From the NCBI GenBank assembly GCA_029948255.1, contig JALIZF010001245.1, positions 1 through 64,000 of the forward strand: DNA of 64,000 bases. Direction: 5' to 3'. Positions within the stretch are counted from its first letter, which is position 1. Each line of letters starts with the position of its first letter. The stretch comes from Telmatactis stephensoni. Its lineage: Eukaryota > Cnidaria > Anthozoa > Actiniaria > Isophelliidae. The translations under genes were made by a program, and so were the position numbers. Shown here piece by piece: positions 1 through 64,000 of the stretch. Below the pieces are notes generated by a model, which made no database searches, was not told where the DNA came from, and saw only the letters and a list, made by a program, of their open reading frames with translations.

Positions 1-618
1 ACGAATAAATTCCAGTCTGACTAATCTACATTCTCGCTGATGAAGACCTAAGTTACGGGTCGAAAATTTCAAGGTAACAAAATTTTGTGTTGCGATTAAG
101 AAGATATTTTTTTCACGTTCAAGCATTGGGCAACAAAAACTATTCAGCTGCAGAATAAGTGTTGTACAAAGCTAAAGTTGTTACTTTCAGAAAGTGTAAG
201 AAAAGTGTAAGTGTACTAGAGGTTTTGATTAATAAAAGTTGGATTAACTGAAAGTGTTGATCCAAAGTGAAAATTTGAATCGAAAATGAGCTTTAGGCCT
301 TCTTTTGCTCCATTGCCATATAATTCTTTACCTTCCGAACTTGAAAGTTGCTAAATTTGAGCAGATCCGCCCCTGAATACTGAAAAATATGATTCGCTAG
401 CTATCGCCAAGTACATTTTCGAGCTGATAATAAATTTTGATTTTTTTATTTCATGCAATTTTTCCCTTGGCTCATTTGGTAAATGTTTGGGTTTTTTTCC
501 GCTGGAAATCTCCTTTACTGCGCTCTTTGTGTATTCCTCAGTTACCGTTTCCTGATTTTTTCGTCTTAATTTCTTCAATTCAACTGAACACTGGAACACA
601 TAATCCCGCTAATGGATC
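1..618. other. AT-rich flank without a recognisable gene
   Basis: Only short out-of-frame ORFs are present and none resembles a known protein. Scattered A and T runs. The stretch leads directly into the MITE dimer. Confidence 0.5.
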
Positions 619-1806
619 TAATAATATACATGCAAAAATTTCTCGATGCTGATTGGCTAAGAGCAGTGCTGTTTCGAGGAATTTAGTGCAGAAAAAAGGA
701 AATTTAGTGCCAAAAAAAGGAAATTTAGTGCAAATTTCTTTCAGCAGAAAACATTCAAAATGCACTAAAACTTCAAATTCTTCTTTTTATTCATCAAAGA
801 AACAATTTATAAAACATTTTTAGCGGGATTTGTTTCAAAATTGTCGAAAATATGCAAGAAAAATGTCAAAAAGTGCCCAAGTTTCGGGTGAAAAGTTTTG
901 AATTTTTTCCTTGAGCGCGCGCTTGGTGACGACATCGTCAGGTCACTTTCGAACACTGAGCGCGCGCTAACCTGATTTTTCAACTGAAAAGCTACAGAAA
1001 ACTTGAAAGTTTTGCTTGAATTTTGCATGTATATTATTAAAAGGAAATAATATGGTTTACTCGTGCAATTTAGAATAAATTTGACTCGTGAGTTTTCAAA
1101 GAGCACAAATTGCACTCGCCCTACGGGCTCGTGCAACTTTGAACTCTTTGAAAACTCACTCGCGCAAATTTATTCTAAATTGCACTCGTAACCATATTAT
1201 TTCCTATACTAATAATACATGCAAAAATTTCTCGATGCTGATTGGCTAAGAGCAGTGCTGTTTCGAGGAAATTTAGTGCAGAAAAAAGGAAATTTAGTGC
1301 CAAAAAAGGAAATTGAGAATTTAGTGCAAATTTCTTTCAGCAGAAAACATTCAAAATGCACTAAAACTTCAAATTCTTCTTTGTATTCATCAAAGAAACA
1401 ATTTATAAAACACTTTTAGCGGGATTTGTTTCCAAAATTGTCGAAAATATGCAAGAAAAATGTCAAAAAGTGCCCAAGTTTCGGGTGAAAAGTTTTGAAT
1501 TTTTTCCTTGAGCGCGCGCTTGGTGACGACATCGTCAGGTCACTTTCGAACACTGAGCGCGCGCTAACCTGATTTTTCAACTGAAAAGCTACAGAAAACT
1601 TGAAAATTTTGCTTGAATTTTTGCATGTATATTATTAAAAGGAAATAATATGGTTTACTCGTGCAATTTAGAATAAATTTGACTCGTGAGTTTTCAAAGA
1701 GCACAAATTGCACTCGCCCTACGGGCTCGTGCAATTTTGAACTCTTTGAAAACTCACTCGTGCAAATTTATTCTAAATTGCACTCGTAACCATATTATTT
1801 CTATAC
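619..1806. mobile_element. Tandem dimer of a hairpin MITE (about 590 bp per unit)
   Basis: Two near-identical units lie head to tail, about 619-1204 and 1205-1806. Each starts near ATGCAAAAATTTCTCGATG, contains a GC-rich inner inverted repeat (GAGCGCGCGC...GAGCGCGCGCT around 912-971 and 1511-1567), and ends in a long hairpin (about 1043-1204 and 1641-1800) whose loop is CCCTACGGG and whose stem carries repeated ACTCG(T/C)GCAA motifs. There is no credible ORF. The units differ by a few indels, so the duplication is old enough to have diverged slightly. Presumably a non-autonomous DNA transposon; the helper is unknown. Confidence 0.7.
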
Positions 1807-1970
1807 AAACCGACCACAAAACACTTTTGAAAAAACCATAACATTGAGCTTATTAAGTAAAAAGTTCACAATAAAATTTACCAAACATCTGTCGAAAGAA
1901 CTCGATAAAAGGATGCACGAAATTCCAAGGCAATCAAGTGAGAGCAACACGACTAAAGGTATCAACTACC

Positions 1971-2612
1971 ATGAGTCTCGTTAACGTTTCTTCAACGATG
2001 AACGACACACAGATCATACAGTGTCCGTTATTGTATCTAATCATGTGGCATCCCTCTTTCACCAACCAAGCTGCAAATATATCCACTATCTTTGTTGTTG
2101 CCCTTCACATTTTGATGATGCCATTCATCATATTTCTCAACGCCGTCACTCTCATCATGGTAGCAAAGTTTGAAGCTCTGCAAAAAGAACGCTGCCTTGT
2201 ACTGGCCCTTCTTGCTGTCACTGATTTTTTCAGTGGCTTGATTTCCCAACCCCTTTTCGTTGCTAAAGAAACTATATCATTTATTGAACAACGATGTCAA
2301 CTGCAGTCTAGACAGTGCTTTCCATCTCAGCTTCATGCTCTTGTCTGGCGCATCGTATTTTCAGCTAGTATGCATCACCTTCGAAAGGTACGTTGCCATA
2401 ACTGATCCTTTCGGATACCCAAACCGTATAACTGTACGTAGACTTGTGTACGTAACTGTAGCCAACTGGATTGTCCATCTCGCTTTCACAGTGGCATATG
2501 GAACAATATTACCAAGTGGGAATTTTTTTCTCTACCTTATTATTCCGTTTATTCTTTTATTTTGCATTCTGTATTGGTACATCAAGATCTTTGCAGTTAT
2601 GCGAAGTAGTAG
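1971..2612 (+). pseudogene. Rhodopsin-family GPCR, frameshifted and truncated
   Basis: Start is ATG 1971, giving an N-terminus with two N-glycosylation sequons (NVS, NDT). TM1 and TM2 are clear in frame 3 (LALLAVTDFFSGL). Near 2285-2295 the frame changes. The next frame holds the TM3 cysteine (NDVNCSLDSAFHLSF), the ERY version of the DRY motif (CITFERYVAI), TM4 and TM5. The protein stops at KIFAVMRSS in the third intracellular loop, where the Polinton terminal repeat begins; TM6 and TM7 are not found on the far side of the element. The single-exon, amine/adenosine-receptor-like layout is common in cnidarians. Ligand unknown. Broken by both a frameshift and the insertion, so not expected to be functional. 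Confidence 0.85.
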
Positions 2613-2760
2613 GAAAGTAGCGGTTCTGGGCCCGGGGCCCCCACGGGGCTCACGGGGCTACCCCCCCCCCCCCCCCCCTTCATGCCCGAGCGGAGCCGGG
2701 CTAACCCCTACTGGGTGGTACGGTATGTGGTACGGTGAGGTCACGTCTATTTTTAGACGA
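2604..2760 (+). repeat. Polinton left terminal inverted repeat
   Basis: Matches the reverse complement of 18040-18207. It runs from AAGTAGTAGGAAAG through GGGCCCGGGGCCCCCACGG, a long C run, ATGCCCGAGCGGAGCC and GGTGGTACGG, to TGAGGTCACGTCTATTTTTAG. The outermost part is more than 90% identical by eye. The inner part differs because the right end has extra copies of the GGTACGGTGG / TATTTTTAG unit. Confidence 0.9.
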
Positions 2761-2832
2761 ACGGAGTGAGGTACGGTGAGGTACGTCTATTTAAGGAACA
2801 TGGTTCTGTTTTGAGAGGGAGCGGTGACGTCA
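2736..2832 (+). promoter_or_regulatory. MEF2-like box and CRE upstream of the first Polinton ORF
   Basis: TGAGGTCA (2736-2743) is followed by CTATTTTTAG (2747-2756), a shorter copy CTATTTAAGG (about 2784-2793) and a perfect CRE TGACGTCA (2825-2832), about 110 bp before the ATG at 2941. CTATTTTTAG fits the published MEF2 consensus YTAWWWWTAR. The same pair of motifs sits upstream of other genes in this element. Confidence 0.55.
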
Positions 2833-2940
2833 TTAGTGGTGGTGCAACAAGTGTAATAAAACAGGAGGGGTAAAAACCAGACATCGAATCCTTGTGACCT
2901 CCCACAAGAAAGAGACTTACTCGAAGAAACATTAATAAAG

Positions 2941-3294
2941 ATGGATCCATTCAAGTTCATGAAAAAACAGTTCATTTCCACCTATGCCGTGGAAGTGTGC
3001 AAACACCTGTACGAAATTGACATGAAATACTGTTGTGGGTGTTGTCTATCGAACAGTAAAGCCCAGTGCTTAATGTTGACAGAAGACGAAAAAATTGAAC
3101 TACACTTTGATTGGGCTCTCAGAAATGTGAATGTCCTGAAAGTGATAAACAGAGTGATGGACAATATGAGACCTTTCCAACTAACCATTGAAGTAGAGGC
3201 CGAACTGTACAGCTGGACAGAGAGAAATCCAGCATTGTTACCAGAAACATATCAAATGATTAAAGACACTGTTAAAGTGATACGAATGTACTAA
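2941..3294 (+). CDS. Small Cys-rich Polinton protein of unknown function (117 aa)
   Basis: Intact ORF from ATG 2941, first gene inside the left terminal repeat. It has a cysteine cluster at residues about 31-44 (YCCGCCLSNSKAQC) followed by an acidic/hydrophobic helical region rich in E and L. The 263-aa ORF at 4468 has a similar plan (FHCEGCENGWPSQRDHECC followed by helices), so the two may be diverged paralogues; the Cys/His spacing could bind zinc, which is inference. AATAAA signals follow near 3310-3335. Not recognised as a named family. Its promoter box and intact frame suggest an early, non-virion role. Confidence 0.6.
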   Translation: MDPFKFMKKQFISTYAVEVCKHLYEIDMKYCCGCCLSNSKAQCLMLTEDEKIELHFDWALRNVNVLKVINRVMDNMRPFQLTIEVEAELYSWTERNPALLPETYQMIKDTVKVIRMY

Positions 3295-3384
3295 AAACAG
3301 TTGAAAAAGTATAATAAAACAACAAGATACCAATAAATGTTGGAATATGATTTTATTTATTTTTTAATGAATAAATGCATTATT

Positions 3385-4197
3385 TTACATTTCTTTCCAT
3401 AAAGGGTGACAAAAAGTATACGTTTTGTATTCTTTACTACATTCTTCTAAACACTGTATCATATTGTGTTCTAATTCTGTAAAATCAAGAGAAAGACGCA
3501 TGTCCCATAAAAGTCGACACCAGGTGGTATATTCTTTGTGTCCATCTTTTGCTTGGATCTCCTCCTGACCATACCAAAATAATGGGATGGGAAACGGGAA
3601 GCCATAAGCTTCCATGACATAAGTGTACAGTAGACGAACCATTCTTCCGTTCCCATCACCAAAGGGATGTATTTCTAGAAATTTGTAAACGAACCATGAG
3701 GTCAAATGTATTAAACTGGCAAGAAGTTTCAATCCATCCATCCTACGCAGACGTTTACGGTCGATCTCATCCAACCGACGGTTGAATTCATCGATTAATA
3801 TTTGCATGGTGTGTTCAATGTCACAAAACCGTGTGTAATAATGTATCTTTCCTTCAAATTCTACCACCCGTTCTTTGTCACTGTATTGTCCCACAGTACA
3901 TAAACAATCACGATGTTCCATCAGTAGTTTGTGAACTTCACATATGATATTGTTCTCTAATAATCCAATTTCCAAGTGCTCTGAAGCCAGTCTGTGAAGA
4001 TATCGATAAGCTTCAATAAATCCAACGGTGTCTCTATAGTCTAAAGTCTGGTCCTCGTCATCGACTCCATTTTGTAGGATTTGATAGACTGTATCCTCAG
4101 CCACGATTTCCACATTTTCCTGCTTTAACGACCGACACACATAACGAGCAAGCATTCGATTTTGTTGAGAAAGGATAGTTTCTTCTTGACAACTCAT
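3385..4197 (-). CDS. Fic-domain protein (predicted AMP transferase), Polinton cargo
   Basis: Intact frame of 270 codons from ATG 4197; the frame is open 19 codons further but only to a non-ATG codon inside the promoter repeats. The Fic active-site motif HPFGDGNGR (residues about 177-185) is complete, including the catalytic His, the phosphate anchor Asp and the GNGR loop. Fic enzymes transfer AMP or another phosphate-containing group from a nucleotide to hydroxyl side chains of target proteins. An inhibitory helix of the (S/T)xxxE(G/N) type is not evident; the best candidate, LSQQNRM near the N-terminus, lacks the Glu, so the enzyme may be unrestrained (inference). The gene points left, opposite to its neighbours, and shares a promoter region with the 4468 ORF. 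Fic is not among the core Polinton genes I know. Confidence 0.85.
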   Translation of the reverse strand: MSCQEETILSQQNRMLARYVCRSLKQENVEIVAEDTVYQILQNGVDDEDQTLDYRDTVGFIEAYRYLHRLASEHLEIGLLENNIICEVHKLLMEHRDCLCTVGQYSDKERVVEFEGKIHYYTRFCDIEHTMQILIDEFNRRLDEIDRKRLRRMDGLKLLASLIHLTSWFVYKFLEIHPFGDGNGRMVRLLYTYVMEAYGFPFPIPLFWYGQEEIQAKDGHKEYTTWCRLLWDMRLSLDFTELEHNMIQCLEECSKEYKTYTFCHPLWKEM

Positions 4198-4241
4198 CTC
4201 GGACTGAATCAAAACACCAGGGTCTTTGTCTTTTACGAGTT

Positions 4242-4349
4242 CTATTTTTAGCAAAATGATGTCATGAGATCTATTTTTAGCAGTATGATGTCATCGAATC
4301 TATTTTTATCCACATGATGTCATGGGATGGTGCAATCGGTGTTATAAAA
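4242..4349. promoter_or_regulatory. Triplicated 29-bp promoter module between divergent genes
   Basis: Three head-to-tail 29-bp units start at 4242, 4271 and 4300. Each is CTATTTTTAG (third copy CTATTTTTAT), a short spacer, then TGATGTCAT (4257-4265, 4286-4294, 4315-4323), one base from a CRE. A TATA box TATAAAA follows at 4343-4349 for the rightward gene; the Fic ATG lies 45 bp to the left of the array. Motif identity to MEF2 and ATF/CREB sites is read from the sequence; binding is inference. Confidence 0.7.
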
Positions 4350-4467
4350 TGCGGCAACCACAAACACGATGTTATTCAGATGTTGCTGACCATCATCCCT
4401 TTGATTTACTGTTGGTTACGAGATTACTACGAAGGACCTTTGTGGACCATTCACGAGCGACTGAAAG

Positions 4468-5259
4468 ATGACTGGAGTTCAAAGCGTTTCCATCGTGGAC
4501 GACCAGGTGGTCATGATGATCACAGATGAAGTCGAAGCAGTGGAACGTGCGAAAGTCTGTCGAGTCCTCACCTACCTGTATACCAAACTCTGCATGAACA
4601 ACGTTTTAGAGAGGTTTCATTGTGAGGGATGCGAAAACGGGTGGCCCAGCCAGAGAGACCACGAGTGTTGTATACGCAGTGAAGAGGACATCTTCCACAG
4701 TTACTATGACGAGGTCAAAAAGAAAGTAAACTTGAATGTGTTGTACGAGATCTGCGAACAGTTTCTAAGACTAGTCGACCAACCCATGACCCAAGAATGG
4801 AGTGAATTCATCCACAGACTACCCCAACGATCCACCGCCTCAGTGTACTCATTTTGGCAAGAGATGGATCACACGTGGGATACCAACGATTTCATTATCA
4901 TAGACTTTGTTGACATGATGTGTCAAACCATGCAGAACAAGGGAACATGGGACTCGGACTTGTATCAAAATTTGTATCATTTATGGATGAATAAAAATAA
5001 GGTGTTACACACAATCTATCAGTCTAGTGTTTGTTGTCAAAGGGTGCAGACATGGGTTGTGGGTGTTAGATCCCTCCCTAATTTAAAATTACAAAACATT
5101 TTCCGCAGAATACGTTGCGTTCTCGCCTGTTGCGGGGGTAAAGTCGTGATTCAAAATTCCCAAATCGATGGAGAAGGAGAAACTCCTGGAAAAACTGTAC
5201 TACGACATAAACCAAGGAGGGAGCCTGGGAAGCGTGGATGCCCTCTACCATGCTGCTAA
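4468..5259 (+). CDS. Cys-rich Polinton protein of unknown function (263 aa)
   Basis: Intact ORF. A Cys/His cluster (FHCEGCENGWPSQRDHECC) at about residues 51-69 resembles a zinc-binding knuckle and echoes the smaller ORF at 2941. The rest is mostly helical with conserved-looking Trp and Cys residues. The start is uncertain: the TATA box at 4343 predicts a transcript start near 4370, and an overlapping frame opens at ATG 4380 and runs to 4529, so a leader peptide or a lost N-terminal frame is possible. The 3' end overlaps the integrase start at 5168 by 92 bp. Not recognised as a named family. Confidence 0.55.
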   Translation: MTGVQSVSIVDDQVVMMITDEVEAVERAKVCRVLTYLYTKLCMNNVLERFHCEGCENGWPSQRDHECCIRSEEDIFHSYYDEVKKKVNLNVLYEICEQFLRLVDQPMTQEWSEFIHRLPQRSTASVYSFWQEMDHTWDTNDFIIIDFVDMMCQTMQNKGTWDSDLYQNLYHLWMNKNKVLHTIYQSSVCCQRVQTWVVGVRSLPNLKLQNIFRRIRCVLACCGGKVVIQNSQIDGEGETPGKTVLRHKPRREPGKRGCPLPCC

Positions 5260-6244
5260 GAAGAAAAACAAAAAGATCAGCAAAAAAGACGTTCGGGAGT
5301 GGCTAAAAGCCCAACGGGTGTATTCCCTCCACCGACCAGTACGCAACGCTTTCGCAGAAATCGCGTGATGGTGGGATCGATAGACGATGTCTGGGAATTG
5401 GATCTCATTGACCTCCAATCGCTCAAGAAATACAACAGCAATTATCGCTACGTCGTCACTTGCATCGATGTGTTCTCCAAACACGCCTGGGCTTTGGCAC
5501 TCAAAAATAAGACCGGCCCCACGCTGGTTCAAGCCTTTCAACAGATACTAAAAGAATCGGGCCGTAAACCCCAGAAAATTCATACCGATCGAGGAAGTGA
5601 GTTTATCAATAAAAACTTTCAAGCCCTTTTGAAAGAGAAGAATATTCAGTTGTATCACACGTTTAACACACGAAAGCCAGCATCGTAGAACGCTTTAACA
5701 GAACCTTGAAACAACGCATGTACCGATACTTCACCTGGAAAGGCACGCTGAGGTATGTCGACATTTTACCTCAACTGGTGGAGACCTACAACAATTCTTA
5801 TCACAGCAGCATCAAACGCACTCCAACATCGGTCAATAAAAACAACGAAAAGGATGTGTGGATGACATTGTATGGAAACCAACCACCCAAGAAGGATATG
5901 CTTTTAAAGTTGGAGACCAAGTTCGAATCTCCAAGTCGAAAGGATTGTTTGAGAAAGGATACCTCCCCAATTGGAGTGAAGAAATTTTCACCGTCGCAAA
6001 ACGACTGCCAAGAAACCCACCGGTTTATCGGTTGAAAGATTACAACCAAGATGACATCGAAGGAACGTTTTACAAGGACGAATTGCAACCCGTTCAGACC
6101 AAGGGAGAAGACGAAGTGTATAAGATTGAAAAGATTTTGAAAACCCGAAAACGGGGAAAGAAAATAGAATATTTCGTCCATTGGCTGGGCTATCCAAGCT
6201 CGATGGACAGTTGGGTGGCCAAAAGCGCGACGTCGAAAAAGTGA
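5168..6244 (+). pseudogene. Polinton integrase (rve fold plus chromodomain), frameshifted
   Basis: Four frame segments in order: an N-terminal Lys-rich helical segment typical of Polinton integrases from ATG 5168; the DDE core from about 5350 with first Asp in WELDLIDL and second Asp in IHTDRGSEF; a segment from about 5687 with the catalytic Glu in VERFNRTLK; and a segment from about 5890 with the small-barrel region FKVGDQVRIS and a C-terminal chromodomain (VYKIEKIL...YFVHWLGYP). Shifts lie near 5348, 5675 and 5885. All three move the frame the same way, as single-base losses would. The enzyme would insert the element into chromosomes; this copy is broken. AATAAA near 6334. Confidence 0.9.
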
Positions 6245-6394
6245 AATGACAGAACGTTGCTAAGCAACGAGTATTGTTCACAGTTGAATGAATGTGTAAA
6301 ATGAGGTGCAGTGTAAGTCAACCAGAACCGATTCAATAAAGTGGAATATAATCGTTGTCGCGTGTCCTGTGTTATCATTTGAATCAAACCAAGC

Positions 6395-7146
6395 ATGGAG
6401 TCGGGTCAATTTTATATGACGTTGCCAAGCAACAGTTCTACGACGTTTTTTCCGGAGAACACTTTGGCCGAATATAAAGTCAAACTCCCTTTTCACGTTG
6501 ACTTGACGGGTAATTGGGAGGTGGGGCTGGCCTCCATCACTTTTCCCCACACGTGGTACAACATACGGGTGGAGATCGACGATTTTATTACGATGACGGT
6601 AATGGGGCCTTCGGGGTCGCCCTCCTTCCAGTGGGTTATTACGCATCCATTTCTGAAGTGGTCGACACTCTCAATAAAACTTTGACTGATGAAGGAGTGA
6701 AAGGAATATCACTCCAACTTGATAAACGATCCCAGAAAGTAACCGTGACCCTAGACTCTGGAAGAAGACTAAGTTTTGAAAACCGATTGGGGGTGATCTT
6801 TGGATATGGTAGCGACATCATCCTCACCAAGACGACCACCGCCCCTTACGTGTGTGATTTGAATATCAGCCTTCAATCCCTGTACGTGTACCTGAACATT
6901 GTAGAAGCACGAATTGTGGGTGGAGTGCAGGCCAACTTACTCCAAATTGTTCCCGCCCAAGGAAAAGATGGAGAAATCATCACAGCCAATTACGACAACC
7001 CACAATACGCCCCTTTAGCCACTCGAGACTTTGAAGTGGTAGAAGTCCTTATAACCGACGACACAGGGAAAAAAGTACCATTTGAACGTGGACGCGTTGT
7101 GATCACATTAAATTTCAGACTCCGCCGACCCCCCTACTTGTTATAA
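6395..7146 (+). pseudogene. Polinton penton (minor capsid) protein, one frameshift
   Basis: Starts at ATG 6395 with FYMTLPSNSS and the typical PENTLAEYKVKLP...GNWEVGLASITFPHTW segment that opens the jelly-roll of Polinton minor capsid proteins. Near 6600-6615 the frame shifts, and the remainder (PVGYYASISEVVDTLN and onward to 7146) continues in the next frame. Full length would be about 250 aa, usual for the family. It is followed after 1 bp by the X-like core gene, consistent with a virion operon-like block. Role in capsid vertices comes from family knowledge. Confidence 0.8.
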
Positions 7147-7147
7147 A

Positions 7148-7603
7148 ATGAAAGGAGGCGAAATACAGGTCTTTCACGGAATACCGTTTCAACGAGGATA
7201 TGGCATCGGCTCCTTTTTCCACTCACTTGCCAGAAGAGCCCTCCCGTTTTTACAACAAGGGGCAAAAACCCTAGGACGAGCCGCCCTCAACACGGGAATC
7301 AATATCGCCCAAGACGTTTTGGCGGGAAATTCCTTAAAAGACTCAGCACGTAACAGATTGCAGCAGACGGCCAAAACCTTGAAAGAACAAGCATTGAACC
7401 GCATCACTTCCCAAACAGGGAGTGGACGAAAACGTTTAAAACGCAAGACTCCCCAGAAAAGACTCAGTTCAACCCAGGCAAGCAAAGCGAAAAGACCTAA
7501 AACGGCTTCACAGACTAGAAACCAGAAAAAACGTAAATTACCACCACCACAAGGTCAAGTCAAAAAATCCAAAGTCACTCACCTCAAAGATATCTTTGAT
7601 TAA
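7148..7603 (+). CDS. Adenovirus X/VI-like core protein of Polintons (PX)
   Basis: Intact 151-aa basic protein from ATG 7148. The N-terminus holds the family hallmark GYGIGSFFHSLARRALPFL (residues about 18-36), an amphipathic segment like the membrane-lytic region of adenovirus pVI/pX. The C-terminal half is Lys/Arg-rich (KRLKRKTPQKR and similar), suited to DNA condensation. It sits between penton and major capsid with gaps of 1-3 bp. One of the few virion genes here with no frameshift. Confidence 0.75.
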   Translation: MKGGEIQVFHGIPFQRGYGIGSFFHSLARRALPFLQQGAKTLGRAALNTGINIAQDVLAGNSLKDSARNRLQQTAKTLKEQALNRITSQTGSGRKRLKRKTPQKRLSSTQASKAKRPKTASQTRNQKKRKLPPPQGQVKKSKVTHLKDIFD

Positions 7604-7605
7604 AC

Positions 7606-8933
7606 ATGGCGTTCGTTCACCCACACTCCACCCCCTGTACGAAAAGTGAAGTGGACTTGTTTACGGTCCCAGCAACGCAAGTCGTGGTAGACAGAGGACA
7701 GTGGATAGACCATCAACCTATCTCCACCCTATCCCCCTCCGCCCCGATTGAATACCGGATTCCAGGCACTGACAGCTACCTCGATCTCGCCAAGACTATG
7801 ATCTTCGTACGTTTGAAAATCACCAAAGCCAATGGAGCCAACCTTGATGATAAAGAAAAAGTGGGCCCTGTTAACCTGTTTTTACAAAGTTTGTTCAAGC
7901 AAGTGGATGTGTACCTCAACGGCATTTTGATCACCCAGTCCACGGGGACTTACAGTTACAAAAGTATGTTGGAGACCCTTCTTAACTATGGTCCAGCAGC
8001 CAAAAAGTCCCTTCTCACAGGTAGTCTTACTACAAAGACACAGGAGGGTCTATGGACGAAACAGATCCCACGTCGGGTGGAACGAATCAAGGACTACAAA
8101 CGCGTTACACTTTTATTGAACAGAGTTATATAGTAGACATGTGGGGTCCCCTACATTGCGACATCCTGTACAGCGAACGCCTTTTGTTAAACACGTCGAC
8201 GTCACCTTCAAACTGACCCCCAACCAGCCAGCCTTTGCCCTCATGTCGGGAGCAGCCAGTCCAAACTACAAAATAGCCATACAAACTGCCGTCTTGAAAG
8301 TACGAGCAGTTAAAGTCAGCCCCACCTTACAACTTCACCACCTCAATGAACTTAAAAAAGGAGTGAACGCTAAGTACCCAATAAGGAGAGTGGAGTGTAA
8401 GACGTACACCATACCTAGAGGAAACCCCTCCTTCACAAAGGAGATTTGTTTAACGGACACGTCCCCAAACGTGTGGTGATTGCCATGGTGGATTCCGACG
8501 CGTTTAATGGGAGTTACACCAAAATCCCTACAACTTCAAGTTGTATGACACCAGTTCCGTAAAACTGAATGTGGATGGGGAAATGATACCCTTTCAAACA
8601 ATCCACTTGAAACTAGCACAGGCCAGTGAACGAAATTTCATGGATGCCTATCAGTCCCTCTTTTCGGGGACTGGAAGGTTGTTTGCTGACTCAGGCATTG
8701 ATATCGATCGTTCAGAATACATCCGAGGTTACGCCATCCTCGCCTTCGATTTAACCCCCGACCTGTGCAGTACATCCGATCATTTCAACCAGAAGCAGAA
8801 GGGAAACGTTACTCTGGAAATCCAGTTTACCAAAGGTCTTCCCAACGCCATCAACCTCATCGTGTTTGCAGAATTTGAATCCATTGTGGAAATTGACTAT
8901 TCAAGACACGTGACCTTCGATTACTCAGCATGA
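7606..8933 (+). pseudogene. Polinton major capsid protein (double jelly-roll, F54H12.2-like), frameshifted
   Basis: ATG 7606 opens with MAFVHPHSTPCTKSEVDLF, typical of proteins named F54H12.2-like in invertebrate genomes, and reads through the first jelly-roll (DLAKTMIFVRLKI, NLFLQSLFKQVDVYLNG). At least four frame changes follow: near 8120-8135, 8180-8195, 8465-8480 and 8525. Recognisable pieces downstream include MWGPLHCDI, HVDVTFKLTPNQPAFALMSG and the C-terminal ITLKVDG-like to RHVTFDYSA end at 8933. The stop overlaps the protease ATG by 4 bp. The total length of about 440 codons fits the family. This copy cannot encode capsid. Confidence 0.9.
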
Positions 8934-9389
8934 ACAGTCGTCAACTAGAAGACCTACTCAGAAACAACCCCATCACCCGTTCCAAGTTTTGTGGGGTGTA
9001 TGCGGAAAATACCCTACCCCGACAACTAGAGACCTACCCATGCGGTGTCATTGCCAATACAGACCCCAAGGGACGACCTGGACAACATTGGGTGGCGTTT
9101 TACTTGACCAGCCGCAAGAAGGAGAGTTTTTGACAGTTACGGCCACGCCCCTCAATTTTACAGCCGTCATTACGTGGAGTTTTTGAATCGAAACACTCAA
9201 GACTGGACGTTTAATCGAAAAGGACTGCAAAGCACTTTCACTGCAGTGTGTGGAGAATATTGTATTTTTTATTTGTTGCACCGCGCACGTGGTGTGAATA
9301 AGAACACGATTGTCAATGTATTTAGTTCAAATAAAGAACAGAACGACCATGTGGTCTATCGTTATGTAATGCAATTAATGAGACAATAA
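8930..9389 (+). pseudogene. Adenain/Ulp1-like maturation protease of Polinton, one frameshift
   Basis: The first segment (ATG 8930) carries the His region GQHWVAFYL. The frame then shifts at the T-run near 9127-9131, and the second segment carries DSYGHAP (acidic residue of the triad) and CGEYCIFYLLH (nucleophile Cys). Order His-Asp-Cys and size about 150 aa match the adenovirus-type cysteine protease that trims Polinton capsid precursors. It overlaps the MCP stop codon (ATGA-type). Last gene of the rightward block. Confidence 0.85.
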
Positions 9390-9412
9390 ATATGGTTTGA
9401 AAAACTTTTATT
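9384..9412. terminator. Back-to-back polyadenylation signals
   Basis: AATAAA just after the protease stop (+) and TTTATT (AATAAA on -) about 20 bp further. They lie exactly between the convergent virion (+) block and the leftward (-) block. Confidence 0.6.
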
Positions 9413-9433
9413 GAGTTGTTTGATGTTTACAAA

Positions 9434-10225
9434 TTAATAGGAAATCCAATCCAGTCCTCGTTTGTGAGGAACGTTCAATCTCCGCCTCTGTAAAGAGGGA
9501 GAAATGGGTCGTTTTCTGGGTCGTGGAGGTGGTGTGGGAACCATGGGGTTCCCCCAGGGGAGTTGAGGGGGGAACGTTGACTTCCGGTCTTGTACAAAGA
9601 CATCAATCTTCTTCGGTCTTCATTACGTATAAAATCTTCGGGAGTGTTCAAATGAGCTAAAGCTCGAGTAAAATCATCTCTTCCAGCAGGATGAGAACGT
9701 CCTCCGGGACCTCAAAACATCATTGACAAGATCGGTGATACTTGATCCTCGTATGGGTTTTCCCCCCAAGGAGACCACGCCCTTATCATCCCACCGAATG
9801 GCGTCCGGTGACTTTTTGATCCACTGTAGAAGTCCGTCGGCTTGACTCTTGAACCTATTGGGGACCGTCTTCAATATCTCGGAATCACTAACCGGTTGTG
9901 GTTGGGATTCCTGTGGTTGGAAGTCCTGTGGTGGTGGTGGTTGTTGGGTACCCTGTGTTGAGGACGTCTCCGTGGCCGAATGGATTTTCACCGTCGGAAC
10001 GTAACTCTCTCGTTGTTCTTGTAAATTGAGAAAACGTTGAAACTGCTGTTCGTGAGTTTTCAGTTTGATGTCATCTGACACGTTGGGGTCCGCTAGAGTT
10101 TGACTCATTTGCTGGTTGAGGGCACTCATGGACTTGACCAGAGGGGAGGTTTGGAGATCCACTTTTTGATGTATTAAATTCATCACCTCTTCTGGGACTA
10201 GAAGCATTTTTCGTGTGTACTTCAT
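9434..10225 (-). pseudogene. Conserved Polinton protein with LVPEE start and basic tail, frameshifted
   Basis: ATG 10225 opens MKYTRKMLLVPEEVMNLI, a start seen in a widespread but uncharacterised Polinton protein. The middle is Pro/Gln-rich; then comes a conserved block (DGLLQWIKKSPDAIRWDDKG...PIRGSSITDLVNDVLRSR). After about 9700 the frame breaks at least twice. The remaining tail is readable in other frames: HLNTPEDFIRNEDRRR near 9610-9660 and a basic end RRRLNVPHKRGLDWISY stopping at 9434. ATG overlaps the upstream gene's TGA. Function unknown; a virion or packaging role is only inferred from its place next to the ATPase. Confidence 0.65.
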
Positions 10226-10551
10226 TTTATCAATAAACTTCCGAGGGCGGATAACACAGGGGGCAGGAGGAGACCTAAGAGATTTCCACCACTTTGATTG
10301 AGTTTCTCTTTCTTGTTTTTTAAGGACACTTTCTTATCCGCTAAGGCTCTCAACAGAGACTTGTAACGTCTCAACTTCTTTTTCTGTGTTGGGTTGACTG
10401 GTACAACTCCTTGTAGCACGTTGAGGGAGATTTCAGCCAAACACTTGATCAAATCCACGTGACAGGTGGCTAAAATGGACTTTCTCTGTTTTGGACTGGA
10501 ACGGGCCAAGACGCGGAGTAAATCCAAGTTGTGTTTCATGCGCTGAGACAT
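10222..10551 (-). CDS. Conserved small Polinton protein with hydrophobic C-terminus
   Basis: Intact 109-aa frame from ATG 10551. It combines a helical N-terminus (LLRVLARSSPKQRKSILAT), a conserved ECALNVL-like segment (LAEISLNVLQGVVPVNPTQ), basic KKLRRYKSLLRALADKK and a Gly/Leu-rich end (GGNLLGLLLPPVLSALGS) that could insert in a membrane. This arrangement recurs in Polintons of many animals but I know no assigned function. The stop overlaps the next gene's start (ATGA). Confidence 0.65.
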   Translation of the reverse strand: MSQRMKHNLDLLRVLARSSPKQRKSILATCHVDLIKCLAEISLNVLQGVVPVNPTQKKKLRRYKSLLRALADKKVSLKNKKEKLNQSGGNLLGLLLPPVLSALGSLLIK

Positions 10552-10584
10552 GATCAAATGATTCAAGTTCTCTTGTGTTGGGGT

Positions 10585-11425
10585 TTAAGTACGTTTCACG
10601 TACACCACTTGTTGCTCATCCGGAAAAATAGACGTTCGTAAACGCAGGCTGTCGGGTGTGGAGTTATGAAAATCCAGGAGGAGGTAGGAGTGTGGAAGCT
10701 GTGTAGCATCTTCGTAACTCTCTAACACGTGGGGAACCGCCCTTGGAAACGCTTGTCGTGCCAACGTGGAGATTCCCGAGGGAATCCCTCGGGTTTTAAA
10801 GGCCACAATGTAGTGGGTGTTGAGAGAGATGGTTCTGGAGTGTTTACCACCATGATACAAATTTTGAGCCAGTCTCAGACAAGAAATTCGTTTATGGTGA
10901 GAACCCCTCGTTATGAATTCCATCATATCGTTGTTGGATAAACATTCGTTCATCAGGTCGTCTAAGACGATCAGGCCAGGGGTCTTCTCGAAGAGTGCGT
11001 AAATATCTTCAGGAAACCCCTTGTAAAAGGTCAGGTTGGGAATTTCCTTCTCCATGATCAGAAAACGCGGCTGGAATTCTCCATAACAATAAAGCAATCT
11101 GTTCTATTTTCTCATCAAACATGTCATCTAAATTTCGCAATAATCGTTCACAAAAGGTGCTTTTACCACAACCGCTGGCCCCGCACACGGCGATGGAACA
11201 AGGAAATTTAAATCGAACGTCCATCAGGGGTGAAGGATGATGGACAACTGAGCTCTCGTTCGGGGTACGTGAGTATTTATGGAACCGCAATTTGGCTTTT
11301 TGCAACCAGGGTTTTCTTTCTTCCGAAGTCAACAAATGAACGTCAGCCAAATGGTTGGCTAGTCTTAATAATTGAGTTTTAGAACAACCGGGAACGGGGC
11401 AGTCTTTTCGCCTCCGCTGCATCAT
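10585..11425 (-). pseudogene. Polinton genome-packaging ATPase (FtsK/HerA, A32-like), frameshifted
   Basis: ATG 11425 begins with a C2H2-like finger (CPVPGCSKTQLLRLANHLADVH), then Walker A GASGCGKST (about residue 82-90). Near 11095 the frame shifts; the second segment begins LYCYGEFQPRF and carries Walker B (GLIVLDDL) and the C-terminal IFPDEQQVVYVKR end. The family pumps DNA into capsids. The same zinc-finger module occurs as a fragment in the palindrome at 18.8-20.7 kb. Confidence 0.88.
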
Positions 11426-11484
11426 GGTAAATGATTGATACTGTAAAATGTGTTGTCTTTTAAAGGGGTACTCGATTTTACTGT

Positions 11485-11770
11485 ACTCTCACGTTTTAAA
11501 ACCCATGGGAGGGCCAGTCGGGCCACTTTTTCACGTTTAAAAACCCACGGCAGGGCCAGTCGGGCCACTTTTTCCGGTTTTAAAACCCATGGGAGGGCCA
11601 GTCGGGCCACTTTTTCACGTTTAAGAACCCACGGGAGGGCCAGTCGGGCCACTTTTTCACGTTTGAGAACCCACGGGAGGGCCAGTCGGGCCACTTTTTC
11701 ACGTTTGAGAACCCGCAGGAGGGCCACTTTTTCACGTTTAAGAACCCACGGGAGGGCCACTTTTTCATGT
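11485..11770. repeat. 42-bp minisatellite, about 6.5 copies
   Basis: Unit GGGAGGGCCAGTCGGGCCAC plus CTTTTTCACGTTTAAGAACC-type sequence. The 42-bp period keeps one frame open on each strand (14-residue repeats ending ...REKVARLALPW on -). The last two copies are shortened. It sits in the ATPase promoter region, between ATPase and PolB. Probably non-coding; a TATA-like TTTAAAAG lies near 11459. Confidence 0.75.
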
Positions 11771-11834
11771 AGGAGACATAGAAACCACACATTGTGTTGT
11801 TTTAACTCGTTTATTTTTTCATAATATTATCTAT

Positions 11835-16255
<4,421 letters not shown>

Positions 16256-16335
16256 TTGGTTGATTGTTTTCTTCTCTTAAACTTGTTTGCTTGGTAGTCG
16301 AAACTGTGAATGAAGTTGGGGCTCGGTGTTTCCCG

Positions 16336-16517
16336 TTTTAAAGTCGAGGTTTGTCGGTCAAAAACTAAAAATAGATCCCTATTGCACCACGATCTATTCT
16401 AAAAATAGCCATGACTCCCATGGAGAAAAATAAGTGGTACGAGGTTTCCATACCACACGGGAGGTGTTCTAAAAATAAAACTTAAGGAGAATCGGATTAC
16501 AGTTGTTCTAAAAGTAG
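16336..16517 (-). promoter_or_regulatory. Probable PolB promoter with four MEF2-like boxes
   Basis: Reading leftward: CTAAAAATAG-type boxes at 16508-16517 (CTAAAAGTAG), 16469-16478 (CTAAAAATAA), 16399-16408 and 16365-16374 (both exact), then a TATA-like TTTAAA at 16336-16342 about 80 bp before the PolB ATG. Box-to-TATA spacing is about 22 bp. The same box precedes the Fic, 2941, 4468 and PC4 genes. Confidence 0.5.
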
Positions 16518-17455
16518 CGATGATCTAAACGTCTCCAATAAACACAGGTCCATGTCTCAACTTGTTCAGAGTTACGAGTTGGTGAACCATCGGATGAGTG
16601 GTTCTGTCGCTAAACTGTTTTGAAAACTTCACTAAAGTGAATTTTCGGTCTCGTTTGATAAAATGTAAGTGACTCAGTTGACAAATTTAATTCTGTCTGT
16701 AGAAACTCAACAGTGATTTCTTCGCAGGAAGAAATAAAGTAGAGTTGAATAATTGGGTGACTGCTTCTGCCGCTATACTGTAAATTTTTCTGTTTGTTGA
16801 ACTTTCATTGAATAATCGGATGACTGGTTCTGTCGCTATACTATATATTTTTCCGCTAAACTTCACAATAGAGTATTTTCGGTCTGGCCCGATAAACGTT
16901 CCTGATCGATAAGATAGAGAAGATATAATCTGATTGTTCTTTCTTTTTAAAGTTTTGTGAGTTAAAAGTTCTTAAACTCAACTCGCGGAGATCACTTAGT
17001 TATAATTAAATAGTGGTAAAACTAGCGACGGAATCAACAGACCACGAAAAGGTAAATATATATAACACGTTTGCCAGAAGAAGAGCAAAACGTTGAGTAA
17101 AAAGTATAGTAGACATATAGAAGGGCTTCTTTGACGAAGTAAGAAAGGGGAATGATGGGTTCGACATTACAGAAGTGTTTCAACAAACTGTTTTATATCC
17201 TGAACAAATGATGAATGGAATTGATAAATCATGCTTCAGTGAGTGTGACTGGGTAGTAAATGTTTATCTAGTGGACTCAAGAAATACACACATTTTGTTC
17301 CATAATCTTTTTATTCATGAATTGTGGGATCATACATTCATATTTCGATCGTATGGTTTGTCATTTACACTTTTCTTGGTTTTCCACTTTGAACACATTT
17401 ATTTAATTTTTTTTTGTTTTTGTTTTATTTAATTAATTTATTTATTTTTACTCCA
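16518..17455. other. Gene-free Polinton segment with a three-copy motif
   Basis: No convincing ORF on either strand. A motif close to GGATGACTGGTTCTGTCGCT occurs three times, at about 16591, 16754 and 16816. The first and third copies are followed by AAACTTCAC...TATTTTCGGTCT-like sequence. The rest is AT-rich. Position between PolB and PC4 suggests a cis-acting or non-coding RNA role, unproven. Confidence 0.4.
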
Positions 17456-17812
17456 CTATTTGTATTGTCTTTCATAAACTTCATAATCATTTTCGATCGT
17501 ATGGTTTTTTTCATTTACACTTCTCCTGGTTTTCACTTTTGTAGGACCATAGTTGTCTTTAGGTGGTTCCTGGTTTTGTTCAATCACTTCACTCAGCATT
17601 GGTGCAATTCTGACCAATTCTTTCCATTCGTCCACGTGCAAGGCCACACCGAATTTAGTTGGCAGGAATGGCGGGACTTCACCAGGGGTTGGCTCTGGTT
17701 CAAAGTACTTTCTAACATGGATTTTTAATTTCCCATTATATCTGGTCACCGTTGCACAATATAGACGTTCACTTAGTACAAACAATTCATCAAGGGCTGG
17801 TGGCTTCGACAT
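17456..17812 (-). CDS. PC4/Sub1-like ssDNA-binding transcription cofactor, Polinton cargo
   Basis: Intact 118-aa frame from ATG 17812. Residues about 10-80 show the PC4 (p15) pattern: a beta-rich segment with YNGKLKIHVRKYF, a Pro-rich loop, PTKFGVALHVDEWKEL (equivalent to the PTKKGISLxxEQWxxL signature) and a closing helix. The last 35 residues are charged and probably disordered. PC4 proteins bind single-stranded DNA and act in transcription, replication and repair. A TATA box (ATTATATA on +, 17873-17880) and MEF2-like boxes lie just upstream. It is the outermost gene at the right end, reading inward. Assignment is from motif reading; a fold search would settle it. Confidence 0.7.
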   Translation of the reverse strand: MSKPPALDELFVLSERLYCATVTRYNGKLKIHVRKYFEPEPTPGEVPPFLPTKFGVALHVDEWKELVRIAPMLSEVIEQNQEPPKDNYGPTKVKTRRSVNEKNHTIENDYEVYERQYK

Positions 17813-17872
17813 CTTTAAGTTTCGTTCTTGTCAAAGTTTTACAATGATCTGATTCCCACTGTCAGGTCACGT

Positions 17873-17978
17873 ATTATATACACTATTTAGTCCTTTTTTC
17901 TAAATATAGACTTTCCTTCAATTTTCTAAAATAGACGTGATGTCATTGTACCACATTGTACCCCATGGTTAAAAATAG
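17873..17978 (-). promoter_or_regulatory. Promoter of the PC4-like gene
   Basis: TATATAAT (minus strand, 17873-17880) about 60 bp before the ATG, preceded by CTAAATATAG (17900-17909), CTAAAATAG (17936-17944) with overlapping TGATGTCAT (about 17939-17947), and TTAAAAATAG (17969-17978). Same box/CRE-like pairing as at 4242-4349. Confidence 0.55.
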
Positions 17979-18039
17979 ATATGACCTCATCGAACCACCA
18001 TACCACATACCGTACCACCGTACCACATTGTACCGCATG

Positions 18040-18207
18040 GCTAAAAATAGACGTGATCTCATCGAACCACCGTACCACCCGTACCACTGTACCACCCGGT
18101 TTGGGTTAGCCTGGCTCCGCTCGGGCATGAAGGGGGGGGAGGGGGGGGGTAGCCCCGGGGGGCCCCGTGGGGGCCCCGGGCCCAGAACCGCTACTTTCCT
18201 ACTACTT
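18040..18207 (-). repeat. Polinton right terminal inverted repeat
   Basis: Reverse complement of 2604-2760, with C-run length differences. Inward of it the GGTACGGTGG...CTATTTTTAG unit is repeated (boxes at 18041-18050 and 17969-17978), so the right end is longer than the left. Confidence 0.9.
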
Positions 18208-18339
18208 ACATGGGCGCTTGGAGATACGGATTTTATCTTCTCGTGTTCAATTGATGATATCTCCCTCGTTCGCTGCACTCACTCGGGAGACATCAATCGA
18301 ACACTCGAAGATAAAATCCGTATCTCCGCGCGCCCATGT
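18208..18339. mobile_element. Small palindromic MITE abutting the Polinton
   Basis: 132 bp with near-perfect inverted arms beginning ACATGGGCGC and carrying GGAGATACGGATTTTATCTT. The loop is about CTCGTTCGCTGCACTCACTC. It touches the Polinton right end directly, which hides any target duplication. Confidence 0.75.
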
Positions 18340-18424
18340 AATATCCTCTATTTATAACGCATATTTACGTTCCTTTCGTGAACTTAAAGACAAGGTACTT
18401 AACTGATCTTTTCTGGTCTTTTCT

Positions 18425-18830
18425 CGACCTTTACGACAGAAGGGGCTTTACGTCCATTTACGTTTCTGTACGAAACTTTACGACAGACTACTGTACGGAT
18501 CTTTATCTACCTTTACGACAGAAGGGCTTTACGTCTATTTACGTTTCTGTACGGAACTTTACGACAGACTACTATACGGATCTTTATCTACCTTTACGAC
18601 AGAAGGGCTTTACGTCTATTTACGTTCCTGTACGGAACTTTACGGCAGAGTACTTTACGGATCTTTACTGATCTTTACTTTATCTTTACGACAAAAGGGC
18701 CTTTACGCATCTTTACCGCATCTTTACGGTTCAATTCCGTCTTTAAGCAGCTTTACGTTTCTTCTTAAAGACTGCGTAAAGATTGGAGCATCTTTACGCT
18801 TTCTTTACGAATAACGTAAAGGAGTTTAAA
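18425..18830. repeat. 81-bp tandem repeats rich in TTTACG
   Basis: Three copies of an 81-bp unit (about 18430-18672) with the recurring word CTTTACG(A)CAGA, then a decaying tail of TTTACG words to about 18825. An open frame on + (27-residue period) follows from the period being a multiple of three and is not taken as a gene. Confidence 0.7.
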
Positions 18831-18839
18831 TATGGGTTT

Positions 18840-19076
18840 TCATGCTGTGTTGTTTCGGTATGTTTATATTGGCATTGTTTTCATCTATTGTATTTTGGTA
18901 TACAACGAATTTGACTTTCGGTTGTAGTTTAGCTTCCTGTAAATACTTTCTTCTTTGGTTGGTATCCATTAAGTGTACATCCGCGAGATGGTTTGCCAGT
19001 CTTACGAGATATTTTGCACCGCAATCAGGCACCTGTAGGACAATCGCGACAAACACGTTTAACCATGCTTACAGTT
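18840..19076 (-). pseudogene. Polinton ATPase N-terminal zinc-finger fragment, left arm
   Basis: ATG 19076 gives MVKRVCRDCP, then a 4-base interruption shifts the frame; the next frame continues VPDCGAKYLVRLANHLADVH, the finger found at the start of the Polinton ATPase at 11425. No Walker motifs follow. Mirror copy of the right-arm fragment. Reads outward and runs out at the palindrome edge. Confidence 0.65.
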
Positions 19077-20650
19077 CGAAGAACAAACCCAAAATATGCT
19101 GTTTTATCCTAAATTGTGGCTTATATAGAAGGCCAGTAAGGCCGGAAAACAGGCTGAAAAGGCCATTACCAGGCTAGAAAGGCCAAAACCAGGCCAAACG
19201 GGTAGGAAAGGTCAGCCAAGCCAAAATCATAGAGTATTGTATCTCTGTCTGTACAAACATGCCCAAGGCATGTTTAGCCAGTCCTTTGTTATTGATAATG
19301 ACGTCACAATATGCTCCAAATGAAAAAATAATGAAAATACACTATAATTTATCTATTATGATAATCTACACTAGACTGCTAGAATCTATAGCTAGAATCT
19401 ACACTAGCTAGACTACTAATACTAGAATCTACACTAGCCTGCTAGAATCTATAGCTAGAATCTACACTAGCTAGACTACTAGAATCTACACTAGCTAGAC
19501 TACTAGAATCTACACTAGACTACTAGAATCTTGCTAGAATCTAACTAGACTACTAGAATCTACACTAGACTACTAGAATCTAGCTAGATAGGTCGATGTA
19601 GGGTCGATGTGGGGTCGATGTGGGGTCGATGTAGGGTCGATGTGGGGTCGATGTAGGGTCGATGTGGGGTCGATGTGGGGTCGATGTGGGGTCGATGTGG
19701 GGTCGATGTAGGGTCGATGTGGGGTCGATGTAGGGTCGATGTGGGGTCGATGTGGGGTCAATGTAGGGTCGATGTGGGGTCGATGTAGGGTCGATGTGGG
19801 GTCGATGTGGGGTCGATGGACCAATTTATCTATTATGATAATCTACATCGACCCTACATCGACCCTACATCGACCCTACATCGACCCTACATCGACCCTA
19901 CATCGACCTATCTAGCTAGATTCTAGTAGTCTAGTGTAGATTCTAGTAGTCTAGTTAGATTCTAGCAAGATTCTAGTAGTCTAGTGTAGATTCTAGTAGT
20001 CTAGCTAGTGTAGATTCTAGTAGTCTAGCTAGTATAGATTCTAGCTATAGATTCTAGCAGTCTAGTGTAGATTCTAGTATTAGTAGTCTAGCTAGTGTAG
20101 ATTCTAGCTATAGATTCTAGCAGTCTAGTGTAGATTATCATAATAGATAAATTATAGTGTATTTTCATTATTTTTTCATTTGGAGCATATTGTGACGTCA
20201 TTATCAATAACAAAGGACTGGCTAAACATGCCTTGGGCATGTTTGTACAGACAGAGATACAATACTCTATGATTTTGGCTTGGCTGACCTTTCCTACCCG
20301 TTTGGCCTGGTTTTGGCCTTTCTAGCCTGGTAATGGCCTTTTCAGCCTGTTTTCCGGCCTTACTGGCCTTCTATATAAGCCACAATTTAGGATAAAACAG
20401 CATATTTTGGGTTTGTTCTTCGAACTGTAAGCATGGTTAAACGTGTTTGTCGCGATTGTCCTACAGGTGCCTGATTGCGGTGCAAAATATCTCGTAAGAC
20501 TGGCAAACCATCTCGCGGATGTACACTTAATGGATACCAACCAAAGAAGAAAGTATTTACAGGAAGCTAAACTACAACCGAAAGTCAAATTCGTTGTATA
20601 CCAAAATACAATAGATGAAAACAATGCCAATATAAACATACCGAAACAAC
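18849..20650. repeat. 1.8-kb palindrome carrying Polinton ATPase fragments
   Basis: Arms of about 745 bp (18849-19590 and 19905-20650) are near-identical inverted copies. From the outside in, each holds an ATPase zinc-finger fragment, a TATA box (TATATAAG), an AGGCC-rich stretch, unique sequence and a CTAGAATCTACACTAG-type minisatellite. The centre is a 12-bp minisatellite, longer on the left side. Both gene fragments read outward. Confidence 0.85.
19580..19905. repeat. 12-bp minisatellite GTCGATGTGGGG
   Basis: About 19 units of GTCGATGTGGGG / GTCGATGTAGGG at 19590-19815 on +, then a short spacer and about five inverted units (CTACATCGACCC) to 19905. The G4 tracts every 12 bp could in principle form G-quadruplexes. 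Confidence 0.8.
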
Positions 20651-20745
20651 AAGAAAGAGTCCACGAATTATCACAGCCAAGGCAGCATAATCTAAGGAAA
20701 GCAGACAAGACCAAACTAAAACAGAACAAGAGGAAAGTTGTAAAT
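20433..20745 (+). pseudogene. Polinton ATPase N-terminal zinc-finger fragment, right arm
   Basis: Mirror of the left-arm fragment: ATG 20433, a 4-base interruption after CRDCP, then VPDCGAKYLVRLANHLADVH and about 50 further residues resembling the linker before Walker A. Past the palindrome edge the frame continues about 30 residues with a basic stretch and ends in an AAT microsatellite. A TATA box (TATATAAG, about 20371) lies 60 bp upstream. No ATPase core. Confidence 0.65.
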
Positions 20746-20748
20746 GAC

Positions 20749-20785
<37 letters not shown>

Positions 20786-20885
20786 TATTTAATTCACAGT
20801 ATATTACAAAAAATATATACACAGTCCGCAGGTAGCATAACTAATCTAGGCGGGCTGTGTTTTTAATAAATACAAGTATAAGAAA
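20743..20885 (-). repeat. LINE-like 3' tail with (ATT)n
   Basis: On the minus strand a segment with CCCGCCTAGATTAGTTATGC ends in AATTAAATAAAGTA followed by (TTA)n (20745-20782). A related segment (TAATCTAGGTGGG) is at about 23075-23175. Probably the 3' end of a non-LTR retrotransposon; no RT is present. Confidence 0.5.
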
Positions 20886-21509
20886 AAGTAAGGGAGACTT
20901 AGAATAACAATGATAATAATATATATAATATATAATGTCCAAGACGATCGCGATCTTAAAAACTGGTTGACAATGGAACAGTTAAGTCCATCTAAAAATA
21001 TACTTAAGTCAGTTGTAATTGTATTAGATAACGTGTGTAACTTATTGTTGTATGCAAGATGGAACATATTTTTCCAATATACAATCTGTATGGATACTCG
21101 TTTAGATGTGTTATGGAATAAAAACCAATTAGAGAAACAAAATCGTGCTGGTGGTTTTATTGTTTTAAATATAACAAACACAAAGTCAATAAACTTTCTA
21201 ATTACTATGCATAATCTGTATTCATCGCATCATTGCGCTTTCGTCGCCTCGTTTTCATGTTTATGGCGAAAAATCAGTACGATTTCGTATTCGTCAAACC
21301 CCCTTTTTCCTCCTTTTGAAGGGTTCAACTGATTTGTGCGAAAACCCGAAGCCCTCGGTCTATAAAACGTCTGTCCTGGAAACATAGCGGCGGTGTGTCA
21401 TCCACCGTTGCGTGACCCACCTCTTCCGTTGCGTGACACACCCACCGTGCTGCACCACCTTGCACCTCCTGCACCTGATGCAAAACCGCTATTTGTATAC
21501 TACTCGTAA
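20886..21509. other. Gene-free stretch
   Basis: Only weak ORFs (up to about 140 codons) with no recognisable motif. A local cluster of CACCGTTGCGTGAC-like repeats at about 21390-21445. Confidence 0.4.
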
Positions 21510-22368
21510 CAAATGACCTTTTTTGAATCGGCTAACTTAAACTAAAAAATATCTTGATTAGTTAGTTTGTCTGTCAACAGCTATTAGTGCCTTTGTCTTT
21601 CTATTATCATGCATAGGTATTAGATATCTCCAACATGCAAAAATATACCAGTTTTATATTCAACTTCTTATTTCACTATATATCTCAATTGTTTGCTGTA
21701 AAGACTTCTACAACGGCATATTTGACACAATAACAAATCGTGTATTTTTTCGTTCATGTTTCGGATGTTATATATATGAATAAAAGACGTTACGTGACCA
21801 AACGCGAAATACAAGGTCAATGGAATCTAGTTTCATGCCATTCCGATATTAAATTAAAATTCACTACAAAAACCTCTCAAGATCTCTTGAATGCTTGAAT
21901 GAGGAATAAAATTGACTTGCTTCTATGTATGTTCGTTTAGCAACATGTAGGATGAGAAATTCGTAGTTTTCCAGCTCATAGGAAATAGTCGTTATCGCGA
22001 GGGCCTCGGCTTTCAAGTACTCCATTTAGAGTTCGATATTTGGTCAAAGTATTGGAGATGAAGCTCAAAATAACAGCCCATTCTGAAGCTCATATAAGTA
22101 TATAGGTATTTCTCGAGTTAAAAGCTCCAAATTACATTGTTCTACTGCAGGAAAAGCCTGTCTCTGAAAGCTATTTTCTTTGTAGTCGGCCATCTTGCAT
22201 TCCTAAAGTTCCTGGCTTGCGTTCGCTGTCGCTCAAAGGTGATGAATGAAGGGCATTGTTTTTACGTTCTTAACCAATCAGAGGTCCCTCAGGACGAACA
22301 GAGGAAAAAAAAAAAAACATTTGCAGTTTATAACTCGTTCCCGGCCTAAAGGCCTGGGCACGAGTAAT
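21510..22368 (+). repeat. Dispersed repeat family A, copy 1
   Basis: About 860 bp, repeated at 31795-32611 and, split by the Gypsy element, at 36010-36146 plus 40643-41055. Shared landmarks in order: TTTGTCTGTCAACAGCTATTAG, AAAGACGTTACGTGACCAA, CCTCTCAAGATCTCTTGAATG, CTTGCTTCTATGTATGTTCG (quoted in pieces of 20 or fewer where longer), CGGCCATCTTGCATTCCTAA, ending GGCCTAAAGGCCTGGGCACG. A 70-codon frame inside (22137) recurs in copy 2 with the same start, but I see no protein motif. Confidence 0.75.
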
Positions 22369-23192
22369 TAGCGAGCCTGGCGTACAGATGCCTGTTATTT
22401 TTGTCTGTCAATACAAATCAATAGACAACTTTGCCAGCCGTGATGTTTTACCTTCGGTTACTTCACAAAGACTACGACGAAGCTGTAGATTCACTTTCAT
22501 GGTTACAAACTTTTATCGCATCAACTTTAAAGAGATTTGACAAACTCTGTTTAAGCTATCAAAACCAAATACAACTCAATCAGAACTAATGACATCACAG
22601 GATTTCATTGTGACGTCGTGCGCGCGCGGTTTTATTGCATTATGGGTAAAGTTGATACTTTATGCGATTGGTAAGACAAAACAGTGTGGAAACGAGACAA
22701 AAATGATATGGGAGAAAGATCAGGAAAAAATCAAGACAAAAATACAAAAAAATCGTGTATTACACTCAACAAGAAAGACAAATGAATGAAAAATAAAATT
22801 CAACACTTGTTTTTAGGGTTGGGGTCCGAAATGTCTGGTTCATCGACTATTTTCTAGTCTTGATTTCCAACCGTGAAGGGCTCGAAAACCTCCATCCACG
22901 ACTGGAAATCGAGGCTACCCATCTTCAGGCTAAAAAAATTGTACATTGACCATATAAGGATCGTTGACACCATTTGAGGCTCTACTGTAATCATCTAACT
23001 CTGTAGGGTATTCTGTAGCGTTTCCGTCTGAACAACATTGCGTAAACGTAAGGCTCATTCACAAAATTTCATTCAAATTCAGTTTATTGTATAAAATGAA
23101 GTCATTTTACAATTGAGTCAACACTTACCCTAAAATAGTCATTCTAATCTAGGTGGGTTTGTGTTTGTGATATTTTTCTATTATAATACACT
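22369..23192. other. Gene-free stretch
   Basis: No motif-bearing ORF. Includes a LINE-tail-like segment at about 23075-23175 sharing TCTAATCTAGG with 20840. Confidence 0.35.
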
Positions 23193-23480
23193 ATACAAAA
23201 TTACTCGATTCTGATTGGACGAGAGGAGTACAATTATATCGTTAATTGTACTCTGTAGAGTACCTATTAAGTCGCTATGGCAACGATAGTGTATTATAAA
23301 TAAAAAATCGCACGATCTTCTCGTACAATTCAGAATTAATAGTTACTCGTAATGTTTTGAAAACTCTCAAATAGGACTCGCCTAAAGGCTCGTCCTATTT
23401 CGAGAACTTTCAAAACATTACTCGTACCTATTAATTCCGAATTGTACTCAAGATCGTGCGATTTCCTATACTAACTACAT
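23193..23480. mobile_element. Hairpin MITE related to the 619-1806 dimer
   Basis: Begins ACACTATACAAAATTACTCG with TTCTGATTGG, then a hairpin (about 23310-23465) whose loop is ACTCGCCTAAAGGCTCG and whose end is GATTTCCTATACTAAC. Different sequence from the 619-1806 unit but the same plan: CTCGAT(T/G)CTGATTGG, hairpin with ACTCG...CTCGT loop, TTTCCTATAC end. Confidence 0.65.
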
Positions 23481-25834
23481 ATATGAACTAGCAAAAATAA
23501 AAAGCAATTCACACGAGGATTAATTACGTGTTGATAACGATCCTTATTATCTGATATCCATTAACCCCTATATTTTAATTTTCCACTTGTATAAATTGCC
23601 TAGTGCATTGTTTTATTTTCAATATAAATGTTCTTCAAAGTTATTTATTTAAATCTAACTTTAATACATAGACTAAATTACCCTTCATATATAAAACCCT
23701 AAATGAAGCCCTAAAACTACAAAAACATATAAACATTCAATCATCACATATCAACAAGATTGACCATGGTTTGTTTCTTTAGTACCAGTACAGCTATTTG
23801 CACAAACATTGATCCTCTTTAAAACATAAAAGCTGAGAACGAAATGCACATTGGGAAATCTGTTGATTAGATGATTGTAAAGAAGCGCGAGACATATTTT
23901 GATATTAGTGATGCGGTAACAACAGCGCATTGAGAGATAAAACACATGAAATTCCAAGTATAACCAGCTTCTAGACTGAATGACGGTTTATACTTCATGG
24001 CTGAATGTCCACAGTCGCTCTTGGGGTTAGGTTTAGGGTAAATAATAGGAAGACGACTATATGGCATTCAGCCATGAAGTACTTACCTGAATGATACTGA
24101 AAGGATCATTGTTTGTGCACGTAGCTATATAAACTTATTTCAAAAAATGATTTTACACGCACGACGACACCCCTAAATCTGTGCACGTGGACCGATAATT
24201 TTGGGTACAGCACCCCTATCAGGACAAAACACTTTCTGTTCACACGATGATAATCACGTGTGTTGTGCCAACAATGCTGGGCCCGCGTGCTCATAAAAAG
24301 GTTGTCGTTCCGTCGTGCCTGAATCGTGCTACAAACTGCGGCTGCGTAGGACACTAAGTACTAGTTCAGAGTAACGAGCTAGAAACAATCCTTTTACGTC
24401 ACATCCCAATCGTTTCTATGGGACTATTAGCCAATTACAACATGAGTAGATTTTCGTGTGCTTGTGTACATGTCATATTTATTTATCTTGAAAACTAGTC
24501 GAGTTTACATAAAGTAAAAGCAAAAAATATTCATCTTGGTCTAGATGTGTTGTTTGTTGCTGTTGTGACAACATTTTTTGATCGAATTGAGTTTATATTA
24601 CAATAACTACAGGGCTAAGCTAGTCAGATATCTACCTTGTACATTTCACAATGGTAAATCTGACGTGTCTCTATATTTTCAAATATTAGTCTCAAAATTT
24701 ACAAATGTTTTACAATGGCTTTGCGTGGTATGGTAAATTTTATGTTGGTAAATGTTGGCAAATAGAAGTCCATATCACGGAAAGCCATCGTAAGTTTGAT
24801 TTTTAACACAAATTGAACTAAGAAGTAATTTCTCGCCGAACTAGCTTCGAGCGCGAGCAAGCACAAAATTCAAAATTATGACGCAATTTGTTAGTATGGA
24901 CTCTTATTTACCGCAGTTCTCGACCAATCAGAAAACGAGAAACTGAATGATTGTGGTAAAAAAAATGGAAATTTAATATACTTTCCAAACTTTATAAAAA
25001 TGCACCGAAAACCATCAAAACTAAGAAAAGCTAAAACGGGATTTACGATAACGCTTTTTCAATAGCTATATTTCAAAAATGAAGTAAAGTAGCAAAGTAA
25101 ATGTACTTTACCCGTGAAACAGATACTCACGATAACAGATATTGGTATACTCTCTGATTGATTTGTTTCTTTGGTCCCTAAATGACTGTTACATACTGTT
25201 AACTATTTTTGTTTTGCAGAATAGTCAAAGTAAAACCACTGTATACTCAGTGTAACAAGACAGTCAATCTCATAAACACTGTCTAGCGGAAAATCACTTT
25301 GAAGGTCATTTTAGCTACAATTATGAATGCCACATGTCTCATCAAATATTTGTTCCTCACATGAAATAAAGGTACTTCACAGATTCAGGACATTCGGAAC
25401 CAATGAAAGCGAAAAACATTGGGGCATAAACTGAATATAAGCAACAGCTTTAAAACCCTTGATGCTGTCTTGCGCAAATAGGAAAGTCTTTCGTAACTTA
25501 GAATTTTTCTTGTCAGTATAAAATACACTACAGGAACCTTTTTCGCTCCCTCTCCTCTAATTCCATGTTGTTTGGCTATATAATTATTATTAAGACCTCG
25601 AATTTGCACATCACCAGACAACAAATATTGAAAAGGGAAGAAAGGGGGAATTCGTAAATTTGTACAATGATTTTGAGTGCTCAGAAGTCAAAATTTGTCT
25701 TGAAATTATGCATCTAATTGTATATTGCTATTGAATTCGTAGGCTGTTTTATATCAGAATTTTGTATTTTATTTTTATACTATTTATTATTATTATTTAA
25801 ATTATTTATCCATTAGGGTTTGATTTTATATTTT
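23481..25834. other. Gene-free AT-rich stretch
   Basis: ORFs are all under 85 codons and without motifs. I see no RNA gene or obvious transposon boundary. Confidence 0.4.
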
Positions 25835-25839
25835 ACATT

Positions 25840-25912
<73 letters not shown>

Positions 25913-26101
25913 CAAATCGCTAAAACTTTGATATTGTTCTGATATATATACATATATATATCCGCCATTTTCTATTGTCTTTCCTTTTGTTCTCAAGTTT
26001 TTCCCTTGAGAACAACCTTCAGAACAAAAAGAAAGACAATGGAAAATGGCGGATATATATATGTATATATATCAGAACAATATCAAAGTTTTAGGGATTT
26101 G

Positions 26102-26143
<42 letters not shown>
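25835..26143. mobile_element. Palindromic MITE flanked by TA microsatellite
   Basis: Inverted arms (about 25911-26002 and 26013-26105): CACCAAATC...TTTGATATTGTTCTGATATA, TATCCGCCATTTTC, ATTGTCTTTC, TTGTTCTCAAG, loop near TTTTTCCC. (TA)n lies on both sides (25850-25910 and 26105-26140), as expected for insertion into a TA target or amplification from the ends. Confidence 0.75.
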
Positions 26144-26144
<1 letters not shown>

Positions 26145-26210
26145 AATTGAATAGAGGGTGAAGGTGAATCAAGCAACTTCTAGCAGTCCATGTAGATAAA
26201 AAGCTTTAAT

Positions 26211-26239
26211 GACGTTTCGACCCTTCGGTCTTCTTCAGA
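26211..26239 (-). ncRNA. Hammerhead-like motif, left copy
   Basis: Minus strand: CTGAAGA, A, GACC-GAAG-GGTC stem-loop, GAAAC. CUGANGA and GAAA match the hammerhead core; one extra A sits before stem II. Such motifs occur in Penelope-like terminal repeats. Confidence 0.4.
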
Positions 26240-26373
26240 ATAAGAATAAAGATAAAACTAAATACAAAATGATAAAAATGTAATAAATGAATTTGGAATA
26301 GGCTATATATAGGAGAAGTAAGACAAAAGGGCACAAATGGCACGGGCTATGGAGCTAAAAGTACATTAAGAAT

Positions 26374-28300
26374 CTAGCTATAATTAATCCTATTTTTGGA
26401 TCGAAACTCTGCTCTTTTATTTAACCCATGGGGGTGTAACGTGCTTAGCTGAGCCATCCAATAGACCTCTCTGGTTAAAAGCTTTTTGTCGACTTCATTC
26501 ACATCTCTTAAAGCTTCAATGCAAATGAACTTGAAGTCGGACAATGAGTGATCAGCACTATTGAAATGTACTGCAACCTCGCACGAAGTTTTGTTAGTTT
26601 TCATTGCAGATTTATGGTTCCGGAACCTGACCTTAAATTGCGTTGAAGTAGAACCAACATATTGTAAACTGCACTTAATACACTGAGCGATATAAATGAC
26701 ATTGCTTGAAGTGCAACTAAGTTCCTCTTTAATTTTATAAATCCGTCCGGTAGCTGTACTAGAAAAAATCTCGGACTCCATGAGGAAATTGGAACAGAAA
26801 TCACACTTTTTAGCCGTACATTTATAGCACCCAGCTTTCTCAACAGTGCAATTCGATTTTAATTTTGATGGTGCCAGTATATCTTTAAGGTTTTTCGTTC
26901 TCCTATAAGCTGGCATAATAGATTTGTTTGGAAAAATTGTTTTGAGAGTGGGTGAGGATTCTAAAAAAATGAATATTAGATTTGATGATGTCGGAAATGT
27001 TGGGCAATCTAGGGTTATAGTCAAGAACCAGGGGAAACACTTTATTCTTGACTCTAACCCTAGGTTTAAGAATTTCCTTTCTATCGATGATAAGAGCTTT
27101 GTTAAATTGTTTTATCGATCAACTTAGAACTATACCCTTGATGCCTTAAATAAGCTTTATATTCAAGACATCTTTGGTTGAGTTGGTCTTCATTAGAACA
27201 ATTACGCTTAAGTCTCAGAGCTACCCCGTAAGGAATAGAGGTCTTGCAATGTTTAGGATGAGAACTAGAGTAAGGTAAATAAAGGTGGCTATCTGTAGGT
27301 TTCGAATATATATCTGTGCTGATAAAACTATCTTTAAGGTGCAGGGTCAAATCCAAGACGTTGAGGCTATCTCTGGAATAGACTAGCTCAAATTTAATGG
27401 TGGGATACAGGGAATTAATATATTCCGTAAACTCAATCAGTTTATCTAACCCAGCGGTCCAGACATCTATAATATCATCTCTGTATCGCCACCATAAATT
27501 TGGTTGAGCTGGTCCACCAAATTTAGCTTGTTCATCAATTACACCCATGGCAATATCAGCATAGCTGCATGCATTTTTTGGACCCATGGCCGTTCCATGT
27601 TTCTGAACAAAGTTCTGGTCTATAAATTGACTATTGTTGGAAGACAGACAAATCTCTACGGCTTCAACTATACATTTGGTCGAGGGGACTTTATCGATTC
27701 TACTATCCAAAGCTTTCGTTATAGCAGAAATCCCCAAATGGTTGTCAATATTCGGGAACATTGCAACCACATCCCAAGAGACTAGTAGAGTGTTGTCTGC
27801 AAAAGGCCCACTAGTATCATTAAGTTCATTAATTCTATTAATAAGATCAGTAGTGTCCTTCAAAAATGATGGAAGACTTTGAGCCAGTGGTTTGAGATAG
27901 AACTCAGTGAAGGCAGAAAGACGCTCAATGGCTGTCCCACAACAAGACGTAATTAAACGTAAAGGATTATCAGCCTTATGAGTTTTAACATTACCAAATG
28001 CCGTGCCTGGCCGAGGCTCAATATCGGAAATCCAATTGGCAATGTTTTCATTAATTTGCCCTTCACTAAGCCATTTATCAGACCACTGGCGAACTTTTTC
28101 AAAATGATCATGAGTCGGGTTGATAGCTAACGATTCATAATGCAGTGGGTTTTGAAGTTGCCCTAGCATTTTCTTCTCATATTCACCCCTCTCTAAAACT
28201 ACAAAGCGTGACCCTTTATCTTGAATTCTAATAATTTTATCCTCCTCATTTCTTAAGGATTGCAATGCCGACCGTTCGTCCTTAGTTAAATTATCCCTGG
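26374..28300 (-). pseudogene. Penelope-like reverse transcriptase plus GIY-YIG endonuclease, one frameshift
   Basis: The RT segment starts inside the gene (5' truncated at 28300) with NLTKDERSALQSL, then palm motifs including LLVSWDVVAMFPNI, GTAMGPKNACSYADI and the catalytic WWRYRDDIID. Near 27103, after IDKTI, the frame shifts by one. The next frame continues through a PRLPNI linker, a Cys cluster (CYKCTAKKCDFC) and the GIY-YIG nuclease: VIYIAQC, LQYVGST, RFRNHKSAMK, ending KNRINYS at 26374. The family primes on nicked DNA, with the nuclease making the nick. Missing N-terminus plus the frameshift imply it is inactive. Confidence 0.9.
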
Positions 28301-28786
28301 GTTCCGGAACCATAAATCTGCAATGAAAACTAACAAAACTTCGTGCGAGGTTGCAGTACATTTCAATAGTGCTGATCACTCATTGTCCGACTTCAAGTTC
28401 ATTTGCATTGAAGCTTTAAGAGATGTGAATGAAGTCCGCGACAAAAAGCTTTTAACCAGAGAGGCCTATTGGATGGCTCAGCTAAGCAAGTTACACCCCC
28501 ATGGGTTAAATAAAAGAGCAGAGTTTCGATCCAAAAATAGGATTAATTATAGCTAGATTCTTAATGTACTTTTAGCTCCATAGCCCGTGCCATTTGTGCC
28601 CTTTTGTCTTACTTCCCCTATATATAGCCTATTCCAAATTCATTTATTACATTTTTATCATTTTGTATTTAGTTTTATCTTTATTCTTATTCTGAAGAAG
28701 ACCGAAGGGTCGAAACGTCATTAAAGCTTTTTATCTACATGGACTGCTAGAAGTTGCTTGGTTCACCTTCACCCTCTATTCAATTT
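28301..28786 (+). repeat. Inverted copy of the Penelope-like 3' end
   Basis: Opposite in orientation to the main element. It encodes the last 77 GIY-YIG residues (28323-28556, ending KNRINYS) and the same 3' region. It differs from the left arm by a few substitutions and one codon (an extra Arg in NEVRDKK). Confidence 0.85.
28692..28719 (+). ncRNA. Hammerhead-like motif, right copy
   Basis: CTGAAGA at 28692-28698, stem II GACC/GGTC with GAAG loop (28700-28711), GAAAC at 28712-28716. One unpaired A (28699) departs from the strict core. Activity untested. Confidence 0.4.
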
Positions 28787-29231
28787 ATAAAGTTCTTGGT
28801 GACCACTTTGAATCCTCGTTTGGATCCTTCTGCTGGGAGGCCTTCGTTGAAACACACGCCCCACTTCAATTCTACATATATATATATTTTTATATAGTTT
28901 TAGCTTGTAGGATAGTGTCCCCAATTAGTGGTTCTATAACTGCTATCAGATTTGACACTGAAATAAAGTTTCTATTCTATTCTATTCTATTCTATAATAA
29001 TGAATATTTAGCTGACAAACGTGATATCGTGTTCATCTGGACAACTTGCTCAAATATCTGGACAACGTTGATGAGATTGACTGAATACACTAGTAGAATA
29101 AAGGAATGTAAAAAAACACTACTCTCCTCTCCGCTGTGAAAAAAGCTGACTCCCTTACCACGACCAGCCCCCCTCCCCCCCCCCCGAAAATAACCCCGAA
29201 AAATTCACAAGATTTGTCGACTATACTATTC
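28787..29231. repeat. Non-LTR retrotransposon 3' tail and spacer
   Basis: CTATCAGATTTGACACTG, AAATAAAGTTT and then (CTATT)n (about 28970-28996) form a typical L2/CR1-type 3' end on +. No RT remains. The rest, to the TRIM stop, includes a C run near 29170 and nothing else recognised. Confidence 0.55.
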
Positions 29232-31487
29232 TCACTGCCACACAGTTACTCGGTTTCCATCAAATTCTAGCACTAACACTTTACCGTCTGGAGAAATAAC
29301 TACATCAATAGGCCCATTCATTTGACCTAGACCTGAACCACGGCTACCGAACGACGTAACAAATTTACCGTCGTCTGTCAAGACTTGAACCCGGTGGTTA
29401 CCACGATCACAGACCAGAAGCATGTCTCTGCCATAACTAGCGATTCCCCTTATTCCATTGAACTGACCGTCTTCTCTTCCTTTAGTTCCAAATTTGTACA
29501 GGAGAGCACCATCCTCATCAAAAACATCAATGATATCCTGATCGGCATATGATACAAAGTATTTATGGTTACCATAAGCAATGAACCATGGATTGTTTCC
29601 AGTAGTACGAATTTCCCGAACAACCTGTCCACACTGTTTACTCAACAACTTTATACCTGACCGAGTTATGTCATCACGGTTCTTACAGCACACTGCGATG
29701 TGTTGATCGCTAACACATATTCTATTAAACACATTTCTTGGTTCTTGTTTGCAGATAGTTCTAAGGTAAGTACCATTGTTGTCGAATTCTTGAAGCCTAC
29801 CATATTTATCATCTGGATTATCGCTGACAAGTACGTTGTTTTCATTAATGGCCACTCCACGTGGTTCGTCCAGTTGACCATCTCCCGTTCCTTTTCCACC
29901 AAACTGTCGTATAAAGTTCCCATCAGCATCTAGTACCACAATGCGATGATTATAAGTATCAGCAATGATTACCTCTCCATTAACACTTACTGCAAGTGAG
30001 TTGGGACAATCGAGCATTTGAGCTCCATATTTCTTTTTAGCTCCATAGATTTTCACAGGCTTAAAGTCAACTTTACCATGAAGTCTCTTTGGAGACTCCT
30101 TGACTTCTTTTCCTCCAATACTCACCAGCATTTGGTACGCTGAGGGTTTCTCTGCTTTATACGTCACGTTGAATTTCCCACGTTCTGTTTCTGTGAGTTC
30201 GTTTTCAACCTCAAAGCCGTCATCATCTTTGATTTGTAGATCAATAGAACCGAGATTTGTATAGCAAACTTGGTTATCGGAATTCCTTGTTACGAGTTCA
30301 CATTTTCTCATTGAACGGCTATTTTCAATATTACTCAGTAATTCCACTATGGAACAGCGAGATGGGTCTGTCACGCTCTCTTCAATATGGCCGAGGTCTT
30401 GCACAGGTTGTGCGACTGTAGTTGCAATGTATCGCACTGTTCTGTTTCGTTTGATATTTGATTGCGATTTTAAGATAGATCGAGGATTTCTCAAAATCTC
30501 TTGGCATCGTTGAGGAAATTGACTTTCAAGAACAAAATGAGCAACGTTTTGATCTTGTAAAGCTTTGCTCTGCTTATTCAATGCATCGAGCTGTTGAATG
30601 GCAGCAGAAATATTTCTTTGCTCCTCATCATTTCCTGTTTTATGTTCCAGAAGTATTGCATCCAAGGTTTTTGTTATGCTGTTTTGATGATTTTGTAAAA
30701 TCTTGATTTGAGTTTGTACTGTATCGGACACTTCCTTCTTGGCTGCGTTGACTTCGTTCTCCAAACGTCTTTTGTTTTGCTTGCACAGTTCAAGTTCTTG
30801 CACAAAGTTCTGTCGTTGCTTGTTCACACGATCCAATTCTTGATGGATAAATCGCTTGATTTCCTCGGCTTTCTCTTCAATGCCAATCTTGTCGTGAGTG
30901 CTATGAACTGTGGAAGTGCACTTTTGACAAATGGATTGATGGCAAGTTTGACAATAGTACTCTAACTTGTATTTTTCGTGGAATTTGATTGAGCACCGTT
31001 GTTGATTGGTGATGTAGGTGTTCACATGTTCTCGCTTTAAGTCACCAAACAAAGTCACTTGATGGTCTCGGAGTTGTTTCATTATATTGTGGGCGTTCTT
31101 GCAGTCAGCGCAAACCATGCCTTCGCACTCAGGACAGAAGGCAACCAAAATAACATGTTTCTCGCAAGAAACACAGTTTGACAGGTTAAGCTTGTTTTGT
31201 TCGTTTGCTTTGGTTTTCATGGCAAGAAGGAGTTCCTTCAGAGACTCGAGATGAAATGAAGATTTGAGCTTTGTTATGTCGCCATCTTGTAACTCGATGG
31301 GTGCCATGCAAGTAGGACAAGTAAATCGCTGTCTTCGTGTCTGGCACGATTCTTTCCATCCTTCAATACATTTTTGACACAAGCTGTGAAGACATGGAAG
31401 CGTTTTGGGCTCGTTAAAGATGTCTTGGCAAATAATACACGTTAATTCTTGTTCTAAACTTGAAACGAAATCATTGAATTCAGCCAT
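29232..31487 (-). CDS. TRIM-NHL protein (RING, B-boxes, coiled coil, filamin, NHL)
   Basis: Intact single-exon frame of 751 aa from ATG 31487. RING C3HC4 at about 17-60 (CIICQDIF...CPTC), B-box 1 at 105-140, B-box 2 at 165-199 (CSIKFHEKYKLEYYCQTCH), coiled coil at 205-330, filamin/ABP280-type Ig at about 375-478, and NHL repeats from about 485 to the end (FGGKGTGDGQLDEPRGVA, FGTKGREDGQFNGIRGI, FGSRGSGLGQMNGPIDV). The family (TRIM2/3/71-like) are E3 ubiquitin ligases whose NHL propeller binds RNA or protein partners. Cnidarians and molluscs carry many intronless members. The filamin repeat is less canonical than the rest. No frameshift; likely a working host gene, exact orthology not claimed. 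Confidence 0.93.
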   Translation of the reverse strand: MAEFNDFVSSLEQELTCIICQDIFNEPKTLPCLHSLCQKCIEGWKESCQTRRQRFTCPTCMAPIELQDGDITKLKSSFHLESLKELLLAMKTKANEQNKLNLSNCVSCEKHVILVAFCPECEGMVCADCKNAHNIMKQLRDHQVTLFGDLKREHVNTYITNQQRCSIKFHEKYKLEYYCQTCHQSICQKCTSTVHSTHDKIGIEEKAEEIKRFIHQELDRVNKQRQNFVQELELCKQNKRRLENEVNAAKKEVSDTVQTQIKILQNHQNSITKTLDAILLEHKTGNDEEQRNISAAIQQLDALNKQSKALQDQNVAHFVLESQFPQRCQEILRNPRSILKSQSNIKRNRTVRYIATTVAQPVQDLGHIEESVTDPSRCSIVELLSNIENSRSMRKCELVTRNSDNQVCYTNLGSIDLQIKDDDGFEVENELTETERGKFNVTYKAEKPSAYQMLVSIGGKEVKESPKRLHGKVDFKPVKIYGAKKKYGAQMLDCPNSLAVSVNGEVIIADTYNHRIVVLDADGNFIRQFGGKGTGDGQLDEPRGVAINENNVLVSDNPDDKYGRLQEFDNNGTYLRTICKQEPRNVFNRICVSDQHIAVCCKNRDDITRSGIKLLSKQCGQVVREIRTTGNNPWFIAYGNHKYFVSYADQDIIDVFDEDGALLYKFGTKGREDGQFNGIRGIASYGRDMLLVCDRGNHRVQVLTDDGKFVTSFGSRGSGLGQMNGPIDVVISPDGKVLVLEFDGNRVTVWQ

Positions 31488-31794
31488 TATGCAGTCTATT
31501 GTTGGGTCGTGGCGGATTCCGAGAACTGCAGGATGTAGAACTGATTACCATACTGACGTCATATGGGTGCACATATAGACAGTTGACCTAGACTTTATAC
31601 AGAGGTTATAAATTTACATATCGACATTTAGAATAACAATTATAGTTTGCTTTTAAACCAAAAAACTAGACGCACACGTGCGTTCACTCGTGCCCCGGAA
31701 GCCCCCTTTTAGGAGAGGCTTCAATGACCAGCCCCGTTCGTACTCTTCCCCGAGCCGTTTAACGCATTCTTCACTTAACCGTAACATAATAAAG
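31488..31794. promoter_or_regulatory. Upstream region of the TRIM gene
   Basis: About 300 bp between the TRIM ATG and repeat copy 2. No clear TATA element. A CACTCGTGCCCCGGAAGC segment near 31685 resembles MITE ends elsewhere in the window. Confidence 0.3.
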
Positions 31795-32611
31795 ACCTTT
31801 TTTGACCTTTTTAAAGAATATCTGATTAGTCAATTTGTCTGTCAGCAGCTATTAGTCGACATGCAAAATATTACCAGCGAATATACCAGTTTATTCAACT
31901 TTTTATTTCACTATGTGTCTCAATTGTTTGCTGTAAAGACTTCTACAACGGCGTTTTTAACAAAATAACAAATCGTGAATATTTTCGTTCATGTTTCGGA
32001 TGTTTTAAATAATAAAAGACGTTACGTGACCAACAAGGTCAATGGAACCTATCCGTTCCATGCAATGGTCTGCTTTAGAATTCCGTATTAAAATTCAGTA
32101 CAAAAACCTCTCAAGATCTCTTGAATGCTTGAATGAGGAATACAATTGACTTGCTTCTACGTATGTTCGTTTAGCAACATGTAGGATGAGAAATTCGTAG
32201 ATTCACAGCTCATAGGAAATACTCAGTTTATCCATGTTTATCGCGAGGGTTCTCTTTCAAGTACTCCATTTAGAGTTCGATATTTGGTCAAAGTATTGGA
32301 GATGAAGCTCAAAATAACAGCCCATTCTGAAGCTCTTATAAGTATATAGGTATATCTCGAGTTAAAAGCTCCAAATTACATTGTTCTACTGCAGGAAAAG
32401 CCTGTCTCTGAAAGCTATTTTCTTTATAGTCGGCCATCTTGCATTCCTAAAGTTCCTGGCTTGCGTTCGCTGTCGCTCAAAGGTGATGAATGAAGGGCAT
32501 TGTTTTTACGTTCTTAACCAATCAGAGGTCCCTCAGGACGAACAGAGGAAAAAAAAAAAAACATTTGCAGTTTATAACTCGTTCCCGGCCTAAAGGCCTG
32601 GGCACGAGTAA
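31795..32611 (+). repeat. Dispersed repeat family A, copy 2
   Basis: About 85-90% like copy 1 by eye, same orientation and landmarks, ending at the same GGCCTAAAGGCCTGGGCACG. CCTCTCAAGATCTC at 32107-32120 is uninterrupted here, which gives an empty site for the Gypsy insertion. Confidence 0.75.
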
Positions 32612-33242
32612 CTACTCTGAAAATAAGAGACACCACACTAGAGACCAAACCGCCAATAGCGGAGATAACTCGTAGATTGACCAAAACCGCCACAGGAAGC
32701 CCAAACAATACATTTTACTGAATCGACGAGTTTCCATTTGAAGGCGAAAAGTTAAATTACCTACTACATCAACCAAAGACCCTTCATTAAATAAACGACA
32801 GCTTACTTTCTCTTATCACAATTTTAATTGCTTGTCTCAGTGGTTCAGGGCAAAGTCGTGTCGTGTTTCTTGGTGAGACCACGATCACTTTAGCTCGAAT
32901 TGCATAAACAACCCACGTCTTCAGAATACTTGTTTTTATGGTTGTAGCCCCACAAACAGCAAGGAGAACCAATCCGAACAAACAAAAGAAAACTTCTCTC
33001 TGTGTGTGCAGCACAATATCGCTATGAATATAAAATCTCACGTACTAGACATTATGTAACACAATTGACGCTCACTTGTCATTAACATAACAAACGGGTC
33101 AGATTTGTACTATTGAGGTCACAACCGTGCTCGGACTGGCTCCCGACTGTCTAGCGCTTTAGATCAAAACGATAAATAATATTCTAACTTTGAATCTCTC
33201 CTTTTATTCCATCTGGAGTATTAGTTACTGCCTCAATATACG
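32612..33242. other. Gene-free stretch
   Basis: No motif-bearing ORF. A segment at 33150-33200 (GCGCTTTAGATCAAAACG) is echoed at about 35848 (GACGCTTTAGATCAAACG), so part of it is dispersed repeat. Confidence 0.35.
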
Positions 33243-34946
33243 GCTGTCGTTAAAACGCGGGGTGCGGATTGCGGATAGATTTTTGCGGATTGCGGATAGA
33301 TTTTTGCGGATAGTGTCCAAAATATGATAAAAATAATTATAAAATTAAAGAGTAAGTAATGATAAACAACAAAGAACAAAAACAAATATCTAAATAAAAA
33401 ACGGCCAAAAGAAATTTTTCTGCTTTATAATCTGTCATCGTGATTCAGATAGCGAGTTTGTGCGGGTCAAGAAGCTAGCAGCGTTTTGTGCAGTTTGCTA
33501 AAAAAACTTGTTTTGAAACATTTCAAGATCATTTTTAGAATAATATTAAAGAAGTAATTTTGATCTTCAACTTCAAAACTTCTCCAAAAGTAAAGGAACA
33601 CTAAGGTCATTTGTTTCTGATCACCGTGACAAACCTTGCGCGTGACAGTCGTACATAGGATTTGCAAGTCAGTGAATTCGATCCATGTGACAAATGCAAT
33701 ATTTACTAGAGCCTACTTTTTCTTTTAACGGGGAATTTTTTTTCTTTTTTTTTCTTTCTATTGGTTGCATACACTCTTTCTTTATAAGTATTCCGACAAC
33801 AAGACCACGGACGACAGGATAGATGAAGCCCCGGCCAGTAGAGGTTTCCGCGGGATACATCCCGGGGGGAGGGGGTGGGGGGACTCCGATCGTAAATGGA
33901 CGGGGATGCTCTTCGTACCTTTTAGGGGTCAAAATCGGCAATCTGGTACCTTTTAGGGTGCCTCAGACTTAAATGGACTACCAGGGACATAGCTGGTACC
34001 TTTTACGGACTGTTTTGGGGTAAATAAACTACCTAAAATAAGCATGAAAGGGACGATTTCGATGATCTGAATTGAATCTTCAAAGCACATCGATAACAAA
34101 GTGTTTCATTACTTTTATTCTTTATTATTGTTTTTGAATTGGTACCTTTTAGGGGTAGAAATGAATTGTTGAGCATCCCCGTCCTCTTATATATAGGAGT
34201 CCCCTCCCCCGGGGGATACGGTAAGAGTATATAGGGTGCTTTCCATTTAGTGGAACCAACCGGCCAGAAAACACCCTTAGTCAGCAGAAAAAATACAGCC
34301 GGATATGGGATATCTTAAAATACTGAAGATCAGAATATTGACGAAGAGCTGTAGGGAAATTTGTCCCAAAATTAGTATAGATACAGAATGCAAATGGAGT
34401 CAAATGGAGTCGTTATTGTTAAAAGCTCACAAAGCTAAAACTTAACAGAGACGTTTTATTTACAACCGTGAGTATTAACCTTTAAAACGTACCTCTCACT
34501 GTCCCTCTCACTTGGATTGAAACTGGTCACGCAAGGTTTGTCACGGTGATCAGAAACAAATGACCTTAGTGTTCCTTTACTTTTGGAGAGGTTTTGAAGT
34601 TGAAGATCAACTAAATTACTTCTCTAATATTATTCTAAAAATGATCTTGAAATGTTTCAAAACAAGTTTTTTAGCAAACTGCACAAAACGCTGCTAGCTT
34701 CTTGACCCGCACAAACTCGCTATCTGAATCACGATGACAGATTATAAAGCAGACAAGAAAGCAGAATAATTTCTTTTGGCCGTTTTTTATTTAGATATTC
34801 TTTGTTGTTTATCATTACTTACTCTTTAATTTTATAATTGTTTGGAATTTTTGGACTAATATTATATTTCGGACACTATCCGCAAAAATCTATCCGCAAT
34901 CCGCAAAAATCTATCCGCAATCCGCACCCCGCGTTTTAACGACAGC
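33243..34946. mobile_element. Foldback element with 400-bp terminal inverted repeats
   Basis: Arms 33243-33645 and 34545-34946 are inverted copies that start GCTGTCGTTAAAACGCGGGG, then TGCGGATTGCGGATAGAT repeated. Flanks carry the 11-bp direct repeat CTCAATATACG (33232-33242 and 34947-34957). Long arms plus a 9-11 bp duplication fit a Mutator-like non-autonomous element (inference). The centre holds another nested palindrome and no transposase. Confidence 0.8.
33840..34216. mobile_element. MITE nested in the foldback element
   Basis: Inverted ends of the type GGATAC(AT)CCCGGGGGGAGG and GGAGTCCCCTCCCCCGGGGG, with inner matching words GACGGGGATGCTC / GAGCATCCCCGTC and GTACCTTTTAGGGG on both sides. 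No ORF. Confidence 0.65.
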
Positions 34947-34957
34947 CTCAATATACG

Positions 34958-36009
34958 TCTCAAAGTATACCTAACAATTAGACCTCAAGGCCAAATGAAC
35001 TACGAATCAATAGCCCTTGAGGCCGTAGGCCGACACACAAGCAAATGGGCTATTGCATTTAATATCCGCACTCCCCCTGTTGAGGACATGTTTTCAAAAA
35101 ATACTATATGTCTAGGTCGGTTTTTAAGTTGTCACGGCATAAAGAAAACATTCAAGTACTGTAGAGTCAAACACAGAGTCATCACATAAACATCAAACAC
35201 AAGAAAAAGCCCTCAAAATGAATATTGACAGATTAACAACAGTTTTCCTATATGCTGCAGCCGGCAGGAAGCATTATTAATTGTGTGACAGCTGAATAAG
35301 TTAGCGGATCGATTTACTAATAATAATGATGATCATTTATATAGCGCCTATCCAAAATCTGCTCTAGGCGGTTTACAAAAACATATACTGAACATGCATG
35401 GTAGACATAGGATGGCGCCTCGGGCTGCCGCTACACAGTCCGTACTATGAAAATTATTTGTAAAATAGTCACTACAAACTAGCCATTTCTAATAGAAAGT
35501 GAAGTGCTGCGAGCAGAAAACAGCTGATGTATCCACGTTAGCAGAACTATTCCCCTAAAACTCACGAAAGTACACCGCTTTCTCTGATATATATGAAATG
35601 TTTCTTGTCTATCTCCTGTGCGTTGTGTGACGAACACTGCTAGTTGACCTTCAAAACATAATTCTCCAGGATCAGTGTTGAACACACACAGTTCAAAATA
35701 TTTAGCACTTTGAGTAAAGCAATTTTCAGGAATTTTTTAAACAATCACAAACGGCTAGCGTTGGCAATGATTATAAAACTAACTGATTTTAAAAGCTATA
35801 GTTGTACGTTGCATCACGGTCGAACATGCCGCGTTGTCTACTGTACTATTTGACGCTTTAGATCAAACGAATGATAAATACAATTCCATCACATACAAAG
35901 TATAACATTTTCTTTCATAGAGTAACGAAATATATTGCAGAGATTCTCAGCGCGACCTCACTTCATACTTATTATCTTGGCTTGAATTGATTCGGCCCGT
36001 AGACGAGCT
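34958..36009. other. Gene-free stretch with a short dispersed tail
   Basis: Contains an AATAATGATGATCATTTATA / TAGCGCC / CTCTAGGCGGTTTAC segment (about 35315-35400) of the kind found at ends of common marine-invertebrate repeats. ORFs are short and unrecognised. Confidence 0.4.
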
Positions 36010-36146
36010 TCGATTCGAACAGTAACACGCAAAATGACCCGTAACAGACTAAAAGACGTTACGTGACCAAACGCGAAATACAAGGTCAATGAAACCTAAT
36101 TCCATGCAATGGTCTCCGATATTAATATTCAGTACAAAAACCTCTC
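36010..36146 (+). repeat. Dispersed repeat family A, copy 3, left part
   Basis: Matches copy 1 from the AAAGACGTTACGTGACCAAA word to CAAAAACCTCTC, where the Gypsy LTR begins. The remainder resumes at 40643. Confidence 0.75.
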
Positions 36147-36275
36147 TGTAAAAAGTAGACAAGTTGTGGGTGAAAACAGCTCCTTTATTCCTTGTATAGC
36201 ACTCAATATTAGAATGACATTTGATATGTATGATTGCCTAATATCAAGTTGGCGTGTCACGCACAACTTGTCACA
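36147..36275 (-). repeat. Gypsy 3' LTR
   Basis: 129 bp, TG...CA ends on +. Preceded in element sense by the polypurine tract. Identical by eye to 40514-40642. Confidence 0.92.
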
Positions 36276-36448
36276 TCTTCTTTTTTTTCTAAATATTGAA
36301 AGGCTATCGCTAACATGGAGAAGCACAATGACAAGTCCGGTCGTAATGCAAATCAAAGGTCATGTCCGATTTTTTTCGTATTCTTATTGTTCTTATTGTA
36401 ATCAAGACTGTTTTTTTTTTTTTGTGAGAGTTATGTCTTCACATGTAG

Positions 36449-39400
36449 TCAGTTCATGACAAAGTCCTTGTGCCAGACCGGTGTTGTTGCTACTCGTTGG
36501 GATCGGCGTAAGGTTGGCAATGTAGGGCTTGTTGTCTCTTCAGAGTTACTGCTGTCGGTACGTAGCTGTTCGTCTGGTTTCTGGTGCTGTTCTGCTGTCA
36601 TTGGTTCCGGTAGCTGGATCGGTGCTGGCTCTCCTGTCTTCATCAGGTGTTTTCGGTTGCGTCTGTACCGTCCCTCCCCAACTTCTACTTCATAGCTTCG
36701 AGGGCCAACTTGACGCGCACAGGTTCCTTTGCTCCACGTGTTTTGTCCTGGTAACCGCATCCGAACCGTATCACCCGCTACAATCGGGTCCAATGGTTTA
36801 GCGTTCCGGTTGTAGTAGTGTTCCTGACGTTTCTTGTTTCCGAGGATGTTACGGGTCTCATCCTCTGTGGAATGTCTCGGCTGTAACAGTGTTCCTGATA
36901 CTGGGATCAGCGTTTTACAACGTCGGCCCATTAGACGCTGGGCTGGGCTTGTTCCAACTCCCGCAGTTGGTGTATTGCGCCAGTCAAGCAGCGCTTGGAA
37001 CTCTGAGGTATTGGAGGCTTTGCACTTGCTGAATAGCCTCTTAACAGTCTGTACGGCATTTTCAGCCTTTCCGTTTGACTGTGCGTATGTCGGCGAGGAC
37101 GTTCTGTGCTCAAACATCCATGTCTTCGCAAACACTGCGAACTCTGCTGAGGCAAATTGTGGTCCGTTGTCCGTGACCAATGTATCGGGTATGCCAAAAC
37201 GTGCAAATATGGCCTTCAGCTCTTTGATAATTGATCGAGACGTAATCTGTGTGACCTTGCTTACTTCGATGTAGTTGCTGTAGTAGTCGCTCACGACTAA
37301 CAGGGTTCTTCCATCGAACTCGCAGAGATCTGCTGCTACTTTGGCCCAGGGGCGGGCTACAAACTCGTGGTGTATAATTGGTTCCTTTGCTTGGCTGTGA
37401 CGGTGAGCTAGACATACATCGCAGTGAGAGATGTATTCTTTCAGATCCGTTGTCATCCTTGGCCAGTAAAGAGCTTCTCTAGCTCTGCGAATACATGCCT
37501 CTATCCCGATGTGAGACGCATGTGTTTTCTCCATCAACTCTTTCCTGAGTACTGTCGGCACTACCAGTTGTGGCCCTTTGAATATCAACTCGTCTTGGGT
37601 GGTCAATTCATCCCTCACGTCGAAGTAGGGCCGCACACACTCGTGCACGTCTGCCTTGGAGTCTGGCCACCCACGACGTATGACGTCTCGTAACTGTTGC
37701 TGTATCGGATCGTCTGCCGCTGCATTCTTCAGTTGCTGCCAACGTTCCTTGGTCACCGGCAGGAACTCGCGATGATCAACTTCTTCTAGCTCTCTTGTAA
37801 AGCCACTAGCGTTCACTTCAGGTATGTATGCTCGGCTGAGTGTATCGGCGAGAAGGAGTTCCTTGCCTTTCTTATACTTAACTACCAAGCTGTACTTCTG
37901 AAGCTGTAGAAGCATTCTTTGCAGACGCTTTGGGGCTGCGTCTAGGGGCTTTACAAAGATCGGCTCTAACGGCTTGTGATCGGTTTGTATATTGACCTGC
38001 TGGCGGCCGTACACATAGGCGTCGAATCGTTGACAGGCAAACACTATGGCCAATAGCTCCTTCTCTATCTGTGCGTATCGTGTTTCAGCTGGGGTCAGAG
38101 CTCTTGACGCATAGGCCACGGGCTGACCATTTTGCATGAGCACGGCCCCGAGTCCCGATTGTGATGCGTCACACTGCAGTGTGACTTCCTCTTCCAGGTT
38201 GTAATAGCGTAGGACCGGTGTGCTCGTTATGGCCTGTTTCAGGCTGTCGAGAGCTCTTGACTGAAGCTCACCCCATTGCCACTGGGCGCCGTCGTGCGTC
38301 AGCTCCCGTAAATCCTTCGTGGTATCTGATAAATTTGGTAAGAATTTGGCTAGATACTGAGCCAGGCCCAGGAGGCGCTGTACCGCTGCTTTGTCTGTGG
38401 GTGTCGGCATCTCTAGAATGGCACGCACCTTCGCCGGGTCGACACGTAACCCTTTGTCTGTTGCCATGTGGCCAATGAACAGCACTTCTGACTTCCTCAG
38501 GTTGAGCTTTTCCGCATTCAGGCGCACGTTTTGCTCGGCGCACCTCTCGAGGAAGGCCAAAAGATTTTTGTCGTGGTCTCGAGTTGCTTCTTCGTACGTG
38601 TCGCCAAAGCCAACAGCCAGGAAGTCGTCAGCCACAACCTCAATGCCATTTAGCCCCTCGGCAAACTCGTGCATTTTCCTTTGGAAAACCTCAGGGGCGG
38701 AGGAAATGCCAAACGGCATACGCTTCCAGCGGTAGCGACCAAAGGGCGTTTGGAACGTGGTTAAGTACGTCGACTCCTCAGCCAATTTCACGTGCCAGAA
38801 TCCATTTCTGACGTCCAATAGGGTAAACACCTTGGCACCATGTAGACGTGTGGCGATATCCTCAATTGTAGGTAGCTGGTAGTTTTCACGCAATATGGCC
38901 TGGTTGAGATCTTTGGGATCGAGGCAGATGCGTAGCTTACCATTTTTCTTTGGCACAGTTACTACGGAGCTTATCCATTCTGTGGGTGTGGTCACTGGCG
39001 CAATGACCTCCTGACGGACTAGGTCGTCCAAGGTTTCTTTCAGCCTTGGCCGCAGGGCAACGGCGACTCGACGCGGTGCGTGTTGTACTGGCTGAGCTGT
39101 AGGATCGAGGCGTATTCTGTACTCGCCCTCGAGCTCTCCTACTCCTTCACTAAATACTTCCGGGAATTTTGCAAACAACTCTTCCTTAGAGATCGGCGCC
39201 GATCGTGTGTCCACTGAGAAAACGGGTGCACCATTAACATCGGGTTTATTCAATAAATCATTGTCTTTGTATTGAATAATGTTCATCCCCAGACAGGCTT
39301 CACGGCCGAGAATGGGGCGGATTTCTTTATTGTCAACTACTTTGCAGTCAAGTAGACAAGACGTATCGTTTCTCCAGACACGCAAACACACTCTGCCAAC

Positions 39401-40459
39401 AACTGCGACCTTTGACCCCCCGTAGGCCACCAGCGATGTTTGAACAGACTTTATCTTTGCAAGGTTGACATCATTTGTTGCTTGTTTGTAGATGTGCAAA
39501 GGTATGACGTTACATTGGGCTCCGGTGTCAGGTTGAAATCTGACGAAACTTCCGGTTTCTAACCTCAATGTCACTAGCTGTGAATCATCTAGCCTGACAG
39601 CTGAAATTTCGTCTGTTTGATACATTTCCGGTTCAGACTGGCCGTCTTCGAGATCTTCGGTAAAGTTGACCTCTTGTCTACATTTAGATGCAAAATGGTT
39701 TTTCATATTACATCTTCGGCACGCTTTTCCCCACGCGGGGCAGGCTTCGCGGCTTGCTGCGTGTCGGTAGCCGCAGTTAGAGCATTCTTTGCCTTGCTCT
39801 TGTTTTGTTGATTTCCGACGAAAGTTCGTGCGCTTGGGTTTCCTATTTTGTGTCACGCCATCCGCTGTGTTTTCAACTTTGTTAACGTCTGATCCTCCGC
39901 TGTTGTCTTGAAACACTTTGATTTGTTGCAACATAGTTTCTGAAGCACGACATATTTCATCTGTTTTGGCGAGTGTTAGATGTGTCTCTCTAAGTAATCG
40001 TTCGCGTACTTTGCTGTCTTTGATGCCAAATATAAGTCGATCGCGTAGGATTTCATCAGGGGTTATTGTGTCAAAATCGCACCCTTCTGCTAGTTTACGA
40101 AGCGCCGTTCTATACTGGTCGTACGACTCTGAAGATTCTTGTGTTCGTCTGTTGAAACGGTAACGCTCAAAGGGTACGTTTTTCCTTGGTTGGCAGTAAT
40201 CTCCAAATTTCTTCAGGACCGGCTTGATTTTGTTCTCTTCGCCTTCGCCCCAACCGCTGAATGTTGAGTACACTTCTCGTCCTTCTTCTCCTATTATCGT
40301 TAGCAACGTCGCCACTTGTACTGGCTCTGGCTTTTTACTTAACTCCGTCGCCAATGAGTAATTCTCCCAGGCTAGCAAAAACTTCTTCCATTTTTCAGCC
40401 GCGTTGGCATCATGGATTTCCAACGGAGGCGGCGGTGGTAACGCGTATCCAGAAGCCAT
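36449..40459 (-). CDS. Gypsy Gag-Pol polyprotein (1,336 aa)
   Basis: Start chosen at ATG 40459 (MASGYALPPPPPLEIHD), which lies just inside the primer-binding site; the frame is also open back through the 5' LTR to 40633. Order: Gag-like region (WKKFLLAWENYSLATELSKK); two CCHC-type knuckles about 221-255; aspartic protease with QPDTGAQCN (~311); reverse transcriptase with LRICLDPKDLNQ (~509) and VVADDFLAVG (~612); RNase H LQCDASQSGLG (~766); integrase HHCC (HASHIG...CDVC, ~985-1020) and DDE residues in ADLCEFDG (~1043), TDNGPQF (~1096) and GKAENAV (~1130). The RT box has VADD in place of the usual YxDD, a variant I associate with this cnidarian-rich group. Gag and Pol share one frame without a shift. 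No stop or indel seen. Confidence 0.95.
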   Translation of the reverse strand: MASGYALPPPPPLEIHDANAAEKWKKFLLAWENYSLATELSKKPEPVQVATLLTIIGEEGREVYSTFSGWGEGEENKIKPVLKKFGDYCQPRKNVPFERYRFNRRTQESSESYDQYRTALRKLAEGCDFDTITPDEILRDRLIFGIKDSKVRERLLRETHLTLAKTDEICRASETMLQQIKVFQDNSGGSDVNKVENTADGVTQNRKPKRTNFRRKSTKQEQGKECSNCGYRHAASREACPAWGKACRRCNMKNHFASKCRQEVNFTEDLEDGQSEPEMYQTDEISAVRLDDSQLVTLRLETGSFVRFQPDTGAQCNVIPLHIYKQATNDVNLAKIKSVQTSLVAYGGSKVAVVGRVCLRVWRNDTSCLLDCKVVDNKEIRPILGREACLGMNIIQYKDNDLLNKPDVNGAPVFSVDTRSAPISKEELFAKFPEVFSEGVGELEGEYRIRLDPTAQPVQHAPRRVAVALRPRLKETLDDLVRQEVIAPVTTPTEWISSVVTVPKKNGKLRICLDPKDLNQAILRENYQLPTIEDIATRLHGAKVFTLLDVRNGFWHVKLAEESTYLTTFQTPFGRYRWKRMPFGISSAPEVFQRKMHEFAEGLNGIEVVADDFLAVGFGDTYEEATRDHDKNLLAFLERCAEQNVRLNAEKLNLRKSEVLFIGHMATDKGLRVDPAKVRAILEMPTPTDKAAVQRLLGLAQYLAKFLPNLSDTTKDLRELTHDGAQWQWGELQSRALDSLKQAITSTPVLRYYNLEEEVTLQCDASQSGLGAVLMQNGQPVAYASRALTPAETRYAQIEKELLAIVFACQRFDAYVYGRQQVNIQTDHKPLEPIFVKPLDAAPKRLQRMLLQLQKYSLVVKYKKGKELLLADTLSRAYIPEVNASGFTRELEEVDHREFLPVTKERWQQLKNAAADDPIQQQLRDVIRRGWPDSKADVHECVRPYFDVRDELTTQDELIFKGPQLVVPTVLRKELMEKTHASHIGIEACIRRAREALYWPRMTTDLKEYISHCDVCLAHRHSQAKEPIIHHEFVARPWAKVAADLCEFDGRTLLVVSDYYSNYIEVSKVTQITSRSIIKELKAIFARFGIPDTLVTDNGPQFASAEFAVFAKTWMFEHRTSSPTYAQSNGKAENAVQTVKRLFSKCKASNTSEFQALLDWRNTPTAGVGTSPAQRLMGRRCKTLIPVSGTLLQPRHSTEDETRNILGNKKRQEHYYNRNAKPLDPIVAGDTVRMRLPGQNTWSKGTCARQVGPRSYEVEVGEGRYRRNRKHLMKTGEPAPIQLPEPMTAEQHQKPDEQLRTDSSNSEETTSPTLPTLRRSQRVATTPVWHKDFVMN

Positions 40460-40513
40460 TTGTGCCTCGATTTGTCCCAAAAGCGTTGTACGTTTACACA
40501 CCGGCTGCCACCA

Positions 40514-40642
40514 TGTAAAAAGTAGACAAGTTGTGGGTGAAAACAGCTCCTTTATTCCTTGTATAGCACTCAATATTAGAATGACATTTGATATGTATGA
40601 TTGCCTAATATCAAGTTGGCGTGTCACGCACAACTTGTCACA
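40514..40642 (-). repeat. Gypsy 5' LTR
   Basis: Identical by eye to 36147-36275. The primer-binding site (minus strand TGGTGGCAGCCGG, about 40501-40513) is adjacent. Confidence 0.92.
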
Positions 40643-41055
40643 CTCTCAAGATCTCTTGAATGCTTAAATGAGGAATATAATTGACTTGCTTCTATGTATG
40701 TTCGTTTAGCAACATGTAGGATGAGAAATTCGTAGATTTCCAACTCATAGGAAATAATTCGTATCGCGAGGGCCTACTTTCAAGTACTCCAATTAGAATT
40801 GAATATTTGGTCAAAGGATTGGAGATGCCGCCCAAAACAACAGCCGATTCTGAAGCTCTTATGAGTGTCTAGGTATATCTCAAGTTATAAGCCCCACTTT
40901 ACGATGTATTATTCCGAGAAGAGCCCGTCTCTGAAAGCGATTTTCGTTGTAGTCGGCCATCTTGCATTCCTAAGGTTCCTCACTGGCGTTAACTACGAAG
41001 AGTAGGCGATGAATGACGGTCATTGTTGCTCCCGCTCTTGACCAATTGAGAGGGC
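40643..41055 (+). repeat. Dispersed repeat family A, copy 3, right part
   Basis: Continues CTCTCAAGATCTCTTGAATG and runs to about 41055, more diverged from copies 1 and 2 (for example CCAATTGAGAGGGCATCCC), ending against the sacsin-like pseudogene. Confidence 0.7.
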
Positions 41056-43449
41056 ATCCCTTAGCCGATTCATCACTTAACCGCTTGCGCAAGAATGCTG
41101 ACTCAGAAATGCTGCATTCCGTCGACGACCACAGGAAAAACGAGAGAGTGATATTGTTGTAAAAACTCGGGCAAATTTTCCAAAGTGATGACTCCAACGG
41201 TACCTAAAACGTCAAAATCCGTGCTGGCGATCTGCTCCCCATTGAAGGACCGAGGAATCAGAGTAGATGAGCGCTGGATTCACACAAGCTGTATCTTCAT
41301 TTAGTGTTCACTGGTACTCTTGGTTGATATGGGTATGAGAGGAACACCAAGAAAGGCATCTAGACCATTGTTACGATTAAAGTGGACCCCAAAGTACTTC
41401 CACAATTCTTTCAACCACTGTAAGGTTGGACAGTTTGTTTCTCCAGGGTACCAAGTAACTTCACCGGTTAAATGCGTCCATTCTCTTGGTAAAACTTCAC
41501 GGAGGTGACATTGAACACCATTTGAATCAAGATGACGAAGCTGTGTGTATCCTATTTTAAAGAAAATATTAGAATTGAAGATTACGGGTGATTAGCAATT
41601 AGCAATTAACCAACAGTAATGAAGCAAACAAACAAACAAACAATTAAACGAACAAATATATCAACTTCAGTTGTACAAATATAATTGCACTATATGATTT
41701 AATCTATCGAATTACCTTGACTAACTGCCTTCTTCAGCTGCTTGTCAATATCGCCATTAACGTCAGAGTCAAGAAACTTTGTCTGCATTCCAGAAAGCAA
41801 TGTTCTTGGGTGGTCACACGAATCAATGTAGATCACATTAGAAGGGCTTGACTTGTTCATGAAATCAACAAACGTCTCATCAGACAGGGGTAGAAAGTGA
41901 AGACCCTCTAGGCTAGAAAACTCCAAATCACTAAGAACAAACTTTAAGAGAACCATTTTCTCCTTGTAGTGACGATTGACGTCGAATGAGCGTTGAGCCT
42001 GCAAGGTTTGTCAAAGTAAGGTCGCTGTAATTCCTTTGCAGAAGCAAAACTATATGCCGCCATTCGCACATGGTTCAGTTACTGTTTTGTTGCCAGCTTT
42101 ATTCAGTATATCGATGGCGATTGTGCTGGACCTGTCACACTTCTTGAAGTTGTCAAATATTACTTCTCCTAGTTTACACCAAATGCCGCCTTCTGCTTCA
42201 CTGTACAAGACGTTGCGATGAAACAACAACGACCACAATGGTTTCAGAATTACACTTCACTTTACATCGACGTTACTGTAGTTAGACCATGCAATGTAGA
42301 CAATTTCACTTGGCAGCTCTAGGATCTCAACAACGGAACGCATAAGCTCCACGTATCCGTTTGGTAGTACTTCACGCAATAATCCATTATTCCAGCGTAG
42401 TCATTTGTCTTTAGGGTTCTTTTAGTCAGCACTTGACCATTTTAAATAGCGTCGATTTTGGTTCAACGCAAATAATCCATTCACATGGACAGGAAGATCA
42501 GTTAAACTTTTGGCTTCTTGAGGCAAAGGTAAGAAACAAAAGAGATGTCCCTGTGGTTCTCTAGCAGTAACTAACAACTTGGCAGGGTTGAGTGGCAATG
42601 TCACACCAACATGTGGCATGTAACTGAGCGACTCGTCGCTGACCAATGCTTTCCTTTCTGTGGACAGGTTATTAGAACCCCCGATATAATGCGTAACGAC
42701 AAAAGAATGGAGTGATTTTCTCGCAGTCCTATTCATGAAATCCAGAGTTTCTATATCAAGGCGGTAGATTTCGGTCAGTTGATCACAGGAGTTTTGGTTC
42801 ACTTTGGAGTTAAAACACCGTCTTGCTTCTCGGACTGCCACTTTACACTGCTCTGTAATTCCAACCGAAAAGAGTTTGTTTGGTTCTGACGTTTGATTGT
42901 TTCTCTCACAAAACTCGATGCGCTCAAGATTCATCAAGAAAAGCAACACAAAGTGTGCGTCGCAAGCAAAGCTTTAACATAAGCCTTGGATCCTGTCTTC
43001 AGAATAAATGGTGTCTGACAACTTAGAAGGCTCTCGTCTGAATGGTAACCGAAACAACGTTCCGTCATACCATCCTTTTTGAAAAGCGTTTTCCTTACAA
43101 TCAAAGATTCCTTTATATGGAGCAAACTGGTCTACAATGCTTCTCATTGATTCAGAATTGTCCTTCAGATACCATCGAAATCCTGATCTTTTACTATCGT
43201 CATCACCGAAGTACTTTTCATGAAGGTCGATTATCCCAACACTATCGCCGCTGACAAGACTTAGACGATCTTAAAACAACAAGGAAATTTACATGACTTG
43301 TCACAATAGCCCCCGTCAGCATAACAGCCACTAAAGCTCGCGCAAAAACATCGCTGTCAGATATCTCGTCAATTAGTGTCACCATGCTAATTAAAAGAAA
43401 CGTGACACGTAAATAAAGTTATATTATGTCACTGCATGTTCAATATGCA

Positions 43450-43790
43450 GCCTATCAAGGGCTGGCGGCTCGGCTTTACGCCTAGTCCAAGCCTCAAAGT
43501 CGCCTTAAGTCGCACAAAGACGCCTGAAATCGCACAAAGTCGCCTTAAATCCCATCCACTTTCGATCAATTTTTACTTAAATCGCTATAGCTAACTGATG
43601 GCTCAAGTTAGCCTCCGGAACCCTCGACCCCATAACCTACTCCGATCCTAAAATCGCCTTAAATCGCACAAAGTTGCCTTAAGGCCCATCGACTTTTTGT
43701 CCAATTTTGGCTTAAATCGCCCTAATTCGCCTAAATGGCCTTAAGTTCCCCAAAGCTACGACGGCTGTAGGGTCCGGAATAGGCCAGCAG
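43450..43790. repeat. Degenerate AAATCGC / AAGTCGCC repeats in a sacsin intron
   Basis: Words such as CGCCTTAAATCGCACAAAG recur irregularly, in two blocks about 165 bp apart. Between sacsin exons 2 and 3. Confidence 0.6.
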
Positions 43791-44479
43791 ACTAACGCCT
43801 AAATGCAAATCTGTTCGCGGCTATTGTAAAAACCGCGTATGAAAACGCTGTGCGTTAACGCGCCTGAACGTAGCATATTTATCGTTGACCTCTTAATTAT
43901 TTCTAACAGTAAACACTATCACTTATCTGTATTATCAACAGCAATAATACAAACCTGTAATGTGGAAGACAGACTTAAAACCCAGACTAAAGCGACCCAC
44001 TTTTGTTGGATCTTTAACTTTAATACTGTCACACAGTAATCGTAATCCCTTCCAGTCATCTTGAGTGAACGTTGCATCATTGTAAGCATACAATGCAGGG
44101 CCCTTTGAAATCAATGCAACAAACAACGGTAATAACAAAATCTCTGATGGAAAAAATGGCAACATCTTAGACCCAATTTGTAAATAGGAACTGCCCCGAA
44201 TAAATGTAGCCGAAATCTCGACGGGTTTCTGTTGAAATTCAAGACCGAGGGCCGCAAGCTCAAGTTCTAGAATTTGAATGCTAACCCGATCCCGTGCGCT
44301 TGAAGTCGTTTGAAAATTAACCAAACGCTATTTTTTATCGTATCGATGCTAAAACTCCGAAAATGAGAACTCATTCAATCATCGAATTTAAGTTATATCG
44401 GGTGATTTATATTTACATCAAATAAACGTCGGACAATAGTTGTGTTGAGATAAAGCTCGTTAAAATGCCATCATGGTCA

Positions 44480-44720
44480 ACGATTTAGCAGATATAGCAT
44501 AGTAGTAAGTGAGCGGACTAAGATGCGAGGGGTTGAGGGTTCGAGGCTCAGTAGGGTCGATGCGTAAGATATCATTTCGGATTTTTTTAAAAGTTAGAAC
44601 AGTCAATGCCTTAAATTGTAAGACTTTCTAGTGTGTGTCGAAGTCTCAAATGTCCATTGAAGATAAAAACGCCTCAAATTTTTGTATATGACTTGCTTGG
44701 CAAAAAAAAAAAAAAAAAAA
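44480..44720 (+). mobile_element. tRNA-derived SINE
   Basis: A box-like TAGCATAGTAGTAAGTGAG at 44495, B box GGTTCGAGGCTC at 44538-44549, spaced about 43 bp as in tRNA genes, then a body of about 150 bp and an A-run of 19 at 44702-44720. The tRNA part does not fold as a proper tRNA by eye. Lies in the intron between sacsin exons 1 and 2. Confidence 0.65.
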
Positions 44721-45262
44721 ACGGAATTCAGAACTCAAAACCTGTCCCGGGTCTTTCACCCAAATTCAAAACGCACATCAAACAAGGGAAATAAGGTGTG
44801 GCTAGTTTTTAAATCCCTTCCAGACCCTAGCTCCATACCAGAATTAATTTTGATAAACATGCACATGTTGCCGCCTGCATCAACTCTGCCTTTTTCCACT
44901 GATACCAGCTAATCATGAGTTATGTGATGCTTGCAGTTTTGCGGTTCTTACCAATATTACACTGCAAAGACATATTTTTTCATGCATAACACACTGTACG
45001 TTTTCAGTTTTTATTGTGCTCTTTACCATGATATGCTTTCTATAAATAGACAATTGACAATCTAAGATGGCATTTTTGGTTTCAGATGATGTTAATAAAT
45101 TAAAATTTAACATATAACCCACGATCTGCACAAATGAAGATCGATTATTACCTGATATTTAGCTAATCCAGGATGACATAGTTTCTCTCGTGGATGCGAA
45201 CGATAATCAACCAAAATTTGGACTTCTTTTGCTCCAGCATCTTCGGCATTTTGTATAAGTTC

Positions 45263-47892
45263 CTAGACAGGAGTTTAAAAAACCCGCCTTCAGTTGAATG
45301 ACCCAGTTATACTATCCAAAGCCTCCATTTAAGGCGACTGGCTACCATAGAAATTGTAGCCTACTGCGTACATTCACGCGCAGGACGTCATAGCGCGCGG
45401 AGATTCTAGCAAATGGCCACTAACGCTGGAAAACAAAAGTTTGTTTCAAAATAGTCCTCAATGATTTTAACAAGCAAAAGCTTAGAAAAATACGCCAAAA
45501 TGTTTTCTTTTTAGGAAGAGAAAAAACAGCGACCGCGCGCTTGTTTTCGTCAACCAAATTTGAGCTCGCGCTGTCACATCATTTTCCAGATGGCCGCACT
45601 TCCAGAAGGCATTTTTTGGCCTTTTTAGCAACTTCATGGGCATGAAACAAGCTCATTTTGCACAAGACCATTTTTATTCGCTTAAGTGAAAACACGTGTA
45701 AAAATCTATGTGATATCAAATTGTGAAAAAAAGGTCACTATTCTAGCTTATGAAAAAGTGGATTTTTGATGAATAAGTTTGTTCGAACTTACGATAATTT
45801 TTGTTGAGACCTGACGAACAAATATTTCAAAGGAAGATATTTTTTCGCTGTCACATCAAAATTAGCCATAACATTACGAAGACTATGACATAATCTAATA
45901 TTTGTGCAATTGAAGTAGTGATAGAACTTTTATTTCGTCAACTGGACATTTCTTTTCTATTCACTTTCGGTTAAGCGATTTTCGGCTCAAATACTTAGAG
46001 ATTTGCATCCATTCAATACAGATTATCTCGAAAACACGCGCTTGACCCCAGTGTTTTCTTTTCGTTTTTGGATCACCATTAATTTCGCTCCAGAACATTG
46101 TGGTTTAAACCCCTTTTCATTATTTTTTCCAATAGTAACCAGACACCTTAAGTGCATAACTTCAGAACAAAGCAATATAAGACTACATGAACCAAGTATT
46201 AAAAAATATCACCAGAGGAAGCTAAGTACTTTCACAGTCAATTCAATTACAAACAAAAAACAAAACGCCTTGCACAGTTTCATAAGTTGGTGTTGTGCCA
46301 GCACCAGACTGCCTCTCTGCTCCGCGGCGCCTAGTACAATGCGGTACACAAAAGTTGCAACAAGCACTACTAACGATGAGGATGCCTCGCAGTAGCAACT
46401 CACTTGCATTGCTAGTTGATGCCATCCATTGGCCTCAGCTTGTTGAGACTCCTCTGCATGCCATCTGTCAGTTAAATTAGTGATTTCTTTAAGATTTCTA
46501 TTTTGTCTTTACTTGCCAAAGTTTGCTTTATTGTTGATGCCATGCAGCTGTAATCTTTGAATTAAACTTGTCTGGTTAAAAAAACCTTTTCACTAATAGG
46601 CTCACAAAAGGGTTTCAAATGTTTGACTGAGCATTTCATTTTTTACGAACCGGTGGCGTGCACCCGAAGAAAAAATGTCCTGTGGGTTTGTAAAATATGT
46701 ACAGGAACTGAAATTAAACTCATCACTTACTTTTCATCATCTAAAATCAGGAGAGTTGAAGTTTTTCCTCGACATTATCAAAATTCGTCAAGGTATAACA
46801 CAAGCCGATACGCACGTCAGAATGACCATTGAACGTACAACGAGTTCAAGCCATAAAAACAAGAAGAGATCTGTTGTCAACCTATATACACGTACTCTTT
46901 TGTTATGGCATACAATACAGTCCAGTTGTTTATTAACTTGTAGTTATGTGCATGGAAGCTAACGAATCTGAACACCTAATGAAAAACAAGAACGATTTTA
47001 CAGCCGAATGTCCTAGGGCTGAGGGTTCTTCTTGTTTCACTCTCAACTGAGCACGACGGCAATTGTACTTCGGAGCCAAGTTAGATATCACGTGATGTAT
47101 TGTTCTTGATCACTGCTGTTTCCACTGCATGGGATTTGCACAGTCTTTCAATAAAAGTTCGATTCAAACATGCAAGTCCCGTGCACGAAGCATCTTACTT
47201 GTCCTCAAAGATGTGTATACACATCTAGATCTATTCTGTTAGCGAAAATCTACAAAGCGCAATGAATACTAAATGTGCGTATAAATCAGTAAAAAGCCAA
47301 AGAAAATATAGCACGTTTCATTTCCTACTGATCTTTGTTTTGTCTTAAAACTGACAGCAAAGATAATTTTTTGGACGATTTCCAATGCCAGTTTCGAAGT
47401 GACCCTGTATATCATTCAAGCGTATGATTACCTTTAAAATGTACCGAGTTCTGTTTTTCAAATGGGTTTCAAATTGGTTTGTTGCGAACAAAAAGACCTC
47501 ATAGTTGTAAAATGAATCACGCAATAACTGAAAAATGCTTCTCAAAATTTCCCCTGTACTTTCTCAAAATCCGTTACAACACGATAAACGGCTGATACAC
47601 AAGTCAGTATTTCGTATGAACGCAAGGTGACTGGGTTTTGCCTTTTTTGCCGCAAAAAAAAAGAAAACCTTTCTCTATCGCAAGCCTCATGCAGATTGCA
47701 CAGTAATAATATCAATTCAATTTGGCAACAGTCGTGTTGTTTATTGAATCGTAACAGTTCTACTAATGGAAGCTCATAATATAAATTCAAAGAATGGAAA
47801 AATCCGAATGTCCTTCGGCTGAATGTGCCGACCTGTCTTGTTTCAACCCATCCACATAGATAAGTTTCTCTATCAACTTTTCCTGTAAGGAA
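45263..47892. other. Gene-free stretch
   Basis: Searched for upstream sacsin exons (the segment before ELIQNAEDAGA) and found none. ORFs up to 130 codons lack motifs. Confidence 0.35.
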
Positions 47893-48390
47893 TTATACTG
47901 TTCCACCAACTTGAATAACGTGCAAGACTTTTGTAATATCAAAGTTAGGACATTTTTCATCCAGTAATTCGTTGAACCGTTCCGCAAGCCTACTTCTCGA
48001 CAGATAGTCTTGTGAGTCAGGCTCATAGTATATTCTACAGTTCTCAAATATTTGGTTCATATCTGTGACAAATTCCCTGACGCATCGATATTGATATGAA
48101 AACATCTTCTCATTGATAATGTGTAGGCACATTGGACTGATGATTTTTTCATAGTATTCTAGACACTTCTTTTTGTCAAGTAGACGCACAAATGGCCAAC
48201 TATCGTTATCTGCCCAAAGTGATTTCAAGATAGCATCACATTTACTCATTTCCTGACTAAGTGCTCCACCCCTTCTACCACGTGACTTTACCGTGATGGT
48301 ACTTGTTCTCTCCCGAGTGCATACTCGATCGGGAATCCGTTCCAACTTTTCAGTTGGTGATTTGAGCTTTCTTCCTCTTTTACTTTTTAC
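47893..48390 (-). pseudogene. Isolated bromodomain (ACF1/BAZ-like) exon
   Basis: Minus-strand frame beginning about 48390 (KRGRKLKSPTEKLERIP) and stopping at 47893. It contains a bromodomain: SWPFVRLLDKK (WPF shelf), YYEKIISPMCLHIINEKM (ZA/BC region with the PM(D)L signature), VREFVTDMNQIFENCRIYY. The Asn that normally contacts acetyl-lysine (in xYN) is replaced: the sequence reads RIYYEPDS. No proper start codon and no clean splice acceptor. Either an orphan exon or a pseudogene; resemblance to ACF1/BAZ1A C-termini is a guess from DSWPF and SKCDAIL. Confidence 0.6.
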
Positions 48391-49609
48391 TTTATTTTCA
48401 TATTTTTCATTTGCGTAAACTTAATTTTTCTCCCTCGGCTTATTGAAGGACGTTGACACCATACTCATTAATCAATCTCCTTTTAAAGCATCTTTTTTGT
48501 TTGTTTGTTTTCTTGTTTGTTTATTTGACACGTCTTTCTAACTATGGTTTGTTTGACACGTGTTATCGTCGCGCGTATTTAAAAATTTCGCCTTTCAGAG
48601 AATATATACAGACTCAGTAATGTACCGCTGATATTTTTGACGCCTACCTGTGAGAGAGAGGCAATACTGAGTCTGTGTACATTGCTTCCGCTTCTGTTTC
48701 TGTAAAAAAATATCCAGGCCTTAGAGAGAGTGGTTAGATAGAACAACATATGTAGTACTGTCTAATTCTGATTGGGAATGGCTGTCTATCTTAAAAAGGT
48801 GTTGCATTGAGGGCATCCATTCTTTTTATGACCAAGAAAAACTGTTGCAACTGGTCAGACAATAGATGTGGAAGACAATCTGAAGCACCAAGGATTGTAG
48901 CAAGTAACATGTACCCTCTATTATAGATGAAAAGTATTCTTAAAAGCTCACTGGTTAATAACCTATAGAAACTATATTATAAGATGAAAATCTGGCTTTG
49001 TAAACAGGTCGATTCGTGATCAAAACAATCGATTTCGCGTCCGTGTTCATGTACTACAAAAGGGTAAGCAAATATGTGGATGGAACTGACCTACCGCCAT
49101 ATGAATCGAATTGACCGATGATGGAGCGAATTGACCTAGATCAAAATTGCTTTGGATCGAAATGATGGTAATTTAAATACATGGGACGAATCCGTAAAAT
49201 CCATGGACGAGTTTGTGTAGGCGAAACGATCCGTGTGCGAGTAAACCCCTGTAAACCCCTGCGATGACTGCAACTTTAATAACAATTTCTGTACGTCTAA
49301 TGTTCAAATAATTATTACACTAGGATATAAAAGTGCTCCATCATTTCCTGCCGACATGCTCAACTACATCTACTGCATTTTGTACTCAACACGAAACAAG
49401 ACTTATAGTAACCAATCATGAATACCCATGCACATGCATACATCTTATATAGACAAGCCAGCATACTTCCAATGCAATAGAACAGCTTTTGTATGACTGA
49501 AAACGTTGCAGTCACAACATGACACAATCATGGCCGGAACCGCAACGATTTTTATAGATATCACGGCACTAACATGGTCAAAGCACAGTGCAGTGCAGTC
49601 TTAAAAGTA
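48391..49609. other. Gene-free stretch
   Basis: No motif-bearing ORF. A short inverted pair CAGACTCAGTA / TACTGAGTCTG surrounds about 48610-48680. Confidence 0.35.
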
Positions 49610-50310
49610 CTCGAGTATATTAAGGCCTGGGTCAATCACTAATTGTATAAATTTTGGATAAAAAAATATTTTGAAGACAAAGAACATCTAAATGAACGTT
49701 TTTCTTCTATAAGTTACTAAACTCGACGTCCTTAAATTTTTGAGGGTACTTTTAAGATGTCACGTGACCTGATGACGTCACAGTGATGAAATATTGTATT
49801 GTAAACTTCAAAGCAAAATGCGGTCGTGGGTATAACCCCAGTCTTGAAAGTAACCATGCTTAAATATGAGCCTTAATGTGCTTCCAAACAAACAACCTGG
49901 AAAACCTGACTACAGTTTTTCTTTAGTGAGATAAAGCCCAAAACAGGTCACGTGACTTTTACATATTTCTTTTAAAAATGGAAAAACTCAACAATGTAAA
50001 GTGGATGACAAGTTTTTCGGGCTGTATGTTGTGAAGCACATCCAGGCTCACAGTTAAGCATGGTTACTTTGAACTCTTTAGTAATACCCGCGACCGCATT
50101 TTGCTTTGAAGTTTACAACACAATATTTGATCACTGTGACGTCATCAGGTCACGTGACATCATAAACGTACCCTCAAAAAATTAAGGACGTCGAGTTTAG
50201 TAACTTATCGAGGAAAAAAGTTGATTTAGATGTTCTATGTCTTCAAAATAATTTTTATCCGAATTTTAAGTAATTAACGATTGACCCAGGCCTTAATATA
50301 CTCGAGTACA
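49610..50310. mobile_element. Foldback MITE, about 700 bp
   Basis: Arms of about 260 bp start GTACTCGAGTATATTAAGGC and CTGGGTCAAT and end with the inverse at about 50309. Each arm carries GTCACGTGACCTGATGACGTCAC-like sequence (E-box next to a CRE; quoted as GTCACGTGAC and TGACGTCA). No ORF. Confidence 0.8.
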
Positions 50311-50487
50311 GCATCTTACATATACAACAAAAAGCAAACAGTACATATGTAGCTTGAAGCCCCTATGATGCAATTTTATTTATTTCGAAAATTCTTCTTA
50401 TAACAGACTAATTTAAGTGACAACAATTTTATTTTATCTAACATTGACTCCATTTCTTATGATATAACCCAAATTGCAAATTGGATA

Positions 50488-50751
50488 ATGTCGAAGGAGG
50501 CATTTGAACTCATTAACTCATGTGGTAATTGCAATTCAAAATTCAAGGATTTACGTACAAAGAAGAAGCTTATTGTTTTCGTGATTTACGACTTCGATTC
50601 GGATATTGCTTGTGGCTTACTTGCAACTAAACTGGTTGGGAAACCATTCATAACTCAATGTTTCTACTTTTCACATGTTGTTGACATTCATTCGAAGCTG
50701 TCTATTGACAATAAAACTATACGTAGCCAATGTTGGACAAACTGTGAATGA
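50488..50751 (+). CDS. Unrecognised 87-codon ORF
   Basis: ATG 50488 to 50751. Begins MSKEAFELINSCGNCNSKF, with a CxxC, then a hydrophobic VIYDFDSDIACGLLATKLVG. A donor-like GGTAAGT follows the stop. It lies 260 bp upstream of a Helitron fragment, so it may be transposon-derived. Not recognised and quite possibly chance. Confidence 0.2.
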   Translation: MSKEAFELINSCGNCNSKFKDLRTKKKLIVFVIYDFDSDIACGLLATKLVGKPFITQCFYFSHVVDIHSKLSIDNKTIRSQCWTNCE

Positions 50752-51009
50752 ATGGTAAGTGAAGTTGTTGAAATTATAATGGGCTATAACATACATGTTA
50801 ACATGCTAAATTTAGATTTTCCAGAGACAACCGAAGATGTTGTACGATGAAATTGGGCGTGCATCAACAGGTTTTGGTCTCTCAGTCGACATCATTTTCC
50901 AAACTACGTGTACTTCAACGTTCTTGCGGCATTTACTCCAAAAATCTGTAGCCTTTTTCTTGTTATTTTGCTATTTTTTACGAAGTCTAGACTGATTATG
51001 ATCCTTGAA

Positions 51010-51425
51010 CATTGCCTATCATACGAAAAATATTTTTTGCTGCAATTAATATTGACAAGACAACAATAAATACTGCGTTAGCGATACCTAAAGAAACTGG
51101 CGACAATCTGCTAGCAATGTCGAACGCGAAGAAAACACACACAAGAATGTCATTAAGTCAACTACAATTGATTATAATAGATGAAATATCAATGGTTGAT
51201 AATACCACATTGCTTCACATTCATCAGAAACTGAAAGAAATCTTTGGAACCGCAAATGATCAGTTGTTTGCAGGCATAAGTATGACTGTTGTTGGCGACA
51301 TGTATCAACTATCACCAATACGCAAGAAACCGGTTTTTGTTGACTTCAAAAATGGCGTGTTCAATTTATGTCATCCATGGCACCTATTTACTACGATAGA
51401 AGTTACATCCTACATCCACACATAA
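51010..51425 (+). pseudogene. Helitron helicase fragment
   Basis: About 125 codons matching residues of the helicase of the large Helentron on the opposite strand (57600-57970): INTALAIPKETGDN, LIIIDEISMV (Walker B), FAGISMTVVGDMYQL, KKPVFVDFKNGVFNL. Walker A and all other domains are missing. About 85% identical by eye, so from a sister copy. Confidence 0.85.
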
Positions 51426-53039
51426 CAAGCGGATAACCTCGAAAATCGTTGTTTGAAAAAATTTTCCACCCAAAATCGTTGCATCGCGACCGGCAAATCA
51501 CAAATCTTGTTTTGATGTTAGGTTTTTCTAAACCGTCAATCAGTTTGGAGTGGGACCTTCTTTCAAATCAACCAATCGTCGATCACATCAGGGAAGGTCA
51601 ACACGTACTACATGCGTCTTGTGACCCCCATTTCATGACCCTATACACATCTGAGAACCCCTTGGCCATAGCCCCTTGAGCCACGAGCCATGTCACCTCA
51701 TGTCAAGTTGTGCCGTCACATAACACGCGACCTGCGCACCGAAATAAGCATTTGTTTTTGAGTATAGGAGTAAATATGAATACTACGGAAACCATATTTT
51801 GTGGGACGGATAGGACTTGTCTCATAAGACATATGATCACGTCACGATGTAACGTCACACAACAGGTGACATCAACTCTTAACTTGTCACACCCACCCCA
51901 AGTATACCCACCACTATCCTTGCCCACTACCCACCTACCTACCCTAAGTGTACACCTACCTATAATCACTTACACCCATGACCATATTACCCTCACAGGC
52001 CTACACACAGACCTACCACCTAATAACAAACACCCGTTCCTTCCCCTAATATTGTAACATTGCCACACACAAGCAACCCAACTCACGCAATCCCGTAGCA
52101 TCCTCAACCATCCCGCAATCGCGCGCGCCACGCCCCCTCTCACGTTACATCCCCAGCTATCCGTCCATCTGCAAACCACTACATTCCTTTCCTCAACGCA
52201 CCACATCCTTTACCCACACACCCCGCCCCCCCTCCATCTATATCTTCTTTACACCAGTTTCCCCTCCTCTATTTTTAATCTTCTATTCATTTCTTCATTT
52301 TTATTTGTTCAGTCCTTTTTCATTACGTTTTATAATTTTCATATTTTACTGATTTCTTCATGTTCTCGTATCTCACTGTTTGAGCTTATCCCTTTTTCCT
52401 CTCTTCTTTTCAAAACATTGTCCGCCGCGTCTTTTTCTTTTATCTCCCCTTTTGTACCCCTTTATTGCGTTTATGTATATTTTGGCGTATTTACTTTTCT
52501 TGCCCGTTCTTATTCTACCTTTTTACCAATTTTTTAATACTTTTATTGCATACCCTATATACACTATATACACACATGATCTTTTGCACATAACCAAATG
52601 TCGTATTGAATTCCATCTCTTATATATACACAATTGATTCAATTCGCACAAGGAAAGTGTAGTATACTAAGGATCCCTACACCCCCCCCTACCACGTCCT
52701 CGCAAAGACACTTCCGCATAGCTACATCTACTACACCACAATACCTCTCCAATGGGTTAGGGTTAAGGTTAAGGTTAACACATGTTACAACCTCTTCCGC
52801 CTCTCTATTTAGACAGAGTCATAGTGTGATGGGGTTGTAATTTTAGCTCATACCAAAATTTTTGCTGTAGTGTCAGCTCTTACGTAAAATATTGCTGATA
52901 TTGATATGATAGTAAAATGTGGGAATAGAGTGTCCTCTTTCACAATATACACAAAGAACACTTTGTCGTGACTATATGAATGATCTATGAGAGACAGTCG
53001 CCCTTCACAATAATTCTACACACGGACACTTTGTCATGA
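51426..53039. other. C- and T-rich low-complexity DNA, no gene
   Basis: From about 51880 to 52250 the plus strand is strongly C-rich (CACCCACC, CCTACCTACC); 52260-52560 is T-rich with short C clusters. At 52752-52780 a short GGGTTAGGGTTAAGGTTAAG run resembles telomere repeat. No motif-bearing ORF. Confidence 0.5.
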
Positions 53040-53130
53040 GTATGAATAGTTTATGATAGATTGTATATGCACGCAATTCGGCCCTTAGGCTGCGAGTTGT
53101 ATTTTCAATAAACACACATATCTATCTATC
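53040..53130 (+). repeat. Non-LTR retrotransposon 3' tail with (ATCT)n
   Basis: CGGCCCTTAGGCTGCGAG, TTGTATTTTCAATAAACAC, then (ATCT)n to about 53130. Typical of a LINE 3' end; no coding part left. Confidence 0.5.
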
Positions 53131-53176
53131 TATCATTTACGTGAAAAACAATTTTCATCCTAACATAACTATTCTA

Positions 53177-53715
53177 AACTAATTTCTCGTTCTGAATCCG
53201 AACAAGACAGTCACCAAGACGTATTTTGCAATTTTATGGTGTAAATCACCTATTTTGCAAATTGCTATAGTCTGATCCGCTCACTGACTACCGACTTTTT
53301 CATTTAATTGCAAAAGTTCCAAAACTTAAAAACAATTACGATAGCTGGAAAGAGCATAGAAAAACCAGTGAAACTCTGAAGTTCGAAGGATATAACTTGA
53401 AAACTCAAGGAGATACGAACTTTTGGTATCTTTTGGATAACTCATAAATGTTTTCATACCCAATTTCCATCATTGAAAATTCGTATCTCCTTCAATTTTC
53501 AACTTATATCCTTCAAACTTCACAGTTTTACTTATTTTTATTATGTTTTTCCAGCTATGATAAATGTTTTTAAATTTCGGAACTTTTAGAATTATATGAA
53601 AAGCCGTTAGTTTGAAATGACTGTTGCAATGCGCTAAATACGTCACTTCCATAATAATATTGCAGAATACGTCTTGGTAACTGTCATATTCGGATTTGAT
53701 ATGAGAAATTAGCTT
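53177..53715. mobile_element. Foldback MITE, about 540 bp
   Basis: Near-full-length inverted arms: outer CTAATTTCTCGTTCTGAATC with AAGACAGTCACCAAGACGTA at the left and the inverse at 53655-53715; inner arms around AGGAGATACGAA (53408) and TTCGTATCTCCT (53480). Spacer about 20 bp. No ORF. Confidence 0.75.
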
Positions 53716-55112
53716 ACGATACTCATGTTACCAGTCCCTACCCCAAAATGACTCCTGTTATCTCTCATTTTTCGAAAATGCGCCTTATCTAGACAACTAA
53801 CAACAATGAAAGTAGAAACAGAATGAATGGAAACATTTTAGATTCTTATCGTTCCGTCTTTCCTTGTATCATTCACGTATGTTAACATGCAATCCAGAAC
53901 ATACCAATCACAAACGAGCTGAAGCGTAAACCGATTTACTGCCTCACGTGACCGCTGTATCTCGTCTTATCTCACTACGTAAAGCAGCGCTATTAACACT
54001 CAACTAACGCTTCAGTCTCTACTTCCATTCAACCGTTTCCACTGGAACGTACGGATCTTTGCCTTTTACTTACACTCAATTATACTCTACACTACAAATT
54101 TCTGTCGTTTCCCCTATATTCCCAATATATACTAAATCAACAACACAGACATTATTCTGGTACACTGGAGCTGACTGCTGGCATGCGATTAGAGCCGGCC
54201 GCCGATGGACCGGTACATAACCCCGCTGTTAACAACATGAGCAAGCTCGTTTTATTAATCATCTCTTATGAATTGCTTACAGTGAGTAGTTTTGGCCTAG
54301 CAACTCGCCCTACTGCCCGCCAGGAAAAACCCCCTTTTTAGGAGGAAACCTGGTCCCTCCCGAAGTGCAGTTGTAGGCGGCAAAAACCTTGAGGGAGTAA
54401 GGTTCTAATTATAAATATAAAAGCATACACCAAAAATGTGAAAGCTGCCAGCTCGCACGAGTCAGTCTAGATCGAAATTCCCTCCAGTAAAAGCCCGCCG
54501 TTCACCCTTAACTTACGTAATCAGGTACCGTGGTAACCTGCCATTTTTGGAAAACCGTGGAAATAATAGTATGCTGCTATTCTTCGAAACGCAGCAGACG
54601 ACGATTTTTATACATGGAACAAAGAAATAACCAATTTACGTTTCGACATTTCGTTTCAAGATCTTTCCAATATACCTCATGAAGACCCAAGAGGTATTGT
54701 CCTTTCGATGTTCTAACCGAAATTATAGTTCCAGTTCTTTACACGCTCAAAGCATTTCGGCAAAGATATTCTCTTTTTCATAGTTCATTCCATGTCATTT
54801 ATAATACATGCATTAACGATCCATTGTCCCGTAAATATCCTCTTCTGGATTACACCATTTCTTCTTTAACAGCCACAAACTATTCAACTGGCCAGATTTT
54901 GCTCTTCCTTAATACATTTCACGTTGCTCATAAAGAATCGATTCTCCAACCATCGAGATACTATCGTCCTTTACACATGCTATCCCCATTCATCTTACAA
55001 ATCGTTTTTAAGACCGATGTGATTAAGGCCACCAAATTGTTCATTAGCTATTGTCCTTCAGATTGTTTCTAATACGTTCTAAATATCTTCAGGAACCACT
55101 GTTCTTTGAACT
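53716..55112. other. Gene-free stretch
   Basis: Nothing recognised. ORFs under 85 codons. Confidence 0.35.
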
Positions 55113-55530
55113 TATACCATTCTTTATTGTTAGCCTTCATAATACAAGTATCCACAATCCATTATCCTTTGGATATCACACCGGTAAATCATTCTTGCAA
55201 ATTTTGGTGAGGCCTTCACAAGTATCTACCATGTGTAACTATAAACGTAAACATATCCAGGTAATCAGTATAATTCTTATAAATTATGCATATTATCATA
55301 AATTCTGTATACAAAACTATCTCATACCATTCTCTATTGTTGGCCTTTATGATACAAGTATCCACAATCTGTTACCCCTTGAATATCACACCGGTAAATC
55401 ATTTTTGTACATTTTGGTGAGACCCTCAAAAGTATCTACCATGTGTAACTATAAACGTAAACATATCCAGGTAATCAGTATTATTCTTACAAATAATGTA
55501 TATTATTAAAAAGTATGTATACAAAACAAT
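55113..55530. repeat. 211-bp tandem duplication
   Basis: Two copies starting ATACCATTCT(T/C)TATTGTT at 55113 and 55324, each with TCACACCGGTAAATCATT and GTAACTATAAACGTAAACAT, and the start of a third near 55515. About 90% identical. Confidence 0.75.
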
Positions 55531-56055
55531 CTTTTGAACTTACCTGATGTCCTCTAACGAACTGTACATTCTGGCGATTTGTAGAAATTCAATACAGCGT
55601 TCAATACTTCATTAACGCTGCACCTAAAAAACGTTTGTGCTAATAATACGACATTAACAAAATACCTAGATAGCTCAATTATTAATTAAACTAACAAATA
55701 CGTAAATAAGTAAGTAGATAAAGAAATGCGTCTATAACTTAATCAATAAATAGATAAATACATAAACAGATCTTTGCAGAAATATATACATCAATAGATC
55801 AATAGACAAGTCCATAAATATGTCCACAAATATATCAACAGATAATTCACTATATAAATAGACCAATATATAATACAACACATATTACCAACGGGTATCG
55901 ACTTGTAAACTTTTCGGTCTTCTATTTCCTCTACTACAACCTACCTAATAGAAACAACCCTTCGCCCAATTCTATATCAAATATCGTTCCAATCAATATC
56001 CAACGACATTGTAACAAGGGCTATATAAGACTCATACCAAACTACACCAGTTCCT
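55531..56055. other. AT-rich 3' flank of the Helentron
   Basis: A degenerate (ATAGATAAATA)-like stretch (about 55670-55880) and unique sequence. The element's 3' terminus, expected here as a short hairpin, was not identified. Confidence 0.35.
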
Positions 56056-59000
56056 TCACCTGAATGAGAGTGAAAATTTCACGGCATCATGATCAGAATA
56101 ATAAATACTTACGATTCTCTTTTCAACAATATCACATCTGGATTTTACATACACAAGATCCAAGGTGCTCCCAGCCGAAACAAATGTTGGACTTTCAACG
56201 ACTTGGTAGTAATCTAAGGAATTCATTAAAGATTCCAATCTTATGATGCAATGCGGCTTTCGTGAAAATAATCTATATTGAAATCTCCCATTACAACATC
56301 AACAGCACTGTGACTGCAGCCAAGAATACCTCTAAGGTGTTCAACATACTGCACAATATTGACGTTATTTTTCCGGTAAACAAGCAGTACTGTACAATGT
56401 CCTCGCCCACCATTATTGGCAATTACGAACTTTAAGCCATTCACCTCTTCAAAGTATTGGTAATCTGTTATTTTCACTGTATTTTTCGTACATACTGCTA
56501 AACTCAAGAATCTGTCGGTAGCATGATCTTGTCTATACAGTGTGAACGGACATAAATGCTTCTTGATGTCGGCGCAGTTCATACCACTTAGAAGCTGTGT
56601 TTCTGTGAAGGCTATAACGTCGCTGTCCATGACATTTGAGTCATACTTAATATCTATGGCATGTTTATTTAAAGATCTAACATTCAACAAACAGACCGTC
56701 AACGACAATCGCTCTTCCAAAGCGTCACCCCCTTTCTTTACCAACGAAGATACGTGCCTTAACCTTTCATATTCTTCATGTACTCTAGGATCTGTTCTGA
56801 CATGTTTGCTTTGCAATGTCCCCAAAATATGGATACCACTTAAAGAAGTTGCTCTACTCAAGGCAACATATACTTGACCATAGTTAAACGATCTTTGCTT
56901 TACCAACTCAAAGCTAATTACCACATTTGGAAGCGATAAACCTTGTACTTTATGTATACTCACAGCATATGCTAACGTCAAAGGAAACTGCGTTCTCTGT
57001 ATTTCAGGTGAAGACGCCTTGTTTGGTCGCGTTTTAATTTTGGCCAGTATGGGTCGTATCGGCACAACTCTATTTTCTCTCACATAAACATTGTCACTCT
57101 TTTGTATCAATGTGTTACCAGCTCTTTCATCATCAAATTTGATATAAATGAAAACCGGTTTTTGGCTTATATGATTCACCTCTATCTTGGCTACTGTTCC
57201 TATTTGACCATTAATCAATCTGTCAGCAATATCAATATTAGACGTTAACATAACTCTAGCAGATTCCTTAAGACATACATCTCCTCCGAGGCCACCTGTC
57301 TCAGATCGTGGTCTAGCTAAGACTTTATTGATATCCTGTTGTGAGACATTAGGAGGATATTGATCTATTGCTCTTAAGTGAAACAATTCTGCACCTATTT
57401 GTTGCAATCTCCTTTCATTATGTTGATTAACAAGGTTATTTTCAGCCCAGATATGAAGAACATCTGAAGGATAGTTACCATGTGATCGATCTATTGCTCT
57501 CGATTGAATACACTTTATATCGTCTTCCGTTTGACTCCCTGTGCGGAATCTATTTAGTAACTCAGCAAACCGTTGATCATCCTTCTGTCTCATAATATCG
57601 ACAAGTTCTATCATAGTAAATAGACGCCATGGATGATACAAATTCAACACGCCATTCTTGAAGTCAGCAAAAACCGGTTTCTTACGTATTGGTGGCAGTT
57701 GATACATGTCACCAACAACAATCATACTTATGCCTGCAAACAACTGACCATTTGTTGTTCCAAAGATTTCTTTCAGTCTCTGGTGAATGTGAAGTAATGT
57801 CGTATTACCAACCATTGATATTTCATCTATTATAATCAACTGTAGCCGACTTAATGACATTCGCATGTGTGTTTTCTTCTCGTCCGACATTGCAGGTACA
57901 TTATCACCAGTTTCTTTAGGTATAGCCAGCGCAGTATTTATTGTTGTCCCATCAATATTAATTGCAGCAACACCTGTAGGGGCCATTAACAAAACTGTTG
58001 GCAATTCAGGGTTTACTGGAGGACATCTGAAAGTCTTTGTAACAGTATGATATATTGTCTTAATCAAATGACTTTTTCCAGTACCTGCCCCACCAGTTAC
58101 AAAAAGATAGATACCTTTCACATCTTGAGGTCTTAAACTATTCATGTTTTTCATTTTACTTCTACACCATGTAAGAACACTGTCATACACATAACGCTGT
58201 CTTTTGTTTAGTGATCTGACATGTTCACGTAGGTCATCATCGGAAATTTCTAAAGGCTGTCTGAACGATGTTATTCCAATGTTTGAGTGCTGATTAATTA
58301 CAGGCCTCATGCCACATAAATCACCAGGCAACTGTTCATTAAATGACCCTTCTGGTGCTAACTCGTCTTGCATCTCTGATTGCACATCTGCATTCTCTTG
58401 GTCATTCAAAACATCATATGAATGAAAGTGATGGTCTGGATTATTTCTAAGGAATTCAAGTGCTTCTGTTAAGGCATCACCATCAGGTTCAAAGTTTTTC
58501 CTATTCCGTTCTACTACAGTTTGTACTCCCGAATCATAGAATTTTGACGCATATGTTTGATTGCTACCTAGAAGATCTCCTTCAACTCTCCATGGATAAT
58601 ATAACATAAGCAGGTGATGGAAATACAGTTCAGGTTCTTTTGTTTTGTTTGGCTTGTGATATCTTATAACAGCTTTTACCCTCCTTCGCTGCATAATTTC
58701 CTTGGCGACACCCATAAGTTTGATTCTTTGTGGAAGCAATGACACGTCACCATCGGCTAAAGTATGTTGTAATTCAATCGCGTCATCTTTTAAAACTTCT
58801 GGCTGGGCATCAGCCGTCTCATAACATTCCCTTCTATACACCTTGTAATAATATGCAGCAAACTCGGCAAGACATAAATTATCTACTACCGGGATAGCTC
58901 GCGGTCTGATACTATACCTTTCAATGATATTAGACTTATACACATCTGTACTATCATCATCTAGATCTTGTAGTTCATCGTGTGACTTTGCAACCCGTAC

Positions 59001-62000
59001 TCTTTTATGTGGTAAATCTGTATTGACAAAAATAGTAACTGGAAAGGTCTTTCTTAACCACAACTCCGGCATACATCTGTACGCGCATTCTTGTGAGCTA
59101 ACTTCTCTAGTCGACAAAAAAGCTGCACCAATTTTTTTCAAACGATCTCTTATACTTAGATTGTCTTTTCTACCTTCCTTCGCTGCATTCATAATAGCTT
59201 GTGAACATTCGGTTTCGTCTTTAGTGAAGTATGAACATACATAAGTAACACATTTGTAGTGATTGAAAACTGGCTGCAAATCAACATTTGCTTTAAATCC
59301 CTTGATACCGGCAATGAAGTAATTGTTAATGAAACAACTGTCGATTGGTCTTTTCAGATGCAGTTCATAATCTGAATTTGGAGAGATAGACAATGCCCAA
59401 TAATACTGCTCTTTTGTAATATCAACAGAATCAAATATGTCTACTTCAGTTAATGTCGGGTCGTAACTTGATTTACTAGGATTCAACAGTTCGTCAATTT
59501 TTCCTTTAACCAATGTTAAAATTTCTTGTTGCCTTTCAACGACTGTTCTCTTTATCTCTTCATCTACATCTTCACATAAAGGCTCGGCTATAATAGTCTT
59601 GTCCGTAAAAAATTGTCCAAAGTTGAACCTACATGGCATGTTTTTGTATTTTCTGCAACTCTTTGAATGGCTATGCTTTTGATACATTTTGACTAGCTCA
59701 TATAATTCGGTGTCTTCTTGTGTACTAGGGAGATATGCATGTACATGCTGGTCTACATAATTTATGTAATCCTGTTTAGTATCAGAGGTCAATTTTGGGC
59801 AGTCAGATGTCCATATTAATGCGTGCAAATGTGGAGATCCTCTCATTTGAAACTCAATACGTAATGCATAATAGACAATTTTACCTATAGGCTTGGCAGC
59901 ACTTAATAAAACCTCGGTAAAGAATGTTTCAATCCTATACTGAAAATGTTTAGCAACAACAACAGGATTAGTGTTCAACAGTCCACACCTCTCGTGGTAT
60001 GTCATCGCTTCTACTTCCTCATTAGTCAGATTTTGTCCCAACGTTCTACCAATAATTTGAAACAATTCGGGCCATCTAAGATCAGCACACGACAATGTCA
60101 TAAACCACGTAGGTATTCCCAACTGTTTCACCATAGCTACTACTTCATACATAAACTTTTGCCAGTATTGTGGCGTTCCTGGAATTTGTCTCAGAAATAA
60201 GAAAGCCTGATCTTGACAAATAAGATCTTGTAGTCTTTGTACATTAGACCGTAGTTGTGCAGCTGTTATTGGCCGACCATGAACCTTTTTAAGAGCAATA
60301 TTTATACTATCTGACACCTTCTTTTGTTCTACAATGAACTGTGCAAAGAAAAGATACTCAGGATTTGTAGCAAACCTCCCACTATAATGCAACAATCTGG
60401 CATTAAAGTACTTCACTGGCGACAATGCCACATCTCTTTCCACATTGTATCCAAATTGCCCTTTCGGAAAAAGTACTGGAAACGCTAGCTCTTCGCATTG
60501 CTCATCCATCATAAATGACACAGGATGTTTGTTTTCCCCTGGTGCAACGCTGTACACTTCATTTCCTGGTGATACATTCTCGTTTTGTTCAACAGTTACA
60601 GGGTAATCCGGTATTATAGACTGCAAACACGTTTCAGTGGTTGGCGATCTATATTCGTTCATAGGATCTTCTATTTCCTCATCATCGTTTACGTCCTCTT
60701 TATCAGTTTTTGCTCCATCCGAGCGATTAGCAAAACAACCACCTAGGTTATCCTCGTTTATATTAATAGATCTGGTTATCCCGTCTCTGTTATCTTCATT
60801 TTGTTGTAAATTCGTTGTATGAGCATCAAGATTCTTATTGCTTACAATGACATCACTGTAAAGTGGATTATTCATCTTTAACCAGTTTAGAGCATCTAGC
60901 AAAAGTTGAGGTCTCACTCCTTGAAAGTAAACATGTCCCCTAAATTCCATTTTTCTTTTCAGTTTCAATCTTATTATACCTGATCTTTCCGGAGGACGTG
61001 GTAATATACTGCATGTTTCATGACATTCAACTGGTACGTTACATATTGCACCTTTAATTTTTCGCTGTTGCCCTTTCGACATTATGACTATCTTTTCAAA
61101 CACAATTCTTTTAGCTATAAGGACTTGTTCCAGCTTTTCAAGTACTGATAGTTCCGAAGGTATTTCGTATACAAACAATTTATTGCACACGGCTTGACAT
61201 GGGATTTGGCCTTTGATAACCTTTGCGTGACACGTTTTACAGATGTACTCCTTCCCGTCAAACGACTGAACACGTGTAAACACATTATGAACATTGTACT
61301 TCTGTTCCTTGAACTTAATCACTGTTTTTTTGTATAGTAGTCTGTTACAAACCGAACATACATAGCATGGACCCTCTCTTATTTTGTTTTCAAATACTAA
61401 GATCTTAGAATTCAAGTCAGCGTTTTGTTGTCCCTTTAGTCTCTTTGATAGGACATGTGACACTTTTTTGCTTTTCTCTTCAGGCTGTAGTGTCTTGTAC
61501 CGTTCTGCTCGATTCATCAAAACTGTTTCTTTTTCTTCAGCATTTAGCGATTTGTACCGTTCTGCTCGGTTAGTCCGAAGTGTTTCCTTTACTTCAGCAC
61601 TTAGTGATTTATACCGTTTTGCTCGATTAGTCAAATGGGATGCCTTTTGTTCAGGATTTAGTGATTTATACCACTTCTTCGTCACATCTCTTGCCTCTTC
61701 TAAAACCCTCTCTTTTGCTTTGGGAGTCAATAATCTATATTCATCCGCCTTTTTTTGCAAACACTTTCTTTTGCTTTCAGGCTCCATTTCTCCATATAGC
61801 TTTCTCTTTCTGTTTGATCGTTGTTCCTTTCGGTCATTAGACATATGTTTTCTCCTTACCCTTCGTATAACATCATTTGACAAATTTGTTGAGCAACATA
61901 AAAACTTTACATAATATTTTACATGATTACTTTCAGCTTGTCTTTCAACAATGTCATAAAGCATCTGAGACAAAGAATCAATACCTGTAATACCTCCAAA

Positions 62001-63599
62001 TGCACCGACTTTGTTTCCATCACGAGTGAATTCTGCCAAAAAATACTTTGCGCTCTTGTTGTTTTGAAAAATACAACTTACACAGCAATTTGATATCCAC
62101 ATCAAGAATCCAGTGTTATCCTTTGAATTATCTTCAATTAATTTTTGAAGCGTCATCTTGTTACTTAGAGATCCACAATTTAGCGTTCCTTGTTTATCCA
62201 CAGTATAGTTAACAGTAATATGTGCATCATATATTTGAACTGTACAGGGAAGGTCATTAATGGTAGGCTGTTGTTCATCAAGGTGAGTATCAAGTACCAA
62301 GCCATAAAACTTTGTTCCATGTTCAACAATTGCATTTAAAGTTTCTGAATTCCAATACATAGTGGATTTTATTACACTAAAACAAAGACAATACAACGAT
62401 ATAGCACAACACCTTTCCAACGGAATATCAATGATTGTATTACAAATAACATTACTATCCCTTGTCTGACGAATTTTATTGCATGGTATAGCATTATCTT
62501 GCCATAACTCTTCAGAGCTATTAACAGCACTAATATGTACACCCTTGACTTCAAATAACGCATTTGGATTTGAATGCAGCCTTTGTAAATAGGTTTGTAA
62601 GTCTTGTAATGATGCAATTTCTAACAATACACATGTTCCTTCAGGATGAGACATACCTCTTGCATCTCTAGCATGTGAATCAAATAATTTCATCTTACCA
62701 TGTGACGTCAAGTATACAGCCACAGTACTACAACCAATTGTTAATATAAATGACGTATAATTCTCTACAATTAAAGATTCCATTGCATTCACAAATGATG
62801 CACAATAATTAAAACTTTCTACAGTATAATTACCATGAACAGTACCATTATAGCTTGGACTGTAATCAAATTGATACGTACTATTAAACACCGTAACCAT
62901 TTCGGGTACTTCTGTTAACAACAAGAATGTTTGTCGGGACAGTCTAGATAATGCTCCATACAGTTCATTACCGATGTTCATTATTTGAGCCAAATCTGTT
63001 GACGATGAAATACCATTATTTCTGTAGTTGAATACCAGTGATGTCAGAGACATAGCTACGCACTGAGTACCTGCACTTTCCCCAAACAATACCACATTGT
63101 CTTGACTGTAAGGCGCTTCGATTGTCTTACTGGGATCAATAGGACCAGGATTTGTTTCTATATCCCTGGACAGCATAAAGTTCAAATGATTCGCCCTATG
63201 ATTCAAATTCTTATAAACAGATGACCCGACACTGTTCTTGTACCAGTTATACGTATGCAAATCCTGCGTTTTGATACCCGATACTATAGAAATCTCATTT
63301 TTACGTACCATTGTATCGGTACATAAACTATCAAACTTCTTCTCACCTTGATTAACGGTTGTCGCTTTATGTAACTTCTGATTTCTCAAACTGTACATCA
63401 TAAATACTGTTGAGTCAAGATTATTAGCATTGTAAATCCAACTTAAATTCCAGTTCAAATTCCAATTCAATTCTACTGCACTATTGCGGACCGGCCCGTT
63501 CCGAAAACGCTCGACGTCTTTTAGTGTAGGCCTACCGCAACTCACGTGTGCGCTTGTATGTTTCCAGATGAGCGTATATTTACTTCTAATAACCCACAT
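56056..63599 (-). CDS. Helentron (Helitron2) Rep-helicase-endonuclease polyprotein, 3' end frameshifted
   Basis: Rolling-circle transposase. Start set at ATG 63599; the frame opens 10 codons earlier without ATG. It is open for 2,452 codons to 56241. Order: N-terminal 150 residues of unknown role; 2A-like SRDIETNPGP (144-153); two tandem tegument-protease-like domains (about 165-320 and 360-570); a 22-residue repeat block (about 600-710); Cys-rich zinc segments (CSVCNRLLY, CKTCHAK); Helitron_like_N and Rep with HUH motif SPHLHALIW (His 1257/1259) and two tyrosines YVCSYFTK (1453, 1457); Pif1-type helicase with Walker A GGAGTGKSH (~1840) and B IIIDEISMV; then an AP-endonuclease (LLNVRSLNKH, ETQLL, MGDFNID). 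After GDFNIDYF a frameshift near 56245 puts the last nuclease motifs (STLDLVYV, YYSDHDAV) in another frame, 56238-56056. Otherwise undamaged. Confidence 0.92.
61490..61790 (-). repeat. In-gene repeat coding for RAERYKSL motifs
   Basis: Four to five copies of a 66-bp unit coding for about 22 residues, RAERYKSLNAEEKETVLMN-like, inside the Helentron protein. Highly charged, probably a helical spacer. Confidence 0.7.
63141..63185 (-). other. 2A-like ribosome-skipping site
   Basis: Codes for LNFMLSRDIETNPGP. The D(V/I)ExNPGP consensus is complete; separation would fall between the Gly and the last Pro (codon 63141-63143), releasing an N-terminal peptide of about 152 residues from the rest of the transposase. 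Confidence 0.75.
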
Positions 63600-64000
63600 T
63601 GCAAGTAATAGCAAACAGCAGACAACCACAGACCGAAACTTGCAATGACGATCACAACACTAATATCTAGACTGTCATATGATATATTAAAAGTTCAACG
63701 TCATTATCGCGCTGTTGCCAAATAACATAGATAATTCTTCATTATAGAACGTTTCAGTCAATCATTTTAGTCAACCATCACTACTGTCCGTATCAATTTG
63801 CCACGCCCTATAAATAGTCCCATCGTCGCCTATACGTATATTATATCCTGGGACCCAGACCGAAATAAACAGAAAAAAGAGAGAAAGAATGAATATGTGT
63901 ATATATGATTCTAGCAAACACATTTTTGTGATCCCAACTATCTAGACTTCTTATCGCCAGTTTTTTGATAATGAGTTGCTGTAAAACGCAGATGGACTTT
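63600..64000. other. Helentron upstream flank
   Basis: A palindromic CTATAAATAG at 63808-63817 could serve as TATA box for the leftward transposase, about 210 bp from the ATG. The 5' terminus was not recognised. No other gene to the window end. Confidence 0.35.

Follow-up and report, generated by a model that had tools for sequence, protein, structure and literature searches.

MEF2-type boxes and ATF/CREB/Jun-type sites recur at promoters of a sea anemone Polinton, suggesting possible control of its presumed early genes by host signals

The window analyzed here, a 64,000-bp stretch of the Telmatactis stephensoni genome, contains a 15.6-kb Polinton/Maverick-type element (2604-18207) in which four upstream regions carry TATA-like promoters together with MEF2-type boxes. 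These regions comprise both ends of the element, the divergent region between a Fic-domain gene and a small ORF, and the region of the zinc-finger gene beside the DNA polymerase B gene (PolB). ATF/CREB/Jun-type sites (TGANNTCA or TTACATCA/TGAGGTAA variants) are found in three of the four, the zinc-finger region being the exception. Judging from this arrangement, its sister families and the analogy with known promoters, we consider it probable, at roughly 0.6, that host MEF2 and ATF/Jun/CREB proteins hold the presumed early promoters of the Polinton and then jointly fire them upon signals.

The element is a Polinton/Maverick. Its terminal inverted repeats are identical in 165 of 199 columns (blastn of the two ends), and its principal features are as follows.

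2604-2785, plus strand: left terminal inverted repeat, matching the reverse complement of 18011-18207 (blastn)
2941-3294, plus strand: left gene, ORF of 117 aa with no Pfam family
3385-4254, minus strand: Fic-domain gene (Pfam PF02661, E=1.8e-11), first ATG near 4197 by eye
4380-4529, plus strand: small ORF of 49 aa, kept in sister families, overlapping a 263-aa ORF at 4468-5259
5299-5688, plus strand: retrovirus-like integrase (rve) fragment (PF00665, E=6.8e-17), frame broken in the window copy
11012-11425, minus strand: P-loop ATPase-like fragment, weak P-loop family matches, frame broken
11835-15806, minus strand: Polinton-type PolB ORF (protein search, top match from a sea anemone)
15920-16255, minus strand: C2H2 zinc-finger gene beside PolB (PF00096)
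17456-17812, minus strand: PC4 (transcriptional coactivator p15) domain gene (PF02229, E=4.7e-7)
18011-18207, minus strand: right terminal inverted repeat (blastn)

The top protein match of the PolB ORF, from the sea anemone Actinostola, is 76% identical over residues 420-1000, and 7977 of the 7988 scored candidates match; Endonuclease_7 is the sole Pfam family in the ORF, which we take to be of the protein-primed type from the DNA polymerase B family. ORFs at 6383-8933 were taken as capsid genes by eye and match no Pfam family, and the packaging-ATPase candidates give weak P-loop matches alone. Frames are broken in the integrase, the capsid region and the ATPase of this copy. As regards a 6-bp target site duplication, the flanking letters differ at the two ends, and a hairpin with 51-bp arms (90%; 18206-18341) immediately adjoins the right end. 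This hairpin may represent a separate small element or conceal the target duplication. At the left end, a receptor-like (7TM) host frame recognized by eye (2242-2603) runs straight into the Polinton, as if the element had landed in a host gene or in a copy of one. The nearest proteins of a host ORF in the window come from Exaiptasia (47%). Farther right, inverted repeat arms of 809 bp (18848-19656 and 19843-20651), 99% complementary, flank a tandem array of an 11-bp unit.

Among 20 ORFs scanned in and beside the element, none matched an RNA polymerase family above the cut-off. Since Polintons have, to our knowledge, no RNA polymerase, host RNA polymerase II should read the element. A search of IMG/VR with PolB yielded no viral relatives, a PolB alignment gave one distant contig (L001, 42%) lacking CTATTTTTA, and the double-module pattern had 0 matches in IMG/VR.

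The most regular module lies between the Fic gene and the small ORF. A sequence-only reading had described here a triplicated MEF2 consensus beside a CRE-like site at exact 29-bp spacing. The spacing is exact for both motifs, and boxes 1 and 2 are indeed CTATTTTTAG, but box 3 reads CTATTTTTAT and falls outside YTAWWWWTAR.

4237-4323, plus strand: array of three 29-bp units, each a box, 5 bp and TGATGTCA (sequence repeat)
4242-4251, plus strand: MEF2-type box 1, CTATTTTTAG; CTATTTTTTAG in 4 of 9 copies
4257-4264, plus strand: ATF/CRE-type site TGATGTCA (motif match)
4271-4280, plus strand: MEF2-type box 2, CTATTTTTAG; fits the consensus in 7 of 9 copies
4286-4293, plus strand: ATF/CRE-type site TGATGTCA; TGATGCCA in 2 of 9 copies
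4300-4309, plus strand: box 3, CTATTTTTAT, 33 bp upstream of TATA
4315-4322, plus strand: ATF/CRE-type site TGATGTCA, the same in 9 of 9 aligned copies and in L019/L020
4329-4336, plus strand: GGTGCAAT, a box of the GGTGCAAY type (motif match)
4343-4349, plus strand: TATA box, TATAAAA (motif match)

In the nine close copies that were aligned, window included, box 3 is invariably CTATTTTTAT and never fits the consensus, and an extra T interrupts box 1 in four. Box 1 could possibly serve the Fic gene as a TATA box, since on the minus strand it reads CTAAAAATAG, about 45 bp from the Fic ATG. The 49-aa ORF, whose core is LIYCWLRDYYEGP, lies upstream of and overlaps the 263-aa ORF; its protein identity is 55-63% in four sister loci and 91% in a partial fifth, and one database search returned no homologue.

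The remaining upstream regions carry the following sites.

2736-2743, plus strand: ATF/CRE-type site TGAGGTCA, left terminal repeat (motif match)
2747-2756, plus strand: MEF2-type box CTATTTTTAG, 3 bp (CGT) past TGAGGTCA
2825-2832, plus strand: proximal full CRE TGACGTCA, the same in 5 of 5 other close copies; TGACTTCA in L054
2841-2848, plus strand: shared box GGTGCAAC of the GGTGCAAY type (motif match)
16335-16342, minus strand: TATA position of the zinc-finger gene, TTTAAAAC here and TATAAAAC in L044 and L047
16365-16374, minus strand: MEF2-type box CTATTTTTAG, 22 bp upstream of the TATA position
16382-16388, minus strand: GGTGCAA box between two MEF2-type boxes
16399-16408, minus strand: MEF2-type box CTATTTTTAG (motif match)
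16469-16478, minus strand: MEF2-type box TTATTTTTAG (motif match)
16508-16517, minus strand: degenerate box CTACTTTTAG, CTAGTTTTAG in L044 and L047, outside the MEF2 consensus
17873-17880, minus strand: TATA box TATATAAT upstream of the PC4 gene
17900-17909, minus strand: MEF2-type box CTATATTTAG, 19 bp upstream of TATA
17938-17945, minus strand: ATF-type site TGACATCA, TGACGTCA in L045 and L048
17969-17978, minus strand: MEF2-type box CTATTTTTAA (motif match)
17982-17989, minus strand: ATF-type site TGAGGTCA (motif match)
18041-18050, minus strand: MEF2-type box CTATTTTTAG, right terminal repeat
18054-18061, minus strand: CRE-like TGAGATCA, read on the minus strand

The pair of box and CRE-like site thus recurs, as had been proposed, at the left end, at 17900-17978 and in the right repeat, but not at 16365-16517: the zinc-finger promoter of family A, the family of the window copy, has four boxes and zero TGANNTCA in its 345-bp region (16256-16600). 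A GGTGCAAY box is present in three of the four upstream regions. The element contains six GGTGCAA, three of them in promoters (2841, 4329 and, on the minus strand, 16382) and three within coding parts (9276, 14349 and 17601); those at 2841 and 4329 stand between CRE and TATA, and the PC4 promoter has none. This shared box, the changing number of units and the box-free stretch at 4380-16255 are features that the sequence-only reading had not mentioned.

The boxes are strongly concentrated upstream of genes. With at most one mismatch, the element has 12 CTATTTTTAG boxes, 11 of which lie in the four upstream regions (2604-2940, 4198-4379, 16256-16600 and 17813-18208), which sum to 1260 of 15605 bases (8%; binomial p 1e-11). 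The twelfth coincides with the end of the left gene, at 3291, and there are zero boxes in the 11.9 kb from 4380 to 16255, which hold the presumed capsid genes; the genes served by the modules are non-capsid ones, probably an early set. In 1000 dinucleotide shuffles per region, the observed count of boxes (at most one mismatch) was reached 17 times for 2604-2940 and in 0 of 1000 for each of 4198-4379, 16256-16600 and 17813-18208. Both the proposal of a promoter module common to several genes of the element and the expected excess over shuffled sequence are borne out. Pairs of a box and TGANNTCA within 12 bp number eight inside the element and zero in the 48.4 kb outside. Counts of single motifs inside and outside the element had also been proposed. 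YTAWWWWTAR occurs 26 times in the whole window against 12.0 expected, with 10 sites in the element (nine in the four regions and one at 17000; six of the 10 are CTATTTTTAG) and 16 in the 48.4 kb outside. Given that TGATGTCA with at most one mismatch was observed 89 times against 73.3 expected, the CRE by itself does not stand out across the window.

Related elements elsewhere in the genome use the same consensus with other letters. Family B (contigs C758 and C391) is 67-68% identical to the window in the N-part of PolB and 68% in the left protein. Upstream of its zinc-finger gene, the order is TTATTTTTAA, TGACATCA, CTATTAATAA, TTATTTTTAA, TATAAA, and CTATAAATAA-TTACATCA-CTATAAATAA stands upstream of both the small ORF and the PC4 gene, in apparent terminal repeats recognized by eye. 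The B promoters look unlike those of family A; the letters differ, whereas the MEF2 consensus is the same. In the three B regions, MEF2 consensus sites number 4, 3 and 3 (shuffle means 0.34, 0.28 and 0.17). Each region has two pairs within 30 bp, for which the shuffle means are at most 0.009; as many pairs arose in 2, 0 and 0 of 1000 shuffles. ATF-type sites alone are mildly enriched, their counts being reached in 14, 9 and 138 of 1000 shuffles of the three regions, with a site list, used also for the other sister pieces and the family-C promoters, that was in part picked after family B had been seen. Among the ATF variants of this family, TTACATCA is named in the passages available of PMC3256215, and TGACATCA lies inside an ATF2 probe in those of PMC3944714. 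The homologue of the window's left gene (2941-3294) is found in family B at L060 4915-5262, on the right side between the zinc-finger and PC4 genes; gene order varies by family.

Family C includes, among others, C1073, whose PolB N-part is 74-80% identical. It carries CTATTTTTAG-aa-TGACGTCA in its zinc-finger promoters, often twice at a distance of about 115 bp, with the nearer pair 53-63 bp upstream of TATAAAA. Of the 12 zinc-finger promoters whose start exon could be identified, 11 have the pair (L064, L068, L071, L074, L075 and six of seven further stretches; L093 is without it); they are not independent because many copies are near-identical. The sister stretches searched for zinc-finger promoters, the first set not being confined to family C, came in three sets. 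In the first, of 11, L060, L061, L064 and L067 have a zinc-finger homologue by protein, L068 was first noticed via the motif and then placed by promoter alignment, and L062, L063, L065, L066, L069 and L070 stand outside the count. The second, of six, has the promoter in L071, L074 and L075, with L072, L073 and L076 outside the count; the third, of 15, has seven with the start-exon word ATGGAGTT and eight outside the count.

The idea that the boxes stay upstream of the same genes in sister elements holds in part: it applies to the zinc-finger gene of families B and C and fails for small-ORF promoters of families C, D and E, none of whose 7 regions has either site. Neither site was found in the one family-E zinc-finger region read (L067). 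In the 18 sister pieces scanned, 11 lack a pair within 30 bp; L067 is one of them, L056 and L057 contain small-ORF promoters (C and D), and six others have no recognizable promoter. In L054 and L055, which hold the divergent promoter of a family-A relative, the boxes are off the strict consensus and there is no pair within 30 bp. These negatives in sister promoters indicate that the code is lineage- and promoter-specific.

The geometry of the boxes leaves room for another reader of the T-rich box. In family A, the nearest box end is 33 bp from TATA at the small ORF, 22 bp at the zinc-finger gene, as it is in L044 and L047, and 19 bp at the PC4 gene. These are three of the four promoters, for which 20-35 bp had previously been proposed; in the left terminal repeat, the nearest box is 98 bp from AATAAAAC. 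The distance is 21 bp at the B zinc-finger gene and 33 bp at the C zinc-finger gene (L068 and L071), so that 19-22 or 33 bp recurs in five promoters of three families (three in A, one each in B and C), the two common distances differing by about one helical turn. L064 of family C, which is without the proximal box, has 53 bp, and the B small-ORF promoter has no TATAAA after its last boxes. Moreover, when read in the direction of the small ORF or of the left, zinc-finger or PC4 gene, all 11 upstream boxes in the window are CTATTTTTAG-like, an orientation that a near-palindromic MEF2 site does not require. The family-B boxes of the CTATAAATAA form have no such uniform orientation. Because of this common orientation and the recurring distance, the box could be an element-specific, oriented core-promoter element that is MEF2-like in looks, read by a Polinton protein (e.g., the zinc-finger or PC4-domain protein) or by TFIID, with the CRE as the sole host-factor site. 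The element does encode C2H2 and PC4-domain proteins, and the fixed letters of box 3 fit such an element. On the other hand, the B letters CTATAAATAA and CTATTAATAA keep the MEF2 consensus, not the T-rich core, in a similar place. The zinc-finger proteins of the sister families are 32-50% identical to that of the window, whereas the box does not diverge, and the pairing with ATF sites is left unexplained. We therefore regard a core-promoter element of this kind as unlikely.

The copies of family A document a turnover of whole units. A search with 4150-4540 retrieved nine copies at 97-100%, window included, and two partial ones at 79-80%. The nine have three units, and L019/L020 have two, the loss being exactly one 29-bp step. 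In the window and five copies, the left terminal repeat has one to three intact boxes, and the right side has at most two, sometimes none, along with shorter forms, with terminal-repeat units of about 70 bp that contain TGAGGTCA-3 bp-CTATTTTTAR; family-C promoters have one or two pairs. DNA identity to the window is 81-92% for left end and promoter and 93-99% for most Fic, PC4 and small-ORF pieces, and the N-part of PolB in family-A copies has 88-95% protein identity. Conservation of the boxes within families is weak and not significant. In the nine-copy alignment, 3 of 54 columns are variable in boxes and CREs, whereas spacers and proximal promoter have 14 variable columns among 89 (p 0.056). 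With 5 of 158 variable columns in the Fic coding sequence and leader and 0 of 59 in the small ORF, neither is more variable than the boxes. Of 27 places, 25 have an intact TGATGTCA or TGAGGTCA. Five aligned C copies keep 29 of 34 motif columns versus 158 of 195 others (p 0.37).

Such free change in unit number (three or two at the divergent promoter, one to three boxes in the left repeat, one or two C pairs), together with box columns that are not significantly better kept, is what one would see if the modules were functionless by-products of tandem repeats and of terminal-repeat copying within the element. Yet the promoters of families A, B and C, which look unalignable, share the box, the TATA spacing and mostly an ATF-type site, and copying alone does not yield this match because the families differ in exact letters. 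The confinement of boxes, with none in the 11.9 kb inside the element, also speaks against by-products, which we hold to be quite improbable. That the boxes are replication, packaging or integration signals of the ends, secondarily used inside, is very improbable: they do lie in both terminal repeats of A and the apparent ones of B, but they also stand beside TATA at internal promoters of three families, where ends are not needed.

An unguided search of all 8-mers in seven promoters of three families, several of them chosen for having boxes, found TATTTTTA and TCTATTTT in seven of seven; the most-shared 8-mer in 100 shuffled sets reached at most four promoters. In 483.5 Mb of genome, CTATTTTTAG-N(1-12)-TGATGTCAT has 15 matches, compared with four in the reversed control. 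Ten of the 15 are in family-A copies, and one more (C43) has the same letters. The wider pattern CTATTTTTAG-N(1-12)-TGANNTCA has 100 matches versus 16 in the reversed control, at least 28 of them in Polinton context, which makes up about 0.1% of the genome; this lower bound consists of 18 matches within 4 kb of a PolB match and 10 in family-A divergent promoters. The other 72 lie outside assignable Polinton context and include two groups of near-identical matches, about 12 and 10, in other repeats of the genome, one with CTATTTTTAGCAACAATGACGTCA (10 exact and two near; L096-L098 and the match list) and the other with CTATTTTTAGTAACAGGAAGTTGACGTCA (about 10 with near forms). Related PolB N-parts give 113 matches at more than 50 places, some with stops; in many, about 50-90 bp interrupt the match close to residue 110, which might be an intron. 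All copy and sister comparisons were made within one genome.

Having weighed these alternatives, we return to host MEF2 and ATF/Jun/CREB proteins as the probable readers. In other organisms, CREB binds the full CRE TGACGTCA. Excerpts of published work describe CTAWWWWTAG as bound by Mef2 of flatworm, insect, vertebrate and yeast and CTATTTTTAG as the Drosophila Actin57B site (PMC3250504), TGAGGTAA- and TTACATCA-type sequences as known or predicted c-Jun/ATF2 sites (PMC3256215), and, for the sea anemone Nematostella, an enrichment of Mef2 motifs within accessible chromatin (PMC6834241). A muscle-specific factor, which the sequence-only reading had also suggested, was set aside, as nothing found points to muscle.

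We propose that host MEF2 and ATF/Jun/CREB proteins would occupy the predicted sites. In resting cells, MEF2 with corepressors would silence the provirus; a signal from calcium, cAMP or p38/JNK-type stress would convert MEF2 and activate its bZIP partner. The presumed early promoters might then fire together, resembling the Zp switch of Epstein-Barr virus (EBV), and gain or loss of units could tune promoter strength. Zp, the promoter of BZLF1, combines ZI (MEF2/Sp1) and ZII (CRE/AP-1-like) elements, with several MEF2 sites and a bZIP site near TATA. In the portions of the literature drawn on, it is likewise a promoter of a resident DNA virus, whose BZLF1 starts the productive phase, and its MEF2 sites are accompanied by one of CRE/AP-1-like type (PMC8706188, PMC3944714, PMC8708910); MEF2 represses it in latency and activates it on calcium (PMC8706188). 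The genes downstream of the Polinton sites may have a comparable starting role. By contrast, EBV is an unrelated virus with one switch gene, whereas the Polinton is chromosomally integrated and its boxes, which are predicted sites, are spread over four regions.

The mammalian c-jun promoter, in which MEF2 and ATF sites are closely spaced, offers a second likeness. According to excerpts of the relevant papers, its MEF2 site accompanies the jun1/jun2 ATF2/c-Jun sites within reach of p38 (PMC2628930, PMC3413818, PMC3256215), which can act via the AP-1 and MEF2 sites (PMC2628930). The difference is that c-jun is a host gene. A copy of a host jun promoter was not seen in the Polinton, because none of the four host Jun-family genes found has the pair in the 1.1-1.5 kb upstream; a lone ATF-type site is upstream of two of the four.

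We know of no established wake-up cue for animal Polintons. In the virophage mavirus, the promoters copy a giant-virus motif. Mavirus is, in the text available of PMC8547959, an integrated Polinton relative reactivated by an outside cue. That cue is the giant virus CroV, whereas the motifs of the window Polinton are of the host transcription-factor type. Among papers listed by literature searches of a library that lacks most subscription papers, titles and abstract openings showed no Polinton promoter modules of such a kind.

The common promoter code names Mef2 and ATF/Jun/CREB as candidate host factors and calcium, p38/JNK and cAMP as candidate signals. More tentatively, cnidarian Polintons may be wired into a signal-response circuit of the host through MEF2-ATF/Jun modules of variable copy number at their non-capsid promoters, such that calcium or stress wakes the virus, as in EBV, and separate lineages preserve the code although the individual letters change. 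If this is true, a MEF2-plus-bZIP latency switch would be something that DNA viruses residing in animals have come to use repeatedly.
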